Source: Costertonia aggregata | Lineage (GTDB): Bacteria; Bacteroidota; Bacteroidia; Flavobacteriales; Flavobacteriaceae | NCBI RefSeq assembly: GCF_013402795.1 | Contig: NZ_CP058595.1 | Span: forward strand, 1,089,501 to 1,153,500 | Direction of reading: 5' to 3' | Length of the DNA stretch: 64,000 bases | Shown: positions 1 through 64,000 of the stretch, one piece after another | Position numbering within the stretch: the first letter of the stretch is position 1 | Layout: each line of letters begins with the position of its first letter | Translations under genes and position numbers: made by a program | Notes under the pieces: generated by a model | The model's input: only the letters and a program-made list of their open reading frames with translations | Databases searched by the model: none | Told to the model about the DNA's origin: nothing

Positions 1-101
1 AATATTATCGAACGATTTGCTCGGTCTAAAATGGATAGTTTTTCGAGCTTTATCTCATTCAATTTAGTGAGAAGTTCTTTGGATAATTTTTGTAGGTTCA
101 T
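1..101 (-). CDS. N-terminal fragment of an RteC-like regulator (cut by window edge)
   Basis: An ATG at 101 on the minus strand opens a frame that runs off the window without a stop, giving 33 residues. They form one charged amphipathic helix with the pattern LEKLSILDRANRSI, which resembles the start of RteC proteins (a helix ending in ILxxAxxSI). RteC regulates excision of CTnDOT-like conjugative transposons. The fragment is short, so the family call is a guess from helix pattern; that the frame is coding is more likely than not. Confidence 0.35.
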   Translation of the reverse strand, partial: MNLQKLSKELLTKLNEIKLEKLSILDRANRSII

Positions 102-318
102 TTGCAACCATTCATACAGTTCTGACCCTTTTTACAAAGGATAATCTTAAAATAGGTCGCTTAGTTGTGTTGTTAGAATTCTTTAATATTTACGCGCGTA
201 GAACTAGTACTCTATAAGTATAAGTCTTCAGGCCAGCTGAAACCAAAGAACAGGTTGCAAAATACCAATTTGACCTGGAAATACTCGTGTTTAGTTCCGT
301 AGATAAATACGTAACACA

Positions 319-359
319 CCGTATATTCCTACGGAAGCAATAGGAAGTTTAGTATACGG
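319..359 (-). terminator. Stem-loop just downstream of the LuxR-type gene
   Basis: Outer arms CCGTATA / TATACGG and inner arms TTCCTA / TAGGAA form a long imperfect hairpin 2 bp after the stop of the minus-strand regulator gene. There is no clear T-tract on the minus strand, so it may be an RNA-stabilising or Rho-type end rather than a classic intrinsic terminator. Confidence 0.35.
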
Positions 360-360
360 G

Positions 361-1278
361 CTATTTTGCTTTTTGTCGATAACGAATAATGAATTCTCGC
401 CTATTTTTCACGCCTGTTTTCTTGTATATATTCGATGCGTGTTTAGAGACTGTGTTTTCGGCAATGAACAAGTCTTCTGCAATTTGCTTATAGCTCAGAT
501 TACTGAGAATCGATAAAGTGATTTCAATTTCTCTACGAGTTAAATCTTCATAGATAATTTTGGTTTTGGTAAGATTGATAGCCTGCTCTTTACTCATTGC
601 AAATACCTCGTACATCTTGGTTTTATTTTCTAAAAAGAACAAGTGCCTATCTATTTCAATGATAGTTATTGCGTAGAACGCCGCATTCATTACTGTAAAG
701 GTCAACCATTGATAATCCCCTATAACTGTAAGGATTGGTAGAAGTGCAATACTGGTCACACTAATAATTGATAGCCTATTTCTTCTAAGAATGTATGCAT
801 TAGGATTTTCTGGATGCGAAATTCTCTTATAGAATAACCAAAGAAATACAAATGCAATAACCGAAATTGGTATTGTAAATAACAATCTGGCGTAGTCCAA
901 GGATTCTGTCAAAAAATATGGTACTAGATAGAGTACCACAAAACTGCAAGCGGATAGAATTGCTAGATTCCTAATGGAAGAGTTAAATCTGAGAACGATA
1001 ATATCATATTCTTTATACAGGTAGAATACAATATAAACACAGAGCACAATGGCTACACTGTAGGTAATAATGTATTGGAAAATTATTGGCCCAGGTAAAG
1101 TGTAAGTAGGCAAAAAGCCACCGGTAAAATTGTAGGTTATGAAAAGAATTCCAAGTGTTACAAATCGTTTATAACCACTGGAATATTTACGGGTAGAATA
1201 GTATAAAGTGAATAATACAATGACCGTATCCAATAACAGATAAAAAAAGGTCGTCCAATGTATTGATGTTCCAAACAT
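361..1278 (-). CDS. Membrane-anchored LuxR-type transcriptional regulator
   Basis: The 305-residue protein has about seven hydrophobic helices in its first 210 residues (roughly 11-28, 39-56, 66-88, 105-123, 132-150, 168-188, 191-208). A cytosolic C-terminus follows with a LuxR/GerE helix-turn-helix at about 245-300 (LTRREIEITLSIL, YKQIAEDLFIAENTVSKHASNIY). The fold suggests a membrane sensor that binds DNA directly. The signal sensed is unknown. The gene lies 9 bp after the asparaginase-like gene on the same strand and is probably co-transcribed with it. The LuxR domain call is firm; the sensory role is inferred. Confidence 0.8.
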   Translation of the reverse strand: MFGTSIHWTTFFYLLLDTVIVLFTLYYSTRKYSSGYKRFVTLGILFITYNFTGGFLPTYTLPGPIIFQYIITYSVAIVLCVYIVFYLYKEYDIIVLRFNSSIRNLAILSACSFVVLYLVPYFLTESLDYARLLFTIPISVIAFVFLWLFYKRISHPENPNAYILRRNRLSIISVTSIALLPILTVIGDYQWLTFTVMNAAFYAITIIEIDRHLFFLENKTKMYEVFAMSKEQAINLTKTKIIYEDLTRREIEITLSILSNLSYKQIAEDLFIAENTVSKHASNIYKKTGVKNRREFIIRYRQKAK

Positions 1279-1287
1279 TTGTCTTTC

Positions 1288-1764
1288 TCATAGTTGCTCA
1301 AATTTGTTGGTCACTAGATTTTTTGTAACGTTGTTCCAGTGAAATATGCATCCGTTCATTGCTACATAAACATCTGGTTTTAAAAATTGCAGTGAGCATA
1401 TTGCATAACCTAAATTAAAAGGTGCATCTGTATCTTTTGATGAGCCTAGAACGAATGAACCAACTATTACTATCGTTTTCTTCAGATTAAATTTTCCTAT
1501 GTATTTTGCGGTATCTACCATTGTTAGAGTACCGTGGGTTACAATTATCTTATTCTCGTCGGCCAAACCAATTCTATCAACTAATAAATCACGGTCAGCA
1601 TCAGAAATGAATCGACTGTCTTTTTCAAAAGCACTTTCTATTTTGTAGAAAAATGAAACATTTGCAGACCTAAAAAAATCTTCGATTGAAATTTGGGTCT
1701 TCTTTTTTAATTCATAATCCAAACCTGCAATTGTACCACCTGTTGTCAAAAACCTGATTTTCAT
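1288..1764 (-). CDS. Single-domain asparaginase-like protein
   Basis: 158 residues matching only the N-terminal domain of type I/II L-asparaginases: TGGTIA at 7-12 carries the nucleophile-type Thr, DS lies at 49-50 and THGT at 76-79. Full enzymes are about 330 residues with a C-terminal domain that is absent here. Stand-alone N-domain homologues of this size occur in other bacteria, so this is probably a natural short form rather than a truncation. Whether it hydrolyses asparagine is uncertain. It is the first gene of a two-gene unit with the membrane LuxR-type regulator. Confidence 0.75.
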   Translation of the reverse strand: MKIRFLTTGGTIAGLDYELKKKTQISIEDFFRSANVSFFYKIESAFEKDSRFISDADRDLLVDRIGLADENKIIVTHGTLTMVDTAKYIGKFNLKKTIVIVGSFVLGSSKDTDAPFNLGYAICSLQFLKPDVYVAMNGCIFHWNNVTKNLVTNKFEQL

Positions 1765-1817
1765 AAAATGTTACCGTTCTGTATAGTAATCTTTGGCCGA
1801 TTCTTGGGCAGCTATTT

Positions 1818-1834
1818 TAGGACATAATGTAAGA
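1818..1834 (-). promoter_or_regulatory. Imperfect copy of the island promoter box upstream of the asparaginase-like gene
   Basis: Minus strand TCTTACATTATGTCCTA matches the 17-bp right part of the island box (ACTTCATTTTAGTCCTA in copy 2) well. The left TNCMA element is not at its usual offset (a TGCAA lies 3 bp too far upstream), and there is no TAnnTTT at the expected distance. Possibly a degenerate or differently used site. Confidence 0.3.
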
Positions 1835-1904
1835 CGAATATTTGCAGAGTAAATAGGATTATTATCTAGTTGTGTGGCACAAACACACAATCTCTTTAAT
1901 TAAG

Positions 1905-1958
1905 TGCAAGACAACTTCATTTTCGTCCTGTTGGCACCAACTCTGTTCTTGTATTTTG
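1905..1958 (+). promoter_or_regulatory. Island box copy 1 and promoter of the redoxin gene
   Basis: The box (1905-1930) is TGCAA, 4 bp, then ACTTCATTTTCGTCCTG. It abuts a TTG -33 element (1931-1933), followed after 18 bp by TATTTTG (1952-1958), a fair Bacteroidota -7. The distance to the redoxin start (2072) leaves a leader of about 110 bases. Position just upstream of -33 suits an activator site. This and copy 7 occupy the 307-bp divergent gap 1765-2071; nothing else recognisable was seen there. Confidence 0.6.
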
Positions 1959-2071
1959 CCAAAATAGCTTCGATGTAAAAAGGGCTACTATAATTATCAT
2001 CCCCTTTAAAATGGAAAGAAGTAATAGTGAGATGAATTATTGTCCTAGACAACTAAATTAGAAATTAAAGA

Positions 2072-2620
2072 ATGAGAATAAAACCTGGACAGATATCACC
2101 GAACTTCGAAACCTTTGACATCCACGGCAACTGTATAGATTTACATAAACTATCTCATAATAAGATACTACTAACTTTTTTTAGATATGCTGAGTGTGCG
2201 TTATGTAACCTAAGAATTTCAGAAATAAGGAATGAATCCGAGAAATTAAGGGATTTGGACATAAGGCTAATAGCAGTATTTCAAAGTAGCAGTAAAAGTT
2301 TAATTGCTGCGTTTAACGAAACGTCAGCATTCAACATAACTATTATCTCAGACCCGAAGTTAGAGTTATATAATTTGTTTGGAGTAAGACCCTCTTGGAT
2401 AAAATTGATAAAGACTACATCCTACAACGGTATTAAGAGTATGATTAAAGCTTCTAAACTTGGTTTTAAGTTGGGCGGTAAAGTGGAGGGAAAATTTCAT
2501 CAAATACCCGCTGATTTTTTGATTGGTAAAACTAAAAAAATTGAAATAGCCCATTATGGAAACAATCTAATTGACCATATCCCAATCGAGACGATTATAA
2601 ATACTTCTGGACTCAATTGA
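2072..2620 (+). CDS. AhpC/TSA-type peroxiredoxin-like protein
   Basis: A 182-residue thioredoxin-fold protein. The N-terminus (PGQISPNFETFDIHG) and a CxxC at 42-45 after a hydrophobic strand are typical of the peroxiredoxin-like redoxin family. It probably reduces peroxides or other disulfides in the cytosol; no signal peptide is seen. It stands alone behind island box copy 1 and so probably responds to the same regulator as the superoxide dismutase and methyltransferase of this island. Exact substrate unknown. Confidence 0.75.
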   Translation: MRIKPGQISPNFETFDIHGNCIDLHKLSHNKILLTFFRYAECALCNLRISEIRNESEKLRDLDIRLIAVFQSSSKSLIAAFNETSAFNITIISDPKLELYNLFGVRPSWIKLIKTTSYNGIKSMIKASKLGFKLGGKVEGKFHQIPADFLIGKTKKIEIAHYGNNLIDHIPIETIINTSGLN

Positions 2621-2643
2621 AATGCACCGTGTTTTCAAACAAT

Positions 2644-2698
2644 TACCATACAACTTCATTTTAGTCCTATACATAAATAATTCATTCCAATATATTCC
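2644..2698 (+). promoter_or_regulatory. Island box copy 2 and promoter of the SDR / GH16-like unit
   Basis: The box (2644-2669) is TACCA, 4 bp, then ACTTCATTTTAGTCCTA. Three bases (TAC) stand at the -33 position, then 18 bp, then TATATTCC at 2691-2698 as the -7. Spacing is identical to copies 1, 3, 5 and 6. The first start codon downstream is the 56-codon remnant at 2719. Confidence 0.6.
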
Positions 2699-2718
2699 AC
2701 CGCTTTAATCGAGCATCA

Positions 2719-2889
2719 ATGAAAAAAATAACCATATTGTTAATAGCCATTACAATGAATTTACATTTATGCTTTATGCAGAATTATATAAGAGACACCA
2801 AATCATTAGAAGATATTGTTGAAGCATTCTATTCCCGTCATATTTCGATAGTTATTGCTATAGCTATGTTTAAATTGAAAGACCAATGA
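2719..2889 (+). pseudogene. Truncated secreted-protein remnant, overlaps the SDR start by ATGA
   Basis: A 56-codon frame opens with a signal-peptide-like stretch (MKKITILLIAITMNLHLCF) followed by DTKSLEDIVEAFYSRHIS. The latter resembles the start of secreted NTF2-like proteins of flavobacteria (…KSIDAIIxALYDxISG…). The similarity ends there and the frame closes in an ATGA overlap with the SDR gene. It looks like the 5' stump of a deleted gene that still provides the first ribosome-entry site behind box copy 2, perhaps now acting as a translationally coupled leader. The family link is by eye and weak. Confidence 0.45.
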
Positions 2890-3650
2890 AGCAACCAAAT
2901 TTCCGATTGGATAATCAGACTGTTGTAATAACGGGTGCGAGTAAGGGCATTGGCAGGGGAATTGCAACAATCTTAGCTAAGGCTGGTGCTACCACCATAC
3001 TCTGTTCTCGTAACCTTAAAATGTTAACTGAAGTTGAAGAAGAAATTAAAAACGACAAAGGAAAGGCCCATAGCTTTCAAATGGACGTTGCTTCGGTAGA
3101 AAGCATCAATCACACTTTTAAACAAATATCGGATAGGTTCCATAAGATAGATGTTCTTATAAATAATGCTGGACTCGGCTGCAATCATTCTGCTTTAGAC
3201 GTTACAGAATCTGATTGGGACGAAATGATGAACGTTAATTTAAAAGGACTCTTCTTCTGTTCGAAAGAAGCTGCCAAAAGTATGATTAAGAACAATTATG
3301 GTAGAATAATAAATCTAAGTTCTCAAGCTAGCTTGGTTGGAATAAAAGACCATTCTGTTTATTGTGCATCCAAAGGTGGCGTGAATTTATTAACCAAAGT
3401 TTTAGCTTTGGAATGGGCAAATAAAGGCATAACTGTCAATGCTATTGCACCCACTTTTACATATACATCGGGCACAGCTGAAAGATTAGATGACGCAAAG
3501 TATTTAAAAAACGTACTTGACAGAATACCTGTTGGAAAGGTAGCCGGAATCGATGATATTGCTTCGGCGATTTTATATTTAACAAGTTCATCATCTAGTA
3601 TGGTAACGGGAAGTATTTTAACCATTGATGGCGGGTGGACTGCTCAATAA
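2886..3650 (+). CDS. Short-chain dehydrogenase/reductase (classical SDR)
   Basis: 254 residues, the usual SDR length. The cofactor motif TGASKGIG is at 16-23, NNAG at 93-96, catalytic Ser at about 145, and Tyr159-xxx-Lys163 (YCASK). A cytosolic NAD(P)-dependent oxidoreductase of the FabG-like type; substrate not predictable. It overlaps the small upstream remnant by ATGA and precedes the GH16-like lipoprotein by 16 bp, so the two are probably one transcript driven by box copy 2. Confidence 0.85.
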   Translation: MKQPNFRLDNQTVVITGASKGIGRGIATILAKAGATTILCSRNLKMLTEVEEEIKNDKGKAHSFQMDVASVESINHTFKQISDRFHKIDVLINNAGLGCNHSALDVTESDWDEMMNVNLKGLFFCSKEAAKSMIKNNYGRIINLSSQASLVGIKDHSVYCASKGGVNLLTKVLALEWANKGITVNAIAPTFTYTSGTAERLDDAKYLKNVLDRIPVGKVAGIDDIASAILYLTSSSSSMVTGSILTIDGGWTAQ

Positions 3651-3666
3651 AAAATCATAAAAGATT

Positions 3667-4551
3667 ATGTCATTCTCAAAACATAGTAAGCTGATTTTTA
3701 TATTTTGGATAGCCCTATGCATCCAATGTAAACCGAAAAACACAACGAAAGCAAATAAGGAAGAGCCTTTGATGAAATTAAGTGACGATTATGTTCTACA
3801 ATTCAACGAAAATTTTAATTCCAAGGAATTAGATAGCACCAACTGGCTGCCGTACTTTTTACCGCATTGGAGTTCAAGAAAGCAAGCCGCGGCCAATTAC
3901 GAAATCGAAGATGGAAATCTCGTTTTGAAAATTACAAAAGAACAGCAGCCTTGGTGCCCTTCCTTAAATGGAGATATAAAATGCTCGAATATTCAAACAG
4001 GAATTTATTCTGGTGCTATAGGTAGTAAGATTGGGCAGCATAGGTTCAGTGAAGATTGTGTGGTAACTGAAGAACAACCAACTAAAAGACTATATACGCC
4101 CAAGTACGGTTACTTCGAAATAAGAGCCAAAGCCAATATAGAGCCATCGGATATGGTTGCCTTTTGGATGATAGGTTTCGAAGACAGACCCGAACATTCA
4201 GGGGAAATCTGTATTATGGAAATATTTGGTCACCAGATAGAAAAAGATAGTCTTATTAACGGCTCTGGGATTCATCCTTTCGGCGACAAGGGTCTGGTGG
4301 ATGATTTTCATTATGATAAACTGAAAATGGACATCTCGGAGTTTCATACATTTTCGGTGGATTGGCAACCCAATTTTGTCAAATATTATGTAGATGGAAA
4401 GCATATCCGAACTATAAATCAATCCCCTAACTATCCAATGCAGTTTATGATAGATATTTTTGAGTTTCCTGATAAACCACAATCGGAAGTATCTGCTTAT
4501 CCGAAGGAATTCATCATAGATTATGTTAAGGGTTATGGTTTGAAAGAATAG
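3667..4551 (+). CDS. GH16-like lipoprotein with an altered catalytic motif
   Basis: 294 residues. A lipoprotein signal ends at Cys21 (ALCIQC). The rest has the concanavalin-like GH16 layout: FNENFNSKELDSTNW near 46-60, YGYFEIRAKA at 148-156, FHTFSVDWQPNFVKYYVDGKHI in the C-terminal third. The GH16 active-site signature normally reads E-I-D-I-x-E; here it is E180-I-C-I-M-E185, with Cys at 182 instead of Asp. Nucleophile and acid/base Glu are kept. It may be a slow or re-tuned glycosidase, or a binding protein. It follows the SDR gene in one unit. Confidence 0.7.
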   Translation: MSFSKHSKLIFIFWIALCIQCKPKNTTKANKEEPLMKLSDDYVLQFNENFNSKELDSTNWLPYFLPHWSSRKQAAANYEIEDGNLVLKITKEQQPWCPSLNGDIKCSNIQTGIYSGAIGSKIGQHRFSEDCVVTEEQPTKRLYTPKYGYFEIRAKANIEPSDMVAFWMIGFEDRPEHSGEICIMEIFGHQIEKDSLINGSGIHPFGDKGLVDDFHYDKLKMDISEFHTFSVDWQPNFVKYYVDGKHIRTINQSPNYPMQFMIDIFEFPDKPQSEVSAYPKEFIIDYVKGYGLKE

Positions 4552-4595
4552 ACTGCATTATTACATACGTCTGATATAACTTCATTCGAAATAAA

Positions 4596-4650
4596 TCCAA
4601 CCGAACTTTGATTTCGTCCTATTGCGGCCCAAGGCACTCAATTATCTTTA
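4596..4650 (+). promoter_or_regulatory. Island box copy 3 and promoter of the DUF2938 gene
   Basis: The box (4596-4621) is TCCAA, 4 bp, then ACTTTGATTTCGTCCTA. TTG follows at 4622-4624, then 18 bp, then TATCTTTA at 4643-4650. The start codon lies 24 bp further on. Confidence 0.65.
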
Positions 4651-4674
4651 TTTTCTTAAGATATTAGAAGATAA

Positions 4675-5184
4675 ATGAGGATATTTTTCAGAGCTGTTTT
4701 AGTTGGAATAGGAGCAACATTCTTGACCGACCTATGGGCTTTCTTGCTTCGTCTTTTTGATGTTAAAAGCAACGGATTACAGATTATAGGAAGTTGGTTG
4801 TCCACCAATGTCCTGAACGTTCCGGATAGTGCCACTGGAGTATTGGCTAATGGTTGGATAATCGGTTGGACGGCCCACTATATCGTGGGCATTACTTTTG
4901 CCATCATTTTTCTTGCTATCGTTAAGTCTCAATGGTTTCAAAAACCGACTTGGAGTAAAGCACTCATTTATGGGATAGTCACCTTGGTGTTTCCATTATT
5001 TATGGTTTGGCCGACTTTGGGTTTTGGTGTGGCTTTTTCTAAAACACCAATACAGGGTACTCTGATAATAAAGGCCATTGGGCTGCATTTAGTTTATGGG
5101 TTGGGACTATATCTTACCGCTTTTTTAATAAACAAGTTCAATTCACACAAGTCTTCTAAAAAAAGAATGTCAGCTCGAAACTAG
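4675..5184 (+). CDS. DUF2938 family integral membrane protein
   Basis: A 169-residue protein with four hydrophobic segments (about 5-23, 58-86, 101-125, 140-158) and polar tails. The Trp/Gly-rich start (ATFLTDLWAFLLR), GWIIGWTAHYIVGI and the VFPLFMVWPTLGFGVAFS stretch match DUF2938, an inner-membrane family without known function. It is a single-gene unit behind box copy 3. Its place among redox and efflux genes suggests an envelope-stress role, but that is only association. Confidence 0.75.
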   Translation: MRIFFRAVLVGIGATFLTDLWAFLLRLFDVKSNGLQIIGSWLSTNVLNVPDSATGVLANGWIIGWTAHYIVGITFAIIFLAIVKSQWFQKPTWSKALIYGIVTLVFPLFMVWPTLGFGVAFSKTPIQGTLIIKAIGLHLVYGLGLYLTAFLINKFNSHKSSKKRMSARN

Positions 5185-5202
5185 CACTTCACTGATTAAT
5201 AA

Positions 5203-5257
5203 TACCATTGACCTTTAATTAAATCCTACTACAAAGGTGGGTTTAAAAAGACCTTTG
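5203..5257 (+). promoter_or_regulatory. Island box copy 5 and promoter of the MFS / DUF2490 unit
   Basis: The box (5203-5228) is TACCA, 4 bp, then CCTTTAATTAAATCCTA, the most divergent right half. GACCTTTG lies at the expected -7 position (5250-5257), keeping TTTG of TAnnTTTG. A second feature, an ACAAAGGT / ACCTTTGT inverted repeat (5230-5237 and 5251-5258), overlaps the same -7. Confidence 0.5.
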
Positions 5258-5283
5258 TACCTGCTAAAAATTACTGGCGGGTA

Positions 5284-6711
5284 ATGGTAAGAAATAGAGT
5301 TCCAAAAAAACAGGATATTGGTAAGGTAAATGGGCCACTTTTCCCATTGGCTTTGGCAATGTTGATGGGTTCATTGGGGATGAGCATTGCAAATGTCGCG
5401 CTGCCAAGATTGTCCATTGATTTTGCCATTCCGGTACAGACCATCCAATGGGTAGTTTTGGGATACCTTCTTGCCATTACCGTATTTGTTGTTGGTGCGG
5501 GCAGATTGGGCGACTTATTGGGCCAACGGAAAGTTTTTCTGTCTGGAATAATCGTGTTTCTACTCGGCGCAGTCATCTGTAGTATTTCCAAGGATTTTTG
5601 GCTTTTGATTGTGGGAAGAGTAATTCAAGGTATTGGGGCGGCAGCCTTAATATCGCTTTCAATGGCTTTTGTGCGAGAAACTGTTCCTGACACCAAAACG
5701 GGCTTTGCTATGGGTTTATTGGGAGCAATGTCCGCAGTTGGAACTACATTGGGTCCAACGGTTGGCGGCGTTTTAATTGGGCATTATGGATGGCAATCTA
5801 TTTTTCTCGTTTTCATCCCATTAACTGCCGTAAACTTTATACTCGCAGTACGCTACTTGCCTAAATCTAAAATCAGGCCAACCAAGTTTTCCCTTTCCCA
5901 TTTTGACGTAGTCGGCACACTACTGTTGATGGTCGTATTGAGTTGTTATACACTATCGGTCACCATAGGTGAATCGATGTCCCAATCAAATAGATTTGCA
6001 ATGGTTCTTACCAGTATAACGTGCTTCGCTCTTTTTGTTTATGTAGAAAAAAGGTCTACAAATCCTCTGTTGGATTTAACCCTGTTTCAAAATAGAAAAT
6101 TGACAATCAGCCTGGCAATGAACATACTCATCGCAACGGTTATGATGTCCACCTTGATTGTCGGGCCTTTTTATTTAATCTACGCACTAGGTCTTAAAGA
6201 AGCCATAGTAGGGTTGGTTCTATCTGTTGGTCCTTTTGCCGCTGCTGTGGCAGGTGTTCCAACTGGTAAAATTGTTGACCGTATCGGTGCAAAAAGAACC
6301 TTGTTTATTGGATTGTCGGTTATGCTACTGGCATCGTTTTCATTGGCAATCCTACCTATCTACTTTGGTCTATTGGGTTACATAATATCAATTCTTTTTC
6401 TAACCCCAGGTTACCAACTTTTCCTATCTGCCAATAACACAGAGGTGATGTTGAATGCGGAAAATGAGCAGCGTGGTGTCGTTTCGGGCATTCTGAATTT
6501 ATCGAGGAACATAGGATTGATTACCGGCGCTTCCGTAATGGGTGCAATTTTCGTGTATGCAGCAGACCATAAAGAGGTCGAGTCAGCAAGTGTGGCAATA
6601 ATAATCAATGCTATGAAGGTTACCTATCTCGTGGCAGGAACAATGGTTCTTACCGCACTAGTACTTTCTCTTTTTATGCCGAAACCTACAGATGAAAAAC
6701 CAAACCAATAA
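5284..6711 (+). CDS. Major facilitator superfamily drug-efflux transporter (DHA2-like)
   Basis: 475 residues with about 14 hydrophobic helices, the DHA2/EmrB-QacA pattern. The MFS motif A is seen after helix 2 (GRLGDLLGQRKVF, about 78-90) and again as GKIVDRIGAKRT near 328-340. Motif C-like GPTVGGVLIGHYGW follows helix 5, which points to a proton-coupled exporter. The stop overlaps the next start (TAATG), so the DUF2490 gene is translationally coupled. It probably exports a toxic compound sensed by the island regulator; substrate unknown. Confidence 0.85.
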   Translation: MVRNRVPKKQDIGKVNGPLFPLALAMLMGSLGMSIANVALPRLSIDFAIPVQTIQWVVLGYLLAITVFVVGAGRLGDLLGQRKVFLSGIIVFLLGAVICSISKDFWLLIVGRVIQGIGAAALISLSMAFVRETVPDTKTGFAMGLLGAMSAVGTTLGPTVGGVLIGHYGWQSIFLVFIPLTAVNFILAVRYLPKSKIRPTKFSLSHFDVVGTLLLMVVLSCYTLSVTIGESMSQSNRFAMVLTSITCFALFVYVEKRSTNPLLDLTLFQNRKLTISLAMNILIATVMMSTLIVGPFYLIYALGLKEAIVGLVLSVGPFAAAVAGVPTGKIVDRIGAKRTLFIGLSVMLLASFSLAILPIYFGLLGYIISILFLTPGYQLFLSANNTEVMLNAENEQRGVVSGILNLSRNIGLITGASVMGAIFVYAADHKEVESASVAIIINAMKVTYLVAGTMVLTALVLSLFMPKPTDEKPNQ

Positions 6712-7421
6712 TGAAGAATATATACTTAAAGGCTTTATGGGTCTTATCACTGATAGTATTTGCGAATACTTGCAAGGCTCAAATAAAGGCCAACCAGTTC
6801 AACTCTTGGTGGTATTATTCGGGCACATATCAATTTAACGAGCGTTTTAGCACCAATTTACTCTATGCGTGGTCAAGACACGATTTCGTTAAGGAGTGGC
6901 AAATTTCCAAATTAGGATTGAGCGGAAATTACAATCTTTCCAAGAATTTTGGAGTTGGATTAAGTTATGAATGGGCCATCATCTTTCCCTATGGTGAGCT
7001 ACCTGTACCTGAAAAAAGAGTAGAACATCGTTTTTTGGAAAGATTTTATTTTAGGGATAAAGTAGGTAAGTTCTCTATTGGGAGCACAATAGAGATGGAG
7101 CAGTTTTTCAGGAATGGAGAATTTCTGCAACGAGCGAGATTAAGGGCAGGTTTTCGCTTTCCGCTACTTCGCAATGATGAGAGCAGACAGCTTTTGGGAA
7201 TGTCATTCTTCGAGTTGATTTTTATCGCTATGGGTGGTGGCCAAGAGGCTACCTTGACGCAAAATCGAATCTATGGTGGTTTCGATATTGCTCTTTCAAA
7301 AAATCTTACATTGGGTCTGGGCTATCTTAACCAATATATTATAATTCGGCCAGAAATCATCGAGAACGACCATACCTTGTTAGTTGGCCTTTTTCATCGG
7401 ATAAGTTTTAAAAAAGATTAG
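6711..7421 (+). CDS. DUF2490 outer-membrane beta-barrel protein
   Basis: 236 residues with a signal peptide ending near AQIKA at about 23-27. Alternating strands rich in aromatic residues end in Phe-rich LLVGLFHRISF, as in outer-membrane barrels; the WWYYSGTYQFNERFSTNLLYAW start fits DUF2490. Coupled by TAATG overlap to the MFS gene, it may provide an outer-membrane exit or signal damage. Its stop overlaps the stop of the opposing superoxide dismutase gene by three bases. Confidence 0.75.
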   Translation: MKNIYLKALWVLSLIVFANTCKAQIKANQFNSWWYYSGTYQFNERFSTNLLYAWSRHDFVKEWQISKLGLSGNYNLSKNFGVGLSYEWAIIFPYGELPVPEKRVEHRFLERFYFRDKVGKFSIGSTIEMEQFFRNGEFLQRARLRAGFRFPLLRNDESRQLLGMSFFELIFIAMGGGQEATLTQNRIYGGFDIALSKNLTLGLGYLNQYIIIRPEIIENDHTLLVGLFHRISFKKD

Positions 7422-8113
7422 TCCAAAGCGTTTTTCAGTCGTTTAGATACCACATCCCAATTGATGATATTGAAGAATGCATCGAGATACGCTTTGCGTT
7501 TATTTTGATATTTCAAATAATACGCGTGTTCCCAAACATCAACTACCAACAAGGGTAAAGTATTCCATAGGGTTTGGTTCTGATGCTTTTCGGCTTGTAG
7601 AATTAATAGTTTTTCACCGAAAGGCTCAAAAGCCAAGATACCCCAGCCCGAACCTTCCACTTTGGCAGCACTGCTAATGAAGTGGGTCTTGAAGTTTTCA
7701 AAGCTTCCATACTGCTCGTCAATAAGAGTTTTTAGTTGTGTTTTGGGCATAGTTTTGGTCGGATTCATATTTTCCCAAAACAGACAATGTAGTATATGGC
7801 CAGAACCGTGAAATGATAGTTCCCTTTCCCAATGTTTTATCATTTCGTAATCTTGTTTGTCCTTCAATTCTGTCAATTGTTCCAATGCTTTGTTCAGTCC
7901 GTTTACGTACCCCTGATGATGGATTTCGTGATGTAATCGCATTGTTTGCTCATCGATAAATGGTTCTAGTGCATTATATGCATAGGGTAATTCGGGAAGA
8001 GTATTATTAATATTGATAATATTCTGATTATTAGGGGTTCTGCCCCAAAGTGGCAGGAACGATAGACCTAGTGCGCCAAGAGCAGAAGTCTTCAAAAAAT
8101 CTCTTTTTTCCAT
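7418..8113 (-). CDS. Fe/Mn superoxide dismutase with export signal
   Basis: I start the protein at the ATG at 8113 (231 residues), because MEKRDFLKTSALGALGLSFLPLWG is a typical signal segment resembling a Tat/Sec leader; the frame extends to 8185 but that part looks non-coding. Metal ligands of the Fe/Mn family are in place: His61 (LHHEIHH), His109 (LHCLFW), Asp192 and His196 (DVWEHAYYL). It converts superoxide to peroxide, here probably outside the cytoplasm. It is preceded by box copy 4 and divergent from the AraC-type gene. Confidence 0.9.
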   Translation of the reverse strand: MEKRDFLKTSALGALGLSFLPLWGRTPNNQNIININNTLPELPYAYNALEPFIDEQTMRLHHEIHHQGYVNGLNKALEQLTELKDKQDYEMIKHWERELSFHGSGHILHCLFWENMNPTKTMPKTQLKTLIDEQYGSFENFKTHFISSAAKVEGSGWGILAFEPFGEKLLILQAEKHQNQTLWNTLPLLVVDVWEHAYYLKYQNKRKAYLDAFFNIINWDVVSKRLKNALD

Positions 8114-8219
8114 ATCCAATTTCGTATTTTTGCTAGTGCAATTATCGTAGTTTGGAACTTGATTGCATCGAACAATCCAGTTCAAGATGTTTAATCCAAA
8201 AACTCTATGATAATACTTT

Positions 8220-8275
8220 TAAAATTAGACGGATATGTAGTGTTTACGGTAGGACTTTAGTGAAATACAATTGCA
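8220..8275 (-). promoter_or_regulatory. Island box copy 4 and promoter of the superoxide dismutase gene
   Basis: On the minus strand the box (8275 to 8250) is TGCAA, 4 bp, then ATTTCACTAAAGTCCTA. After CCG and 19 bp comes TAATTTTA (8227 to 8220) as the -7. The leader to the chosen start is about 107 bases. The site lies in front of the divergent AraC-type gene, so it could also mediate autoregulation. Confidence 0.55.
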
Positions 8276-8298
8276 CGATATTCTATAAAGATAGTCCT

Positions 8299-9156
8299 AT
8301 GAGCAATATACCTGTACGAGAAATAGACAACACTAATTTTTGTGGAAAAGACGATGGTTTCAAAGTATTGGATGTTGCCAACTTTTGCGGCAAAGAGAAT
8401 TTTAAAAGCGAATTACATCGTCACGACTTCTATTTTCTGCTACTGATTTCCAAGGGTAGGGGAGCCCATACCATAGATTTTAGAGAATACGAGATAAAGG
8501 ACAATAGTTTCTATATAATGCGACCCGGACAAGTTCACCAACTTTCATTGGAAAAGGGTAGTCAAGGCTATCTCATTGAATTTGCAAATGGGTATTATTA
8601 CCCAAATGGCGATATACTTCAAAAAGCACTTCGAGACGTAAGCAAATCCAATTTTTATGATTTGGGTGAAGATGTTGCAGTATCGATTCTTGACTATATG
8701 CATAGAGTATATCAAGAATTCACGAATAGCCAAATAGGTTCAAGAGAAATAATTAATTCCAATCTTGATTCCATTTTCATTAATTTATACAGGCATTACT
8801 TGACCGAAAAACCCGATTTTGAAGTTGACCATTCCATACAATTACAGCTTGAATCGTTTCTGGACTTACTTAATACAAATCTTCGTGAAAAGAAGCGGGT
8901 CGAAGATTACGCCGAAATGCTCAATCTCTCACTTTTTCAATTGAATAGAATTACGAAGACCACGATGAACAAAACGTGTTCCGAGGTTATAGCCGACCAT
9001 ATCGTACTGGAAGCAAAAAGATATCTTTTAGGAACGAGCAATCAAATCAAAGAGATTGCCTTTGAATTGGGTTACTATGATGTTTCCTATTTTACCCGTT
9101 TCTTCAAAAAACAAACTGGGAAAACACCTGAAGAGTATCGCAACGACTTTAAGTAA
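8299..9156 (+). CDS. AraC-family transcriptional regulator with cupin sensor domain
   Basis: I choose the ATG at 8299 (285 residues); the frame opens at 8152, but its first 49 residues lie over the box 4 promoter and have no protein-like pattern. Residues about 20-110 form an AraC-type cupin domain (HRHDFYFLLLISKG, FYIMRPGQVHQL). The C-terminus has two helix-turn-helices (VEDYAEMLNLSLFQLNRI and IKEIAFELGYYDVSYFTRFFKKQTGKTP split over about 205-280). It is the obvious candidate to bind the shared 26-bp box found before six transcription units around it. The ligand is unknown. Confidence 0.85.
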   Translation: MSNIPVREIDNTNFCGKDDGFKVLDVANFCGKENFKSELHRHDFYFLLLISKGRGAHTIDFREYEIKDNSFYIMRPGQVHQLSLEKGSQGYLIEFANGYYYPNGDILQKALRDVSKSNFYDLGEDVAVSILDYMHRVYQEFTNSQIGSREIINSNLDSIFINLYRHYLTEKPDFEVDHSIQLQLESFLDLLNTNLREKKRVEDYAEMLNLSLFQLNRITKTTMNKTCSEVIADHIVLEAKRYLLGTSNQIKEIAFELGYYDVSYFTRFFKKQTGKTPEEYRNDFK

Positions 9157-9157
9157 G

Positions 9158-9212
9158 TGCTATTCAAATTAGAGATAATCCAAATACATACGAGTTTGCG
9201 TGCGTAACTTTA
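9158..9212 (+). promoter_or_regulatory. Island box copy 6 and promoter of the methyltransferase gene
   Basis: The left element is TGCTA (9158-9162), then 4 bp, then AATTAGAGATAATCCAA, which is degenerate. The predicted -7 position (21 bp after the box) holds TAACTTTA at 9205-9212, and the start codon follows 18 bp later. Spacing rather than sequence is the stronger evidence. Confidence 0.45.
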
Positions 9213-9230
9213 GCTTTCAAAATTTAGACT

Positions 9231-9872
9231 ATGGACACATCTTTTGACAAGCAGTACACCCAATTCTGGGAAGAAAGATATGGTGCATCTGAATATGCCT
9301 ATGGCAAAGAGCCCAATGTTTTTTTTAAAGAGTGCTTGGATAAACTAAGCCCTGGCAACATACTATTGCCGGCCGATGGCGAGGGAAGAAACGGTGTATA
9401 TGCAGCAACCCAAGGTTGGGAAGTAATATCCACAGACTTAAGTCGGAGTGGTAAGGAAAAAACAATGCAGTTAGCCAAAGACTTTAATGTATCTCTTGAT
9501 TATGAGGTTGGCGATATTTTGGAAATGGATTTTCCCGAAAAAAGTTTTGATGCAATCGCTTTGATATACGCCCATTTTACTGGCAATAAGGTTTCGGAAA
9601 TTCATCAAAAACTGGTCAAATTATTAAAACCTGGTGGCATCATAATTTTTGAGGCCTACAGCGAAAAGAATTTGGAATATAAAAAAGTCGACCACAAAGT
9701 TGGGGGACCAATGGATATTGATATGCTGTTTTCAAAAGATAAAATCAAAAGGGATTTTAAGGGTTTCCAAATAATTCAATTGGAGGAATTAGATGTGCAA
9801 TTGTCGGAGGGTAGCTTCCACAATGGCATTGGAAATGTTGTTCGGTTCGTTGGCAAAAAGCATTTGGATTGA
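9231..9872 (+). CDS. Class I SAM-dependent methyltransferase (TehB-like)
   Basis: 213 residues. The N-terminus FWEERYGASEYAYGKEPNVFF and the SAM motif ILLPADGEGRNGVYAA (about 44-59) resemble TehB/thiopurine-type small-molecule methyltransferases. GDILEMDFPEKSFDAIALIYAHF gives motifs II-III and LKPGGIIIFEAYS motif IV. A cytosolic enzyme probably methylating a toxic small molecule or metalloid. It sits alone after the AraC-type gene behind box copy 6 and converges with P301. Confidence 0.8.
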   Translation: MDTSFDKQYTQFWEERYGASEYAYGKEPNVFFKECLDKLSPGNILLPADGEGRNGVYAATQGWEVISTDLSRSGKEKTMQLAKDFNVSLDYEVGDILEMDFPEKSFDAIALIYAHFTGNKVSEIHQKLVKLLKPGGIIIFEAYSEKNLEYKKVDHKVGGPMDIDMLFSKDKIKRDFKGFQIIQLEELDVQLSEGSFHNGIGNVVRFVGKKHLD

Positions 9873-9929
9873 TTCTTTTTCAGGAACTAGAGCTAAGTTA
9901 AATATCCGAATAAATGGAAACAAGTACCT

Positions 9930-10835
9930 TTAAAAAGAAAGTACTTGGTCAGTAAATTGTTTAAATACATCGCTGGCAATAGCTTTGTCAAATGCCTTAG
10001 CCGTTACCAAATCATATAGTTTGGCTTTCAATAACTGCCCAAATGACTTTTTATCTAAATTTGGAATATCATTACGTAACTCATCAAATTCATCAAAAAT
10101 AATTTGCTGGCCGATTCCTAATTTGTTGACTTCTTTGAGAACTTTTGCGATAAGTGTTTTTAACTCTTCCTCTGAATCACTAATTTTAGAATAGTCGGTA
10201 ACTTTCGCTTTTCTTGCTTGTTCAATATTCAATTTTCCTTCAAGAGTAAGTTTTGCATTCGTATTTTTAGCAGCCATAACATCTACGTAGCCCCTTATTT
10301 CCAGCATTTTAGCAAAGTCAAAATCCTCATTGTAGGTATCTAAACCTATGCCGTTCCCTTCAAGAATCCACTTTATAGAATAGTATTTGCCATCAGGGTA
10401 TAATTCATATAGTTTGGAAAGTATGAGATTTAGCTTTGCTTCAGTATCAAAGTTTCCTCTTTCTTCTAAATCAACCCCATCAGGACTAATCACTGCATCT
10501 GCTATGGATAGCATTTTCAAATAAGATTTAAGGCCATCAACCTCACCCTTTAAGGCTTGAATAGTATTTTTTGTTAGTTGAGCAACATTTAATTTGAACC
10601 CAGTATTGTAACCTCGGTGTTCTTTAAAGTCGTAAGCAAAATTTATGTTTTCAGGCTCAAAGGAAGTTTTTACAAAATTGATAACTGAATTTTCCCAAGT
10701 GAGCTTTGCATCCTTTAGCTCGTTAAGTTCATCTTCGGTTCTTGAAGTTTTATATTTATCCATTAGAGACTTCCCGTCAGAAATATACTCATCAACTTCA
10801 CTTTTGAAATCTTCCCATTTGACCTTTAAAAGCAT
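9930..10835 (-). CDS. P301, recombinase-associated protein of unknown function, copy 1
   Basis: 301 residues; I recognise no domain. Residues about 10-55 are strongly charged and likely coiled-coil. Conserved with copy 2 (58838-59743) are KTSFEPE-xx-NFxYxFK-xx-RGYNTG (about 55-80), NLILSKLYELY, SIKWILEGNGI, LTLEGKxxIEQxRKA, and the C-terminal block KLGIGQQIIFDEFDELR…KKSFGQLLKxKL…FKQFTDQxLxF. More than half of all positions are identical by eye. Both copies directly follow a tyrosine recombinase gene on the same strand and share the leader. No transmembrane or catalytic metal motif is seen. A role in integration, excision or element maintenance is an inference. Confidence 0.75.
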   Translation of the reverse strand: MLLKVKWEDFKSEVDEYISDGKSLMDKYKTSRTEDELNELKDAKLTWENSVINFVKTSFEPENINFAYDFKEHRGYNTGFKLNVAQLTKNTIQALKGEVDGLKSYLKMLSIADAVISPDGVDLEERGNFDTEAKLNLILSKLYELYPDGKYYSIKWILEGNGIGLDTYNEDFDFAKMLEIRGYVDVMAAKNTNAKLTLEGKLNIEQARKAKVTDYSKISDSEEELKTLIAKVLKEVNKLGIGQQIIFDEFDELRNDIPNLDKKSFGQLLKAKLYDLVTAKAFDKAIASDVFKQFTDQVLSF

Positions 10836-10861
10836 ACCTAATATTTTAGTTTGTAAAGGTA
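10836..10861 (-). promoter_or_regulatory. Conserved leader and -7 element of P301 copy 1
   Basis: On the minus strand TACCTTTACAA (from 10861) followed by ACTAAAATATTAGGT and ATG is nearly the same as in front of P301 copy 2 (TACCTTTACAA, then GCTAAACTTTTTGCGT). TACCTTTA fits a Bacteroidota -7. Conservation of non-coding bases suggests a shared promoter or operator, so P301 can be expressed apart from the recombinase. Confidence 0.5.
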
Positions 10862-10934
10862 ATAGAATGGAAATTCAAACTGTTAAAGTTTTGTTTGAAG
10901 ATTGAAACAGTTTATAAATTCTTAATGAGTTTTA

Positions 10935-12155
10935 TTAGCCAATTTTTGATTTGAGTAGTGCCATATCATCACTAACTTTTCTCTCGACCACCCTTGCATA
11001 GATTTGAGTTGTGGACAGTTTAGTATGCCCTAATAATTTAGATACAGTCTCTATGGGTACACCATTGCTCAAAGTCACCGTAGTGGCAAAAGTATGGCGT
11101 GCCATATGAAAAGTCAGGTTTTTTTTAATACCGCATAAGTCAGCTATTTCCTTCAAATAACTATTTAGTTTTTGATTGGATAACTTGGGCAAAAGACTTG
11201 ACGTATTGTTAGTTCGATAGTGGTCCTTATATTTGTCAATTAAGACAGCAGCTTTAGGAAGTAGCGGGATTTTGAACGGTGCACCTGTTTTTACTCTTTT
11301 TCCCATAATCCAAGGGCTACCATCTATGCCTAATACAATATTATCCTCACTTAATTGTACAATGTCAACATAAGAAATACCCGTATAGCAACTAAAAACA
11401 AACAAATCTTTCACGACCATAAGACGCTCTATTGAAGAGGACAAATCTTCAATACTTAGCAATTCAAAATCGGTAAGGAAACCACGTTCCTTCTTTTCAA
11501 TTTTCATTTTAAAATTTACAAATGGGTCTCTTTCCAACCATTTCATCCGATAGGCAAGAGTAACCATTCTTCTCAAACGCTTAATATGCTTCATTGCAGT
11601 ATTATTGCCAATCTTAGATTGACCACTTTTGGGTACATACGACCGAAGAAAATCTTCAAAGCCTACAATAAAACTGTATTCGAGATTGAAAAGTGGAATG
11701 TCATTCAGTTTATATTCCTTTAGGATATATTCCATCATATACCGTTGGCTGGTCTTATATTGGCCCATCGTATTCTTATGCAATTTGTGTTGCATCTTTT
11801 CATTATAGTAGTCAACAAGATTTTGAAAGGATAAACGTGTTTTATCTTCGCCTAAAAATTTAGCTTTTACCATTTGAGAAGTAAAAGGTATTTCATCCCT
11901 CTTGAAATCTTCGTAAATCCTATAAACCTTTGATTGTACTTCGTTCAAGTATAGATTGAGAACGCGGGAATCCTTATCGGTCCCATTTGCTCTCTGCAAT
12001 TTTTCATCCCAAGTCGAAATATTGATTTTCTTTTTGAGACTGATGTTGACGCGTTTACCGTTTAAGGTAATCCGAATGTAGATATTTGCTTTGTTGTTTA
12101 CGGCACGTTTTCCATACACCCAAAACAGTATAGAGAATGTTGATGAAGTTCGCAT
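10935..12155 (-). CDS. Tyrosine recombinase / integrase, CTnDOT-like
   Basis: 406 residues with the layout of Bacteroidota conjugative-transposon integrases: an N-terminal arm-binding domain (about 1-95, ANIYIRITLNGKRVNI), a core-binding domain (about 105-215) and a C-terminal catalytic domain. Seen are HMARH (H-x-x-R), LLGHTKLSTTQIYARV with the second His and the nucleophile Tyr. The usual first Arg (TGLRYxD) is Ser here (TGISYVD), as known for IntDOT. The gene begins about 230 bp from the tRNA-Asp 3' end and P301 follows 99 bp downstream. Confidence 0.9.
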   Translation of the reverse strand: MRTSSTFSILFWVYGKRAVNNKANIYIRITLNGKRVNISLKKKINISTWDEKLQRANGTDKDSRVLNLYLNEVQSKVYRIYEDFKRDEIPFTSQMVKAKFLGEDKTRLSFQNLVDYYNEKMQHKLHKNTMGQYKTSQRYMMEYILKEYKLNDIPLFNLEYSFIVGFEDFLRSYVPKSGQSKIGNNTAMKHIKRLRRMVTLAYRMKWLERDPFVNFKMKIEKKERGFLTDFELLSIEDLSSSIERLMVVKDLFVFSCYTGISYVDIVQLSEDNIVLGIDGSPWIMGKRVKTGAPFKIPLLPKAAVLIDKYKDHYRTNNTSSLLPKLSNQKLNSYLKEIADLCGIKKNLTFHMARHTFATTVTLSNGVPIETVSKLLGHTKLSTTQIYARVVERKVSDDMALLKSKIG

Positions 12156-12327
12156 AGTTGTCGTCTTTAATGGTTAAACATTCATTGAGACGAAAGTCAA
12201 ATCAACTATATCAATATGAGTAAGTTACGTTATTCTGTCAACATAATCGCAGATAAAAAAATATGTTGACGATTTGTGACCTTTTAGATGCAAATGATAC
12301 GAAATTATATGATTGCCCTAAAAACAT

Positions 12328-12361
12328 AAAACCTTGCAAATCATAGGATTTACAAGGTTTT
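12328..12361 (-). terminator. Terminator hairpin downstream of tRNA-Asp
   Basis: Fifteen-base arms AAAACCTTGCAAATC / GATTTACAAGGTTTT with a single mismatch and a 4-base loop. On the minus strand the hairpin ends in GGTTTTATGTTTTTA. It lies 24 bp after the tRNA 3' end and could also end transcripts from the island side. Confidence 0.7.
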
Positions 12362-12385
12362 GAGGGATTTTGATTACCCATTTAG

Positions 12386-12459
12386 CGGTCTGGACGGGAC
12401 TCGAACCCGCGACCCCCTGCGTGACAGGCAGGTATTCTAACCAACTGAACTACCAGACC
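12386..12459 (-). tRNA. tRNA-Asp(GTC)
   Basis: A 74-nt cloverleaf on the minus strand: acceptor GGTCTGG pairs with CCAGACC, discriminator G; D-arm GTTCAGTTGGTTAGAAT; anticodon stem CCTGC / GCAGG around loop CTGTCAC giving GTC; T-arm GCGGG-TTCGAGT-CCCGT. No CCA is encoded. Its 3' end faces the CTnDOT-like recombinase, as at a tRNA attachment site. Confidence 0.95.
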
Positions 12460-12533
12460 ATGGCATTAAGCGTGTGCAAATATACACTGCTTATTTAATT
12501 GCGCAAACAATTTTATCTTAAATTAAAGCATCG

Positions 12534-13463
12534 CTACAAAAAATTCTGTCGCTCTACCAAGAATGTATTTAGAACCTTGGAGAAACCAGAACGAACATCA
12601 ACCCCAACATATTTAATTCTGTATTGGGCACACTTTAATTTCAAAGTGTCACAATAGATCGCAATACTTTTTTCATATTCTTGTTTAATGTTCTCGGCAT
12701 ATAAATCTATGTGCTCCCCTGTTTCTACATCCAAATAGCGTTTGGGTGTATTCGTAAAATTGAAATTATACTCCGTCTCTACATCAAGTACATGAAACAG
12801 GACTACCTCATGCTTGTTATACTTTAAATGGCGTAGCGCATCAAATAGCTTTTCATCATCGGTTGCCGTTTGAAACATATCGGTAAACAAAAAAACAAGA
12901 CTTCTACGTTTTATTTTCTCAGCGATCAAATGTAGATGTGCGTAGGTTTCGGTGATTTTTGTATCATTTCTGTTCAAACTGATTTCTGAGAGTTTGGCCA
13001 GCAGCATTTGATGATGGCGCTCACTGCCTTTTTCGGGCGCATAATAAGTATAATGGTCCGAATATACACTGAGCCCAACAGCATCCCGCTGTCGTTTTAA
13101 GATATTCATCAAAGCGGCGATAGCCAATACGCCAAAACCAATTTTATTTAGAGCATCAATACCCAAATTTTTAATTTCCGGATAGTACATCGATGCTGAA
13201 TTATCCAAAATCATATGGCATCTCAGATTGGTCTCCTCCTCATAACGCTTGGTATAGAGCTTATCGGTCTTTGCATAAAGCTTCCAATCAATATGCTTGG
13301 TACTTTCTCCGTTATTGTAAATTTTATGTTCGGCGAATTCAGCGGAAAAACCATGAAACGGACTTTTATGTATTCCACTTATAAAACCTTCAACAACTTG
13401 GTTGGCCAAAAGTTCTAAATTCTGAAAAAGGGAAGCTTTATGTAATTCGGATTGTATGTTCAC
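12534..13463 (-). CDS. DUF58 domain protein
   Basis: I start at the GTG at 13463 (309 residues, beginning NIQSELHKASLFQNLELLA), the usual family start; the ATG at 13508 would add 15 residues not typical of the family. SPFHGFSAEFAEHKIY, GESTKHIDWKLYAKTDKLYTKRYEEET and the vWA-like DNSASMYYP show DUF58. In other genomes such proteins partner MoxR ATPases and Bat/VWA proteins in envelope or stress functions. No MoxR neighbour is present here. The DNSAS motif keeps a metal-site-like pattern. Confidence 0.85.
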   Translation of the reverse strand: MNIQSELHKASLFQNLELLANQVVEGFISGIHKSPFHGFSAEFAEHKIYNNGESTKHIDWKLYAKTDKLYTKRYEEETNLRCHMILDNSASMYYPEIKNLGIDALNKIGFGVLAIAALMNILKRQRDAVGLSVYSDHYTYYAPEKGSERHHQMLLAKLSEISLNRNDTKITETYAHLHLIAEKIKRRSLVFLFTDMFQTATDDEKLFDALRHLKYNKHEVVLFHVLDVETEYNFNFTNTPKRYLDVETGEHIDLYAENIKQEYEKSIAIYCDTLKLKCAQYRIKYVGVDVRSGFSKVLNTFLVERQNFL

Positions 13464-13524
13464 ATCTCTAAGATAAGAAAAGCCTACAAGCTCCCAAAGA
13501 GTAAACAATAAAGTTCAGGGCAAT

Positions 13525-13553
13525 AAAAAATCCCATCTTAAGAGATGGGATTT
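13525..13553 (-). terminator. Intrinsic terminator of trxA
   Basis: Arms AAATCCCATCT / AGATGGGATTT with a TAAG/CTTA loop, perfect over 11 bp. On the minus strand it is followed by TTTATTG after GGGATTT, giving a T-rich tail 40 bp past the trxA stop. Confidence 0.8.
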
Positions 13554-13592
13554 AAAATTTTATAATTTCTCCAAGCTTTAGGAGTTTAGTGG

Positions 13593-13910
13593 CTACAATG
13601 CCGCATCAATAGCATCGGTATATACTTTTTTTGGGGAAACCCCTACTTGCCTGCTTACGATTTCACCATCTTTGAACACCAAGACCGTAGGTATATTACG
13701 CACTCCGTATTTTGCGGCAAATTCCTGATTGGCATCAACATCTACCTTACCTACTACCGCTTTACCTTCGTATTCATTGCTTACCTCGTCTATTACCGGG
13801 CCTACCATTCTACAAGGACCGCACCAAGCTGCCCAAAAATCCACTACTACCGGTTTATCACTTTTTAAGACTACTTCATCAAAAGTAGCGTCTGTTATTT
13901 CTAATGCCAT
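13593..13910 (-). CDS. trxA: Thioredoxin
   Basis: 105 residues with the canonical active site WCGPC at about 29-33, KVDVDANQEFAAKYGVRNIPTVLVF with the cis-Pro, and FKDGEIVSRQVG. A cytosolic disulfide reductase, full length. A TAACTTTG -7-like element lies at 13942-13935 on the minus strand about 25 bp before the start, though I found no clear -33. A strong terminator follows, so the gene seems to be a single unit. Confidence 0.95.
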   Translation of the reverse strand: MALEITDATFDEVVLKSDKPVVVDFWAAWCGPCRMVGPVIDEVSNEYEGKAVVGKVDVDANQEFAAKYGVRNIPTVLVFKDGEIVSRQVGVSPKKVYTDAIDAAL

Positions 13911-14016
13911 GATTGTTTACTTTTAAAGATTATACAAAGTTAGTCAAATATTCTGCGTATTCCTTACTACTTTTATATACGTTTTGGTTATGACCAAATT
14001 GACAAAGCCTATACCC

Positions 14017-17000
14017 TTAATTTAATTTATAGTGCACTTGGCTCTCTTCCAATCGATGCAGCAGTTCACTGGAAATCTGGACTTTTTGTTTTCTGCTGGA
14101 CAGGTTTACCTTTATTTCCTCTTCCATTTCATAAATAACGAAATTTAACGGGTGATTGCCTTTGTGCGAAACCAAGGTATCTTTTAATTGATGGATATTC
14201 TCTTCTTTCAATTCGTCTATATTCAGTTTAATGGTCAATTTCTTGGCATAGGCCTCCATCACTTCTTGAAGTAATATAAAGCTATTGAACTGCATACGTG
14301 GGTCTCCCTTTTTACCCGTATCCCTATTGACCCACCCTTCTTTTACGTACATTTTCACGTACACAAAAGAATTTATCATCAAGAAATGCCTGAATTTTAG
14401 ATACTCTTCGCCAAAAATCCGGAATTCAAAAGAATCCGTATAATCCTCCATGGTAAATAACGCCCATCCTTTTCCGTTTTTGGATATTCTATGCTGCACA
14501 TCGGTGATGACACCGGCAAAAGAAAGTTCCCGATTTACATAATGCTCCAGTTCGTTGGCGCAGGAAACGTTTGCATTGCAAAAAGCGTTGATTTCAGTCT
14601 TAAAATCATCTAACGGATGCCCGGAAATATAAATGCCGACCACTTCTTTTTCCCGTCGTAATTTTTCCATGGTACCCCACTCTTCACACGGTGGAACAAC
14701 AGGTTCGGGAATCTGTGCTTCGCTCATGCCACCGAACATATCCATCTGAGACGAATTTTGGTTTTCCTGATATTTTGCGGCAGATTTAATGACCTTTTCC
14801 AAAAAAGTAATTCCGTCGCCTTCATCGTGAAAATACTGTGCACGATGTGTGGTACCAAAAGAGTCGAACCCACCGGCAACGGCCAAGTTTTCAAAAGCTT
14901 TTTTATTGGCGGCACGCAAATCGATTCGTTTTGCCAAATCAAAGACCGATTTGAAGTTCCCATCTTTTTTTCGGTGGGCTACAATGGTTTCCACTGCGGA
15001 ACGCCCTACCCCTTTTATCGCCCCCATCCCAAAACGAACGGCACCATCTTTGTTCACGGCAAATTTATAGTACGACTCGTTCACATCGGGGCCCAATACA
15101 TCCAATCCCATACGCTTACATTCCTCCATGAAGAAAGTAACCTGTTTGATATCGTTCATATTGTTGCTAAGAACCGCAGCCATGTATTCCGCAGGGTAAT
15201 GCGCCTTCAAATATGCTGTTTGATAGGCAATGTAGGCGTAACAGGTAGAATGGCTTTTATTAAAGGCATAGGCCGCAAAAGCTTCCCAGTCCTTCCATAT
15301 TTTTTCCAAGGTTTCGGTTGGATGCCCATTGGCCGCACCACCTTCCAAAAACTGTGGCTTCATTTTTTGCAGCACCGCAAATATCTTTTTCCCCATCGCC
15401 TTACGCAACACATCGGCATCACCTTTTGAAAAGCCCGCTAATTTTTGGGAAAGCAGCATCACTTGTTCTTGGTATACCGTAATCCCATAGGTCTCCTTTA
15501 GATATTCTTCCATATCGGGCAAATCGTAGGCGATTTCTTCCCTACCATGTTTACGCGCAATGAAACTGGGTATATATTCCATAGGTCCGGGACGATATAA
15601 GGCATTCATGGCAATAAGGTCATCAAACACCGTTGGCTTGAGATCCTTCATATGTTTTTGCATTCCCGGGGATTCATATTGAAATATCCCAACTGTATCC
15701 CCCCTTTGAAAAAGCTCATAGGTCTTTTCATCATCCAAAGGAAAATCATCGGGCACCAAATCAATACTATGTTTCGCTTTTACGATTTTGACGGTATCCT
15801 TTATTAACGTCAAGGTTTTTAAACCCAAAAAATCCATCTTCAAGAGCCCTGCACTTTCAACGACCGAGTTATCGAATTGGGTCACATACAAATCGGAATC
15901 CTTGGCAGTCGCCACGGGAACAAAATTGGTAATATCATCCGGTGTTATAATTACGCCACACGCATGAATACCTGTATTCCTGACCGAACCTTCCAAGGTT
16001 CGCGCCATATTCACGGTTTGCCCTTCCAAATCATCCGTTTCGGAAATATTCAAAAGTTGGTTTACCTTTTCGTAATCCTCAGCCCTGAACTTCTTTTTTA
16101 AATCAGCATCCGATTGGCCGAAAATCTTGCCAAGCTTGGACATGGTGGGAATCAACTTTGCAATACGATCTGCATCGCCCAAAGGCAAATCTAGTACCCG
16201 AGCCGTATCACGTATAGATGATTTTGCCGCCATCGTACCGTAAGTGATGATCTGTGCTACTTGATTTGCCCCATACTTGTTGATTACATAATCCATGACC
16301 TTTCCCCTGCCCTCGTCATCAAAATCGATATCAATATCGGGCATGGATACCCTGTCCGGATTTAAGAACCGCTCAAAAAGCAGGTCATATTTTAATGGAT
16401 CGATATTGGTAATGGTCAAGCAATAGGCCACTACCGAACCAGCGGCCGAACCACGGCCTGGGCCTACCGAAACCCCCATATTTCTGGCTTCACGAATAAA
16501 ATCCTCGGTAATCAAAAAATAACCGGGATAGCCTGAATTCCTTATCGTATCCAGCTCAAAATCGATACGTTCCCTTATCTCGGGGGTAATCTCGCCGTAT
16601 CTGGCTTTTGCACCTTCATAAGTGATATGACGCAGATAGGCATTTTCACCACGTTTGCCTCCGTCAGTCTCGTCTTCAGGCACTTTAAACGCTTCCGGAA
16701 TATCAAATTTGGGCAAAAGCACGTCACGAGCCAGTTCAAAAGGCTCTATCTTATTTATTATTTCTTGAACGTTCAAGATAGCTTCAGGGATATCCTTGAA
16801 GATTTCTTTCATCTCGTCCTGAGATTTGAAATAATATTCCTGATTGGGCAGACCATATCGGTACCCGCGACCACGGCCAATGGGCGTTGCTTGTTTTTCC
16901 CCATCTTTGACGCACAAAAGAATATCATGGGCATCGGCATCATCCTTTGAACAGTAATATGTATTGTTGGTAGCGACCAATTTTACATTATGTTTGGCGG

Positions 17001-18402
17001 CCAACTCGACCAAAACCTGATTAACACGGTCCTCGTCTTCCTGCCCATGGCGCATGAGCTCTACATATAAATCATCACCAAATTCTGTTTTCCACCATAG
17101 CAAGGCTTCCTCGGCCTGTTTTTCTCCAACGTTCAATATTTTCCCCGGGACTTCGCCATATAGGTTCCCCGTTAACACGATAATGTCTTCTTTATATTCC
17201 TGTATGACTTTTCTATCGATACGCGGCACATAATAGAACCCATTGGTAAATGCTATAGAGGACATTTTGGCCAAATTATGGTATCCCTTTTTGGTTTTGG
17301 CCAACAGCACGATTTGATAACCGTAATCTTTTACACTTTTATTGGTATGGTCATCGCAAACGAAGAACTCGCAGCCGATTATAGGGGTAATTTCCTGTTT
17401 CGCAGCCAACTCCCCATTTTTTTCGGCAGCTTTATTTTTGTCCCGGACCGATTTGTTGTGCGCACCTATTTCCTTTACGAAATGAAACGCCCCCATCATA
17501 TTGGCATGATCGGTCAATGCCACTGCAGACATTTGATTATCTGCGGCTGACTTGACCAAATCCTTAATACTTATTGTAGATTGCAGTACCGAGAACTGGG
17601 AATGATTGTGTAGGTGAGCAAATGCTGCCTCTTCAAGGGTTTTGATATTTTCCTTGATTTCAGCTTGTGAAATACCACCGGTATCTTTTTCCCATAGCGC
17701 ATCGGCAATTTTTTTTGATGCTTTTTTAAGGTTGATGTGCTTGAGACCGATAAGCGGTATCTCATGCGGGTTGGCCTCCGAAAAGCTTTGGAAGTAGTCT
17801 GGTTGGACATCCAACTGTTCGGCCGTGTAGTGTTGTTTGCGAACAAGCTCCAAAAAACAACGGGTGGTAGCCTCAACATCCGCCGTGGCATTATGGGCTT
17901 CGGCAAATGGTTGCTTGAATAAGTATTCATGCAGCTCGGTCAACGTAGGTAATTTGAATTTTCCACCTCGCCCACCGGGAATTTGACATAACTGCGCCGT
18001 ATATTCTGTACAAGTATCCAAAACGGGCAATTGCTGTAAGGAGTTTTCAATACCTAAACGATGAAACTCCGCTCCCATAATGTTTACATCAAAGCCCACA
18101 TTTTGCCCAACAATAAATTTGGTTTTGGACATTGCGCTACTGAACCTCTCCAAAACCCTATCCAAAGCGATACCCTTTTGCTCTGCCAAGGCTGTTGATA
18201 TACCATGGATCTGTTCTGCATCATAAGGAATATTAAAACCATCCGGACGTACCAAATAATCTTGATGCTCCAACAAATTCCCCATGCCGTCATGCAACTG
18301 CCATGCTATCTGTATACAGCGAGGCCAGTTGTCGGTATCGGTTATCGGGGCATCCCAACGTTTGGGAAGGCCAGTGGTTTCGGTATCGAAGATTAAATAC
18401 AT
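14017..18402 (-). CDS. dnaE: DNA polymerase III alpha subunit with fused DnaQ-like exonuclease
   Basis: 1461 residues. Residues 1-200 are a DEDDh proofreading exonuclease: FDTETTG at 5-11, VGQNVGFDVNIM near 100, HNATADVEAT near 165. The PHP domain begins at about 260 (FAHLHNHSQFSVLQST). The polymerase palm carries PDIDIDFDDEGRG near 690 with its catalytic aspartates. Helix-hairpin-helix and an OB domain (SFAGVITDVQHRIS, about 1280) follow. Exonuclease-first fusion is known from Bacteroidota and differs from Gram-positive PolC, where the exonuclease sits inside the PHP domain. It is the replicative polymerase. Confidence 0.95.
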   Translation of the reverse strand: MYLIFDTETTGLPKRWDAPITDTDNWPRCIQIAWQLHDGMGNLLEHQDYLVRPDGFNIPYDAEQIHGISTALAEQKGIALDRVLERFSSAMSKTKFIVGQNVGFDVNIMGAEFHRLGIENSLQQLPVLDTCTEYTAQLCQIPGGRGGKFKLPTLTELHEYLFKQPFAEAHNATADVEATTRCFLELVRKQHYTAEQLDVQPDYFQSFSEANPHEIPLIGLKHINLKKASKKIADALWEKDTGGISQAEIKENIKTLEEAAFAHLHNHSQFSVLQSTISIKDLVKSAADNQMSAVALTDHANMMGAFHFVKEIGAHNKSVRDKNKAAEKNGELAAKQEITPIIGCEFFVCDDHTNKSVKDYGYQIVLLAKTKKGYHNLAKMSSIAFTNGFYYVPRIDRKVIQEYKEDIIVLTGNLYGEVPGKILNVGEKQAEEALLWWKTEFGDDLYVELMRHGQEDEDRVNQVLVELAAKHNVKLVATNNTYYCSKDDADAHDILLCVKDGEKQATPIGRGRGYRYGLPNQEYYFKSQDEMKEIFKDIPEAILNVQEIINKIEPFELARDVLLPKFDIPEAFKVPEDETDGGKRGENAYLRHITYEGAKARYGEITPEIRERIDFELDTIRNSGYPGYFLITEDFIREARNMGVSVGPGRGSAAGSVVAYCLTITNIDPLKYDLLFERFLNPDRVSMPDIDIDFDDEGRGKVMDYVINKYGANQVAQIITYGTMAAKSSIRDTARVLDLPLGDADRIAKLIPTMSKLGKIFGQSDADLKKKFRAEDYEKVNQLLNISETDDLEGQTVNMARTLEGSVRNTGIHACGVIITPDDITNFVPVATAKDSDLYVTQFDNSVVESAGLLKMDFLGLKTLTLIKDTVKIVKAKHSIDLVPDDFPLDDEKTYELFQRGDTVGIFQYESPGMQKHMKDLKPTVFDDLIAMNALYRPGPMEYIPSFIARKHGREEIAYDLPDMEEYLKETYGITVYQEQVMLLSQKLAGFSKGDADVLRKAMGKKIFAVLQKMKPQFLEGGAANGHPTETLEKIWKDWEAFAAYAFNKSHSTCYAYIAYQTAYLKAHYPAEYMAAVLSNNMNDIKQVTFFMEECKRMGLDVLGPDVNESYYKFAVNKDGAVRFGMGAIKGVGRSAVETIVAHRKKDGNFKSVFDLAKRIDLRAANKKAFENLAVAGGFDSFGTTHRAQYFHDEGDGITFLEKVIKSAAKYQENQNSSQMDMFGGMSEAQIPEPVVPPCEEWGTMEKLRREKEVVGIYISGHPLDDFKTEINAFCNANVSCANELEHYVNRELSFAGVITDVQHRISKNGKGWALFTMEDYTDSFEFRIFGEEYLKFRHFLMINSFVYVKMYVKEGWVNRDTGKKGDPRMQFNSFILLQEVMEAYAKKLTIKLNIDELKEENIHQLKDTLVSHKGNHPLNFVIYEMEEEIKVNLSSRKQKVQISSELLHRLEESQVHYKLN

Positions 18403-18522
18403 TTATGATATTTTGTACATGCAAAAAGTATCGATAAAAATAAGGAAAAGTGAGTTTGCTGAAAAAGGGAGTTGTTAGCAGTTATCAACTGCTATTATAA
18501 TGCTAAATATAGTTCCGAAAAA

Positions 18523-18552
18523 TTGTAAGTTATTTAAAATAGCGTATATTTG
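18523..18552 (+). promoter_or_regulatory. Promoter of rpsP-rimM
   Basis: TTG at 18523-18525, 19 bp, TATATTTG at 18545-18552: a full match to the Bacteroidota sigma consensus TTG-N17..20-TAnnTTTG. The start codon is 65 bp further on, leaving a leader of about 60 bases. Confidence 0.75.
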
Positions 18553-18617
18553 CAGCCCTTTTTGAAGGAATTAAGAATTAATAACCAAGGGTCGGGCACC
18601 CTACAAATTAATGTGAT

Positions 18618-19295
18618 ATGCCAGTAAAGATTAGATTACAGAGACACGGTAAAAAAGGAAAACCATTTTATTGGATCGTTGCCGCTGACAGCCGTGCCAA
18701 AAGAGACGGTAAATTTTTGGAGAAGTTAGGTATCTACAACCCCAACACCAATCCTGCTACAATTGAATTAAAAGTTGATGACTCCGTTAAATGGTTGCAA
18801 AACGGTGCACAACCTACAGATACGGCAAGGGCTATTTTATCTTATAAAGGCGCTTTATTAAAACATCATTTACTAGGTGGTGTACGTAAAGGAGCACTGA
18901 CCGAAGAGCAAGTTGAAGAAAAGTTCAACGCTTGGTTAGAAGAAAAAGAAAAAGCTGTCGCCAGCAAGATCGGTGGATTAGACAAAGCCAAAGCAGACGC
19001 TAGGGCCGCCGCATTGAAAGCCGAAAAAGAAGTTAACGACAAAAGAGCTGCTGAAGCTGCCGCTGCCGCGCTTCCCGAAACACCTGAAGGTGAAAGTGCC
19101 GAAGAGGTAGCAGTAGACACTCCCGAAACGCCACAACCCGATACGGAAAATGCGGATACCACTCCCGTAGCTCCCGTAAAAGAAAAAGAGGAAATCGAAG
19201 CTAGTGACAATGCCGCCGAAGCACCTTCTGTTGAAGAGGTTATTGATGCGAGCGACGAGGATGTAAAGCCTGCCAAGACCGGAGAGGAAGAGTAA
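18618..19295 (+). CDS. rpsP: 30S ribosomal protein S16 with long acidic C-terminal extension
   Basis: The first ~80 residues are canonical S16 ([37 protein letters not shown]). The full protein is 225 residues against the usual 80-90. The extra part is first a Lys/Glu/Ala helix (about 95-150), then a low-complexity Glu/Pro/Ala/Thr tail ending [11 protein letters not shown]. Extended S16 is common in Bacteroidota. It precedes rimM by 10 bp in the conserved ribosome-maturation pair. Confidence 0.95.
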
Positions 19296-19305
19296 TTTTT
19301 GAACG

Positions 19306-19833
19306 ATGCGAAAGGAAGAATGTTTCTACCTAGGCAAAGTTGTTTCAAAATATAGTTTCAAAGGTGAGGTTCTCGTAAAATTAGATACCGATGACCCTGA
19401 GATTTACGAAAACATGGAATCAGTTTTTGTTTCAATACGAAACAATCTGGTTCCATTTTTTATAGATAGATGTAGACTGCACAAATCGGCACTGCTCCGT
19501 ATCGATTTTGAAGAAGTCAAAGATGAAGCCTCGGCCGATAGGATCATGGGCGCCGAACTGTATCTACCGTTATCGTCATTGCCTAAACTTGAAGGCAACA
19601 AATTCTATTTTCACGAAGTCATTGGGTTTACGATCATGGACAAAGTACATGGAGGTATAGGAACTATACAAAGCGTAAACGATACTACAGCTCAAGCACT
19701 TTTTGAAGTACAAAAGGGAGATAAGCAACTCTTGATCCCTGTTACCGATGAAATCATAACTAAGGTAGACCGTGAAAACAAAACCATCTTCGTCACCACG
19801 CCCGATGGTTTAGTAGATCTTTACCTGAATTGA
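19306..19833 (+). CDS. rimM: 16S rRNA processing protein RimM
   Basis: 175 residues, full length. The N-terminal RimM domain (CFYLGKVVSKYSFKGEVLVKLDTDDPE, 5-32) and C-terminal PRC-barrel (about 95-175, VIGFTIMDKVHGGIGTIQSV) are complete; LIPVTDEIITKVD near the end is typical. RimM binds S19 and helps 30S head maturation. Co-transcribed with rpsP; it converges with the FG-GAP gene, 11 bp apart. Confidence 0.95.
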   Translation: MRKEECFYLGKVVSKYSFKGEVLVKLDTDDPEIYENMESVFVSIRNNLVPFFIDRCRLHKSALLRIDFEEVKDEASADRIMGAELYLPLSSLPKLEGNKFYFHEVIGFTIMDKVHGGIGTIQSVNDTTAQALFEVQKGDKQLLIPVTDEIITKVDRENKTIFVTTPDGLVDLYLN

Positions 19834-19844
19834 TTATGCTCATA

Positions 19845-22800
19845 TCACTTTAGCTTGAAAGACTGAAGCTTATCGTTATTGTTCGCTACCAAAACAAATC
19901 GTTTTTCCTTATTGATCAAAACACGTATTTTTTTCGCATCCTTGTTTGAGAAAAAACCACTTTCTTTAATCGATAACGGAGAAAACCCACCTTTTCCATC
20001 GCCAAGCATTATCAGTCCCGTTCCCGCATCGTTCCTAGGGGTTTCTATCTCCGAGACAAATAAATTGTTGATAGCCAAAACATCCAAATTGCCATCATCA
20101 TCAAAATCGTCAATAAGCATATCGTTTATATTGGACAGTTGGGCCTGATAAGGCAACAGTGATGTTTTGAACGTATTGTTTCCCATATTTTCAATGTACA
20201 TGGATGCGAAAGTATCTGCTTGATATCGGAGTGCATTTTTTAATTCCATTTCCCCATAAACCTCATCTATTTCCAAAGATGCAAAAACATCATATTTTTT
20301 TATATCTTTTTTAAGGTTAGGTATTTGTTCGGAAGAACACGAGAACCCCCGCAAGGGATAATGTTTGTTATCATTGTAATACCCCAAGACAATATCCTTC
20401 ATTCCGTTATCATCAAAATCGTCATAATAAATATCAAAAGGTTTCTCGGGGCTGGTTTTGTACTTATAGTTTAAACCTAGATTGCCCACTATATAATCTT
20501 CATCACCATCATTGTCAAAATCGCCCTTATCGATACTGAACCACCAGCCAGATGTTTTTGAAAGGCCATCAGCAGTGTCCTTGGTCAAGCTTCCATTTTC
20601 ATTTTTGAAAAGGGTTATAGGCATCCACTCACCCACGACCACGAGGTCTATAGCGTTATCCTGATTATAGTCCGTCCAAATAGCATCAGTCACCATTCCT
20701 ACATTATCAAACCCTGGTGCCAATTCGTCGGTCATATTAACAAGTTGACCGTTTTCATTTTTTAATAACATACTGGAAGGCGGGGATGGATACTCATGAG
20801 GCACATGCCTTCCGCCGACAAACAAATCAATATCCCCGTCGGCATCATAATCCCCTGCTGTTACAGTGGAACCGCTGATACGTTCTACACCTAGGATAGC
20901 TCCTTTGGAAAAACCACCATTCCCATTATTTATATAAAGGCGGTCTGTGTAACGAAAATCTTTTTTAGGGTATTCATTGCCACCGCTCACCACATATAAA
21001 TCTTTATAGCCATCAGAGTTTACATCAAAAAAAACTGCATCAACATCTTCAAAAGGAGCTTCTTTCTTCCAAAATTCGTTTAGAACAATAGTAAAAGATC
21101 CGTCTTTGTTCTGTTTATATAATTTTGGGGCATGCCCGGTAGCTCCACCCAAAAAAACATCGTCCAACCCATCGTTATCAATATCGGCAACGGCCATGGC
21201 CGGACCAAATTGAGATAACTTATGGGGAAGAAGCACCTGCTTTTTAAAGTCGTCAAAATTATTTTCCACATGGTTGAACTCAATAGGGAGTTCATTTGTT
21301 GTTTCAACAAAAAGTGCATCATTAGACCTAGACAATTTCGATTTTACAGAAGCTTTGTCTTTTGTAAACTTTACCGTTTGGTTTGCATTGATATTTTTTT
21401 CAAAAGTTTCAAGGCCATTGGGCCAAGTAATGAGCAAACTATCTACTTTTTTAGAAGAACCTAGACCAAAATGAACCGTAGATTCACTTGTGGAATATAT
21501 GCCCCTTACATTGGTTATATGTTGTGTTTGCATATTTCCGTTTGTATAAATATCAACTCTTGAACCGAGCGTGGGCGCATTTGAGTTATCCGACAGCTCT
21601 AACCTTAAGAAATTACCATTGGTATTGGCTTCAGTGTTATTTCTGTATACAAAGGCCGTTTCATTGATATTGTTCACGACCAAATCCAAATCCCCGTCAT
21701 TATCAAAGTCAGCATATGCCGACCCGTTGGAAAACGACTCGACATCCAAACCCCAATCTTTGGCCACTTTTTCAAATTTTAAATTCCCCTTATTTTTAAA
21801 AGCATAATTTTTTAAAGGTTGAGAAGGTATTAATCCAATAGCTTTTTCGAGATTTACAACATCCCAGATACTTTTTATGGTACCACCGTCAGGATTTTTT
21901 TGAAGCCATTCAAGTCTGGTCTTGTTCACATATTCGGCTACATTGTTATCTGCATCGGTATTTCTGATATCCCTTAATAATCCGTTAGTGACGTAGGCAT
22001 CCTTAAACCCATCATTATCAAAATCAGCTATAAGGTTAGACCAGCTCCAATCTGTCGCCGACATACCGGTGTATTGTGCTATGTTACTAAAAGTGCCATT
22101 CCCGTTGTTCAACTGTAATGTATTGTACATATATTGATAGCCACCGCCGTCTTCTACGACTTTCCAAAAGGCTTCAATATTCATTCCGCTCATATTGGAT
22201 TTCAATCTAAAATTGTCTTCGGCGACCATGTCCACCACAAAAACATCCAATAAGCCATCGTTGTTGATGTCCGAAATATCTACTCCCATACTGTAAAAGG
22301 AGGTCTGGTTTATTGTTGAGTCAATACGGTTAGAAAAAGTACCATCTTGATTATTGATGAAAAGAAAATCAGGAGCGTAAAAATCGTTCGCCACGTAAAT
22401 ATCCGTCCAACCGTCATTATTTATATCGCTGGCGGAAACGCCATTTGGAAAGCCTGTTTTAAAAAGTCCTGCTGCTTTGGTAACATCCTCAAAAAAACCT
22501 CCTTTATTTTTTAAAAGCCGAAGTGAATACTCAGGTTTGAGCAACTCTGTTCCTGCGTATTCGGAAAAACTGCCAGGATTAGGAGGTTGGGTCAACAAGA
22601 ACAAGTCTAATAGACCGTCTTTGTCATAATCCAAAAAAGTGGAATGCCTTGTTCTTTGCTGGTCATCAACTTTGAATTCTTCGGCGACTTCGTTGAAAGT
22701 CAAGTCACCTTTGTTCAGGTACAGCAGGTTTTTTCTCAAATCGGGGTTTTCATCATATAACTCCCTACTAACATATATATCTAAAAGCCCATCATTGTTA

Positions 22801-23162
22801 ACATCTGCAATGGTAACGCCGGTAGACCATCCCCCATCGTCAATTATCCCTGCTTTTTGGGTAATATCCTTAAATTTAAAATCCCCTTGATTTAAATAAA
22901 GTTTGTCGGAAACCATATTCCCGGCAAAATAAATATCCTGTAGACCATCATTATTAAAATCACCAACGCCTACACCAGCCCCTCCATAATAATTGGCATA
23001 CAGCAGAATATTCGCTTGTTTTGTGTCTTCAATTTTATTGACAAAATCAATGCCCGTATGAGCAGGTTCCAAAAGTGTAAAAAGCTGTTGGTTTTTTATT
23101 TCTGCTTTTTTTTCGCATGAAAAGAAAATGAACGCTATGCAAACCAAAAAAAATGATCTCAT
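19845..23162 (-). CDS. FG-GAP / ASPIC-UnbV repeat lipoprotein (CRTAC1-like)
   Basis: 1105 residues. The lipoprotein signal ends at Cys16 (FIFFSC). Many FG-GAP/VCBS repeats of the form DxNNDGxxDIY run over both halves, each with a Ca-binding-like DxDxDG loop. An ASPIC/UnbV segment lies between them near 530-600 (GSRVDIYTNG, STSESTVHFGLG, DSLLITWPNG). This is a surface-exposed beta-propeller-like protein, regularly found beside SusC/SusD pairs. It follows susD after a terminator-like hairpin, so it may receive read-through or have its own promoter. A role in glycan handling is inferred from context. Confidence 0.85.
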   Translation of the reverse strand: MRSFFLVCIAFIFFSCEKKAEIKNQQLFTLLEPAHTGIDFVNKIEDTKQANILLYANYYGGAGVGVGDFNNDGLQDIYFAGNMVSDKLYLNQGDFKFKDITQKAGIIDDGGWSTGVTIADVNNDGLLDIYVSRELYDENPDLRKNLLYLNKGDLTFNEVAEEFKVDDQQRTRHSTFLDYDKDGLLDLFLLTQPPNPGSFSEYAGTELLKPEYSLRLLKNKGGFFEDVTKAAGLFKTGFPNGVSASDINNDGWTDIYVANDFYAPDFLFINNQDGTFSNRIDSTINQTSFYSMGVDISDINNDGLLDVFVVDMVAEDNFRLKSNMSGMNIEAFWKVVEDGGGYQYMYNTLQLNNGNGTFSNIAQYTGMSATDWSWSNLIADFDNDGFKDAYVTNGLLRDIRNTDADNNVAEYVNKTRLEWLQKNPDGGTIKSIWDVVNLEKAIGLIPSQPLKNYAFKNKGNLKFEKVAKDWGLDVESFSNGSAYADFDNDGDLDLVVNNINETAFVYRNNTEANTNGNFLRLELSDNSNAPTLGSRVDIYTNGNMQTQHITNVRGIYSTSESTVHFGLGSSKKVDSLLITWPNGLETFEKNINANQTVKFTKDKASVKSKLSRSNDALFVETTNELPIEFNHVENNFDDFKKQVLLPHKLSQFGPAMAVADIDNDGLDDVFLGGATGHAPKLYKQNKDGSFTIVLNEFWKKEAPFEDVDAVFFDVNSDGYKDLYVVSGGNEYPKKDFRYTDRLYINNGNGGFSKGAILGVERISGSTVTAGDYDADGDIDLFVGGRHVPHEYPSPPSSMLLKNENGQLVNMTDELAPGFDNVGMVTDAIWTDYNQDNAIDLVVVGEWMPITLFKNENGSLTKDTADGLSKTSGWWFSIDKGDFDNDGDEDYIVGNLGLNYKYKTSPEKPFDIYYDDFDDNGMKDIVLGYYNDNKHYPLRGFSCSSEQIPNLKKDIKKYDVFASLEIDEVYGEMELKNALRYQADTFASMYIENMGNNTFKTSLLPYQAQLSNINDMLIDDFDDDGNLDVLAINNLFVSEIETPRNDAGTGLIMLGDGKGGFSPLSIKESGFFSNKDAKKIRVLINKEKRFVLVANNNDKLQSFKLK

Positions 23163-23221
23163 AAAATATAATAATCTAATTACCAGTGTAAAAATACCAA
23201 TATAACCATACTATTTATACC

Positions 23222-23251
23222 AAAAAACAAAGGAGAGTTTCCCCTCCTTTG
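23222..23251 (-). terminator. Intrinsic terminator after the SusD-like gene
   Basis: Eight-base perfect arms CAAAGGAG / CTCCTTTG around an 8-base loop. The minus-strand transcript then has TTTTTTGG. It separates the SusCD pair from the FG-GAP lipoprotein gene, so levels of the latter may be lower. Confidence 0.75.
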
Positions 23252-23302
23252 ATAAATTAACTAAAACTAACTCAAACTGACTCTATAAAATTGGATTATG
23301 AG

Positions 23303-24793
23303 TTATTCAACATCCCACCATACCCTGGTGGTAAGCTCATCAGACCCTTGTCTACTAATGGCCTCATCATAGTTTGCCTTATTGTTTACCTGCTCGCTTT
23401 CAGAATATGACATTCTTCTTGGAATTGTACCGTTAGTTACATTACCGGGGTAATTAACAGGTGTCAATACAGGGAATCCTGTTCTTCTCCAATTAGAAAA
23501 CGATTCATATTCGTTCAAGAAGGTAACCGCCCAATATTGGGTAGCAATTTGCTCAATAGCATTTGCCGCATCATAAGGGTTTGCTGTCAAGTAAGCTGCA
23601 ATATCGGCATCATCAATAACACCAGCATCACCATAAAGTGATAATGTCTTCATAGCTGCAGTTACGCCATTATTGTAATGCGTTTCGGCATCACCGCCGA
23701 TTCCCCATCTCACATTGGCTTCGGCCAACATAAATTCTACTTCGGCATAGGTCTGGAAAATCATTGGAGCATCTAACCCTGTAATAATATTCCTGTTGGG
23801 CTCAACATAATTATCCAAATTCTCTTCACCTGTCATCTCTAAAAGCATGTTCGCGTCAAGACCGTTTGGAAAGCCTATCATATCGGCGGGGTCAGTACTA
23901 CCATCACTTCTTCTTGCTCCCAAAATTGGTAATCTTGGATCGTTTCTATCTTTCATGAAATCCACAAAAGTTTTGCTTAACCTTGGATTGGCATCTACAA
24001 GAAAAACCTCGCCATTACCATTTTGGTTGACCCCTTCTGGACCAGCAGTGTGTGGTACAAAGAAAATGTCATCATTAGACTCCATTACTCCACCTGCAAT
24101 AGCTTTAGTAGCCCATGACTGCGCCGCAGCAGGGTCTACTTTTATAAGCCTTAATCCCAAGCGCAACATTAAAGAATTGGCCAATCTTTTCCATTTAGCT
24201 TGATCACCGTTATATATGATATCAGCATCCCCAAATTGAGAGGTACCTGTACCTAAGTCAGCAGCGGATTCTTCCAATTCTTTTAACATATCTGCATAGA
24301 TTTCACTTTGCGGGTCGTACTTTGGGGTTAAGATACCCTCTAAAACCGCTTTGCCGGCCTCGCTATAAGGAACGTCTCCATATAAATCGGTCAATCTTGA
24401 AAAGGCAAAAACTCGCAATATTCTAGTAATTGCTTTCATTTCAGCCGGTAGCCCTTCTTCATCGATTTGAACCAACATATCCTCCAAAGATTTTATGGCA
24501 TTGCCATAATACCTATCCATAAGGGACGAGGCATAACCTCTGTTCCACGTGTATTTATCTCCATCCCAATACCCAGCAGTAGTCGCTATGTGCTGCATCA
24601 TGGTGGATTGATAAATCAAACCTGCTCTCCAATTATCATATCGCTCACTTGATACGAACAATTGGGCTGCGGTCAGCTTATTATTGACACTTACTTGAAT
24701 AGGCTTCTGAGGGTTAACATTTAGCTCTTCAAAACCTTCGTCACATGCACTAAGCACGAACAAAAACAACAAGACATAAATTGATTTTTTCAT
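23303..24793 (-). CDS. SusD/RagB-family outer-membrane lipoprotein
   Basis: I start at the ATG at 24793, where MKKSIYVLLFLFVLSACDEGFEEL is a lipoprotein signal with Cys at 17; this gives 496 residues, and the start sits 10 bp after the SusC stop. NPQKPIQVSVNNKLTAAQL, an N-terminal helical (TPR-like) region, LYGDVPYSEAG and the C-terminal EAxFMLAEANVRW-type segment identify a SusD-like glycan-binding subunit. It caps its SusC partner. Substrate cannot be read from sequence. Confidence 0.9.
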   Translation of the reverse strand: MKKSIYVLLFLFVLSACDEGFEELNVNPQKPIQVSVNNKLTAAQLFVSSERYDNWRAGLIYQSTMMQHIATTAGYWDGDKYTWNRGYASSLMDRYYGNAIKSLEDMLVQIDEEGLPAEMKAITRILRVFAFSRLTDLYGDVPYSEAGKAVLEGILTPKYDPQSEIYADMLKELEESAADLGTGTSQFGDADIIYNGDQAKWKRLANSLMLRLGLRLIKVDPAAAQSWATKAIAGGVMESNDDIFFVPHTAGPEGVNQNGNGEVFLVDANPRLSKTFVDFMKDRNDPRLPILGARRSDGSTDPADMIGFPNGLDANMLLEMTGEENLDNYVEPNRNIITGLDAPMIFQTYAEVEFMLAEANVRWGIGGDAETHYNNGVTAAMKTLSLYGDAGVIDDADIAAYLTANPYDAANAIEQIATQYWAVTFLNEYESFSNWRRTGFPVLTPVNYPGNVTNGTIPRRMSYSESEQVNNKANYDEAISRQGSDELTTRVWWDVE

Positions 24794-24803
24794 AATTTTC
24801 TTT

Positions 24804-27800
24804 TTAAAACTTAACATTAAGACTTAATCCATAGCTTCTTGTAAGTGGCACACCAAAATACTCTAAACCTTGAGAATTCCCTGCATTATATGTACTTTCA
24901 GGATCCACATTTTCTATGGTTCGAGACAGGAAGAAAAGGTTTTGCCCAATTAGATTAACAGTTACAGACTGCAGGAACGTTTTGTCCAGTACTTTGCTTG
25001 GCAAAGTATATCCTAAACTCATTTGCCTGAATTTAATATAATCCGCATCCTCTACAAACTCTTCTGCAATGTCATTAACCCTGCCCCAGTATATTTGAAG
25101 GTCTTCGGGAGCCACCGTTGTGGTAAATGCGGTACCTGTACCAGCATCCGCATCAAAAGTAGCACCATCTACCCCGGATATGGTAAGGCCATTTTCCCTA
25201 CCTGCCAAAGTGTTCTTATGTAGCCCCGCACCATATGCTGTTGAATTAGTACCTGAAAACAACTGACCGCCGAACTTAGCATCAATCAAAAAGTTAAGAC
25301 TAAAGTTTTTATATCTTATAGTATTTGTCCACCCAAAATTCCAAGGTGGCACACCTTCGCCCAATATTTTACGCTCTCCCTGCCTTGCAATCGGGACCCC
25401 GTCACCATCTATATCATAAACAATGTTTCCATTGTTATCGCGCACATAAGACGTTCCAAAGATAACACCAAAGGGCTCACCAACAATTTGTTGTATCCTA
25501 ACGTTTCTTGTTCTGGGCTCATCCAAAGCTATATCAGAATTATCAGCATTTGTCGCTGTAATCTTACTTTCGTTGAAAGAAGCGTTTAATGTAGTTGTCC
25601 AAGTGAAGTTCTCATTTCTGATAGGCGTACCTGAAATTAAAAGTTCAACACCTTCGTTTTCCAATTTACCAAGATTCGCCGAAGCTGCTCCAAATCCAGA
25701 ACCTACCGAAGTCGTTACGTTTACTATGTCATTGGTAGTTTCATTAGCATAGTAGGCCAAGTCAACAGACAACCTGTTGTCAAAAAACCTAGCATCTAGA
25801 CCAATTTCGACTTCATTTTTGTTGAAAGGCACCAAATCCGCATTCGGTACCGTACCACCCGTAATTCTACCTAACGGTTGACCGAGGTGTCCTTGTCCAA
25901 ATATTTCATATGTTAAACCCAGCTGGTATGCTTCTTGAGCACCACCTGCCACCTGACTGTAACCCCCTCTTAGTTTAAGGAAGTTCACAAATGTTGGCAT
26001 CTCTATCATATCGGACAATATTAAACTACCATTGATAGAAGAATAGAAATCATTATTTGGTGTTGTTTTACCAGGAAAGGATAACGTAGAGAACCAGTCA
26101 TTCCTCCCAGTAAATGTGATGTAAGCAAAATTGTTATAGGAGAGTTCCATTGAACCGTAAAGAGAACCAATCTCACGCTTATTAAAATCCCTATTCCTGC
26201 TTTGGTTTCTTAAATTAGCTATATCAAATAACCCAGGAACGATAAACTGATTACCTCCCAAGTTTAAATCCTCTCTCTCAATAGAGTTTTTATTCGCTCC
26301 GACGAAGGTAGTTAAAGCGAATTTCTCTGTGATATCTTTGTCAACACCTAATATGACATCAGAATCAATTTGGGTAAAGCGCCTATTCAATTCATTCATG
26401 TCCCCCAATGGGTTAAATAATGTGCCTGTTGGTGTTATTCTTGTTGTACGCAATGTTGAATGGTCTGTACCTATTCTAGCCGTTACGTATAACCAATCCA
26501 ATATGTCATATCTTAAAGAGGCTGATGCAATTATCCTATTTTTTTTATCCTCATTTCTAAAATTGAAAGCGGCAAAATAAGGGTTTGTAGAGAACACATT
26601 TCCGTTTATCTGTCTCTCGTTACCGTCTTCATCTGCACCAGGATTCATATTCCTCACATCTACGTTACCGGGCAAAACACCTACCGTAAAGTTTGCATTA
26701 CCGGGAGAATCTGAAAGTCTTGGTCTATTCACAACATCTTCAACAATGTATTGAGAATTGACCTGTAATGTGAGTTTTTCGGCCAAAACCGTTCCCGCGT
26801 TAAGGGAAAAAGTTTTTCTGTTTAGGCCAGAATTAGGAACAATGTCGCTGTTAGTAAGGTCTGTGAAGGAGAACCTTAAGTTAGATTTGTCATTTGCCGT
26901 TGAAAAGGCCAATGTGTTGATAAACGTAGTTCCCGTTCTGTAAAAGTTTTTTATGTTGTTTCCAACTCGGGAATAGGGCCTCTCAACACCGTCCCATTGT
27001 ATTACAGGAGACCCGTTGTATCTTGGCCCCCATGAACTAAATCCTAAGTCAATTGCTTCTTGTTGAGTCGCTGGCACTCTTCCAAGGGTTCCTTGACCGT
27101 ATTCCGTTTGAAAATCTTGGATATCTGTATTAACAACATCAAAATTCACAGTTGAACTATACTCGATACCAAAACCTTCTTGTTTTTTTCCTCCTTTGGT
27201 CGTAATCAAAATTACACCGTTTGCACCTCTTGAACCGTACAGTGCACTGGCCGCACCACCTTTAAGTACAGATATAGACTCAATAAGGTCTGGTGCAATA
27301 CTGGATATACCGTCCCCGCCATCACTACCGCCCCACAAACTTGCGGAACCATTATTATCGTTACCAATGGGAATACCGTCTACTACATATAATGGTTGAT
27401 TGTTACCGGTAAGCGTACTATTACCACGTATGATTACCCTACTTGAACCTGCAGCCCCAGTCGAGTTTTGCGTAATATTTACACCTGCTATCTTACCTTG
27501 TAGCGCATTAATACCATTTACTGTTTTGACCGTTGAAATTTCTTCTCCGTCTACTTCTGTTATCGAATAACCCAATGCTTTTGTCTCTCGCTTGATGCCC
27601 AAAGCAGTTACTACAACTTCATCTAATTGGCTGCTATCTTCATCCAATGTTGTGTTGACCGTTGATTGCCCCGATACCGAAACCTCTTTGGTCGCATACC
27701 CTAAGGAGGAGAATACCAAAATATCCGAACTTCCGGATAAGTTGATGGCATAATTACCGTCAAAATCTGTCGCGGTACCGTTCGACGTTCCTTTTTCAAC

Positions 27801-27926
27801 AACGTTGACGCCCGGCAAGGGCACGCCCGAAGCATCTGTTACCGTACCTGTAACTGTTTGTGCGGCTATGCTTCCGGCAAAAAGCAATGCAACAAACATC
27901 AATACATACTTTAGTTTTTGATTCAT
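24804..27926 (-). CDS. SusC/RagA-family TonB-linked outer-membrane protein
   Basis: 1040 residues. Signal peptide to about AAQ22; a carboxypeptidase-regulatory-like domain (about 23-100, TVTGTVTDASGVPLPGVNVV); TonB-dependent plug beginning DEVVVTALGI near 103 with LYGSRGANGVILITTKGG near 230; then a 22-strand barrel ending in the aromatic LSLNVKF. It imports oligosaccharides or other large nutrients with the SusD subunit. Promoter with TTG-N17-TACATTTA just upstream. SusD follows at once. Confidence 0.93.
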   Translation of the reverse strand: MNQKLKYVLMFVALLFAGSIAAQTVTGTVTDASGVPLPGVNVVEKGTSNGTATDFDGNYAINLSGSSDILVFSSLGYATKEVSVSGQSTVNTTLDEDSSQLDEVVVTALGIKRETKALGYSITEVDGEEISTVKTVNGINALQGKIAGVNITQNSTGAAGSSRVIIRGNSTLTGNNQPLYVVDGIPIGNDNNGSASLWGGSDGGDGISSIAPDLIESISVLKGGAASALYGSRGANGVILITTKGGKKQEGFGIEYSSTVNFDVVNTDIQDFQTEYGQGTLGRVPATQQEAIDLGFSSWGPRYNGSPVIQWDGVERPYSRVGNNIKNFYRTGTTFINTLAFSTANDKSNLRFSFTDLTNSDIVPNSGLNRKTFSLNAGTVLAEKLTLQVNSQYIVEDVVNRPRLSDSPGNANFTVGVLPGNVDVRNMNPGADEDGNERQINGNVFSTNPYFAAFNFRNEDKKNRIIASASLRYDILDWLYVTARIGTDHSTLRTTRITPTGTLFNPLGDMNELNRRFTQIDSDVILGVDKDITEKFALTTFVGANKNSIEREDLNLGGNQFIVPGLFDIANLRNQSRNRDFNKREIGSLYGSMELSYNNFAYITFTGRNDWFSTLSFPGKTTPNNDFYSSINGSLILSDMIEMPTFVNFLKLRGGYSQVAGGAQEAYQLGLTYEIFGQGHLGQPLGRITGGTVPNADLVPFNKNEVEIGLDARFFDNRLSVDLAYYANETTNDIVNVTTSVGSGFGAASANLGKLENEGVELLISGTPIRNENFTWTTTLNASFNESKITATNADNSDIALDEPRTRNVRIQQIVGEPFGVIFGTSYVRDNNGNIVYDIDGDGVPIARQGERKILGEGVPPWNFGWTNTIRYKNFSLNFLIDAKFGGQLFSGTNSTAYGAGLHKNTLAGRENGLTISGVDGATFDADAGTGTAFTTTVAPEDLQIYWGRVNDIAEEFVEDADYIKFRQMSLGYTLPSKVLDKTFLQSVTVNLIGQNLFFLSRTIENVDPESTYNAGNSQGLEYFGVPLTRSYGLSLNVKF

Positions 27927-27954
27927 GTTGGTTTATTTAAGTTAGTAATCTAGT

Positions 27955-27982
27955 TAAATGTACTGTTTCAATTAATTTCCAA
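27955..27982 (-). promoter_or_regulatory. Promoter of the SusC/SusD genes
   Basis: On the minus strand TTG (27982-27980), 17 bp, TACATTTA (27962-27955), close to the Bacteroidota consensus. The start codon of the SusC gene lies 28 bp downstream, so the leader is short. Confidence 0.6.
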
Positions 27983-28115
27983 TTAAGAAAACTATAATTT
28001 TATGTTAACGAATGATGTAAAATTTCGACCAATAACAATATTCAAAAGCTAAATAGCCCATATTTTTTCTTTTCAAATTAAACAAAGTTCTCGAATTTAA
28101 ATTATCAAGTTAATA

Positions 28116-28201
28116 ATTTTTCAATCAAAAAAATACTCAATACGCAATATAATAGTGGCCTATTGATTGAAAAATAGAATCTAAGCAAAACGCAGCTGCG
28201 T
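28116..28201. repeat. Long inverted repeat and palindrome between SusC and CBM9-like genes
   Basis: The gap 27927-28263 is very AT-rich. It holds perfect 13-bp inverted arms ATTTTTCAATCAA (28116-28128) and TTGATTGAAAAAT (28163-28175), 34 bp apart, plus a 12-bp palindrome ACGCAGCTGCGT (28190-28201). These lie 150-240 bp upstream of the SusC promoter. They could be response-regulator sites or an RNA structure at the end of the CBM9-like transcript; nothing decides between these. Confidence 0.5.
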
Positions 28202-28263
28202 GTAGATATCCTTTTTTACTGACCATATATTAAAAGCCCATTATGGTTTTTCTTGAAAGTACT

Positions 28264-29328
28264 TTACTCTTTAACCACTGACCTAAACAAACCCTCATTG
28301 TTTACGCTAAGCACTTTTTTTGTAAAGGGACTTTCAACCCATAATATCCAACCGTATTTATAGGTTTCCAGTTTGGGCGAAATATGCTCCCCAAAGATCG
28401 TTTCACCTTTTAAAATCTTTTTTTTTGTCAATACTGTTTTGGAGTAGTCCCGATACAGATCATACAGATACCATTTTATATATTCATCTTCGGGAATTTT
28501 AAAAGCGGCTTTACCAGTTGGTGCTTCCGTTGAAAAAAATACGTATCCCCAATGCTCGGGTTCGTGCATATTCACTACGCCTTGTGGAGACCATACCCAA
28601 TTGTACTCATGCAGAAAATCTCCCGTTTCCTTATCTTTTTTTCGGTAATAGGTATCATCGATTACATCAAAATCCCAGTTCACCCTTGAAAAGTTGATTC
28701 GCCAAAAGTCATTTTCAGGTATTTTGGTATTTCCGCCAGGTGGGGTGGTAAAAGACCACGGAATGGCTATTTCAACAGACCAACCTGTGTCAGTATCGGA
28801 AGAATCGTTCAAACTGCCCTGAACATAGACTGCGGATTCCAAGCCTTTAAAATCCCAGTTCCCCAATATTGTACCCCCGTTGCGGTATGGTTTAGACAAA
28901 TACAAATCCCAAATCGTATTGAGTGCATTCATTTCTAATTCATAATAGTTATGGGTATCTCCGTCCGGGTCTATAAATATTTCGAAATCATTATTGTAAA
29001 AAATTATGGTGTCCCTTTGTTTTAAAGTAGCCCACACATGGGGCTCCTCCATAATAGCGAATATATATAGGTTCTCGTCATCCCATAGCATTTTCATTTT
29101 AGTTTCATATGTAGGCTTCTTTTTTCCCTCTATGTCAATAAAAGGTTGTGACCAATCAGTTTTTTGCCAGGAAAGCTCATCGGCTTTGCCGTCTATCACA
29201 AAACTGTCATCAACCTTGTTCGCCACATAGGCTCTTGGGACATTTTGTGAAAAGGCCCCATAAAACCCTATGATGGATAAAAGAAACGATAGCCCAAAGC
29301 TATTTTTGGATACGGATATGTTCGACAT
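28264..29328 (-). CDS. Secreted carbohydrate-binding family 9-like protein
   Basis: 354 residues with a signal peptide (hydrophobic core LSFLLSIIGFYGAF, about 14-27). The CBM9-like beta-sandwich spans about 33-230: AYVANKVDDSFVIDGKADELSWQKTDW, MLWDDENLYIFAIMEEPHVWA, NDFEIFIDPDGDTHNYYELEMNA. The C-terminal 120 residues are family-specific. Such proteins bind glycan ends or act in carbohydrate degradation clusters. It is the first gene of the minus-strand locus and divergent from the LytS-like kinase. Confidence 0.85.
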   Translation of the reverse strand: MSNISVSKNSFGLSFLLSIIGFYGAFSQNVPRAYVANKVDDSFVIDGKADELSWQKTDWSQPFIDIEGKKKPTYETKMKMLWDDENLYIFAIMEEPHVWATLKQRDTIIFYNNDFEIFIDPDGDTHNYYELEMNALNTIWDLYLSKPYRNGGTILGNWDFKGLESAVYVQGSLNDSSDTDTGWSVEIAIPWSFTTPPGGNTKIPENDFWRINFSRVNWDFDVIDDTYYRKKDKETGDFLHEYNWVWSPQGVVNMHEPEHWGYVFFSTEAPTGKAAFKIPEDEYIKWYLYDLYRDYSKTVLTKKKILKGETIFGEHISPKLETYKYGWILWVESPFTKKVLSVNNEGLFRSVVKE

Positions 29329-29508
29329 GCTTCAAATTATTTTTTCATTCATAAAATAGGGCATTTTTTAATGTCACTTGTACCAAAAATCACCACTAAA
29401 ATTTTTTTAAAGGTTTTTTATTTTATCTTGGAAATCAAATAAAATTAGACCAATAACCACTGGCTGTAGCTATAGCCCAATAAAAACCTTTGTTCCAATA
29501 AAAATAGA

Positions 29509-30594
29509 ATGCTGGCAGACAACAAGTTAAATGATTTTTTGAGACGTGATTCCCAAAAAGACTACACGATCAATTACAAGCACCATATTATATTTTGGAG
29601 CATATACTTCGTATTTAATGTTTTTAGATGGAGTAGCATACATGATGATTTTGCTTACTCCCTAAAAACAAATATTATAGGTTTTCCCATACACATGCTT
29701 TTGGCCTATTTTAACGTATACTACTTAATGCCAAAATTTGTGTATACCCGCAAATATGTAAGCTATTCAATATTGATACTTGTTTCCCTTTTTATCATGT
29801 TATTGGTAAAATACAACCTAACCTATTACTTGGTAAGTACAAATGTTTGGCCAGAGGGTCCTGAAAACATAGATAGTCTTACGCTAGACTACGCCATACA
29901 GACCATGTTGGGTGAGCTTTATGTTATCTCTTTTGTGACCGCCATAAAAATTACCGTTGATAGGATGCGGGCCAACAGTAAGCTTCACAACTTGGAAAAA
30001 AGACAGCTGACGACCGAACTTAAGTTTCTCAGGTCACAAGTTTCCCCACACTTTTTTTTCAATACATTGAACAATATATATTCATTAACGCTCGAAAAAT
30101 CGAACAAAGCTCCAGAAGTTGTTCTCAAGCTCTCCGAATTGATGCGGTATTTGCTATACGCCACAAAAAAAAGAAAACAGAACCTCACCAGTGAAGTCGA
30201 ATGCATTCAAAATTATATTGATTTGGAAAGGATTAGGTTCGACGATTCCCTGAAAATAAATATCGATATTTCGGGAGACTTGCAAAATCACACCATAGCT
30301 CCTATGCTTTTGATACCCATAATAGAAAACTGCTTTAAACACGGAGCAAATAAAAACATTGGTGACATGTTTATAAATATCGATTTGAAAGTAGAAGGTG
30401 ATTTTATGTATTTTCAGGTCGTAAATACAATTCCCGAAAAAAGCCAACAAAGCAATATGCCCACTAGAATAGGAGGTATTGGGCTTTCCAACGTAAAAAA
30501 ACGATTGGAGCTGGGTTATAACAAAAATGATTATGACCTATCTATTTTTGAGGAAAACAACATGTTTCACGTAATTCTTAAACTCAAAGTATGA
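29509..30594 (+). CDS. LytS/YehU-type sensor histidine kinase
   Basis: 361 residues. Four hydrophobic helices in about 25-150 form the membrane sensor. The His_kinase domain follows with SQVSPHFFFNTLNNIYSL near 180 holding the phospho-His. The ATPase domain shows PMLLIPIIENCFKHG (N-box) and RIGGIGLSNVKKRLEL (G-box). Its stop overlaps the regulator start (ATGA). The pair is divergent from the glycan locus and probably controls it or the FG-GAP proteins; this is inference from position. Confidence 0.9.
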   Translation: MLADNKLNDFLRRDSQKDYTINYKHHIIFWSIYFVFNVFRWSSIHDDFAYSLKTNIIGFPIHMLLAYFNVYYLMPKFVYTRKYVSYSILILVSLFIMLLVKYNLTYYLVSTNVWPEGPENIDSLTLDYAIQTMLGELYVISFVTAIKITVDRMRANSKLHNLEKRQLTTELKFLRSQVSPHFFFNTLNNIYSLTLEKSNKAPEVVLKLSELMRYLLYATKKRKQNLTSEVECIQNYIDLERIRFDDSLKINIDISGDLQNHTIAPMLLIPIIENCFKHGANKNIGDMFINIDLKVEGDFMYFQVVNTIPEKSQQSNMPTRIGGIGLSNVKKRLELGYNKNDYDLSIFEENNMFHVILKLKV

Positions 30595-31307
30595 GAAACT
30601 TAAAAGTTATCATAATCGATGATGAGCCTTTGGCCATAAACGTACTGAAAAATTATGTTTCACAGGTAAAGGAGTTACAATTGGAAAACACTTTTTCCAA
30701 TGCCGTCGACGCTTCATCCTATCTTTTGAACCATGAGGTAGACATCATTTTTTTGGATATAAACATGCCCATTTTGGATGGCTTGAACTTTTTGAAAAGC
30801 TTACAGGTAATTCCTATGGTGGTCATTACCTCGGCCCATGAAGAATACGCATTAAAGAGCTTTGAACTAGAAGTCATAGATTATTTGGTAAAACCCATTC
30901 CCTTTCCTAGATTCTTAAAATCGGTCAGGCGAATCATTTCCCTCAAGCAAACCAACCCGATAACGGAAAGCAATGCCGTCGAAAAACCTAGCATCTTCAT
31001 CAAAATCGACAAAAAAAAGCTGCAAAAAATATATTTGGATGAAATCATGGTAATCGAAAGTCTAAAAGACTATATACGCATCATTACCTCAACGACCAAA
31101 TACATCATCCACAGGACACTTAGCAGTTTTACCGAAGAACTGCCCAAAAACAGATTTTTACGAATACACCGATCTTATACCATAGCCATAGACAAAGTAG
31201 ACGTAGTAGAGGGCAATAGTCTGCAAGTAGGCGGTATTAGATATACTATTGGGCGAAGTTATCTCGCAGAAACAAAAAACAGGATCCTAAACAATACCAA
31301 AGATTAA
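30591..31307 (+). CDS. LytTR-family response regulator
   Basis: 238 residues. Receiver domain 1-120 with acidic DDEP at 10-13, phospho-acceptor Asp56 (FLDINMP) and YLVKPIPF; LytTR DNA-binding domain from about 135 (YLDEIMVIESLKDYIRI, FLRIHRSYTIAIDKV). It is coupled to the kinase by an ATGA overlap. LytTR regulators bind spaced direct repeats; I did not find an unambiguous repeat upstream of the glycan locus. Confidence 0.92.
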   Translation: MRNLKVIIIDDEPLAINVLKNYVSQVKELQLENTFSNAVDASSYLLNHEVDIIFLDINMPILDGLNFLKSLQVIPMVVITSAHEEYALKSFELEVIDYLVKPIPFPRFLKSVRRIISLKQTNPITESNAVEKPSIFIKIDKKKLQKIYLDEIMVIESLKDYIRIITSTTKYIIHRTLSSFTEELPKNRFLRIHRSYTIAIDKVDVVEGNSLQVGGIRYTIGRSYLAETKNRILNNTKD

Positions 31308-31320
31308 AATACAATTTGCT

Positions 31321-32871
31321 TTAATTTTTATTGGTCAATAACAAGACTTGGGGAAAATTTATGATTCCCGTAGCAGAGCCTATCCTGATCATTTCATTAA
31401 TATCGTACATGAACGTGCCCAGCATAACATCTACCAGTCCATCTTTGTTAAAATCCCCTGCTTCCATCGTAAGCCAATTACCATGAATGGGGTTGGGCAT
31501 CAATATAGGGTAAAAGTCATGTTTCCCTGTATTGTTCAAATAAACCACGGCATCCTTGATGTTGCTTTCGCCTTTGTAATCAACAAAAAGGGCCGAAGCG
31601 ATAATATCCAGATCTCCATCATTGTCAAAGTCCCTAGCCATTGCTTTGTTACAATCATACATGGGGTAAAAAAAAGTCTCTTCAAATTGATTTTTGGTGT
31701 TGTTCATATAGACACGAACACCGTGGTACGGTTTATCTATCGGGGAAAAATCCCTATTGTCACCATTCGTGACCAGAATATCCTGGTGACCGTCAGAATT
31801 GAAATCGGCCAGTTCAAAATAACTGAGCCCGTGTACGGGCGTAAACTCCAGAACCCGGATTGGTTTAAAAACATTTTTTCCTTGGTTATAGTATATGGTA
31901 ATGCCCTCGTAGGCCTGTGTGCTCATGGCTATAATATCTGGCAAACCATCTTTGTCAAAATCATTGACCTCTACCTTTCGGGTACCCGGAAGGGTGCTTA
32001 ATATGTGTTCTTTGGTAGCATCCTTGCCGTCAAACCACGAAAGCTTACCAACGGTATGTCCAAAATTGCATATGATCAGATCATCATTGCCATCTAGATT
32101 TAGGTCGGCACTTAAAAAATTTACGGGCCTTCGCAATGTTGAAAAGGAGGGGCTCCCTTTAAAAAAATCACTGTTCTTGCTCAAACTTCCCAATTCTCCC
32201 AATTTTTGGTTGGAAGGTACTAGCTTTCCTATCGTCAATAGTGTAGGGTCCGATTTTGGGTCAAACTCAATATCCGAGGCATAACTACCTAATTTCCACT
32301 CCCCACTCAATACCCCGGTATTTTTAAGCGCATACAATTTTAAGTGGTCCCCGATATATAGTTCAGAATTATATTCATCGTACTCCAAAAGTGTTACCTG
32401 AGGTAATTTAGAACCGTCTATGGTAACCGATTGTGTCTCAAATGGAAAATCAATTTTGCTTTTCTTTGGTCGCTTTGCGTAAGTTTCAAGTTTTTCAGGA
32501 GCGTTTTCAACAAAATACTCCACAATTGCCGCCCAATCTTTTTCTGAAATAAGGGGAGTGTCAGGAAAGGTGTTCAACTTCTTTAAAATATCGGCTTCGA
32601 TACTATCGCTTACGATATAATTATCTTTGCCGGCCATTTGCAAACCCAATCTAAGTGCCATATTGGGCAAAACACTGTTAGCCCAGGTCGCTTTATCTAA
32701 TAGACCAGGTTCGGTGTATTTATGGCACATTGCACAATACCTGATTGACAACTCTTTTCCGGAACTTTGCTCAGAAACAACGGTATTGTTTGTTTTTTGT
32801 TGGCTTGTTCCTGAAAAATAACTGGCAAAACAAATGACACTGGCTAGAAGGACACGTACTATATGTTTCAA
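31321..32871 (-). CDS. VCBS/FG-GAP repeat protein with a haem-binding CxxCH motif
   Basis: 516 residues with a signal peptide ending near GTSQQ25. One CxxCH (C46-A-M-C49-H50) in a cytochrome-c-like N-terminal domain (about 38-115, SIRYCAMCHKYTEPGLLDKATW, with Met downstream). At least five VCBS/FG-GAP repeats follow (DLNLDGNDDLIICNFG, DFDKDGLPDIIAMS, DFDNDGDLDIIASA, DFNKDGLVDVMLGT). A periplasmic or surface haem protein with propeller. It converges with the LytTR gene, 13 bp apart. Electron transfer in carbohydrate oxidation is possible but unproven. Confidence 0.8.
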   Translation of the reverse strand: MKHIVRVLLASVICFASYFSGTSQQKTNNTVVSEQSSGKELSIRYCAMCHKYTEPGLLDKATWANSVLPNMALRLGLQMAGKDNYIVSDSIEADILKKLNTFPDTPLISEKDWAAIVEYFVENAPEKLETYAKRPKKSKIDFPFETQSVTIDGSKLPQVTLLEYDEYNSELYIGDHLKLYALKNTGVLSGEWKLGSYASDIEFDPKSDPTLLTIGKLVPSNQKLGELGSLSKNSDFFKGSPSFSTLRRPVNFLSADLNLDGNDDLIICNFGHTVGKLSWFDGKDATKEHILSTLPGTRKVEVNDFDKDGLPDIIAMSTQAYEGITIYYNQGKNVFKPIRVLEFTPVHGLSYFELADFNSDGHQDILVTNGDNRDFSPIDKPYHGVRVYMNNTKNQFEETFFYPMYDCNKAMARDFDNDGDLDIIASALFVDYKGESNIKDAVVYLNNTGKHDFYPILMPNPIHGNWLTMEAGDFNKDGLVDVMLGTFMYDINEMIRIGSATGIINFPQVLLLTNKN

Positions 32872-32987
32872 TCTTTTAAAAACTTATGTAATTTGCAATT
32901 TTTTATACCTCAAAGGTTAAAGATAAATATATAATTCAAAAAGAACATCCGATTTTATCGCGTAAGATTTTAACCAAAGTATCACGC

Positions 32988-33701
32988 ATGGAAAAACCAT
33001 TTAAATTCAAGCAATTCATGATAAGGCAAAACCGTTGTGCCATGAAGGTGGGCACCGATGGGGTTTTACTAGGTGCCTGGGCTTCTTTGCCCGTGAACAC
33101 AAAAGCTATCTTGGATATTGGATCGGGAACCGGGTTGATTGCATTGATGCTTGCACAGCGTAGCTCTGCCGAAATTATAGATGCCATTGAAATTGATGGG
33201 GATGCGTATGAACAGTGTGTAGATAATTTTGAAAGCTCACCGTGGGGAGACCGCTTGTTCTGCTATCATGCAAGTCTTGATGAGTTTACAGACGAAATTG
33301 ATGACAAATATGATATGATAGTCTCCAATCCACCTTTTTACTCTGAAGATGTTTCCACTGGAAACATTGCCAGAAATACCGCAAGACAAAACCGGTCTTT
33401 ACCCTTTTCAAAACTTTTGGAGAGTATCTCAAAATTACTCTCGCCAGAGGGTGTTTTTGCAGTTATTATCCCCATTAAGGAAGAAAAACGGTTTTTTCAT
33501 ATGGCAGAGAGCGTAAAGCTTTATCCCAAGCGGGCAACCCGGGTCAGGGGTAATCAAAAATCCGAAATAAAAAGAAGTCTATTGGAATTTGGTTTCCATA
33601 CAACCAAAACGATGTACCATGAACTGACCATTGAAACCGATAGGCATATTTACACCCCTGAATATGTAGCATTAACAAAAGAATTTTACTTGAAAATGTA
33701 A
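32988..33701 (+). CDS. trmN6: tRNA1(Val) adenine-37 N6-methyltransferase
   Basis: 237 residues. A YfiC/TrmN6-type methyltransferase: N-terminal FKFKQFMIRQNRCAMKVGTDG, SAM motif LDIGSGTGLIALML near 42-56, and the catalytic NPPFY near 113-117 (MIVSNPPFYSED) that marks N6-adenine methylation. It modifies A37 of tRNA1(Val). Single gene, divergent from the VCBS gene. Confidence 0.9.
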   Translation: MEKPFKFKQFMIRQNRCAMKVGTDGVLLGAWASLPVNTKAILDIGSGTGLIALMLAQRSSAEIIDAIEIDGDAYEQCVDNFESSPWGDRLFCYHASLDEFTDEIDDKYDMIVSNPPFYSEDVSTGNIARNTARQNRSLPFSKLLESISKLLSPEGVFAVIIPIKEEKRFFHMAESVKLYPKRATRVRGNQKSEIKRSLLEFGFHTTKTMYHELTIETDRHIYTPEYVALTKEFYLKM

Positions 33702-33758
33702 CATTAGCCCTTGGCATTGTTATATTCCTTTAATTACCTTTGATAAAAATTCATTGCT

Positions 33759-34937
33759 ATGCGACCAGATTTGTTTGAAGCTCCCGATTATTACAACTTG
33801 GATGATTTATTGACCGAAGAACATATTTTAGTACGTAATGCGGCACGCCAGTGGGTAAAGCGTGATGTTTCCCCTATTATTGAGGAATACGCTCAAAAAG
33901 CGGAGTTTCCCAATCAAATACTTTCGGGATTGGCAGAAATCGGAGCTTTTGGCCCGTATATTCCCGAGGAATATGGTGGGGCGGGATTGGACCAAATAAG
34001 TTACGGACTCATCATGCAGGAAATTGAACGTGGTGACAGTGGTGTGCGTTCAACAGCATCGGTACAGTCCTCATTGGTCATGTATCCCATTTACACGTAT
34101 GGTACTGAAGCGCAACGCAAAAAGTATCTGCCCAAATTGGCTACTGGAGAAATGATGGGCTGCTTTGGGTTAACAGAGCCCAATCATGGATCTAATCCCG
34201 GTGGTATGGAAACAAGGTATAAGGATATGGGCGACCATTATCTTTTGAACGGTGCCAAATTATGGATTTCCAATTCGCCATTCGCAGATATTGCAGTGGT
34301 TTGGGCTAAAAATGAAGAAGGCAGAATACATGGGTTGATAGTGGAACGTGACATGAAAGGTTTTTCTACCCCGGAAACCCACAACAAATGGTCGTTACGG
34401 GCATCGGCCACAGGAGAACTTATCTTTGACAACGTAAAAGTGCCCAAAGAAAATCTTTTGCCCAATAAAACAGGACTAGGCGCCCCTTTGGGTTGTTTGG
34501 ATTCGGCACGCTACGGAATTTCCTGGGGTGCTATCGGCGCTGCAATGGATTGTTATGACACTGCTTTACGGTATGCCAAAGAAAGGGTTCAATTTGGGAA
34601 ACCGATAGCCGCCATGCAGCTTCAGCAAAAAAAACTAGCCGAAATGATCACAGAAATCACAAAGGCGCAACTACTGGCTTTTAGATTGGGGCAACTAAAA
34701 AACGAAGGCAAGGCCACAACGGCCCAGATATCTATGGCCAAACGCAATAATGTAGAAATGGCCATCAAAATTGCCCGTGAAGCAAGACAGGTTTTAGGCG
34801 GTATGGGGATTACGGGCGAGTATAGCATTATGCGCCATATGATGAACCTTGAAAGTGTTATCACTTACGAGGGTACGCACGATATTCATTTACTGATTAC
34901 CGGAGCCGATATTACAGGACACCAAGCTTTTAAATAA
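33759..34937 (+). CDS. Acyl-CoA dehydrogenase, glutaryl-CoA dehydrogenase-like
   Basis: 392 residues, the usual length. FAD and substrate motifs are present: CFGLTEPNHGSNPGGMET, ARQVLGGMGITGEYSIMRHMMNLESVITYEGTHDIHLL (split motif, catalytic Glu in YEGTH near 373). The YEGTHDIH signature and the MRPDLFEAPDYYNLDDLLTEE start fit glutaryl-CoA dehydrogenase of lysine and tryptophan catabolism. It uses electron-transfer flavoprotein as acceptor. No catabolic neighbour genes are present, so substrate assignment rests on family motifs. Confidence 0.85.
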   Translation: MRPDLFEAPDYYNLDDLLTEEHILVRNAARQWVKRDVSPIIEEYAQKAEFPNQILSGLAEIGAFGPYIPEEYGGAGLDQISYGLIMQEIERGDSGVRSTASVQSSLVMYPIYTYGTEAQRKKYLPKLATGEMMGCFGLTEPNHGSNPGGMETRYKDMGDHYLLNGAKLWISNSPFADIAVVWAKNEEGRIHGLIVERDMKGFSTPETHNKWSLRASATGELIFDNVKVPKENLLPNKTGLGAPLGCLDSARYGISWGAIGAAMDCYDTALRYAKERVQFGKPIAAMQLQQKKLAEMITEITKAQLLAFRLGQLKNEGKATTAQISMAKRNNVEMAIKIAREARQVLGGMGITGEYSIMRHMMNLESVITYEGTHDIHLLITGADITGHQAFK

Positions 34938-34943
34938 GTATGG

Positions 34944-35570
34944 TCACCATTCCAAATACAGGTTTGGCCTATCCTTTAAATCTGTGGCCAAGTACTGTTT
35001 ACTGCCATTGAAATTTAATATTTTGGGACAAAAGTCAATAATATCTTGGGCAAGTGCTTCTGTTTCTTCCAAGGGCAGAACAAACTTCAACATCAGCCAT
35101 GATTTTCCGGCACCTACCAAGGTACACCCATGATAACCGGTCCAAGTTTCGATTTTTTCATAAATTTCCATGTTCGATATTGAATCTGTGCTTGTTCCTG
35201 CGTATTGTATAGGGTATAACGGGTCTTCAGTTTTTAGTAAACGTAGCTCATGCAAACCATCTGTACTATCATTCCCTTGGTCGGCGTAAAATAAAATATA
35301 ACCGCTGAACAGCAATTTTGTCTTTAACTCTTTTAAAACTGCCGGAGCATCAAAATGTCCCATTCGTATAGAAATCGCTGGAATTTGATGATTTTCGTCC
35401 GCTGGCACTTTAATAAATTCCGATGAAGTCCGGGTACGCAACAGTAGCAAAACATCATGGTCGAATTCGATTTCGTCGGCCATGACTTTTTCAAAAGCAG
35501 TTAGTTCAGGTGGCTGGGCAAGGGAAAAAAGATGAAAAAGAAATAGCGAAAATATAAACGTGTATTTCAT
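34944..35570 (-). CDS. Secreted DUF4253-like protein
   Basis: I start at the ATG at 35570 (208 residues), because MKYTFIFSLFLFHLFSLAQ is a clean signal peptide; the frame extends to 35630 without it. The C-terminal third (FCPKILNFNGSKQYLATDL, then YLEW) resembles DUF4253 (FCPDxV…LAxxI…YLWWD). Function unknown. It lies 15 bp after the next gene on the same strand and may share its transcript. Confidence 0.6.
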   Translation of the reverse strand: MKYTFIFSLFLFHLFSLAQPPELTAFEKVMADEIEFDHDVLLLLRTRTSSEFIKVPADENHQIPAISIRMGHFDAPAVLKELKTKLLFSGYILFYADQGNDSTDGLHELRLLKTEDPLYPIQYAGTSTDSISNMEIYEKIETWTGYHGCTLVGAGKSWLMLKFVLPLEETEALAQDIIDFCPKILNFNGSKQYLATDLKDRPNLYLEW

Positions 35571-35645
35571 GATTACAGACTTTAGCGGTTCTATGAACGT
35601 GTATTTTTCCGGATACGTATACCATTTCACGAAATTCTTATTGAA

Positions 35646-37055
35646 TCATTCAGGTTTAGACCAGTCGGAATCCTTAAACACAGGGTTTATAGTGTAGGTT
35701 TTGTACAGGACTTCCACCGTAGCTCCCTCAGCTTCGGTCACTTCAGAAAATGGAAGCAAAAGTCCATCTGTTTTTGTTAGGTCTTTCAAATAGGTTATTT
35801 CATTTTTACCATCCTTTAGGATAAAGGTCGCCACGATGGTATGCTCATTTTTATTTACTACGTACCCTAGGGTACGCTCATCGACCATCAATGTAATCAA
35901 CATGATATTATCATCGGTTTGCCTTAGATCCAGAAGTGTTGCTCTATCCATAACGCTCTTTTGCAACCCGAAGATTCCACCCAAGAAAGTAGCCTTTAAT
36001 TCTTTTATGCGATAGGGCGGCATCTCTCGATAAACACCAGATCGGTATACCCACCCTTTGTTACCTTCCAGTTGTTCAACGTATTCAAAATTGGGTGTTT
36101 GGGACTCTAATCGAATGTGGTTTTGTTCCACATCCATCAAAACCTGAAACTTTATTCCCGAGATTACCACTTCGGTTTTTAAGCCTTTAAGCTGATCTAT
36201 GGCCTCACCGCCGTGTGCTTTTTTAATGCTTTTTAAAACATCCTGTCCAGATGATTCTAATGTTTTGGATACATCAATATCTTGAGAAGCCTCTTTTTGA
36301 ACCGTATCGGATTCTTCCTCGGTATTTTCATCATCGTCACCATAAAAAAATATTGACCCATTGATAGCTACCATAGATATCTCGCCATCAGTAATTTTCT
36401 CATAAAAAAAACTATTTTTTTCTATCTGCCCATTATCATAGTACAAGGTCAATAATCCGTTTTTGATCGTATATTTTCCTTTCCCGGAACTATCGCTGCT
36501 AGTTCCCCCAGCCACATTGTTTCCACTTACCATTACACCGCCAGATGCTTTTCTGTCAAAAGTACCGTTGTCGTAAAAATTATAGCCCTCATAACTTTGC
36601 GTACCCACATACACCAAACCCGTACCCATGCCACCGGAACTACTGGCACTGGAAAAATCATAATATCCTTTTGGAACGGTATTGGGCACTATCATTTTTA
36701 CCATTTGGGCTCCTGCATAATAAATTGATTCATAGCCCTCTTCATCTGTTTCAAAGAAAATGGTATCGTTTTCTTCGGAACTATCCAGATACTCCATTAA
36801 AATCTTATCCTTTACTTTTTTATAATGCCCGGTAACCTTGGTCTGCCAATCCTGCTCTTCCAAACTCTCACAAAATGTACCGTTTTTCCTGAACAACACC
36901 ACATGATCGTAGCTACCCATACTTACACCCCAAGTAAAGCTTTTGCCACCATACACAACGTCTGATGACGAAACCTGCGATGTAACGGTTGCCCCGTAAA
37001 GGATGACAACGGCGAAACACAATTTTAATGATAAACGAAAAACATGCTTTTTCAT
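35646..37055 (-). CDS. Secreted protein of unknown function, LolA-like C-terminal half
   Basis: 469 residues with a signal peptide (hydrophobic LKLCFAVVILYGATVTS, cut near SQV). The N-terminal half has Gly/Ser-rich repeats around YDFSSASSSGGMGTGLVYVG and YDNGTFDRKASGGV that look like lipocalin-type strands. The C-terminal half (about 265-465; IKKAHGGEAIDQLKGLKTEVVISG, GNKGWVYRSGVYREMP) resembles lipoprotein-sorting/LolA-like folds often seen in Bacteroidota. No catalytic motif. Not recognised beyond that. Confidence 0.65.
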   Translation of the reverse strand: MKKHVFRLSLKLCFAVVILYGATVTSQVSSSDVVYGGKSFTWGVSMGSYDHVVLFRKNGTFCESLEEQDWQTKVTGHYKKVKDKILMEYLDSSEENDTIFFETDEEGYESIYYAGAQMVKMIVPNTVPKGYYDFSSASSSGGMGTGLVYVGTQSYEGYNFYDNGTFDRKASGGVMVSGNNVAGGTSSDSSGKGKYTIKNGLLTLYYDNGQIEKNSFFYEKITDGEISMVAINGSIFFYGDDDENTEEESDTVQKEASQDIDVSKTLESSGQDVLKSIKKAHGGEAIDQLKGLKTEVVISGIKFQVLMDVEQNHIRLESQTPNFEYVEQLEGNKGWVYRSGVYREMPPYRIKELKATFLGGIFGLQKSVMDRATLLDLRQTDDNIMLITLMVDERTLGYVVNKNEHTIVATFILKDGKNEITYLKDLTKTDGLLLPFSEVTEAEGATVEVLYKTYTINPVFKDSDWSKPE

Positions 37056-37075
37056 ATACGATGCCGATTTTACAT

Positions 37076-39376
37076 TTAGGATATCTTATTTAAAGTTACT
37101 TTGATGGACTTGCTGATCGGGGTCTTGCTCCGGTCCGCAAAATGATTGTACGGTACCAGAACATTGGTCTCAGGAAAATAAGCCGCAAGATTACCTTTGG
37201 GTATATTATAAGGGATGACAAGGAAGTTATGGGCAGTCCTCACCGTATTATCGTAGTTACTGCTAATATTCACAACATCCTGTTTTTCAAACTGAAGGCT
37301 GTTCATATCCTCCTTATTCATAAAAAGTACCCTTCGCTCATTGTAGATTCCCCGATATCTATCATCCAAACCGTAAATGGTAGTGTTGAACTGGTCGTGC
37401 GAACGAACGGTCATCAACATAAATTCATCGGCCTTCAAAGCATGATCCGGAAGTTTGTTGATGGTCAACTGTGCCTTCCCATTGGGCAATTTGCTAAAAT
37501 CCCGCTCCCGTACATTATTGGGCAAATAATACCCTACCCCTTTGGAACGTTCTTCGGTTTGTTCGAATCCTTTGGCCACTTTGTCGATATACTCCCTAAC
37601 CAACCCATAGTCATTTCCCAAAGCATTCCAACCCATTACATGTTTGCCTTCAAAATACGTATCGGCCAACGTAGCAATAATTTCAGGTTCGCTCATCAAA
37701 TTATCCGAAGCCGGTTTCAAAATACCTTTGGACTGGGTAACCCTGCCCATACTGTTCTCGACGGTGAAATTTCGTTGTTTCCCATTTTTCATATCCTTTT
37801 CGGAACGTCCGATAGTGGGTAAAATGAGTGCCGTTTTCCCCGTGACCAAATGCGTGCGGTTCAACTTTGTACTTACCTGTACCGTAAGCTCACAGTTCTG
37901 CAATGCTTTAGCCGTATATTCGGTATCCGAGGCCGCCATTAAAAAATTACCGCCCAAACACATAAACACCTTGGCCTTACCGTCATACATGGCTTTCATG
38001 GCCCCGACCGTATCTACACCTTCTTTGGTAGGCGGGTCAAATCCCAAGTGTTTTTTTATTCTTTGGTTAAGCCCTTTATCTACAAAATGCTGAATGCCTA
38101 CCGAACGATCTCCCTGCACATTACTATGGCCCCGAACGGGACAGGTACCGGCATTTGGTTTTCCCAATGCTCCCTTTAAAAGCAAAAGATTGATATATTC
38201 CCGTATATTTTCAACACCGTTCTTATGCTGGGTAAGGCCCATGGCCCAACAAACGATGATTTTATCCTTTTTGGCAAGCAGGTCAACCGTTTCGTTTACT
38301 TTTTCTTCGGTTACACCGCACTGGGTCAAAAGTTGAGTTTCATCATAACTTGAGATATCTTTTAGAAGTTCATCATAGCCATCTACGAATTTCTGTATAA
38401 ACGTATGGTCAAAAACGGTTTTTGTATCGGCATCCAAACGAGCCAGTCGTTTTAAAATCAATTTTACCAAAGCAATATCTTGATTGATGCTTACCTGCAA
38501 ATGGATATCGGCCATATTCTCTCCCCCGCCCAAAACCCCTTTGATATTTTGCGGATTCCTAAAATTGACCAATCCGGTTTCTTCCAATGGGTTTATACTG
38601 ATGACCTTGCCACCATTACGCTTGCATTTCTCCAATGCCGATAACATCCTGGGATGGTTTGTTCCCGGGTTTTGCCCCGCCACAATGACCACTTCGGCTT
38701 CGTATAAATCCTCTAACTTTGCAGAGCCTTTGCCAATACCTAAGGTCTCACCGAGTGCCACCCCGCTGCTCTCATGGCACATATTGGAACAATCGGGCAT
38801 ATTATTGGTACCGAAGGCCCGTGCGAACATTCCATATAAAAAGGCTGCCTCATTGCTTGATCGGCCCGAAGTGTAAAAAATAGCTTCATCGGGAGAATCC
38901 AATTTTTTGAGCTCTTCGGAAATCAACTCAAATGCATCTTGCCAAGAAATAGGTTCATACCTTACACTATTGGGCTTGAGAACCATTGGCGCTATCAACC
39001 TTCCGAATTTGTTAAGCTCATAATCGGTAAGCAAAGAGAGTTCCTCTACGGAATGTTTTTGAAAAAAGTCCTTTCCTATATTTTGGGTCGTGGCTTCATC
39101 TGCCAAGGCTTTTGCGCCATTTTCGCAATATTCTGCAATTTTAGAAGGTTTTTCGGGGTCTGGCCAAGCGCAGCTAGGACAATCAAAACCATCTTTTTGA
39201 TTCATTTCCAGCAAGGCCTTCATAGAGCGTACAATCCCCATTTCCTTAAATCCGTGCCGTAAAGCCTCTTTTACTCCCAGCATTCCTGCGGCATGGGTAA
39301 CGGGGTCTTTCAATCGTAAATCCATCAATTTCTCGGAACCACGAACAGATACTTTTCTTTTAAACTCCTTTTGCAT
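37076..39376 (-). CDS. FdhF/YdeP-family molybdopterin oxidoreductase
   Basis: 766 residues. The YdeP-type N-terminus has a short Cys cluster (CPSCAWPDPEKP near 66-77). Molybdopterin-binding segments are IFYTSGRSSNEAAFLYG near 160, MCHESSGVALGETLGIGKGS near 200, and a C-terminal dinucleotide domain with RSHDQFNTTIYGLDDRYRG. A cytosolic formate-dehydrogenase-like enzyme of unknown substrate; in enterobacteria YdeP links to acid resistance. It needs molybdate, which the mod genes 8-10 kb away would import. The gap to umuC upstream is 422 bp. Confidence 0.88.
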   Translation of the reverse strand: MQKEFKRKVSVRGSEKLMDLRLKDPVTHAAGMLGVKEALRHGFKEMGIVRSMKALLEMNQKDGFDCPSCAWPDPEKPSKIAEYCENGAKALADEATTQNIGKDFFQKHSVEELSLLTDYELNKFGRLIAPMVLKPNSVRYEPISWQDAFELISEELKKLDSPDEAIFYTSGRSSNEAAFLYGMFARAFGTNNMPDCSNMCHESSGVALGETLGIGKGSAKLEDLYEAEVVIVAGQNPGTNHPRMLSALEKCKRNGGKVISINPLEETGLVNFRNPQNIKGVLGGGENMADIHLQVSINQDIALVKLILKRLARLDADTKTVFDHTFIQKFVDGYDELLKDISSYDETQLLTQCGVTEEKVNETVDLLAKKDKIIVCWAMGLTQHKNGVENIREYINLLLLKGALGKPNAGTCPVRGHSNVQGDRSVGIQHFVDKGLNQRIKKHLGFDPPTKEGVDTVGAMKAMYDGKAKVFMCLGGNFLMAASDTEYTAKALQNCELTVQVSTKLNRTHLVTGKTALILPTIGRSEKDMKNGKQRNFTVENSMGRVTQSKGILKPASDNLMSEPEIIATLADTYFEGKHVMGWNALGNDYGLVREYIDKVAKGFEQTEERSKGVGYYLPNNVRERDFSKLPNGKAQLTINKLPDHALKADEFMLMTVRSHDQFNTTIYGLDDRYRGIYNERRVLFMNKEDMNSLQFEKQDVVNISSNYDNTVRTAHNFLVIPYNIPKGNLAAYFPETNVLVPYNHFADRSKTPISKSIKVTLNKIS

Positions 39377-39527
39377 ACTTAAAGGTAAAGTTTATTTGGA
39401 AAACTTGGGTACTTCGCTTGTATGAAGAATCATCTACTTCCAAATTCATAAAAAATCAAAATAACACGATACACCACATAATTTTACGTGTTCACATCAA
39501 TTATTTTATGCGGCATATTCTAAATGG

Positions 39528-39622
39528 TATGTTTATATCGTAACAATCAACCAAAAGTAATTTTTTCATTTTCATATAGTGTTCTCGTAAAAGAGTCCTG
39601 TTCTAAAGACAGGGCTCTTTTT
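39528..39622 (+). ncRNA. Orphan intrinsic terminator, possibly ending a small RNA
   Basis: GAGTCCTG, 9-base loop, CAGGGCTC, then TTTTT (39593-39622) is a good plus-strand terminator, yet no plus-strand gene lies upstream (the YdeP gene points away). A weak promoter-like TATGTTTA at 39528-39535 (TTA 19 bp before) would give a transcript of about 85 bases. The hairpin is flanked by A and T runs on both sides, so it could instead act on the minus strand. The rest of the 422-bp gap 39377-39798 shows nothing else I can name, except a G8 run at 39659. Confidence 0.35.
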
Positions 39623-39784
39623 AGTTAGCGGCAATGTGCTTTTGCTTTTTATGGAATGGGGGGGGTGAGCCAATTTTTCCAAATAACATCATCTTAAATA
39701 ATCACACCTTGCGAAGACCATGAAATTTCATTTTTTCAGAAAAACGGATATTTATATTTTACCATTCGGCATAGATAAAAATTA

Positions 39785-39798
39785 GGTATTTTTATACC
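39785..39798. promoter_or_regulatory. Inverted repeat abutting the umuC start codon
   Basis: GGTAT-TTTT-ATACC directly precedes the umuC ATG at 39799. It overlaps a TATTTTTA stretch that could be a -7 element. A small palindrome at this position suits a repressor site for damage control, but Bacteroidota SOS boxes are not known to me in this form. Confidence 0.35.
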
Positions 39799-41055
39799 AT
39801 GTTCGCACTTGTTGATTGTAACAACTTTTATGCCTCTTGTGAGCGGGCTTTTCAGCCTTGGCTCAACAACAGGCCTGTTGCAATTTTGTCCAATAACGAC
39901 GGGTGCTTTATCTCTAGAAGCAGTGAAGCCAAGGCACTGGGCCTGCCCATGGCGGCTCCGGAATTCAAGTACAGGAATTTTTGCAAGGAAAAGGGCATAG
40001 CGGTTCTTTCCTCCAATTACCCGTTGTACGGCGATATGAGCAGTAGGGTAATGAATATTTTAGGGACTTTTACCCCGGATATGGAGGTTTACAGTATCGA
40101 CGAGGCTTTTTTAAAGTTCGATGGTTTCCAAGATTATGATTTCAACACGTATGGAAAAGAAATACAATACAAGGTAGAAAAATGCACGGGAATTCCTATA
40201 AGTATTGGTTTGGCCCCCACGAAAGCCTTGTCCAAAGTAGCCAACAAAATCGGTAAAAAGTTCAAGGAAAAAACAGGTGGGGTCTTTGTCATTGATTCTG
40301 AGGAAAGTCGAATAAAAGCCTTAAAATGGACCAAAATCGAAACTGTTTGGGGCATAGGCCGTGGTAATTTAAAACGATTACAGTCCCAAAACGTAAAAAC
40401 CGCTTATGATTTCACCCAACTTACTGACGAGTGGACCAAAAAACAAATGGGAATAATCGGTCTTCGATTAAAGAAAGATTTAGAGGGCAAGCCAACTTTA
40501 GGTTTGGATGATGATACCCGCGATAAAAAGGCCATTGCCACTACCCGCAGCTTTGAAAGCACCTATTCCGATATTGACAATATTCAAGAGCGCATATCTA
40601 CCTTTGCAGGGAGTTGCGCCGAAAAACTGCGCGCACAAAAAAGCAGTTGCAATATGGTACTGGTTTTTCTACGGAGTGATAAACACAAAAAAAATGACCT
40701 TCAAGACAGGAGCAGCACTTACGTGACATTGCCTTTTGCCACAGATTCAAGTTTGACCATAACCAACCATGCCGTACAGGCGGTTACATCTATCTACAAA
40801 AAGGGAATCAAATACAAAAAAGCAGGGGTCATCGTCACAGGATTGGTGCCGACCAATGCCAGGCAATTGGACTTGTTTCGCCGTGAAAATCCCAAACATG
40901 GGGAATTGATGAAAGTTATGGATAAAATAAACCACAAATACTTCAATAAAATAAAAATAGGAAACCAAGACCTACAGCGTACTTGGAAAATGCGCCAAGA
41001 ACACCTATCCCCAAAATACACGACCAATATCAATGATGTTATAAAAGTGAAATAA
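39799..41055 (+). CDS. umuC: Error-prone DNA polymerase V catalytic subunit
   Basis: 418 residues. Y-family motifs in order: FALVDCNNFYASCERAFQP (1-19, metal-binding D), the LSNNDGCFISRS segment near 30, VYSIDEAFLKF near 97 (second metal site), IPISIGLAPTKALSKVANKIGKK, and HhH-like VWGIGRGNLKRL. Full length to the UmuC C-terminal domain (DLFRRENPKHGELMKVMDKIN). It performs translesion synthesis with UmuD'. Here it lies upstream of umuD, whereas umuD usually comes first. Confidence 0.93.
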   Translation: MFALVDCNNFYASCERAFQPWLNNRPVAILSNNDGCFISRSSEAKALGLPMAAPEFKYRNFCKEKGIAVLSSNYPLYGDMSSRVMNILGTFTPDMEVYSIDEAFLKFDGFQDYDFNTYGKEIQYKVEKCTGIPISIGLAPTKALSKVANKIGKKFKEKTGGVFVIDSEESRIKALKWTKIETVWGIGRGNLKRLQSQNVKTAYDFTQLTDEWTKKQMGIIGLRLKKDLEGKPTLGLDDDTRDKKAIATTRSFESTYSDIDNIQERISTFAGSCAEKLRAQKSSCNMVLVFLRSDKHKKNDLQDRSSTYVTLPFATDSSLTITNHAVQAVTSIYKKGIKYKKAGVIVTGLVPTNARQLDLFRRENPKHGELMKVMDKINHKYFNKIKIGNQDLQRTWKMRQEHLSPKYTTNINDVIKVK

Positions 41056-41105
41056 GGTTGAAGTCAATATGGCCAAAAAATTCTTAAACACGACAAAACA
41101 ATAAT

Positions 41106-41134
41106 TTGGTATAGCCCCCAAGGTCATATTTTTG
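41106..41134 (+). promoter_or_regulatory. Promoter of umuD
   Basis: TTG at 41106-41108, 18 bp, TATTTTTG at 41127-41134: a full Bacteroidota consensus. It supports independent transcription of umuD and the start at 41180 rather than 41132, which would overlap the -7. Confidence 0.65.
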
Positions 41135-41179
41135 TGCCAAGCAGGCCAAAGTTTGGCGATTAAAAAGCAAGATAGATAC

Positions 41180-41623
41180 ATGAAAAAGAAAATCAATACT
41201 GAGCCTTTGCAATTTTTTGTGCCAAATACCCAAGGAAAAACGCAAGTTGCCTTTATCAATAGCGGTATTTCTGCCGGATTCCCTTCCCCGGCAGATGACT
41301 TTAAAGAAACCCGCATTAGCCTTGACAAAACCTTGATAAAAAACGAGGAAGCTACTTTTTACGCACGAGTTGAAGGTAAATCAATGATAGGTGCCGGTCT
41401 GGACGATGGTGACCTACTGGTCATTGATCGCAGCCTAGAGCCAGAACATGATAAGATAGCCGTGTGTTTTATTGACGGTGAGTTTACCGTAAAAAGATTA
41501 AAGGTAGAAAAAGATGCCGTTTACCTTATGCCAGAAAATAAATCCTACAAGCCTATAAAGGTTACCCAAGAGAACAATTTATTGATTTGGGGCATAGTGA
41601 CCTATGTCATAAAATCAGTTTAG
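41180..41623 (+). CDS. umuD: UmuD-like self-cleaving polymerase V subunit (S24 peptidase)
   Basis: I start at MKKKINTEPLQFF (41180, 147 residues). The cleavage site is seen as SAGFPSPADDF (Ala-Gly), catalytic Ser in EGKSMIGAGLDDGD and Lys in FTVKRLKVE, as in LexA/UmuD peptidases. After RecA-stimulated cleavage it activates UmuC. It has its own promoter, 124 bp after umuC. Confidence 0.92.
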   Translation: MKKKINTEPLQFFVPNTQGKTQVAFINSGISAGFPSPADDFKETRISLDKTLIKNEEATFYARVEGKSMIGAGLDDGDLLVIDRSLEPEHDKIAVCFIDGEFTVKRLKVEKDAVYLMPENKSYKPIKVTQENNLLIWGIVTYVIKSV

Positions 41624-41795
41624 CAACAAGCTATTGCAGGCTTTTGAATTGTGGTCATGGCAATTAGATGGATGCTAGAACCGTAACGCAACACCGGGAA
41701 CAATGAAGCAATAAGGGACTGCCATAATACGTTAGAGTTAGGTATAATGATCCTAATTGATCAGAAAACAATTCGTTTTTTAGTTAGCCATACCC

Positions 41796-42677
41796 ATGAG
41801 AGTTCTATTTCTTTTATTTTTTTGCTTGTTTTTTGGGTCAATGCGTCCTCAGAACAGTTCATCTGACAAAAAATCGGTAATCGTTATTACGCAACCCAAT
41901 CAAAATACGGTTTGGACCATTCCCGAACGGGTAAAATTAGAGTGGAGCACCATTGCCATTGATTCAACAAAATTCATTCGGTTTTTTTTGGTGAGGGATG
42001 AAATGGTCGTGCAAGAGTTGGGCTCCTTTAGAAACATCCAGTCAAAAAACGGAATAAGGCTTGCAAAAAATATAGGCTCGGGAAATAGGTATCAGGTAGT
42101 GGGCATGGAACTTTTTCCGGACGATAAATACCAAGTAGCAAAATTTGTAACTCCCTATTTCGCTATCGCCAATCCCGAATCTGATGAAAGAAAAAGAAAA
42201 CAAGAACTTGCCAACACGAATATTTTCGTTAAAAATGACAAAAGACCCAAAGGCAGTAAAGAACAAATGGTCAAAAACGATGTAGCTACCCAAAATGAAG
42301 AGAAAGAGATAAAAACCTACACGCGACAAGAGTTTGAAGGCAGAAAGATTTCGTACACCAAAGAACTGATATTTGACAGTGAAAATATTATGGTAAAGAT
42401 TTGGGACCATGGCCGGGAAGACGGGGATATTGTATCTATATATTTAAATGGTGTCTCTGTTGTTTCAAAACATTATCTGACCTATGCAAAGAAAGCGTTT
42501 GATATAAAATTGAATCCCAATAAGGCCAACGACCTCTTTTTATTTGCCCATAATTTGGGCAGCTCCCCCCCAAATACCGTTTCGGTCGAGATAACGGACG
42601 GTAATACATCTGAAAAAATAATCTTGAATTCCGACCTGCAAAGTTGTGAAGCTGTTTTGATAAGTGTCAAAAAATAG
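41796..42677 (+). CDS. Secreted two-domain protein of unknown function
   Basis: 293 residues. Signal peptide with hydrophobic LFLLFFCLFFGSM. The N-terminal domain (about 27-125; VIVITQPNQNTVWTIPERVKLEW) looks like a Kre9/KNH-type beta-sandwich. A charged linker (Lys/Glu/Asn, about 130-185) leads to a C-terminal domain with MVKIWDHGREDGDIVSIYLNGVSVV, a pattern common in secreted Bacteroidota proteins. No catalytic residues. Single gene between umuD and NUDIX. Confidence 0.65.
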   Translation: MRVLFLLFFCLFFGSMRPQNSSSDKKSVIVITQPNQNTVWTIPERVKLEWSTIAIDSTKFIRFFLVRDEMVVQELGSFRNIQSKNGIRLAKNIGSGNRYQVVGMELFPDDKYQVAKFVTPYFAIANPESDERKRKQELANTNIFVKNDKRPKGSKEQMVKNDVATQNEEKEIKTYTRQEFEGRKISYTKELIFDSENIMVKIWDHGREDGDIVSIYLNGVSVVSKHYLTYAKKAFDIKLNPNKANDLFLFAHNLGSSPPNTVSVEITDGNTSEKIILNSDLQSCEAVLISVKK

Positions 42678-42854
42678 AAATATTTTTTTTCCCTCTAAGT
42701 GTAGCAGATTATCCGTATTTTGATAAAAACTTGTTAAGTATTTTGCAATGTATTTGCCACTAGCGTAGCCGTTCAATTTTTTTCAAAATAAAAAATATCG
42801 AACCCCTGGCCTTTACTCAGAAAATGCATAACAATAAAGAAGATATTTTGCGTT

Positions 42855-43412
42855 ATGGACGAATTGATCGATATTACTGATGAAAATGGAAATATTTCCG
42901 GGAAGACCTGTCCCAAATCCGAAGCGCACCAAAAAGGGTATTGGCACACTAGCATACATGTTTGGCTGTACACAAAAGAGGGCAAACTGCTCATTCAAAA
43001 AAGGTCGGATAACAAAGATACATTTCCCAGCCTGTGGGATGTGTCCGTGGCAGGACATATTGGTGCCGGTGAGTCACCTCTTGATGGTGCAAAAAGGGAA
43101 GTTTTTGAGGAAATTGGGTTGACCGTATCAGTTGAGGAACTACAAAAAATAGGCACACGTAAAAGCAACCGAAAACACGGTGATACGCTTTTGGACAATG
43201 AATTTCAGCATGTGTACATTGCCCAATTAATGACACCCATAGACAAATTGAAGTTACAGGCAGAAGAGGTAGCGGATTTAAAACTTATTTCTATTTCACA
43301 ACTGAGAAAGGAAGTATACGACCAAATGGAAAAATCGTTGTATGTCCCCTATCCCAAAAAATATCTGGACATGATATTCAATGCGGTTAAAGAGAAAATA
43401 ACACGAGCATAA
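42855..43412 (+). CDS. NUDIX hydrolase, isopentenyl-diphosphate-isomerase-like
   Basis: 185 residues. The Nudix box is complete: G67-x5-E73-x7-R81-E82-x2-E85-E86-x-G88. The N-terminus (MDELIDITDENGNISGKTCPK) and WHTSIHVWLYTKEGKLLIQKRS resemble the IDI/YfcD subgroup. A Mg-dependent cytosolic diphosphate hydrolase or isomerase; substrate open. Confidence 0.88.
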   Translation: MDELIDITDENGNISGKTCPKSEAHQKGYWHTSIHVWLYTKEGKLLIQKRSDNKDTFPSLWDVSVAGHIGAGESPLDGAKREVFEEIGLTVSVEELQKIGTRKSNRKHGDTLLDNEFQHVYIAQLMTPIDKLKLQAEEVADLKLISISQLRKEVYDQMEKSLYVPYPKKYLDMIFNAVKEKITRA

Positions 43413-43628
43413 TAATTTAAGTTGGGCATAAACAATTTATAAATACATAATGACATCATCGCTAAAATTATTGAAATGGTAAAGACTTCATCTGCGATTC
43501 GTTTACTCAAATACATTCTTTTTTGATAATTGTCAATAAAATAGCAGGTTTTGGGCATTATGCATGCTTGTTGTAAAATTTGTCAATCCTTATCTTTCAA
43601 ATCAATTATCAACGCCAACTTTTAATTC

Positions 43629-44198
43629 GTGAATACAGTCATAATTGATATTATTAAAGGAGTTAGCAAAATTAGTGATGCAGCAGAAAAGGAATTGGAA
43701 TCAATGATCAGTTCCAAATTTATTCGTAAAGGAACCTATCTTTTAAAAGAAGGCGAAGTATGCTCGCACATCTATTTTATACATTTCGGTTTCGCCCATC
43801 AATTCAAGTGGAAAAAAAAGGATAAAATTTCCAACTTCTTCTGGTCCAACAACGATTTTGTCGCACATATGATATCGTTCTTGACCCAAACTCCTTGTAG
43901 GGAGAACATTGAAATACTGGAAGACAGCAAGGTTTATGCTATAAGTTATGTCGATTTGCAGTATATGTACAAAGAATATCCCGAATTCAACCATTTTGGG
44001 AGGTTGATGTTGGAAAAATATTTTTTGGAAATGGCCAACTTGGGCGAACTTTCAAAAGTAAGGCCGGCACGCAAAAGGTACGAGATCCTCGCCCAAAAGC
44101 AGCCTCACTTGCTACAGCTTGCGACTTCAGGACAAATTGCCTCCTATTTGAACATGTCACAAGAAACTTTAAGTCGAATACGGGCAAAACAAGAATAA
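43629..44198 (+). CDS. Crp/Fnr-family transcriptional regulator
   Basis: 189 residues from a GTG start at 43629. A cyclic-nucleotide-type beta-roll (about 20-115; KGTYLLKEGEVCSHIYFIHFGFAHQF) is followed by a long dimer helix and an HTH at the end (QLATSGQIASYLNMSQETLSRIRAK). No FeS-type Cys cluster, so not a classical Fnr. The effector and targets are unknown. Confidence 0.85.
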   Translation: MNTVIIDIIKGVSKISDAAEKELESMISSKFIRKGTYLLKEGEVCSHIYFIHFGFAHQFKWKKKDKISNFFWSNNDFVAHMISFLTQTPCRENIEILEDSKVYAISYVDLQYMYKEYPEFNHFGRLMLEKYFLEMANLGELSKVRPARKRYEILAQKQPHLLQLATSGQIASYLNMSQETLSRIRAKQE

Positions 44199-44388
44199 AA
44201 ACCTTCCCTTACGAGGTTCTTACTTAAATAAAGGTATGTTAAGGTCTATCAGCATCTGCCAAGTATCGTATTCCGAAAATCTTTTGATAAAAATCAAAAA
44301 ATGTATCATTTCATAGAATATCCCAAAGATAACTTACGCAAAAGGTATCTTCAACCGTTATTATTGAAACCGATAAATCAGTAAAAAC

Positions 44389-44883
44389 ATGAAAAAAATC
44401 AATCAGTTTTTAATCTTATTGATTGGGTTCACGCTACCCTTAAATTCCTGTTCCAAAGACGAATCAGATAACGAAGAAGGAAAAGTAACATTGATAGGCC
44501 AATGGGAACTTTCGGAGTTCAAGGTTACCGAAAATGCTTCCAACCCATTATTGCCAGATGCGGAAATAATCCTTAGCGAACTCATCGCAACCAATTGTAA
44601 GATTTTGGAATACGATTTCCGGGCCAATGGAGAGGTTTTTTCCGAAAGTACGATTCTTTATATCGGAACAGATCCCGAAAATATTTCATGCCCCTCCGGT
44701 GTTTCGGATTCCTTTAGCGGAACCTGGGAACTCAATGGAGATACGCTGATCTTTAACGATGGTCAGGGTACTGAATCCGAAGGTGCCCGAATAAGTCTAT
44801 CGAAGGATCGTTTGATAATCTACGGGGAAGGATTAAGTGCGGAGAACCTTTCCGGCACCGAATTTGTTCTTACAAGAAAATAG
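44389..44883 (+). CDS. Lipocalin-like domain lipoprotein
   Basis: 164 residues with a lipoprotein signal ending LNSC21 and an acidic SKDESDNEEG linker. The rest (LIGQWELSEFKV, FSGTWELNGDTLIF, LSKDRLIIYGEG, GTEFVLTRK) is a Bacteroidota lipocalin-like beta-barrel. An outer-membrane-attached protein of unknown ligand. Separate from the next gene by 64 bp on the same strand. Confidence 0.78.
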   Translation: MKKINQFLILLIGFTLPLNSCSKDESDNEEGKVTLIGQWELSEFKVTENASNPLLPDAEIILSELIATNCKILEYDFRANGEVFSESTILYIGTDPENISCPSGVSDSFSGTWELNGDTLIFNDGQGTESEGARISLSKDRLIIYGEGLSAENLSGTEFVLTRK

Positions 44884-44947
44884 GGACTGTTTTTAGTGTC
44901 GATTTTCAATTCGGTCCGCTCAAAAACAATCCGTTTAATTTCGTTTT

Positions 44948-46678
44948 ATGAAAATATTTATAAAGAGATTACCTAGTCGCTTCGGAGTACTATTATTGGC
45001 AATCTTCATGATGGGTTGTTTGCCCAAGGCTCCTGGATATCCTTTTCGCCCGGCTTCTGAATTAAAAGGAGAAGCACAAAAACTATCCGATAACTTAGAG
45101 GATTACATAAAAAAATGGGCAAAGGGCGAGGTTTCCGCTAGACTACCTGAAAACATATTGCCCAAAGGATATGATACGGAGCGTTTTAAGAATGTGCGTC
45201 TCGTTTCTTTTGAGAATATCGACCCTCAAGAACAATGGGTGACCAGAACGGCACACAATATAGATTTCAATAAACTCTATGGCAGTTTTCCAGATCCGCA
45301 TTGCACCTATTTGCTCGCTCCACTTATTTACGCGCCCTTCGGTTCGGAGATGATAATTGAAGGGGAGTTTCCCTATTGTCGATTTTTTAACATCCAGACA
45401 TCTCCCCCTTTTGATGGCGAAGGCTACCGCTACGATAAATTTGCCGGAAACGGCGAAGTGGCTATAGTCGATAGTGATATCGTTCCAAAGCCCGGAAATA
45501 TAAATCCCTTTCTCCCGAACGGAAAACGAATGGCAAAAAACCGTTCGTACAAAGTGACCTATAAAATGGCTATGGGAAATGCCAATACGCTTGACCCCTC
45601 ACACTCAACGCCTTACAGGGGTGACGGCAATGTAAGATACGGTAGTGCCATTCAAGTACAGGGTCCCTGGGGTATAGACACCAAAAGTGGCCACGGTCGT
45701 GGTATTTGGGATTTCGGTGATGTATGGATTCGATATTATGGCATAGACCATGATAAATTTCCCACAGGTGGTGTCTCTTTTCCCAAAATATATTTTCAGC
45801 TCAAGACCGGTGAAAAATTTGCGATAATTGCGGATTACGAAGGCTTTATCGAAGCTTCCGAACAGACCATGGCCAACAGAAATATTGGAAACAACGACCC
45901 GGCTTCGTACAATGGAAGGGATATTGGTTGGGACAAACAATTTGGCATTTTTCTACAGATTGCAACAGGCGGTGCACGGGCTTTGTACAAAAATACCGAG
46001 GCGGATAAAGCATATGTTCGCAACCTGCATAAAGGAATCACGGGCCGTGGAGCGGATATGCCTGCTCCCGCCAGTTTGGAACCCCACGCTACCGGATGCA
46101 ACTACCATGGGTATCTTACCAATGGGATGAGTATCAAAAAAGGCAAGGTTTATGTGTTGACGGGTAGGATGCCGACCTTCCCTAATACACGTAACGGGGC
46201 CCAAACACTTGAACCTGCCCAATGTAGGTACTGGAGCATGACCAGCTACGATGCAAGTTTTCCTTTTTCAAAAGTGGCGGGTCTCGAAAATACGTCTATT
46301 ATGGATGATGAAATTGTTCTTGATGCCGATAGAAACTATGTGATTGTTTATTCCCGAAAGGAAGACCGACCAAGAAATGCCACTCCAGAAAACGGAGTGA
46401 CTTGGGTGGACTATGGAGATACCTGTACGCAGGCATTTACGTTGAGATGGGTTTCGGTAGGTCCGGAATGGAGCTTTGACAAAACGCCCAACGAATTAAA
46501 TCTACCTTGGAAAAGGACCACTTGGAGTGGAAGCCAATATGATAAAAGTATTATAGGAAACAATGATAGAAACGGATTTCTGGGAGCATACCATCCTGTT
46601 CGACATTATATGGACAAGAAAAAATTTGAAGATTTAGGAATCAATATTTCCAAAAAATCTCTTCCTGATTGGGAGTAA
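44948..46678 (+). CDS. Large lipoprotein of unknown function
   Basis: 576 residues. The signal segment FGVLLLAIFMMGCLPK gives a lipobox Cys at 24. I do not recognise the family with certainty. Trp- and Tyr-rich, with paired segments GSFPDPHCTYLLAPLIYAP, GDVWIRYYGIDHDKFP, CNYHGYLTNGMSIKKGKVYVLTG, AQCRYWSMTSYDASFPF and YVIVYSRKEDRPRNATPENG. The last blocks resemble poorly described secreted proteins with RYWS and RPxNA motifs. No signature of a hydrolase. It looks intact and monocistronic. Confidence 0.6.
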   Translation: MKIFIKRLPSRFGVLLLAIFMMGCLPKAPGYPFRPASELKGEAQKLSDNLEDYIKKWAKGEVSARLPENILPKGYDTERFKNVRLVSFENIDPQEQWVTRTAHNIDFNKLYGSFPDPHCTYLLAPLIYAPFGSEMIIEGEFPYCRFFNIQTSPPFDGEGYRYDKFAGNGEVAIVDSDIVPKPGNINPFLPNGKRMAKNRSYKVTYKMAMGNANTLDPSHSTPYRGDGNVRYGSAIQVQGPWGIDTKSGHGRGIWDFGDVWIRYYGIDHDKFPTGGVSFPKIYFQLKTGEKFAIIADYEGFIEASEQTMANRNIGNNDPASYNGRDIGWDKQFGIFLQIATGGARALYKNTEADKAYVRNLHKGITGRGADMPAPASLEPHATGCNYHGYLTNGMSIKKGKVYVLTGRMPTFPNTRNGAQTLEPAQCRYWSMTSYDASFPFSKVAGLENTSIMDDEIVLDADRNYVIVYSRKEDRPRNATPENGVTWVDYGDTCTQAFTLRWVSVGPEWSFDKTPNELNLPWKRTTWSGSQYDKSIIGNNDRNGFLGAYHPVRHYMDKKKFEDLGINISKKSLPDWE

Positions 46679-46772
46679 TCGATACAATAAAAACATCTTG
46701 CCTTTAAAGACAACAGTTATTTATATGCTTATAAAAACAGTTCTTAAATATTTTAGACAAAAAAAGAAAATA

Positions 46773-47426
46773 TCATTTGTGTTGCATGTCGGGTATTTGA
46801 AGTTTGCCATCGCTCAGCAACAAAATTTTATCCGCTAGTTTTTTGGCCTCTGATCGGGAATGGGATACATGTAATACCGTTATTTTCAACCGCTTTTTTA
46901 ACGACAACAAAAGCTTGTACATATCTTCTTTGGTATCTTCATCCAGCGCACTTAAAGGTTCGTCCAGGCAGAGTATTCCAGGGTAAAAACTAAGTGCCCT
47001 GCCCAAGGCGACACGTTGTTTCTCCCCGCCACTGAGGTTGGGAATGCTGCGGGGCAACAAATCTTCCAAATTCAACAACGCTGCCAACTCTGACACTCTT
47101 TCCCCTATTTGAGAAGATTTCCATTTACGTATTTTTAATGCAAAACCCATGTTTTGTGCTACCGTCATGTGGTCAAAAAGAGCTCCTTCTTGGGGTACAT
47201 ATCCTATTTCTCGCTGGCCCGGTGGCCATTTTGAAATTTCATGCCCGTTCAACCAGATTTCTCCTTCCTGTATTTTTCTAAGCCCACAAATAGCTTCTAA
47301 AATAGTAGTCTTGCCGCAACCCGTCTTTCCCATTAAAATGGCATACTCCCCCTCGTGAATTTTAAAATTGATATCAGTCAGACCAAAACCGCCTTGTTGA
47401 ATATGAAGGTTTTTACAGTGTATCAT
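46773..47426 (-). CDS. modC: ABC transporter ATP-binding protein, probable molybdate importer
   Basis: 217 residues, the ATPase domain only: Walker A GKTGCGKTT, Q-loop YVPQEGALFDHM, signature NLSGGEKQRVALGRAL, Walker B ILCLDEPLSALD, H-loop VLHVSHSRSEAKKLA. The C-terminal TOBE/MOP domain of longer ModC is missing. It overlaps modB by 4 bp, last gene of moeB-modA-modB-modC. Molybdate specificity comes from ModA/ModB context. Confidence 0.88.
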   Translation of the reverse strand: MIHCKNLHIQQGGFGLTDINFKIHEGEYAILMGKTGCGKTTILEAICGLRKIQEGEIWLNGHEISKWPPGQREIGYVPQEGALFDHMTVAQNMGFALKIRKWKSSQIGERVSELAALLNLEDLLPRSIPNLSGGEKQRVALGRALSFYPGILCLDEPLSALDEDTKEDMYKLLLSLKKRLKITVLHVSHSRSEAKKLADKILLLSDGKLQIPDMQHK

Positions 47427-48181
47427 GGCAGGTCCGTTTTTTTGTTCCCGAACATGCGTACGATCATGAGAACGGCAAAACCGGATACAATCATGATCAA
47501 TGACACCGCCACGGCAGCCTCAATGTTTCCTACTGACATTTCCAAAAAAACGGTCGTGGGCAAAACCTCGGTCCGCATACGGGTCGCCCCGGAAAAGATG
47601 AGTACAGGGCCAAATTCCCCTATAGCCCTTGCCCAAGCCAGTGAAGCGGCGGTCAATATTCCGTTTTTGGATTGCGGTAACAATATATAAAAGAATGCTT
47701 GTTTTTGATTACAGCCCAAGGTTAAACCTACCTGTTCCTGACGATCGCTGATTTGTGTAAAAGTCACTTGCATAGTCCTTACGGCAAACGCGCACGCCAC
47801 CATAAATTGTGCTAAGACCACACTGTAAATCGTGTAGGTAATACGCATATGCTCTTCGATAAACCTGCCCGGTGCCGTTTGAAAGAGAATCAACAAACTT
47901 AGCCCAATGACCAAGGGCGGTAGTATAATCGGGATATCCAAAACCGCATCGATTACCTTTTTGAATCGAAACTCGTACCGTGCCATAAAATACCCTAAGG
48001 GCAGTGCGACCAAAACGCTCAAAACCATGGTTATGGTTGCCGTTATCAAACTTAGTTTGATAGCATATTGAATTTCCTGGCTTGCCAAAGCTTCTAAAAT
48101 GTGGCCCGGGGTTGTATATGAAAAGTCGGCGACCATCATCGCCAGTATTAGAAATACATAGGTAAAAGCGATTACGCCCAT
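47423..48181 (-). CDS. modB: Molybdate ABC transporter permease
   Basis: 252 residues with about six hydrophobic helices; the EAA-type loop is seen in VGLTLGCNQKQAFFYILLPQSKNGILTAASLAWARAIGEFGP (split motif, about 165-206). The ATG at 48181 lies at the very edge of the first helix. The same frame continues upstream (KGKIKPSFYWV) without ATG, while an ATG at 48234 in another frame gives MYMLEN then stop. This suggests a one-base slip near the 5' end or an unusual start. Sits between modA and modC. Confidence 0.85.
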   Translation of the reverse strand: MGVIAFTYVFLILAMMVADFSYTTPGHILEALASQEIQYAIKLSLITATITMVLSVLVALPLGYFMARYEFRFKKVIDAVLDIPIILPPLVIGLSLLILFQTAPGRFIEEHMRITYTIYSVVLAQFMVACAFAVRTMQVTFTQISDRQEQVGLTLGCNQKQAFFYILLPQSKNGILTAASLAWARAIGEFGPVLIFSGATRMRTEVLPTTVFLEMSVGNIEAAVAVSLIMIVSGFAVLMIVRMFGNKKTDLP

Positions 48182-48253
48182 GACCCAATAAAAAGGAAGG
48201 TTTGATTTTACCTTTAATTTTCCAGCATGTACATATTTGGGCTCGATATCTAA

Positions 48254-49057
48254 TTATTTTGAATTTTTACGACTTTCTGATGGTGCAAACCTTTTGCTTA
48301 TCGGCCTATAACCTATGGAGTCAAATACTTTTAAACCTTTGTTCATCGCTGCCATGTACATCATGAATTTTAGGGCTTCATCTTTTTTATCCGAAAAATT
48401 AAGGACTCCCGCAGTTATGGTACTGGCATATTTTTCAAATTCGGGTATGGGAACGATATCTATTTCATCGTATTGGTTTGCGGTAGCATCCCAAATAACA
48501 CCTACATCAGCAGTACCCAGTTTAACGGTATTGGCAACTTCATTTACCGTAAACATTTGTACGGTTATATTGTTTTGAAGCATATCCCAATATCCTTCTT
48601 CCATAAATATTTTTTTGGTCAATCGGCCGATAGAGGCTGCATCCGGATTGGCAATGGCCACCTTTAAACCATTAGTAAAAAGGTCATCAATCTTCATTAG
48701 CCCTTTCGGGTTGCCTTTAGCCACTGCAATTACCGGAACAATGTCCGCTAGAGATTGTGTTTTGCCCACCAAATCCTGTACAATGGCCTCGTGTACGTAA
48801 CTCTCATCCGCAGCAATATACAAATCCCCTTGGTTGGCCACCCTTAAATTTGAAAGTAAGGTTCCCGACCCGCCGTACTGTACATCTACACGAATTCCAT
48901 ACTCTTTTTTATATTTTTTTGCGATTTGTCCCAAAACCGGTTCCATATTAGCGGCACAATAAACAAAAATTGAACGTTCATTTTTTTTTGGCGTACAACC
49001 CAACATAAAAATGACAACTACACAAACGCAAATTGTAAACACTTTAATAAAACCCAT
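48254..49057 (-). CDS. modA: Molybdate-binding lipoprotein (periplasmic)
   Basis: 267 residues. Lipoprotein signal with Cys at 20 (IFMLGC). Binding-protein fold: IFVYCAANMEPVLGQIAKKYKKEY, VQYGGSGTLLSNLRVANQGDLYIAADESYV, and VKLGTADVGVIWDAT, matching ModA-type oxyanion binders (Ser/Ala at the oxyanion site). It delivers molybdate to ModB. Confidence 0.88.
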   Translation of the reverse strand: MGFIKVFTICVCVVVIFMLGCTPKKNERSIFVYCAANMEPVLGQIAKKYKKEYGIRVDVQYGGSGTLLSNLRVANQGDLYIAADESYVHEAIVQDLVGKTQSLADIVPVIAVAKGNPKGLMKIDDLFTNGLKVAIANPDAASIGRLTKKIFMEEGYWDMLQNNITVQMFTVNEVANTVKLGTADVGVIWDATANQYDEIDIVPIPEFEKYASTITAGVLNFSDKKDEALKFMMYMAAMNKGLKVFDSIGYRPISKRFAPSESRKNSK

Positions 49058-49078
49058 TCGTACTAAATAAATATAAAA

Positions 49079-50239
49079 TCAATAGCGTTCCATTTCATTG
49101 TCTATTTCTTCCGCATACCGATCAATGCCGCCCATAAGGTTAAAGACATTGGTATACCCCTTTCGCATAAGTGATTTTACGACCCTTTCGCTCCTACCGC
49201 CACGGTGACAAAACACTACAACTTTTTTGTCTTTGGGAATCATTGAAATCTTCATCGCAATATCATTAAAAGGCAACAAGACCGCTTTTGAAATATTACA
49301 TATTTGATGTTCAAAAGGTTCCCTTACATCCAATAAAAAAAAATCCGCATCCTCATGAAGCAAGTTAGAAAGTGCTTTCACCGTAATTTGATTTACCACA
49401 TCATTACGATCTACTTTCAGCGTATCGTTTTTTTGAACAGGGTTACAAAATACCTCATAGTCCAAAAGTTCGGTTATCGATGGGTTTTCTCCACACATCG
49501 GACAATCTGGGTTTGGCTTTAGTTTTAGCTCATCAAACTTCATATCAAAAGCATCGTATAGAAGTAATCTTCCTGTCAATGTGCTACCCTTGCCCAAAAT
49601 CAATTTTACAACCTCTGTTGCCTGTATTGTACCGATAACACCTGGCAAAACCCCTAAAACACCGGCTTCACCACATGAGGGTATCACCCCTGGCGCTGGC
49701 GGGTCGGGATAAAGACACCTGTAGCATGGCCCATTTGTAGCACCAAAAATACTGGCCTGACCTTCAAAACGATATACCGATCCGTATACATTGGGTTTTC
49801 CCAACAAAATACAGGCATCATTGACCAAATATCGGGTTTCAAAATTATCGGTACCGTCTGCAACAATATCATAGCCCGAAATAATTTCCATTGCGTTTTG
49901 CGTGGTAAGCGGCTCATCGTGCTTTACTATAACAATCTCTGGATTAATATCATGAAGTTTCTCGAATGCAGATTCAATTTTTGACCTTCCAACATCAGCA
50001 GTGCCATGAATCGTTTGCCGTTGTAAGTTTGTCATATCTACCGTATCAAAATCTACCAAACCCAATGTACCGATTCCGGCCGCAGCCAAATACATGGCCA
50101 AAGGAGAGCCCAAGCCTCCCAAACCTACGACCAAAACCGACGCATTTTTTAGTTTTTGCTGGCCTTCCGCACCAACTTCTGGCAACAATACATGTCTAGA
50201 ATATCGTTTTAGTTCTTCTTTTGATAGATTTGGAGTCAT
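49079..50239 (-). CDS. moeB: MoeB/ThiF-type adenylyltransferase with C-terminal rhodanese domain
   Basis: 386 residues. The ATP-binding GVGLGGLG-type motif (VLVVGLGGLGSPLAMYLA, 35-52), R-x-x-x-x RQTIHG, and DNFETRYLVNDAC identify the E1-like domain (to about 260). Two CxxC zinc pairs appear (CYRCLYPDPPAP; CPMC near 245 with C260). The rhodanese domain has DFFLLDVREPFEHQIC and active Cys in VVFCHRGGRSERV. It activates MoaD-type carriers for molybdopterin synthesis and may supply sulfur. First gene of the mod operon. Confidence 0.9.
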   Translation of the reverse strand: MTPNLSKEELKRYSRHVLLPEVGAEGQQKLKNASVLVVGLGGLGSPLAMYLAAAGIGTLGLVDFDTVDMTNLQRQTIHGTADVGRSKIESAFEKLHDINPEIVIVKHDEPLTTQNAMEIISGYDIVADGTDNFETRYLVNDACILLGKPNVYGSVYRFEGQASIFGATNGPCYRCLYPDPPAPGVIPSCGEAGVLGVLPGVIGTIQATEVVKLILGKGSTLTGRLLLYDAFDMKFDELKLKPNPDCPMCGENPSITELLDYEVFCNPVQKNDTLKVDRNDVVNQITVKALSNLLHEDADFFLLDVREPFEHQICNISKAVLLPFNDIAMKISMIPKDKKVVVFCHRGGRSERVVKSLMRKGYTNVFNLMGGIDRYAEEIDNEMERY

Positions 50240-50525
50240 TTGCTACTATTGTACACTTTATTTCCTATTAAAGCGGGAATGATAATTTCAGTGAAAAATT
50301 TGATACGGCATGTCAAAAAATTTCACCCTCTAAATTAAACCCTAAAATACTTCAAAATACTTTAAGCTGGTAAGGGGTTATGTAATCCCAATTTATAGAA
50401 AAACCACATTTTCGAGTTTTTTAAAAGCCTTTATCCTATTTTGGACAAAGAATTAGACGAAAAATCTACCGATTAAGAAAATACTATCTTAGATTGCCCA
50501 ATATTTTTCAACCAACCAACACTAA

Positions 50526-51398
50526 ATGAACCCACAAATAGTTACTTTTCTCATAAAATGTCCTGACAAAAAAGGTATTATTTCCGCTTTGACCGGTTTC
50601 TTTTTTAAAGAAGGATTTAACATCATCAGTGCACAACAATACACAAATTCCCTTGAGGGCAAATTTTTTATGCGTATTAGACTGACTTCTGATGATTCGG
50701 TCGCCATCAGTAAAAATCAATTGGAAAATAAGTTTTCCGATTTGGCCAAATCATATCAAATCACTTGGAAAGTCGATTATGGCAGTAAAAAGCAAAAGGT
50801 AGCTATTCTAGTATCGCATACCAGCCACAACCTATACGATTTATTGTATAGACACCGGGAAGGAGAGCTTAATTGCGATGTACGAATGGTAATAAGCAAC
50901 CATCAAAAATTGAAATCAGTCGCCGACATGTTCGGAGTACCGTTTCATTATGCTCCGGTTACTGCGGAGACCAAATCCGAACAAGAAAATGAACTTACGC
51001 GTTTATTGGATAGCCATAAAATTGACTTGATCGTTATGGCCCGTTATATGCAAATACTATCCGCAGGTTTTATTGACCGTTATCAGGGAAAAATCATAAA
51101 CATCCACCATTCATTTTTACCGGCATTTCAAGGGGCCAATCCTTATAAAAGAGCCTACGAAAGGGGAGTCAAGCTCATTGGAGCCACAGCGCACTATGCA
51201 ACAAAAGATTTGGATGAAGGCCCTATTATTGAACAAGGCGTAGAACGGGTAACCCATGAATGCACCCCAGCTTCCTTAAAAAAAATAGGTGCGGATATAG
51301 AAACCTTGGTTTTGGCCAAGGCCGTAAATTTTCATTTAAACAACCAAGTCATCGTTGATGGGAACAAGGCCATTGTTTTTCCCGAAACGGGAGAGTGA
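50526..51398 (+). CDS. purU: Formyltetrahydrofolate deformylase
   Basis: 290 residues. N-terminal ACT domain (IVTFLIKCPDKKGIISALTGFFF, 5-27), then a formyltransferase fold with NIHHSFLPAFQGANPYKRAYERG (motif split here by residues) and the IGATAHYATKDLDEGPIIEQ segment. Asn/His/Asp catalytic set of the family is present in the segments NIHHS and GATAHY…DLDEG. Releases formate from 10-formyl-THF for purine synthesis. Followed by the symporter gene after 93 bp. Confidence 0.92.
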   Translation: MNPQIVTFLIKCPDKKGIISALTGFFFKEGFNIISAQQYTNSLEGKFFMRIRLTSDDSVAISKNQLENKFSDLAKSYQITWKVDYGSKKQKVAILVSHTSHNLYDLLYRHREGELNCDVRMVISNHQKLKSVADMFGVPFHYAPVTAETKSEQENELTRLLDSHKIDLIVMARYMQILSAGFIDRYQGKIINIHHSFLPAFQGANPYKRAYERGVKLIGATAHYATKDLDEGPIIEQGVERVTHECTPASLKKIGADIETLVLAKAVNFHLNNQVIVDGNKAIVFPETGE

Positions 51399-51491
51399 AA
51401 TTCTTTAAAAAATAAAATAGGCCTGTAATTTTTGGTAAATCCTATCGATATATTTTACTTTTAGATTTAGGGTTTTAATACTATAGCTAGC

Positions 51492-53318
51492 ATGAGTTTA
51501 TCCTATTGGGATATCGGTATTGTAATTGCCTACATTATTGGTGTATTGGGTCTTGGCTTTTACCTTTCAAAGAAATCCTCAAAAAATCTAAAGTCCTATT
51601 TTTTAGGAGGCAATGAACTCCCTTGGTACTATTTGGGTCTTAGCAATGCCTCCGGAATGTTTGACATTTCGGGTACGATGTGGAGTGTAGGCATCCTTTT
51701 TGTCTACGGATTAAAAAGTGCTTGGTTACCATGGCTTTGGCCCGTATGGAACCAAGTTTTCGTATTTGTTTATTTGGCCATTTGGATGCGGCGATCCAAT
51801 GTCATGACCGGGGCGGAATGGATAACCTTTCGCTTCGGAGATGGTAAAGGGGCAAAGCTTTCCCACATTATAATCGTCATTTTTGCGGTCATTAGCGTAC
51901 TCGGTTTTATCGCCTATTTTTTTGAGGGAATCGGCAAATATTGCACTTCCATTCTCCCTTGGGATATGGCTTTTGAATTCCTTGGCCATGAAGTTTCTTC
52001 GGCCAGAAGTTATGCTTTGATCATTTGCGGGCTAACTTCATTGTATACCGTAAAAGGAGGTATGCATAGTGTGGTCGCAACGGAAGTGATGCAGTTTGTC
52101 ATCATGACCATAGCTTGCATAGGTGTTGGTATCGTGGCCTACAATATGGTGACCTATGAACAAGTTTCGGAGGTCGTCCCCGAGACCTGGGACCAACTCT
52201 GGTTTGGGTGGAATATAAACTTGGATTGGAGCAATTCGGCCTTTCCTCAAGTCAATACTAAAATCGCCTCCGATGGTTTTGATTTGTTCGGCATTCTTTT
52301 TTTGCTCATGGTCTTAAAGGGAATATTCGCCTCAATCGCCGGGCCTGTTCCCAGTTACGACATGCAGCGTATTTTGGCGACGAAAACACCGGCAGAAGCA
52401 GCTAAAATGAGTTTTTTGACCATTTGTGTACTCTATATTCCCCGCTATTTCATGATTATCGGTTTTGCCGTGTTGGCCTTGGTATATCTTGGCCCGGAAC
52501 TGACCGCCATGGGCGATAGCATCGATTTTGAACAAGTACTTCCCATGGCCATCAACAAGTTTTTACCCGTTGGCTTAAAGGGGCTTATGTTGGCCGGGTT
52601 CTTAGCGGCCTTTATGGGTACGTTTGCCGCTTTTGTGAATTCAGCACCGGCCTATATCGTGAACGACATCTATAAAAAATACATCAATCCTGGTGCACCG
52701 GACAGGAAATTAGTGCGGTTGAGCATCATTTCTTCATTGGCCTTGGTAATAGTCGGTATCGTTTTCGGGTTCAATGCCGGGTCGTTGAACACCTTGATTT
52801 TATGGTTGAGTTCATCCCTTTATGGAGGCTATGTCGCAGCGAATGTGTTGAAATGGATATGGTGGCGTTTCTCTGGGAACGGTTACTTTTGGGGAATGCT
52901 TTTCGGGCTGGTCGCCTCAACGGTAAAGTTTATCTTTTTCCCAAATTATGTAGATATCTTCGTATTTCCCATCATTTTCGCTTTTGCATTTGTAGGCTGT
53001 ATCATAGGGACATTTATTGAACCTTTGCCCAATCGGGAACAAATCAAGACCTTTTATAAACAAACGAAACCATGGGGTTTTTGGGGCCCCATAAAGAAAG
53101 AGGTGATAAAGGAAAATCCAAGTTTCATCCCCAATAAGAATTTTAAACGGGACGGTCTTAACGTAGTGTTGGGCATAATTTGGCAAATGGCCCAAGTGGT
53201 CATTCCTATCTATTTTATGTTGCGCCAAAATACCGAAATGATCATGTGGAGCGCAGTATTGATTATAACAAGTGTTTTGTTAAAAAAATACTGGTGGGAT
53301 AATTTAGAGAAAAAATAA
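51492..53318 (+). CDS. Sodium:solute symporter (SSS family)
   Basis: 608 residues with about 13-14 helices. SSS features: YFLGGNELPWYYLGLSNASGMFDISGTMWSVGILFVYG (split, 37-74), the helix GLMLAGFLAAFMGTFAAFVNSAPAYIVNDIYKKYI. First of a four-gene run with spacing 1 bp, -4 bp, -4 bp, so probably an operon. It is expected to bring in the sugar or uronic-type substrate handled by the epimerase. Confidence 0.9.
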   Translation: MSLSYWDIGIVIAYIIGVLGLGFYLSKKSSKNLKSYFLGGNELPWYYLGLSNASGMFDISGTMWSVGILFVYGLKSAWLPWLWPVWNQVFVFVYLAIWMRRSNVMTGAEWITFRFGDGKGAKLSHIIIVIFAVISVLGFIAYFFEGIGKYCTSILPWDMAFEFLGHEVSSARSYALIICGLTSLYTVKGGMHSVVATEVMQFVIMTIACIGVGIVAYNMVTYEQVSEVVPETWDQLWFGWNINLDWSNSAFPQVNTKIASDGFDLFGILFLLMVLKGIFASIAGPVPSYDMQRILATKTPAEAAKMSFLTICVLYIPRYFMIIGFAVLALVYLGPELTAMGDSIDFEQVLPMAINKFLPVGLKGLMLAGFLAAFMGTFAAFVNSAPAYIVNDIYKKYINPGAPDRKLVRLSIISSLALVIVGIVFGFNAGSLNTLILWLSSSLYGGYVAANVLKWIWWRFSGNGYFWGMLFGLVASTVKFIFFPNYVDIFVFPIIFAFAFVGCIIGTFIEPLPNREQIKTFYKQTKPWGFWGPIKKEVIKENPSFIPNKNFKRDGLNVVLGIIWQMAQVVIPIYFMLRQNTEMIMWSAVLIITSVLLKKYWWDNLEKK

Positions 53319-53319
53319 A

Positions 53320-54249
53320 ATGCAGATAACCGGAACTTTTTTGGATGAAATCAGCCATGACATTCCCCATCAGAACTGGGGCACGAAAGAATGGGAAGCC
53401 GATTTTGTTCATATGAAAAAAATGGGTATTGATACCGTAATCCTTATTCGTTCGGGGTATCATCAGTTTTTGACGTACCCCTCAAAATATTTGATAAAAA
53501 AACATGACTGTTTTTGCCCCCCTATCGATTTGGTCAAACTGTATCTTGAATTGGCCGAAAAACATGAAATGACTTTTTATTTTGGCACTTACGACAGTGG
53601 CAAATATTGGGAAACCGGCGATATGCGCCATGAAATCGATATTAATCTGCATGTCATAGAAGAAGTTTATGAAACCTATGGCCACTATAAAAGTTTCGGC
53701 GGTTGGTATTTGAGCCTAGAGCTAAGTAGAAAAATAAAGGGTGCCATAGATGCCATTGCAAAGTTGGGAAATCACTGCAAAGCGTTGAGCGGCGGACTAC
53801 CTGTTTTGATTTCCCCATGGATAGACGGTAAGAAAGCGGTGATGGCCAGTTCCGATAGAATCACGAAAGACAATAATATATCCTTAAAGGAGCACGAGCA
53901 GGAATGGGGTGAGATTTTTGATGGCATTAAAAACAGTATTGATATTGTCGCTTTTCAAGATGGCCACGTAGGATACAATGAGTTGGAGGATTATTTACGA
54001 TTGAACAAATCCCTCGCCGACACATACGGATTACGCTCATGGACGAACTCCGAATCGTTTGATCGCGATATGCCCATTAAATTTTTACCCATAAAATGGG
54101 AAAAACTTTTGTTCAAATTAGAAGCTGCAAAAAGAGCTGGGTGCGAAAAAGCGATTACGTTCGAGTTCTCGCATTTTATGAGTCCACAATCGGCATACAC
54201 ACAAGCTGGACATTTATTCAATAGATATATAGAGTACTTTTCGAAATGA
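53320..54249 (+). CDS. DUF4434 domain protein, predicted TIM-barrel glycoside-active enzyme
   Basis: 309 residues without signal peptide. N-terminus ITGTFLDEISHDIPHQNWGTKEWEADFVHMKKMGIDTVILIRSG (split) and GWYLSLELSR, DIVAFQDGHVGYNELEDYL, ITFEFSHFMSP give the DUF4434 pattern, which is related to glycoside hydrolase barrels. Possible acidic catalytic residues are Glu in SLELS and TFEFSH. Cytosolic. One base after the symporter stop; it overlaps the epimerase start. Confidence 0.75.
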   Translation: MQITGTFLDEISHDIPHQNWGTKEWEADFVHMKKMGIDTVILIRSGYHQFLTYPSKYLIKKHDCFCPPIDLVKLYLELAEKHEMTFYFGTYDSGKYWETGDMRHEIDINLHVIEEVYETYGHYKSFGGWYLSLELSRKIKGAIDAIAKLGNHCKALSGGLPVLISPWIDGKKAVMASSDRITKDNNISLKEHEQEWGEIFDGIKNSIDIVAFQDGHVGYNELEDYLRLNKSLADTYGLRSWTNSESFDRDMPIKFLPIKWEKLLFKLEAAKRAGCEKAITFEFSHFMSPQSAYTQAGHLFNRYIEYFSK

Positions 54250-55409
54250 AAAAATATGCGGAAATCTACAAAAACGAACTCCTGAACGAAGTCGTCCCCT
54301 TTTGGGAAAAACATGCTCTGGACAAAGAATTTGGTGGATATTTTACCTGTTTGAACGAAAAGGGTGAAATTTACGATACCGATAAGTTTACTTGGCTTCA
54401 GGCCCGGCAAATATGGATGTTTTCAACGCTTTACCAATCGGTGCAAAATAAAGAAACGTGGAAGGATATTGCGGTTTTGGGTGCAGACTTCTTGGAAAAA
54501 TACGGCCGAGACCCAAATGGTGATTGGTACTTTTCACTTACTCAAAATGGCCGGCCCCTTGTGCAACCCTACAATATTTTCTCCGATTGTTTTGCAGCAA
54601 TGGCGTTTGGCAAATTATATGAAATCGAACCAAAGGAACGCTATGCCCAAATTGCAAAGGCAACTTTTGAGAATATTTTGAGTAGACAGCATAATCCAAA
54701 AGGGAGATATAGTAAAATATATCGTGGTACACGAAATCTTCAGAATTTTGCATTACCCATGATTTTGTGCAATCTTGCTTTGGAACTGGAACCGCTTTTA
54801 GGAGCTCATAAAGTTTCCGAAGTAACCGATTCGGTCATCCATTTGGTGATGAACACGTTTTATGATGGGGAAAGTGGCCTAATACTCGAAAATGTTTCAG
54901 ATAAAGGGGAGTTCGTGAATAGTTTTGAGGGCCGTCTCTTAAATCCCGGTCACGCCATTGAAGCGATGTGGTTTATCATGAATTTGGGTATCCGAAAGAA
55001 AGATACCGCATTGATTGAAAATGTAGAGAGAATAATGTTTCAACAGCTTGAACATGGTTGGGATGAAAAATATGGTGGTATTTTCTATTTTATGGATATC
55101 AAAGGGCATCCCCCACAACAATTGGAACATGACCAAAAACTGTGGTGGGTGCATTTGGAAACCTTGGTGGCCTTGGGAAAAACCTACGCCCATAACCAAA
55201 ACCCCAAAGCGGCGGCATGGTTCAAAAAAGTGCACGAGTACACCTGGAACCATTTCAGAGACACGAAAAACGGAGGGGAATGGTTCGGTTACTTGAACAG
55301 ACAGGGCGATGTTGCGCTAAATCTTAAAGGAGGTAAATGGAAAGGGTGTTTTCATGTACCAAGGGCATTGATGGAAGTGTGGAAAGCATTGGAAAAAACA
55401 GATTTATGA
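54246..55409 (+). CDS. AGE-family N-acylglucosamine / cellobiose 2-epimerase
   Basis: 387 residues. The (alpha/alpha)6-barrel family is recognised by ARQIWMFSTLYQ, LNPGHAIEAMWFIM, DQKLWWVHLETLVALG and GCFHVPRALMEVW with the catalytic His in the last two. It interconverts 2-epimers of aldoses (glucose/mannose type) or acylated amino sugars; which one is open. Sits between DUF4434 and the FAD oxidoreductase with 4-bp overlaps on both sides. Confidence 0.88.
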   Translation: MKKYAEIYKNELLNEVVPFWEKHALDKEFGGYFTCLNEKGEIYDTDKFTWLQARQIWMFSTLYQSVQNKETWKDIAVLGADFLEKYGRDPNGDWYFSLTQNGRPLVQPYNIFSDCFAAMAFGKLYEIEPKERYAQIAKATFENILSRQHNPKGRYSKIYRGTRNLQNFALPMILCNLALELEPLLGAHKVSEVTDSVIHLVMNTFYDGESGLILENVSDKGEFVNSFEGRLLNPGHAIEAMWFIMNLGIRKKDTALIENVERIMFQQLEHGWDEKYGGIFYFMDIKGHPPQQLEHDQKLWWVHLETLVALGKTYAHNQNPKAAAWFKKVHEYTWNHFRDTKNGGEWFGYLNRQGDVALNLKGGKWKGCFHVPRALMEVWKALEKTDL

Positions 55410-57259
55410 AAAAATTATATTTCTTTTCTTTAGCGTTTTTAATGGTTTATTACACCGCAGCCCAAAAAAAAGTGGATGTCTTGATCATAGGTGGCGGAGC
55501 TGGTGGAACATCGGCAGGAATCCAAGCCTCACGAATGGGCGCGAGGGTTCAAATCATAGAAGCTACACCATGGTTGGGAGGAATGTTGACTTCGGCAGGG
55601 GTGTCGGCCATTGACGGCAATCATCAAATGCCATCCGGAATTTGGGGCGAGTTCCGTCAAAAACTACGAAATCATTACGGCGGCGCAAATGCCTTGGCCA
55701 CGGGTTGGGTAAGCCATACACTTTTTGAACCTTCGGTAGGGAATAAAATCCTTCAGGAAATGGCGACTATTCCCAATTTGGATATTGCCCTTAATGCTGT
55801 TTACACCAAGATACAAGAGAAAGATAAGGGTTGGCATGTTTCCTATGAGCAAAATGGGAAAACCTACTCCACAGCATCCAGAATTTTGATAGATGCTACC
55901 GAAATAGGGGAACTGTTGCCGATCGTAGGTGCCGATTTTCGATTGGGAATGGATTCCAAGAAAGATACGGGGGAGCACGAAGCCCCCAAAGAGGCAAATT
56001 CAATCGTTCAAGATATGACCTATGTTTTGATACTTGAGGATGTGTCAACAGGTTCCGGCATTCGCCGAAAAGACAAAAGAGGTTTGGTGAAAAAACCAAA
56101 AAGCTACGATTCAAAAGCCTATGAATGTGCCTGCAAACGTGAAGATGGCGAAATGTTCGGGGGAGTTTCCAATTGCCAACAAATGCTGGACTATGGTAAA
56201 TTACCCAACAATAAATATATGATAAACTGGCCCAATTGTGGCAATGATTATTATTTGGATTGGCCCAACATGACCGTCGACGAGCGCCGGGAAAAATTGC
56301 AGGAGGCCAAAGCCTTTACACAGGGTTTTGTCTATTACATCCAAAACGAACTCGGGTTCAAAAACTTAAGGGTAGCCGAAGAGTTTCCCACGGAAGATAA
56401 TTTTCCCATGTTACCCTATGACCGTGAAGCGAGACGGGCAAAAGGGAAGGTATTTTTGACCGTTGACCATCTGGAGCGACCCTATGATTTTGACTTTTAT
56501 AGAACGGGAATAGCCGTTGGCGATTACCCTATTGACCATCATCACGACAAAAATCCCAAGGCACCAAAAATTGATTTTATACATATTAAAGTCCCAAGTT
56601 ATAACGTACCATTGGGCAGTTTGATTCCTGAAAAAACAAAGAACTTTATCGTTGCGGAAAAGAATATAAGTGTATCCAATATTGTTAACGGTGCAACCAG
56701 GCTACAGCCCGTTGTCCTGGGTATAGGTCAAGCGGCGGGAACATTGGCGGCGATTTCAATTCATGAGGGAAAAGACCCCTCCCAAGTATCAATACGAGAC
56801 GTGCAAAACGCTTTGTTGGAAAGTAAAGCCTACATAATGCCCTTTAAAGATGTCACAAAAGAAGATGTTGCGTTTAAATCCGTTCAACGCGTTGGAGCCA
56901 CAGGCATATTAAAAGCCTATGGCGTACCTTATAAATGGGCCAATGAGACGTGGTTTTATCCTGAACGTACGGTGTCGGAATATGAGCTTAAGCAAGGCCT
57001 TATCAATTATTACCCAAAGCTTGCTGCCATGCACGCATCGGGTCAAGATGTTACGCTTTCCTATTTTAAAAAGCTGGTAGAATTTATATGGCCCGACTAC
57101 GATGTAGCACAAATTGAGACTCATTGGGACCAGTGGAACATAAAGGCACCCCCAGCCAAAAAAGCATTGAATAGAAGAACCGTTAGTTTGCTTATTGATG
57201 CTGTTTTGAATCCATTCGAAATTGAAATCGATTACGAGGGAAAAATAAAATCCAAGTAG
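55406..57259 (+). CDS. FAD-dependent oxidoreductase, secreted
   Basis: I start at MKKLYFFSLAFLM (55406, ATGA overlap with the epimerase; 617 residues); the upstream frame to 55337 lies inside the epimerase. Signal peptide to about TAAQ. FAD Rossmann motif DVLIIGGGAGGTSAGIQ follows, then ILIDATEIGELLPIVGADF (second FAD segment) and a C-terminal INGATRLQPVVLGIGQAAGTLAA-type GG motif (seen as NGATRLQPVVLGIGQAAG). FAD_oxidored family; it may oxidise a sugar before or after epimerisation. Last gene before the tRNA-Leu fragment. Confidence 0.82.
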   Translation: MKKLYFFSLAFLMVYYTAAQKKVDVLIIGGGAGGTSAGIQASRMGARVQIIEATPWLGGMLTSAGVSAIDGNHQMPSGIWGEFRQKLRNHYGGANALATGWVSHTLFEPSVGNKILQEMATIPNLDIALNAVYTKIQEKDKGWHVSYEQNGKTYSTASRILIDATEIGELLPIVGADFRLGMDSKKDTGEHEAPKEANSIVQDMTYVLILEDVSTGSGIRRKDKRGLVKKPKSYDSKAYECACKREDGEMFGGVSNCQQMLDYGKLPNNKYMINWPNCGNDYYLDWPNMTVDERREKLQEAKAFTQGFVYYIQNELGFKNLRVAEEFPTEDNFPMLPYDREARRAKGKVFLTVDHLERPYDFDFYRTGIAVGDYPIDHHHDKNPKAPKIDFIHIKVPSYNVPLGSLIPEKTKNFIVAEKNISVSNIVNGATRLQPVVLGIGQAAGTLAAISIHEGKDPSQVSIRDVQNALLESKAYIMPFKDVTKEDVAFKSVQRVGATGILKAYGVPYKWANETWFYPERTVSEYELKQGLINYYPKLAAMHASGQDVTLSYFKKLVEFIWPDYDVAQIETHWDQWNIKAPPAKKALNRRTVSLLIDAVLNPFEIEIDYEGKIKSK

Positions 57260-57288
57260 GGTACGGGCGTTTAGAGGGCGTTCAAAAT

Positions 57289-57321
57289 AAAAAGCCCAAG
57301 ATATATATCTTGGGCTTTTTT
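57289..57321. terminator. Bidirectional terminator between the oxidoreductase gene and tRNA-Leu
   Basis: AAAAAGCCCAAGAT, 4-base loop, ATCTTGGGCTTTTTT: perfect arms with A and T runs on both sides, so it can stop plus-strand operon read-through and the minus-strand tRNA transcript. Confidence 0.85.
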
Positions 57322-57322
57322 G

Positions 57323-57380
57323 TACTCGAGGTGGGAATCGAACCCACACATCTTGCGATACTGGATTTTGAATCCAGCGT
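57323..57380 (-). other. Orphan 3' half of tRNA-Leu(CAA); predicted attachment site of the right island
   Basis: On the minus strand: anticodon stem CTGGA / TCCAG around TTCAAAA (anticodon CAA), a long class-II variable arm (TATCGCAAGATGT), T-arm GTGGG-TTCGATT-CCCAC, and acceptor 3' strand CTCGAGT plus discriminator A. Upstream of the anticodon arm no D-arm or 5' acceptor strand exists; the sequence becomes AT-rich. This is the usual product of integration into a tRNA gene. The intact tRNA-Leu is predicted at the far right end of the element. Confidence 0.8.
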
Positions 57381-57479
57381 ATTTGATGGTAAATTTAGCT
57401 AAATATACTTATAATCAACTGATTAATAAATATTTAATATTAATTGATTTCATTTAATATGATTTAAAATCAATAAATG

Positions 57480-57497
57480 TTGTACCTATGTTGTACC
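57480..57497 (+). repeat. Two TTGTACC direct repeats in front of the recombinase
   Basis: TTGTACC at 57480-57486 and 57491-57497, start-to-start 11 bp (one helical turn). They are 100 bp inside the tRNA junction and 37 bp before the recombinase start, where recombinase arm sites or a repressor site could lie. The stretch 57384-57479 is AT-rich and shows no gene. Confidence 0.4.
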
Positions 57498-57533
57498 AAA
57501 ATTGATTATCTTTATAATCTAAAATTCAATGGT

Positions 57534-58745
57534 ATGGCCTCAAATGCAAAAGTAGTTATAAGAAAGAAACCAAATAAAGAAGGGCTTTATCCTTTGGCAA
57601 TCCGCATAACCAAGAACCGTCGCTCAACATATCACTATGTTGGTCATTACATAGATTTAAAAGATTGGGATGAGAAGAACTTACGTGTTAGGAAATCCCA
57701 TACTAATGCTAACAGATTAAATAATTTGATTTCCACCAAGCTATTAGAGGCCAATAAAACACTAATAGATTTACAGTCAGATAAAAAAGATTTCTCTGCA
57801 AATCAAATAAAAGAAGCACTCTATTCAGAGTCAAAATCGAGTACTTTTTATGAAGTTGCAAGAGATTTTCTTTCCGAACTTGAATCCAATAAAAAGCTCT
57901 CTCAACTGTCTACCGATAAGGCTCGTGTTAACCACGTAATAAACTTTAATAAGTCAAAGCAGTTGACCTTTCAAGAAATAGACGAAGCCTTTTTGAGAAA
58001 ATTTAAGATTTATTTGAAAAAATTAAATCTCTCTGAAAGGTCGATAGTTAATAATCTTGTTGTTATAAGAACAATATACAACAGAGCGATAAAAATGGGT
58101 GTTGTTGATAGAAAATTTTATCCATTTGGCTCAGGTAAGATTAGGATAAAATTCCCTGAAACTGAAAAAATAGGATTGACCAAGAAAGAAATAAAGTCGT
58201 TTGAATCTGCTAAAAATCTTACTGAAAATGAAACTCACGCACGAAACGTATGGTTATTCAGTTTCTATTTTGCAGGTATCAGAGCTGCCGATTTGCTGAA
58301 AATTAGATGGTCAGATATTTATGATGATAGACTTCACTACCGTATGAATAAAAATTCCAAATTACTATCTCTCAAAATACCAGAAAAAGTCTTCCCTATA
58401 TTGGAATATTACAAATCTGAAAAACGGGACAATGACGATTTCGTTTTTCCCGAAATGAAAAAGGCAGATTTAAAAGATGCGAAAGATGTCTATGCCAAGA
58501 CCAAAACGGCTACTAAAAAGTTCAATAAATATTTGGTTGGGGTCGCCAAGAAAGCAAAAATTACCAAAAAGGTAACTATGCATATAGCTCGACACAGCTT
58601 TGGCCATATCTCAGAAGACAAAATTCCTATTAAAATGCTTCAAAAACTTTACAGGCATTCATCCGTTACTACTACAATAAAATATCAAGCCAATTTCATC
58701 CATAAAGATGCAGATGATGCTTTGGACAGCGTTGTCAATTTTTAG
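57534..58745 (+). CDS. Tyrosine recombinase / integrase, second subfamily
   Basis: I start at MASNAKVVIRKKPNKEG (57534, 403 residues); the frame opens at 57477. N-terminal arm domain (YPLAIRITKNRRSTYHYVGHYIDLKDW), SAM-like core-binding domain about 105-210, catalytic domain with GIRAADLLKIRWSDI (first Arg present, unlike the other recombinase), HIARHSFGHI, and LYRHSSVTTTIKYQ with the nucleophile Tyr. It presumably integrates the right island at tRNA-Leu. P301 copy 2 follows after 92 bp. Confidence 0.9.
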   Translation: MASNAKVVIRKKPNKEGLYPLAIRITKNRRSTYHYVGHYIDLKDWDEKNLRVRKSHTNANRLNNLISTKLLEANKTLIDLQSDKKDFSANQIKEALYSESKSSTFYEVARDFLSELESNKKLSQLSTDKARVNHVINFNKSKQLTFQEIDEAFLRKFKIYLKKLNLSERSIVNNLVVIRTIYNRAIKMGVVDRKFYPFGSGKIRIKFPETEKIGLTKKEIKSFESAKNLTENETHARNVWLFSFYFAGIRAADLLKIRWSDIYDDRLHYRMNKNSKLLSLKIPEKVFPILEYYKSEKRDNDDFVFPEMKKADLKDAKDVYAKTKTATKKFNKYLVGVAKKAKITKKVTMHIARHSFGHISEDKIPIKMLQKLYRHSSVTTTIKYQANFIHKDADDALDSVVNF

Positions 58746-58810
58746 GCAAATTGTTTACCAGCTGTGAACATCTTAAATAGAAATTTTAACATTTTAGAAC
58801 TTCATTCTTC

Positions 58811-58837
58811 TACCTTTACAAGCTAAACTTTTTGCGT
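58811..58837 (+). promoter_or_regulatory. Conserved leader and -7 element of P301 copy 2
   Basis: TACCTTTACAAGCTAAAC followed by TTTTTGCGT and ATG mirrors the leader of copy 1 on the other island. The preceding CATTCTTC is also close to CATTCTAT in copy 1. The conservation is non-coding. Confidence 0.5.
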
Positions 58838-59743
58838 ATGGTTTTAAAGGTCAAATGGATAGATTTTAAAAATAAAATTGAAGAACAGAAAGCTAAAGGC
58901 GAAGCTCTGGTCGAAAAATATAGGTCTTCAAGAACTGAAAATGATTTAGAAAGCCTAAAGGAAGAAAAGCAACGTTGGGAAAATGAGGTCATAGACTATG
59001 TAAAAACTTCCTTTGAACCTGAACATACAAACTTTAGATATGAATTCAAAGCCCAAAGAGGTTATAATACTGGCTTGAAATTAGGTATTGACCAAAGGAT
59101 TAAAAACATAATTCAAGACCTAAAAGATGAAATCAATGGTCTTGACTACTACTTGAAAATGCTATTCATTTCCGATGCAATAATAAGAGCTGAAGAAATT
59201 AATTTAGAAGAACGCAAGAATCTTGACACCGAAGGTAGGCTCGACCTCATTCTTAGCAAACTCTATGAGCTTTATGATGACAGATTATATCATTCTATCA
59301 AATGGATTCTGGAAGGCAATGGTATAAAGTTGAACAATCACGGCGAAGATTGGGATTATGCCAAAATGCTTGAAAACAGAAATCTTATTGATACTATTAC
59401 TACAAAAGATACAGGCGCCAGACTTACGCTGGAAGGAAAGTATGCAATAGAACAGTCAAGAAAAGCGCAAGTTACAGACTACACGAAAATTAGTAGTTCT
59501 GATGAAGAGTTAAAAGCACTTATTGAGGGTGTTCTAAAAGAAGTCGAAAAATTGGGAATTGGCCAGCAAATCATTTTTGATGAATTTGATGAGCTACGAG
59601 ATGATATTCCCAAGCTAAGTAAGAAATCTTTCGGGCAATTGTTAAAGTCAAAACTCGGGGATTTAATTGCTGCAAGGGCTTTAAACAAAACACTTGCCAG
59701 CGAGATATTCAAGCAATTTACCGACCAAATATTGCCATTCTAA
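58838..59743 (+). CDS. P301, recombinase-associated protein of unknown function, copy 2
   Basis: I start at the ATG at 58838 (MVLKVKW), matching the start of copy 1; a TTG two codons upstream also opens the frame. 301 residues like copy 1, with the same blocks: NFRYEFKAQRGYNTGLKL, DLILSKLYELYDDRLYHSIKWILEGNGI (split), KLGIGQQIIFDEFDELRDD, KKSFGQLLKSKLGDL, FKQFTDQILPF. N-terminal coiled-coil likely. It is 3 bp from the nuclease-like gene, so here it heads an operon of four. Function unknown. Confidence 0.78.
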   Translation: MVLKVKWIDFKNKIEEQKAKGEALVEKYRSSRTENDLESLKEEKQRWENEVIDYVKTSFEPEHTNFRYEFKAQRGYNTGLKLGIDQRIKNIIQDLKDEINGLDYYLKMLFISDAIIRAEEINLEERKNLDTEGRLDLILSKLYELYDDRLYHSIKWILEGNGIKLNNHGEDWDYAKMLENRNLIDTITTKDTGARLTLEGKYAIEQSRKAQVTDYTKISSSDEELKALIEGVLKEVEKLGIGQQIIFDEFDELRDDIPKLSKKSFGQLLKSKLGDLIAARALNKTLASEIFKQFTDQILPF

Positions 59744-59746
59744 TTT

Positions 59747-60523
59747 ATGAAAATACTGGCGAGACTCAAAAAAACAATTAGGACTTTCATTCAAAAAGAA
59801 CCACCGCCTGAATACGAGGTTACACAATTTGTTATTTCAGATAGACAACCTATTACAGGTGCATCAAAAATTTCATTTTTTGTGAATAATCCTCAGCCTG
59901 GTGCAAGCGTGACCAGAACCTTTGAAAATGAAGACGATGTTATTAATTGGTTGATGAGCAATGCCGACTTTAAACATATACTTTTCAAAAATCTATTTTC
60001 ATCATCCTCTGTCATCCATCATTGTGGCGTGAAAGAACCAATAACAGAACCTAAAAAGAAACCTGGCGACATTGACATCCTTCTTTACAAAGAAGGCAAT
60101 GAAAGCAATGCAGTTGGCATAGAATGTAAAATAGTAAAATCAGAATCCTTAGAAAATCAACCGCCAAAAATCAACAAGATTACAAGCGTTCAGAAAAAAG
60201 GGACAAAGCAAGCAGATGGTTACATAAACATAGGTTTTAGTAGGGTCTTTCTTATGGTCATATTGCTGGACGATGGCAGACACTATAAAAATCCAAATTT
60301 CGTCTTTAGAACAACACCAACTGAAGAATTGAAAGAACTGTATGATTTCGACTGGAACACAAAAATGAATACGGAAGTTGGAATAATCTATGCCTATGTC
60401 AATCAACTTACATCAAACCATATTAACCAGACGAAAGGTCTGGGTTTAAGGATTGAACGAGAAGCCAAAGAAAGAATTCAATGTGATGGTTTAACTGAGA
60501 AAATTAAAAATCTTAATTACTAA
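59747..60523 (+). CDS. PD-(D/E)XK-like nuclease candidate
   Basis: 258 residues. PGDIDILLY (Asp108, Asp110) followed 16 residues later by VGIECKIV (Glu126-Cys-Lys128) reproduces the D…ExK core with a strand on each side, as in restriction-type nucleases. A further ADGYINIGFSRVFLMVILLDDG strand-helix region fits the fold. The N-terminal 60 residues are basic and may bind nucleic acid. Not assigned to a named family. Second gene of the operon, 7 bp before the HNH-like gene. Confidence 0.6.
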   Translation: MKILARLKKTIRTFIQKEPPPEYEVTQFVISDRQPITGASKISFFVNNPQPGASVTRTFENEDDVINWLMSNADFKHILFKNLFSSSSVIHHCGVKEPITEPKKKPGDIDILLYKEGNESNAVGIECKIVKSESLENQPPKINKITSVQKKGTKQADGYINIGFSRVFLMVILLDDGRHYKNPNFVFRTTPTEELKELYDFDWNTKMNTEVGIIYAYVNQLTSNHINQTKGLGLRIEREAKERIQCDGLTEKIKNLNY

Positions 60524-60530
60524 GTATTAG

Positions 60531-61241
60531 TTGAAGAAAGTAGGAATTTGCAGAATCTGCGGTAAGTATGCAAAATTGACGTTCGAGCACGTTCCGCCAC
60601 AAAGTGCCTTCAATTCTAACCCTGTATTCTTTCAAAAGTCCGTCCATCTTCACGACAAAAAAAGTTTTCTATACGGTAAAAAAATTCGAAGTAATCAAGG
60701 TGCAGGTGGATATTACTTATGCAAATCTTGTAACAATCTCACAGGTAGTTACTATGGGGACAGCTACAAGAAATTCGCCTATATGGGAATGATGGCGCTG
60801 ACACATAGAATTTTGGCATCAAAAGATATTACTTTTGAATATGCCTTACAGCCACTAAACATTCTCAAACAGATTTTAGCAATGTTTATGGCGATAGATA
60901 CAAGCGACCAACTTTTAAATTTAGAAGGGCTTGCGGATTTTATTTTGGATAAGGATTCAAGGGCGCTTCCAGATAGCTTGAGAGTATTTGTTTACCACAC
61001 CATTACAAAACAAGTTAGAAATGGCTGGGGAATGGCAAGAACCGAAAAAGGGTTTCATCATCTTGGTGAAATTACCTTCCCACCATTTGGTGTTGTTTAT
61101 GCTTTAGATTCTGAACCCACACGAAACGATTTTTACGAAATAACAGATTTCAAAAATTTTAATTTTAATCAAACCGTTCAAGCGAGATTATCAATTCCTT
61201 TTCTTACACCTAAAACATATATTCCTGGACTGTACAATTAA
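60531..61241 (+). CDS. HNH-like nuclease candidate
   Basis: 236 residues from a TTG start at 60531, the only one upstream of the Cys motif. CRICG (Cys7, Cys10) and CKSC (near 65-68) form a zinc-ribbon pair framing LTFEHVPPQSAFN, the EHxPP version of an HNH motif, with CNNLTGSYYG as its end. The remaining 160 residues are helical and unassigned. 11 bp before the DUF4238 gene. A DNA- or RNA-cutting role is inferred from the motif. Confidence 0.6.
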   Translation: MKKVGICRICGKYAKLTFEHVPPQSAFNSNPVFFQKSVHLHDKKSFLYGKKIRSNQGAGGYYLCKSCNNLTGSYYGDSYKKFAYMGMMALTHRILASKDITFEYALQPLNILKQILAMFMAIDTSDQLLNLEGLADFILDKDSRALPDSLRVFVYHTITKQVRNGWGMARTEKGFHHLGEITFPPFGVVYALDSEPTRNDFYEITDFKNFNFNQTVQARLSIPFLTPKTYIPGLYN

Positions 61242-61252
61242 ATATTTAAGAT

Positions 61253-62365
61253 ATGGCAAAAAACGAACCCATCAAACAACACTACATACCACGTTCCTAC
61301 CTAAAAAATTTTGGTGTCGAAGCCAAAAAGGGCAACTATTTAGTAGATGCTTATAGACTTGAAGACGATTTGCTACTTGAAAAGATTAGCACGAAAAGTA
61401 TCTGTTTCAAAAAAAATCTTTACACAATTCCGAATGCTGAAGTTGATAGGAAATACGATTTAGAACACCATTACGCCGAACACGTAGATTCAGAATTTCC
61501 CAAAATATATAGACTACTTGTTGATGAAAGTGTGAAAATATTGACCCCTGAGCAAAAGAAACAGGTATTATACGTATGTCTATCTCTTTACTTTAGAACA
61601 CCAAGATTTCTTAATCATCAAAATGCCTTTACTGACCAAATTTTAGATAGAATGCTACTGTATGCAGACGAAAATGGCGAGGTGAAATTTACGTTTGAAG
61701 AAGAAAGACACGAGTTCAATATAAAGGATATAGATAAAGTTAGACAAGAATTTAAAGAGCGAAACAGGATTAAATTCTTGGTGCAGCACTTAGAGAAATG
61801 GAAAGAGTTTGTGGACTTTAAATATGATTGCACGATAAATGTCCATCGAATTAATGATAAAGATGCACCATTGATTACCTGCGATAATCCAGTATCTATA
61901 CGTGGTATAAAATCAACGCGATTCGAAGGCCTTTTCAATCCTGACTCAGTAATAACTTTACCGTTAGATACTCAATATTATTTGGAAATCTTTCCGAACA
62001 GCATTGCTGATGGTCAAACTATAATTCATAGAATGGTTCACGATAGGGATTATGTGTTTACGACCAACGCTATCATTCAGAGTAATGCTGAGAAGTTGAT
62101 AATTGGAAAGCCAGGAACAATAGAAAAACATTTTGAAATTCAATCAAGTTATGAAGAATCTGAAAATGGCGAACAATTTGTTGAAAAGGCAAAATTTAAG
62201 TTAGAGGAACTTCAAAAGTTTCATCAAATTTGTGAAAAGACGGGATTAACTTCGACTGAAACAATTGGTCAGCTTAAAAAGATGCTTAACCATAAATATT
62301 TCAAAGATGAAGACCAACTCATTAAGATGAAAAGGCTTTTAATTGCAACTGGACATTGGAAATAA
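61253..62365 (+). CDS. DUF4238 family protein
   Basis: 370 residues. N-terminal QHYIPRSYLKNFG (9-21) and PLITCDNPVSIRG (near 210) are the DUF4238 hallmarks. A long helical middle (PEQKKQVLYVCLSLYFRTPRFLNHQ) is seen. Biochemical role unknown; family members often occur with mobile or defence genes. Last gene of the recombinase-P301 run; an 82-bp gap follows. Confidence 0.78.
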   Translation: MAKNEPIKQHYIPRSYLKNFGVEAKKGNYLVDAYRLEDDLLLEKISTKSICFKKNLYTIPNAEVDRKYDLEHHYAEHVDSEFPKIYRLLVDESVKILTPEQKKQVLYVCLSLYFRTPRFLNHQNAFTDQILDRMLLYADENGEVKFTFEEERHEFNIKDIDKVRQEFKERNRIKFLVQHLEKWKEFVDFKYDCTINVHRINDKDAPLITCDNPVSIRGIKSTRFEGLFNPDSVITLPLDTQYYLEIFPNSIADGQTIIHRMVHDRDYVFTTNAIIQSNAEKLIIGKPGTIEKHFEIQSSYEESENGEQFVEKAKFKLEELQKFHQICEKTGLTSTETIGQLKKMLNHKYFKDEDQLIKMKRLLIATGHWK

Positions 62366-62446
62366 TTGTTGTCTATAAACTTAATGAGAAAATTAAATTT
62401 CTGTTAATCCCAATAAAAACTGTTAAATTTTTGTAATTTTGCAACG

Positions 62447-62866
62447 ATGAAACAGGCTTTCCATAAAATATTATCCATTTCGATGGCCTTTGTAGTGATG
62501 TTCTCTACTATGTCATTTACTGTGGATATGCATTATTGTGGGGACAATTTGGTCGATTTCAGTTTATTCTCAAAAGCTGAAGGTTGCGGAATGGAAAAAG
62601 CGCAACCTACCAAAACTTGTGAGAATCCTAAAATGACTGAGAAATCTTGTTGTACTGACCAACAAATTGTAAAGGAAGGCAAAGACGACCTTAAAATATC
62701 TTTTGACACACTTTCTTTCGAGCAGCAAACGTTCGTCGCTGCTTTTACCTATTCTTATATAAACTTATTTGAAGTAACCGAATCTGAAGAAGTTCCTTTC
62801 AACGATTACCCGCGACCCTTTGTCAAACGGGATGTGCAAGTGCTGCACCAGACTTTCTTAATTTGA
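62447..62866 (+). CDS. HYC_CC_PP family protein
   Basis: 139 residues. Signal segment (ISMAFVVMFSTMSFTV), then the MHYCGDNLVD (HYC), CGMEK, KSCCTDQQ (CC) and FNDYPRPF (PRP) motifs that name the family, with Cys-rich spacing fitting metal binding. It is associated with metal-efflux systems and lies just upstream of the CusA-type gene here, so probably an outer or periplasmic metal-binding accessory. TAATTTTG at 62434-62441 stands only 5 bp before the ATG and would make a near-leaderless mRNA if it is the -7. Confidence 0.82.
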   Translation: MKQAFHKILSISMAFVVMFSTMSFTVDMHYCGDNLVDFSLFSKAEGCGMEKAQPTKTCENPKMTEKSCCTDQQIVKEGKDDLKISFDTLSFEQQTFVAAFTYSYINLFEVTESEEVPFNDYPRPFVKRDVQVLHQTFLI

Positions 62867-62887
62867 TTTATTAGATTTTCAGAATGA

Positions 62888-62914
62888 AGCCCAACAGCTA
62901 CGCTGTCGTGGGCT
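62888..62914 (+). repeat. Hairpin between HYC_CC_PP and CusA-type genes
   Basis: AGCCCA-A-CAGC, TAC loop, GCTG-TCG-TGGGCT forms a stem with a small asymmetric bulge. No T-tract follows (TAAAACT), so it is more likely an mRNA structure or a small palindromic repeat than a terminator. Confidence 0.45.
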
Positions 62915-62974
62915 AAAACTCGTGTTTGCCATATTCTGCAACACGTAATTCCAATTATCTAATAATCAAATGCT

Positions 62975-64000
62975 ATGCTAAATAAGAGCATTAAATTTCT
63001 CATAGAAAACAAACTTGTTGCCGTTCTACTACTCGCCCTATTTGTGGGTTGGGGCATCGTCAACGCACCCTTTAATTGGGAAACAGGCTTTTTGCCCACA
63101 GACCCAGTTGCCGTTGATGCCATACCTGATATTGGCGAGAACCAACAAATTGTTTTTACCAAGTGGCAAGGTCGCTCGCCACAGGATATTGAAGACCAAA
63201 TCACATATCCGCTTACCACTTCCCTTCTTGGTATTCCAGGCGTAAAAACTATTCGTAGTTCTTCGATGTTTGGATTTTCCAGCATCTACATCATTTTTGA
63301 AGAAGACATCGAGTTCTATTGGTCGCGCAGTCGCATACTGGAAAAACTGAACTCACTTCCTGCAAACCTTTTGCCCGATGGTGTCAATCCATCTCTTGGG
63401 CCAGATGCCACAGGTCTGGGACAGATTTTTTGGTACACGCTGGAAGGTCGTGATAAAGACGGCAACGTAACTGGCGGATGGGATTTACAGGAATTGCGTA
63501 GCATACAGGATTACTATGTGAAATATGGATTGTCATCGGCAAGTGGTGTTTCTGAAGTAGCTTCCATTGGTGGCTATGTTCAGGAATACCAAGTGGACAT
63601 TGACCCAGAAAAAATGCGCCAGTACAATGTGAGTATGGGCGATGTGGTTAAAGCCGTCAAACAGAGCAATCAAGATATAGGGGCACAGACTCTCGAAATC
63701 AATCAAGCCGAATACCTCGTACGCGGATTGGGTTACGTCAAGTCCATAGCAGATATTGAAAATGCAGTTGTAGATTCTGAAAATTTCACTTCCATCCGCA
63801 TCAAAGATGTGGCTAACGTCCATTTGGGGCCTGCTACCAGACGTGGTATTCTCGATAAGGAAGGGGCCGAAGTCGTAGGTGGTGTCGTAGTCGCTCGCTA
63901 CGGTGCAAATCCGTTGGAAGTTATCAATAATGTCAAGGCGCAAATTGCCGAAATAAGCTCTGGACTTCCCACAAAAACTTTATCAGATGGTCGCATTTCG
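62975..64000 (+). CDS. cusA: CusA/CzcA-family RND metal efflux pump, N-terminal part (cut by window end)
   Basis: 342 codons are visible from the ATG at 62975 (an ATG 5 bp earlier hits a stop). Start helix SIKFLIENKLVAVLLLALFVGWG, PFNWETGFLPTDPVAVDAIPDIGENQ (split), WQGRSPQDIEDQITYPL, SSMFGFSSIYIIF, and the porter-domain VDIDPEKMRQYNVS are typical of heavy-metal RND pumps for Cu, Ag, Co or Zn. Full proteins are about 1040-1450 residues, so two thirds lie outside. The metal cannot be told from this part. Confidence 0.9.
   Translation, partial: MLNKSIKFLIENKLVAVLLLALFVGWGIVNAPFNWETGFLPTDPVAVDAIPDIGENQQIVFTKWQGRSPQDIEDQITYPLTTSLLGIPGVKTIRSSSMFGFSSIYIIFEEDIEFYWSRSRILEKLNSLPANLLPDGVNPSLGPDATGLGQIFWYTLEGRDKDGNVTGGWDLQELRSIQDYYVKYGLSSASGVSEVASIGGYVQEYQVDIDPEKMRQYNVSMGDVVKAVKQSNQDIGAQTLEINQAEYLVRGLGYVKSIADIENAVVDSENFTSIRIKDVANVHLGPATRRGILDKEGAEVVGGVVVARYGANPLEVINNVKAQIAEISSGLPTKTLSDGRIS

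What the first reader, a model, noticed from the sequence alone, without database searches (positions are those of the whole stretch)
58838..62365. Four-gene operon: P301, PD-(D/E)XK-like, HNH-like and DUF4238 proteins behind a recombinase
The genes are 3, 7 and 11 bp apart. Two carry nuclease-type cores (D108/D110…E126-x-K128; CxxC…EHVPP…CxxC), and the third is DUF4238, a family of unknown function. Placement directly after an integrase at a tRNA site is where cargo defence systems usually sit. None of the combinations matches a defence system I can name, so this is the best candidate for an undescribed antiviral or anti-plasmid system in the window.
Basis: partly seen in the sequence, partly recalled or inferred. 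Interest (0 to 1): 0.68.

Follow-up and report, generated by a model that had tools for sequence, protein, structure and literature searches.

The report
Mobile-element gene cassette, likely phage defence
Four tightly packed genes next to the integrase of a 58-kb conjugative element in a flavobacterium are a real, recurring cassette that most likely protects its host against phages or rival mobile DNA; one gene belongs to a family already shown to block a phage, and two of the others belong to no described family.

Summary
In detail: genes A (P301), B, C and D lie 3, 7 and 11 bp apart, 92 bp behind a tyrosine integrase. The window edge cuts a 58,396-bp integrative conjugative element (ICE) carrying metal-efflux genes, inserted in the anticodon arm of tRNA-Leu(CAA). 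The element brings a complete replacement tRNA.

The genes co-occur in many Flavobacteriaceae ICEs under purifying selection. They form a modular cassette, not a fixed four-part machine: int–A is constant, B follows in most cases, C and D are optional, and D can be swapped for a SEC-C protein. A second int–A pair lacking B–D sits in the same window at tRNA-Asp.

Defence is the best reading. D is DUF4238, a family with a phage-tested member (Rousset 2022), and its relatives here adjoin Thoeris, type IIG R-M and Mrr genes. The N-terminal 210 residues of A recur fused to a TIR domain. Nuclease activity of B and C is not shown: B's model failed (pLDDT 36), C is below the HNH cut-off and two relatives lack the expected His. 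D folds confidently (pLDDT 88) but matches nothing solved. Novelty lies in A, B and the arrangement.

The parts
57326..57379 (-). 3' half of the chromosomal tRNA-Leu(CAA) gene, left end of the element; holds the 18-bp att core TGGATTTTGAATCCAGCG at 57362-57379
   Evidence: Core repeated at G000:C1:1205258, 58,396 bp away; joined flanks give a complete tRNA-Leu(CAA)
57477..58745 (+). Tyrosine integrase of the element
   Evidence: Pfam PF17293, PF13102, PF00589
58746..58837 (+). Conserved non-coding leader of gene A (CTGTgAACATCTT ... CATTCnnnTACCTTTA), probable promoter/operator
   Evidence: 59-88% identical between elements with different integrases, against 29-65% at four-fold degenerate sites of A
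58838..59743 (+). Gene A (P301): N-terminal helical part plus probable winged helix (about 1-215) and C-terminal domain (about 219-296); proposed sensor/adaptor
   Evidence: No credible Pfam/PADLOC/PDB match; residues 1-209 align to the N-terminus of a TIR protein at E 4e-19; C-terminal domain found alone in other proteins; winged-helix call is my reading of the sequence
59747..60523 (+). Gene B: PD-(D/E)XK-like motif GDID(107-110)...IECK(125-128); proposed nuclease effector
   Evidence: Motif invariant in 13 sequences; 27 of 20,000 shuffles carry such a motif; fold not established
60531..61241 (+). Gene C: CxxC-EHVPP-CxxCN zinc-binding, HNH-like protein
   Evidence: HNH_5 at E 0.0029, below cut-off; relatives on plasmids and in P2-like phage pro147
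61253..62365 (+). Gene D: DUF4238 protein with an extra helical C-terminus
   Evidence: PF14022 E 5.2e-42; AlphaFold model pLDDT 87.8
9930..10835 (-). Second copy of gene A, without B, C or D
   Evidence: Profile A4 hit E 2.1e-151; ORF
10935..12155 (-). A different (406-aa) integrase directly upstream of the second A, next to tRNA-Asp at 12385-12459
   Evidence: ORF and tRNA scans; same int406-A layout at tRNA-Asp in L071-L073

Best explanation
The four genes are the variable defence cassette at the integrase end of a family of flavobacterial ICEs. Shown: the element, its attachment site, the conserved int-A(-B-C-D) order, modular gain and loss, purifying selection, D's membership of DUF4238, and A's N-terminal homology to a TIR-fused protein. 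Inferred mechanism: A is transcribed from its own conserved leader and acts as the sensor/adaptor, with a DNA- or protein-binding N-terminal part including a probable winged helix and a C-terminal interaction domain in the place where a relative carries a TIR effector. B is its dedicated effector, a PD-(D/E)XK-type nuclease attacking incoming or host DNA. C (HNH-like zinc protein) and D (DUF4238) are further, partly independent antiviral genes stacked in the same transcript, which would explain why they come and go and why D can be replaced by a SEC-C protein. The ICE gains because it protects its host from phages or competing elements, as SpbK on ICEBs1 does in Bacillus.
For: Co-occurrence of A-B-C in about nine distinct sequence types and about ten named genera plus MAGs, with D in most of them. 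A lies directly behind the integrase, or behind an HTH gene, in every A locus read, with at least three integrase types. dN/dS 0.04-0.28 for A-D. Cassette shuffling: against L030, dS is 1.83 for A but 0.36 for B. TIR fusion of A's N-terminus (TIR_2 E 7.8e-9, PADLOC spbK 2e-16, solved SpbK 4e-6). DUF4238 tested against T7. DUF4238 relatives directly follow Thoeris ThsB-ThsA (L111), overlap type IIG R-M (L094), or adjoin Mrr (L106) and a DUF6602 PD-DExK-like gene (L096). A DUF4238 gene lies beside the integrase of P2-like phage Smp131. The C relative of phage pro147 lies between tail sheath and tail fibre genes. ICEBs1 SpbK precedent.
Against: No phage or plasmid challenge data. PADLOC finds nothing in A-D, though it also finds nothing in a DUF4238 phage protein. 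B's fold is undetermined and it has no known family. Two C relatives lack the catalytic-type His. A persists without B (second copy in this window; truncated B in L071-L073), so A may have its own role, for example in element regulation. The TIR fusion is a single protein found in one genome.
Confidence: 0.6

Rival explanations
1. A is an element-maintenance gene: a winged-helix regulator or accessory of the integrase that binds the conserved leader and controls excision or operon expression. B, C and D are unrelated hitch-hiking cargo, only some of it defence.
For: A is the only constant partner of three or more integrase types and is kept where B-D are missing or broken, still with low dN/dS (dN 0.25, dS 2.9 for the second copy against L073). 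The leader is unusually conserved and has an ACCTTTA...TAAAGGT inverted repeat around the start codon.
Against: A lies downstream of int on its own leader. Its N-terminus occurs fused to a TIR domain outside this layout, and its C-terminal domain occurs on stand-alone proteins away from integrases, one of them near AbiEii.
Confidence: 0.22
2. The cassette is for competition between mobile elements (exclusion of other ICEs or plasmids), not for phage defence.
For: It is confined to ICEs of one bacterial family in the genomes searched and is shuffled among them. A nuclease-plus-sensor layout suits plasmid restriction.
Against: Two A-bearing elements coexist in this genome. DUF4238 has tested anti-phage activity elsewhere.
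Confidence: 0.12
3. The genes are non-defence accessory functions of a metal-resistance ICE, with no common role.
For: The element carries large metal-efflux operons directly downstream, and the fold of D matches nothing solved.
Against: No metal-efflux domain in A-D. The cassette also occurs without the HYC/CusA pair directly behind it (L025, L030). Defence neighbours of DUF4238 and TIR fusion of A's N-terminus.
Confidence: 0.06

Closest known systems
DUF4238 single-gene anti-phage system (Rousset et al. 2022, PMC9122126; a DefenseFinder system)
   Same: D is an above-cut-off member of PF14022 and lies behind a mobile-element integrase
   Different: D sits in a four-gene operon, has an extra helical C-terminus and was not compared directly with the tested E. 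coli protein; no activity data
SpbK of ICEBs1 (TIR protein encoded by an ICE, PMC8880864) and TIR proteins of that type
   Same: ICE-borne cargo; a relative of A has A's N-terminus fused to a TIR domain resembling SpbK
   Different: A itself has no TIR domain; another C-terminal domain is in its place and separate B-D genes follow
Bacteroidota conjugative elements of the CTnDOT type
   Same: Tyrosine integrase, MobB relaxase, TraG/TraM/TraN-type proteins and a coupling protein
   Different: Inserts in the anticodon arm of tRNA-Leu(CAA), supplies a complete replacement tRNA, carries metal efflux and the A-D cassette; tra scores below NCBI's cut-offs
PD-(D/E)XK restriction-like nucleases (Mrr, DUF6602)
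   Same: D-x-D ... E-x-K core in B; such genes adjoin DUF4238 in L106 and L096
   Different: No detectable profile similarity of B to those two proteins

Membership tests
DUF4238 (PF14022), gene D | Score above Pfam's curated cut-off over most of the model | tested here: met
   144.6 bits against 27, model 1-279 of 281
DUF4238 (PF14022), gene D | Family residues of the QHY-P--YL and S/CDNP motifs | tested here: met
   H10, L17, R115, D211, P213, P237 invariant in a 17-sequence alignment
DUF4238 anti-phage system | Protection against phage | not testable with these tools
   Only a relative was tested, against T7
PD-(D/E)XK nuclease, gene B | D ... (E/D)-x-K catalytic residues, conserved | tested here: met
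   D108, D110, E126, K128 invariant in 13 sequences; 27 of 20,000 shuffles and about three unrelated families among 483 ORFs carry a similar motif
PD-(D/E)XK nuclease, gene B | Restriction-endonuclease-like fold | tested here: inconclusive
   AlphaFold model pLDDT 35.6, 13 similar sequences
HNH nuclease, gene C | Score above the cut-off of an HNH family | tested here: not met
   HNH_5 17.9 bits against 27.5
HNH nuclease, gene C | Zinc-knuckle Cys pairs, catalytic-type His and Asn | tested here: inconclusive
   C7, C10, C64, C67, N68 invariant; H20 is Arg in L023 and L024
TIR defence protein (SpbK-like), gene A | TIR domain | tested here: not met
   No TIR match in A; only its N-terminus is shared with the TIR protein of L078
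ICE, host element | Integrase, relaxase, coupling protein, conjugation genes, att repeats and restorable target | tested here: met
   excision itself not testable here
Known systems in PADLOC 2.0.0 | Match to a component model | tested here: not met
   Only DpdC at E 0.04 for A; none for B, C, D

The most novel reading that the evidence does not exclude
A and B form an undescribed two-gene immune system of flavobacterial ICEs: A is a modular sensor whose C-terminal domain, occupying the place of TIR in a relative, recruits or activates the B nuclease, and further antiviral genes (C, D, SEC-C protein) are plugged in behind as interchangeable effectors.
Probability: 0.3. Interest if true: 0.7.

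Novelty: new variant of a known kind. Interest (0 to 1): 0.5.

Why it matters
If true, a widespread family of flavobacterial ICEs carries an interchangeable immune cassette at a fixed position behind the integrase, with two protein families (A and B) that current defence catalogues miss and a DUF4238 protein whose fold, confidently predicted, resembles nothing solved. That gives a fixed locus to mine for new antiviral genes and a way to study how DUF4238 works. The tRNA-Leu(CAA) insertion with a carried replacement tRNA is a testable case of an element that both breaks and replaces a host tRNA gene.

Tried and rejected
Structure of B from 13 close homologues: pLDDT 36, so no fold inference. 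Foldseek and VIA-align with the D model: best PDB E-value 0.17, best Z 4.7, confined to a helical tail, so no functional transfer. Sequence search of A, B, C and D profiles against PDB: nothing credible; B's weak isocitrate-dehydrogenase hit is a chance DxD...ExK match. A and B in viral contigs, B in phages and plasmids, A in plasmids: none. A's N-terminus alone against PADLOC: none, so the defence link through L078 rests on the fused TIR part. B compared with the Mrr and DUF6602 neighbours of DUF4238: no similarity at profile level. Considered and rejected: a single obligatory four-component machine, because subsets are common. Rfam on the leader: nothing relevant. The defence neighbourhood of DUF4238 was counted by hand on about 25 loci without a background control.

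Full report
Check of the observation. The gene in front, 57477-58745, is a tyrosine integrase. D is DUF4238 at E 5.2e-42. B carries D108, D110, E126, K128. C carries CxxC, EHVPP, CxxC.

The setting. The window is G000:C1:1089501-1153500 of a 3.91-Mb genome in one contig. Upstream of the integrase lies only the 3' half of a tRNA-Leu(CAA). Its 18-bp anticodon-arm sequence TGGATTTTGAATCCAGCG recurs 58,396 bp away, followed by the 5' half. Joining the flanks gives a complete tRNA-Leu(CAA), so this is the empty site. The element brings a complete tRNA-Leu(CAA) of its own just inside its far end. It encodes a MobB relaxase, TraG-, TraM- and TraN-type proteins, a coupling protein, ParB, CusA-type RND and copper P-type ATPases. 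It is therefore an ICE, with the four genes at its integrase end. Near-identical copies of this end (1 mismatch in the 3,528-nt operon, none in the integrase, 10-13 differences in the 151-nt stretch that holds the chromosomal tRNA half) sit in Zeaxanthinibacter, an uncultured Aquimarina and a MAG, which points to very recent transfer.

Co-occurrence and modularity. A scan with C gave 19 loci. A and C occur together in every one that is not cut by a contig end; B accompanies them in all of these, broken in L025 and with a frame break in the MAG locus L019. A less biased search with A in 397 Flavobacteriaceae genomes gave 12 genomes with full-length A; in those whose surroundings I read, every A is behind an integrase. 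Layouts seen: int-A only (window 9930-12155, at tRNA-Asp); int-A with a truncated B (L071-L073); int-A-B followed by metal genes (L074-L077); int-A-B-C (L031, L033); A-B-C-D (window, L018, L021, L022, L027, L029, L030); A-B-C-SEC-C protein (L023, L024, L026); A-(broken B)-C-D (L025). The integrases belong to at least three types, about 22% identical between two of them. In L022 and L030 an HTH gene precedes A. Gene-by-gene distances disagree: against L030, dS is 1.83 for A but 0.36 for B, so the cassette is shuffled among elements. dN/dS is 0.04-0.28 throughout.

Leader of A. The 90-95 nt before A are 59-88% identical between loci, whereas four-fold degenerate sites of A are only 29-65% identical. 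Constant features are CTGT...ATCTT, CATTC and TACCTTTA, and an ACCTTTA...TAAAGGT inverted repeat spanning the start codon. TACCTTTA resembles the Bacteroidota -7 box (my knowledge). A promoter or operator is the likeliest reading.

Gene A. No library names it. Its residues 1-209 align at 28% identity (E 4e-19; hhalign 98.5%) with the N-terminus of a 482-residue protein in another flavobacterium (L078:4089-5537) whose next domain is TIR (TIR_2 7.8e-9; PADLOC spbK 2e-16; solved SpbK 4e-6). Residues 130-215 read like a winged helix (my inference). Residues 219-296 recur on 170-250-residue stand-alone proteins in about a dozen genomes; one of these lies close to an AbiEii gene (L083). A is therefore built like a sensor plus exchangeable C-terminal domain.

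Gene B. The motif is invariant in 13 sequences and rare in shuffles (27 of 20,000) but not unique among natural ORFs. The structure prediction failed. B is a probable, unproven nuclease, with convincing relatives found only beside A.

Gene C. C belongs to a broad family of small zinc-knuckle proteins borne by mobile elements: relatives lie on plasmids of Listeria, Rhodococcus, Vibrio, Lactiplantibacillus and others, next to a recombinase in Listeria and an integrase in L088, and in phage pro147 between tail sheath and tail fibre genes, a position I recognise as the moron site of P2-like phages. HNH_5 is below cut-off, and L023/L024 have Arg for the His. Nuclease activity is open.

Gene D. DUF4238 is found in about 8-9% of sampled Bacteroidota genomes and in none of 14 controls. 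One DUF4238 gene from a P2-like prophage hotspot gives strong resistance to T7, molecular function unknown (PMC9122126). In the loci fetched here DUF4238 directly follows ThsB-ThsA of Thoeris (L111), overlaps a type IIG R-M gene (L094), and lies within 50 bp of an Mrr gene (L106) and a DUF6602 PD-DExK-like gene (L096). The model of D (pLDDT 87.8) has no PDB match below E 0.001. Its only good structural match is a 298-residue protein of P2-like phage Smp131, whose length fits Smp_43, itself a DUF4238 protein beside the phage integrase.

Interpretation. The best reading is a modular defence cassette carried by ICEs, with A as sensor/adaptor, B as its likely nuclease effector, and C, D or the SEC-C protein as further antiviral genes. 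The ICE-borne TIR protein SpbK, which protects Bacillus from SPbeta (PMC8880864), shows that ICEs do carry such genes. Shown are the element, the conserved and modular gene order, selection, DUF4238 membership and the TIR-linked N-terminus. Inferred are sensing, nuclease action and protection. The main rival is that A is an element regulator and the rest is mixed cargo.

Novelty. D and the principle are known. A, B and this arrangement are, as far as the libraries and papers searched show, undescribed. I rate it a new variant of a known kind.

Noticed in passing
window 57326-57379 and G000:C1:1205149-1205275 (L002, L005): The ICE splits tRNA-Leu(CAA) in its anticodon arm and carries a complete tRNA-Leu(CAA) of its own (83% identical over the matched stretch) at its other end; no further match was found in the genome, so the host probably depends on the element's copy while it is inserted.
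   Followed up: partly
window 9930-12459, minus strand: A second, shrunken element: 406-aa integrase plus a copy of gene A beside tRNA-Asp, with no B, C or D.
   Followed up: yes
L078:4089-5537: Protein with gene A's N-terminal part fused to a TIR domain, in a genome (G670) that also has an int-A-B locus; a candidate defence protein in its own right.
   Followed up: partly
L111:135-2460: DUF4238 gene immediately downstream of Thoeris ThsB and ThsA genes, as a possible third operon member.
   Followed up: partly
L023:6799-8028, L024:6799-8028, L026:6779-8014: A 409-411-aa protein ending in a SEC-C motif takes the place of DUF4238 behind gene C; in L104 a DUF4238 domain is itself followed by a SEC-C-like CPCGQGRKYKNCC stretch in one protein.
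   Followed up: no
L071:6246-6560, L073:5935-6249, L010:1519-1858: Gene B broken off at about residue 120, just before E126-x-K128, and followed by a remnant of the C-terminus of the tRNA-Leu type integrase: trace of recombination between two elements.
   Followed up: partly
L016, L017, L020: Practically identical ICE ends (1 mismatch in the 3,528-nt operon) in different flavobacterial genera, so the element has moved very recently.
   Followed up: partly
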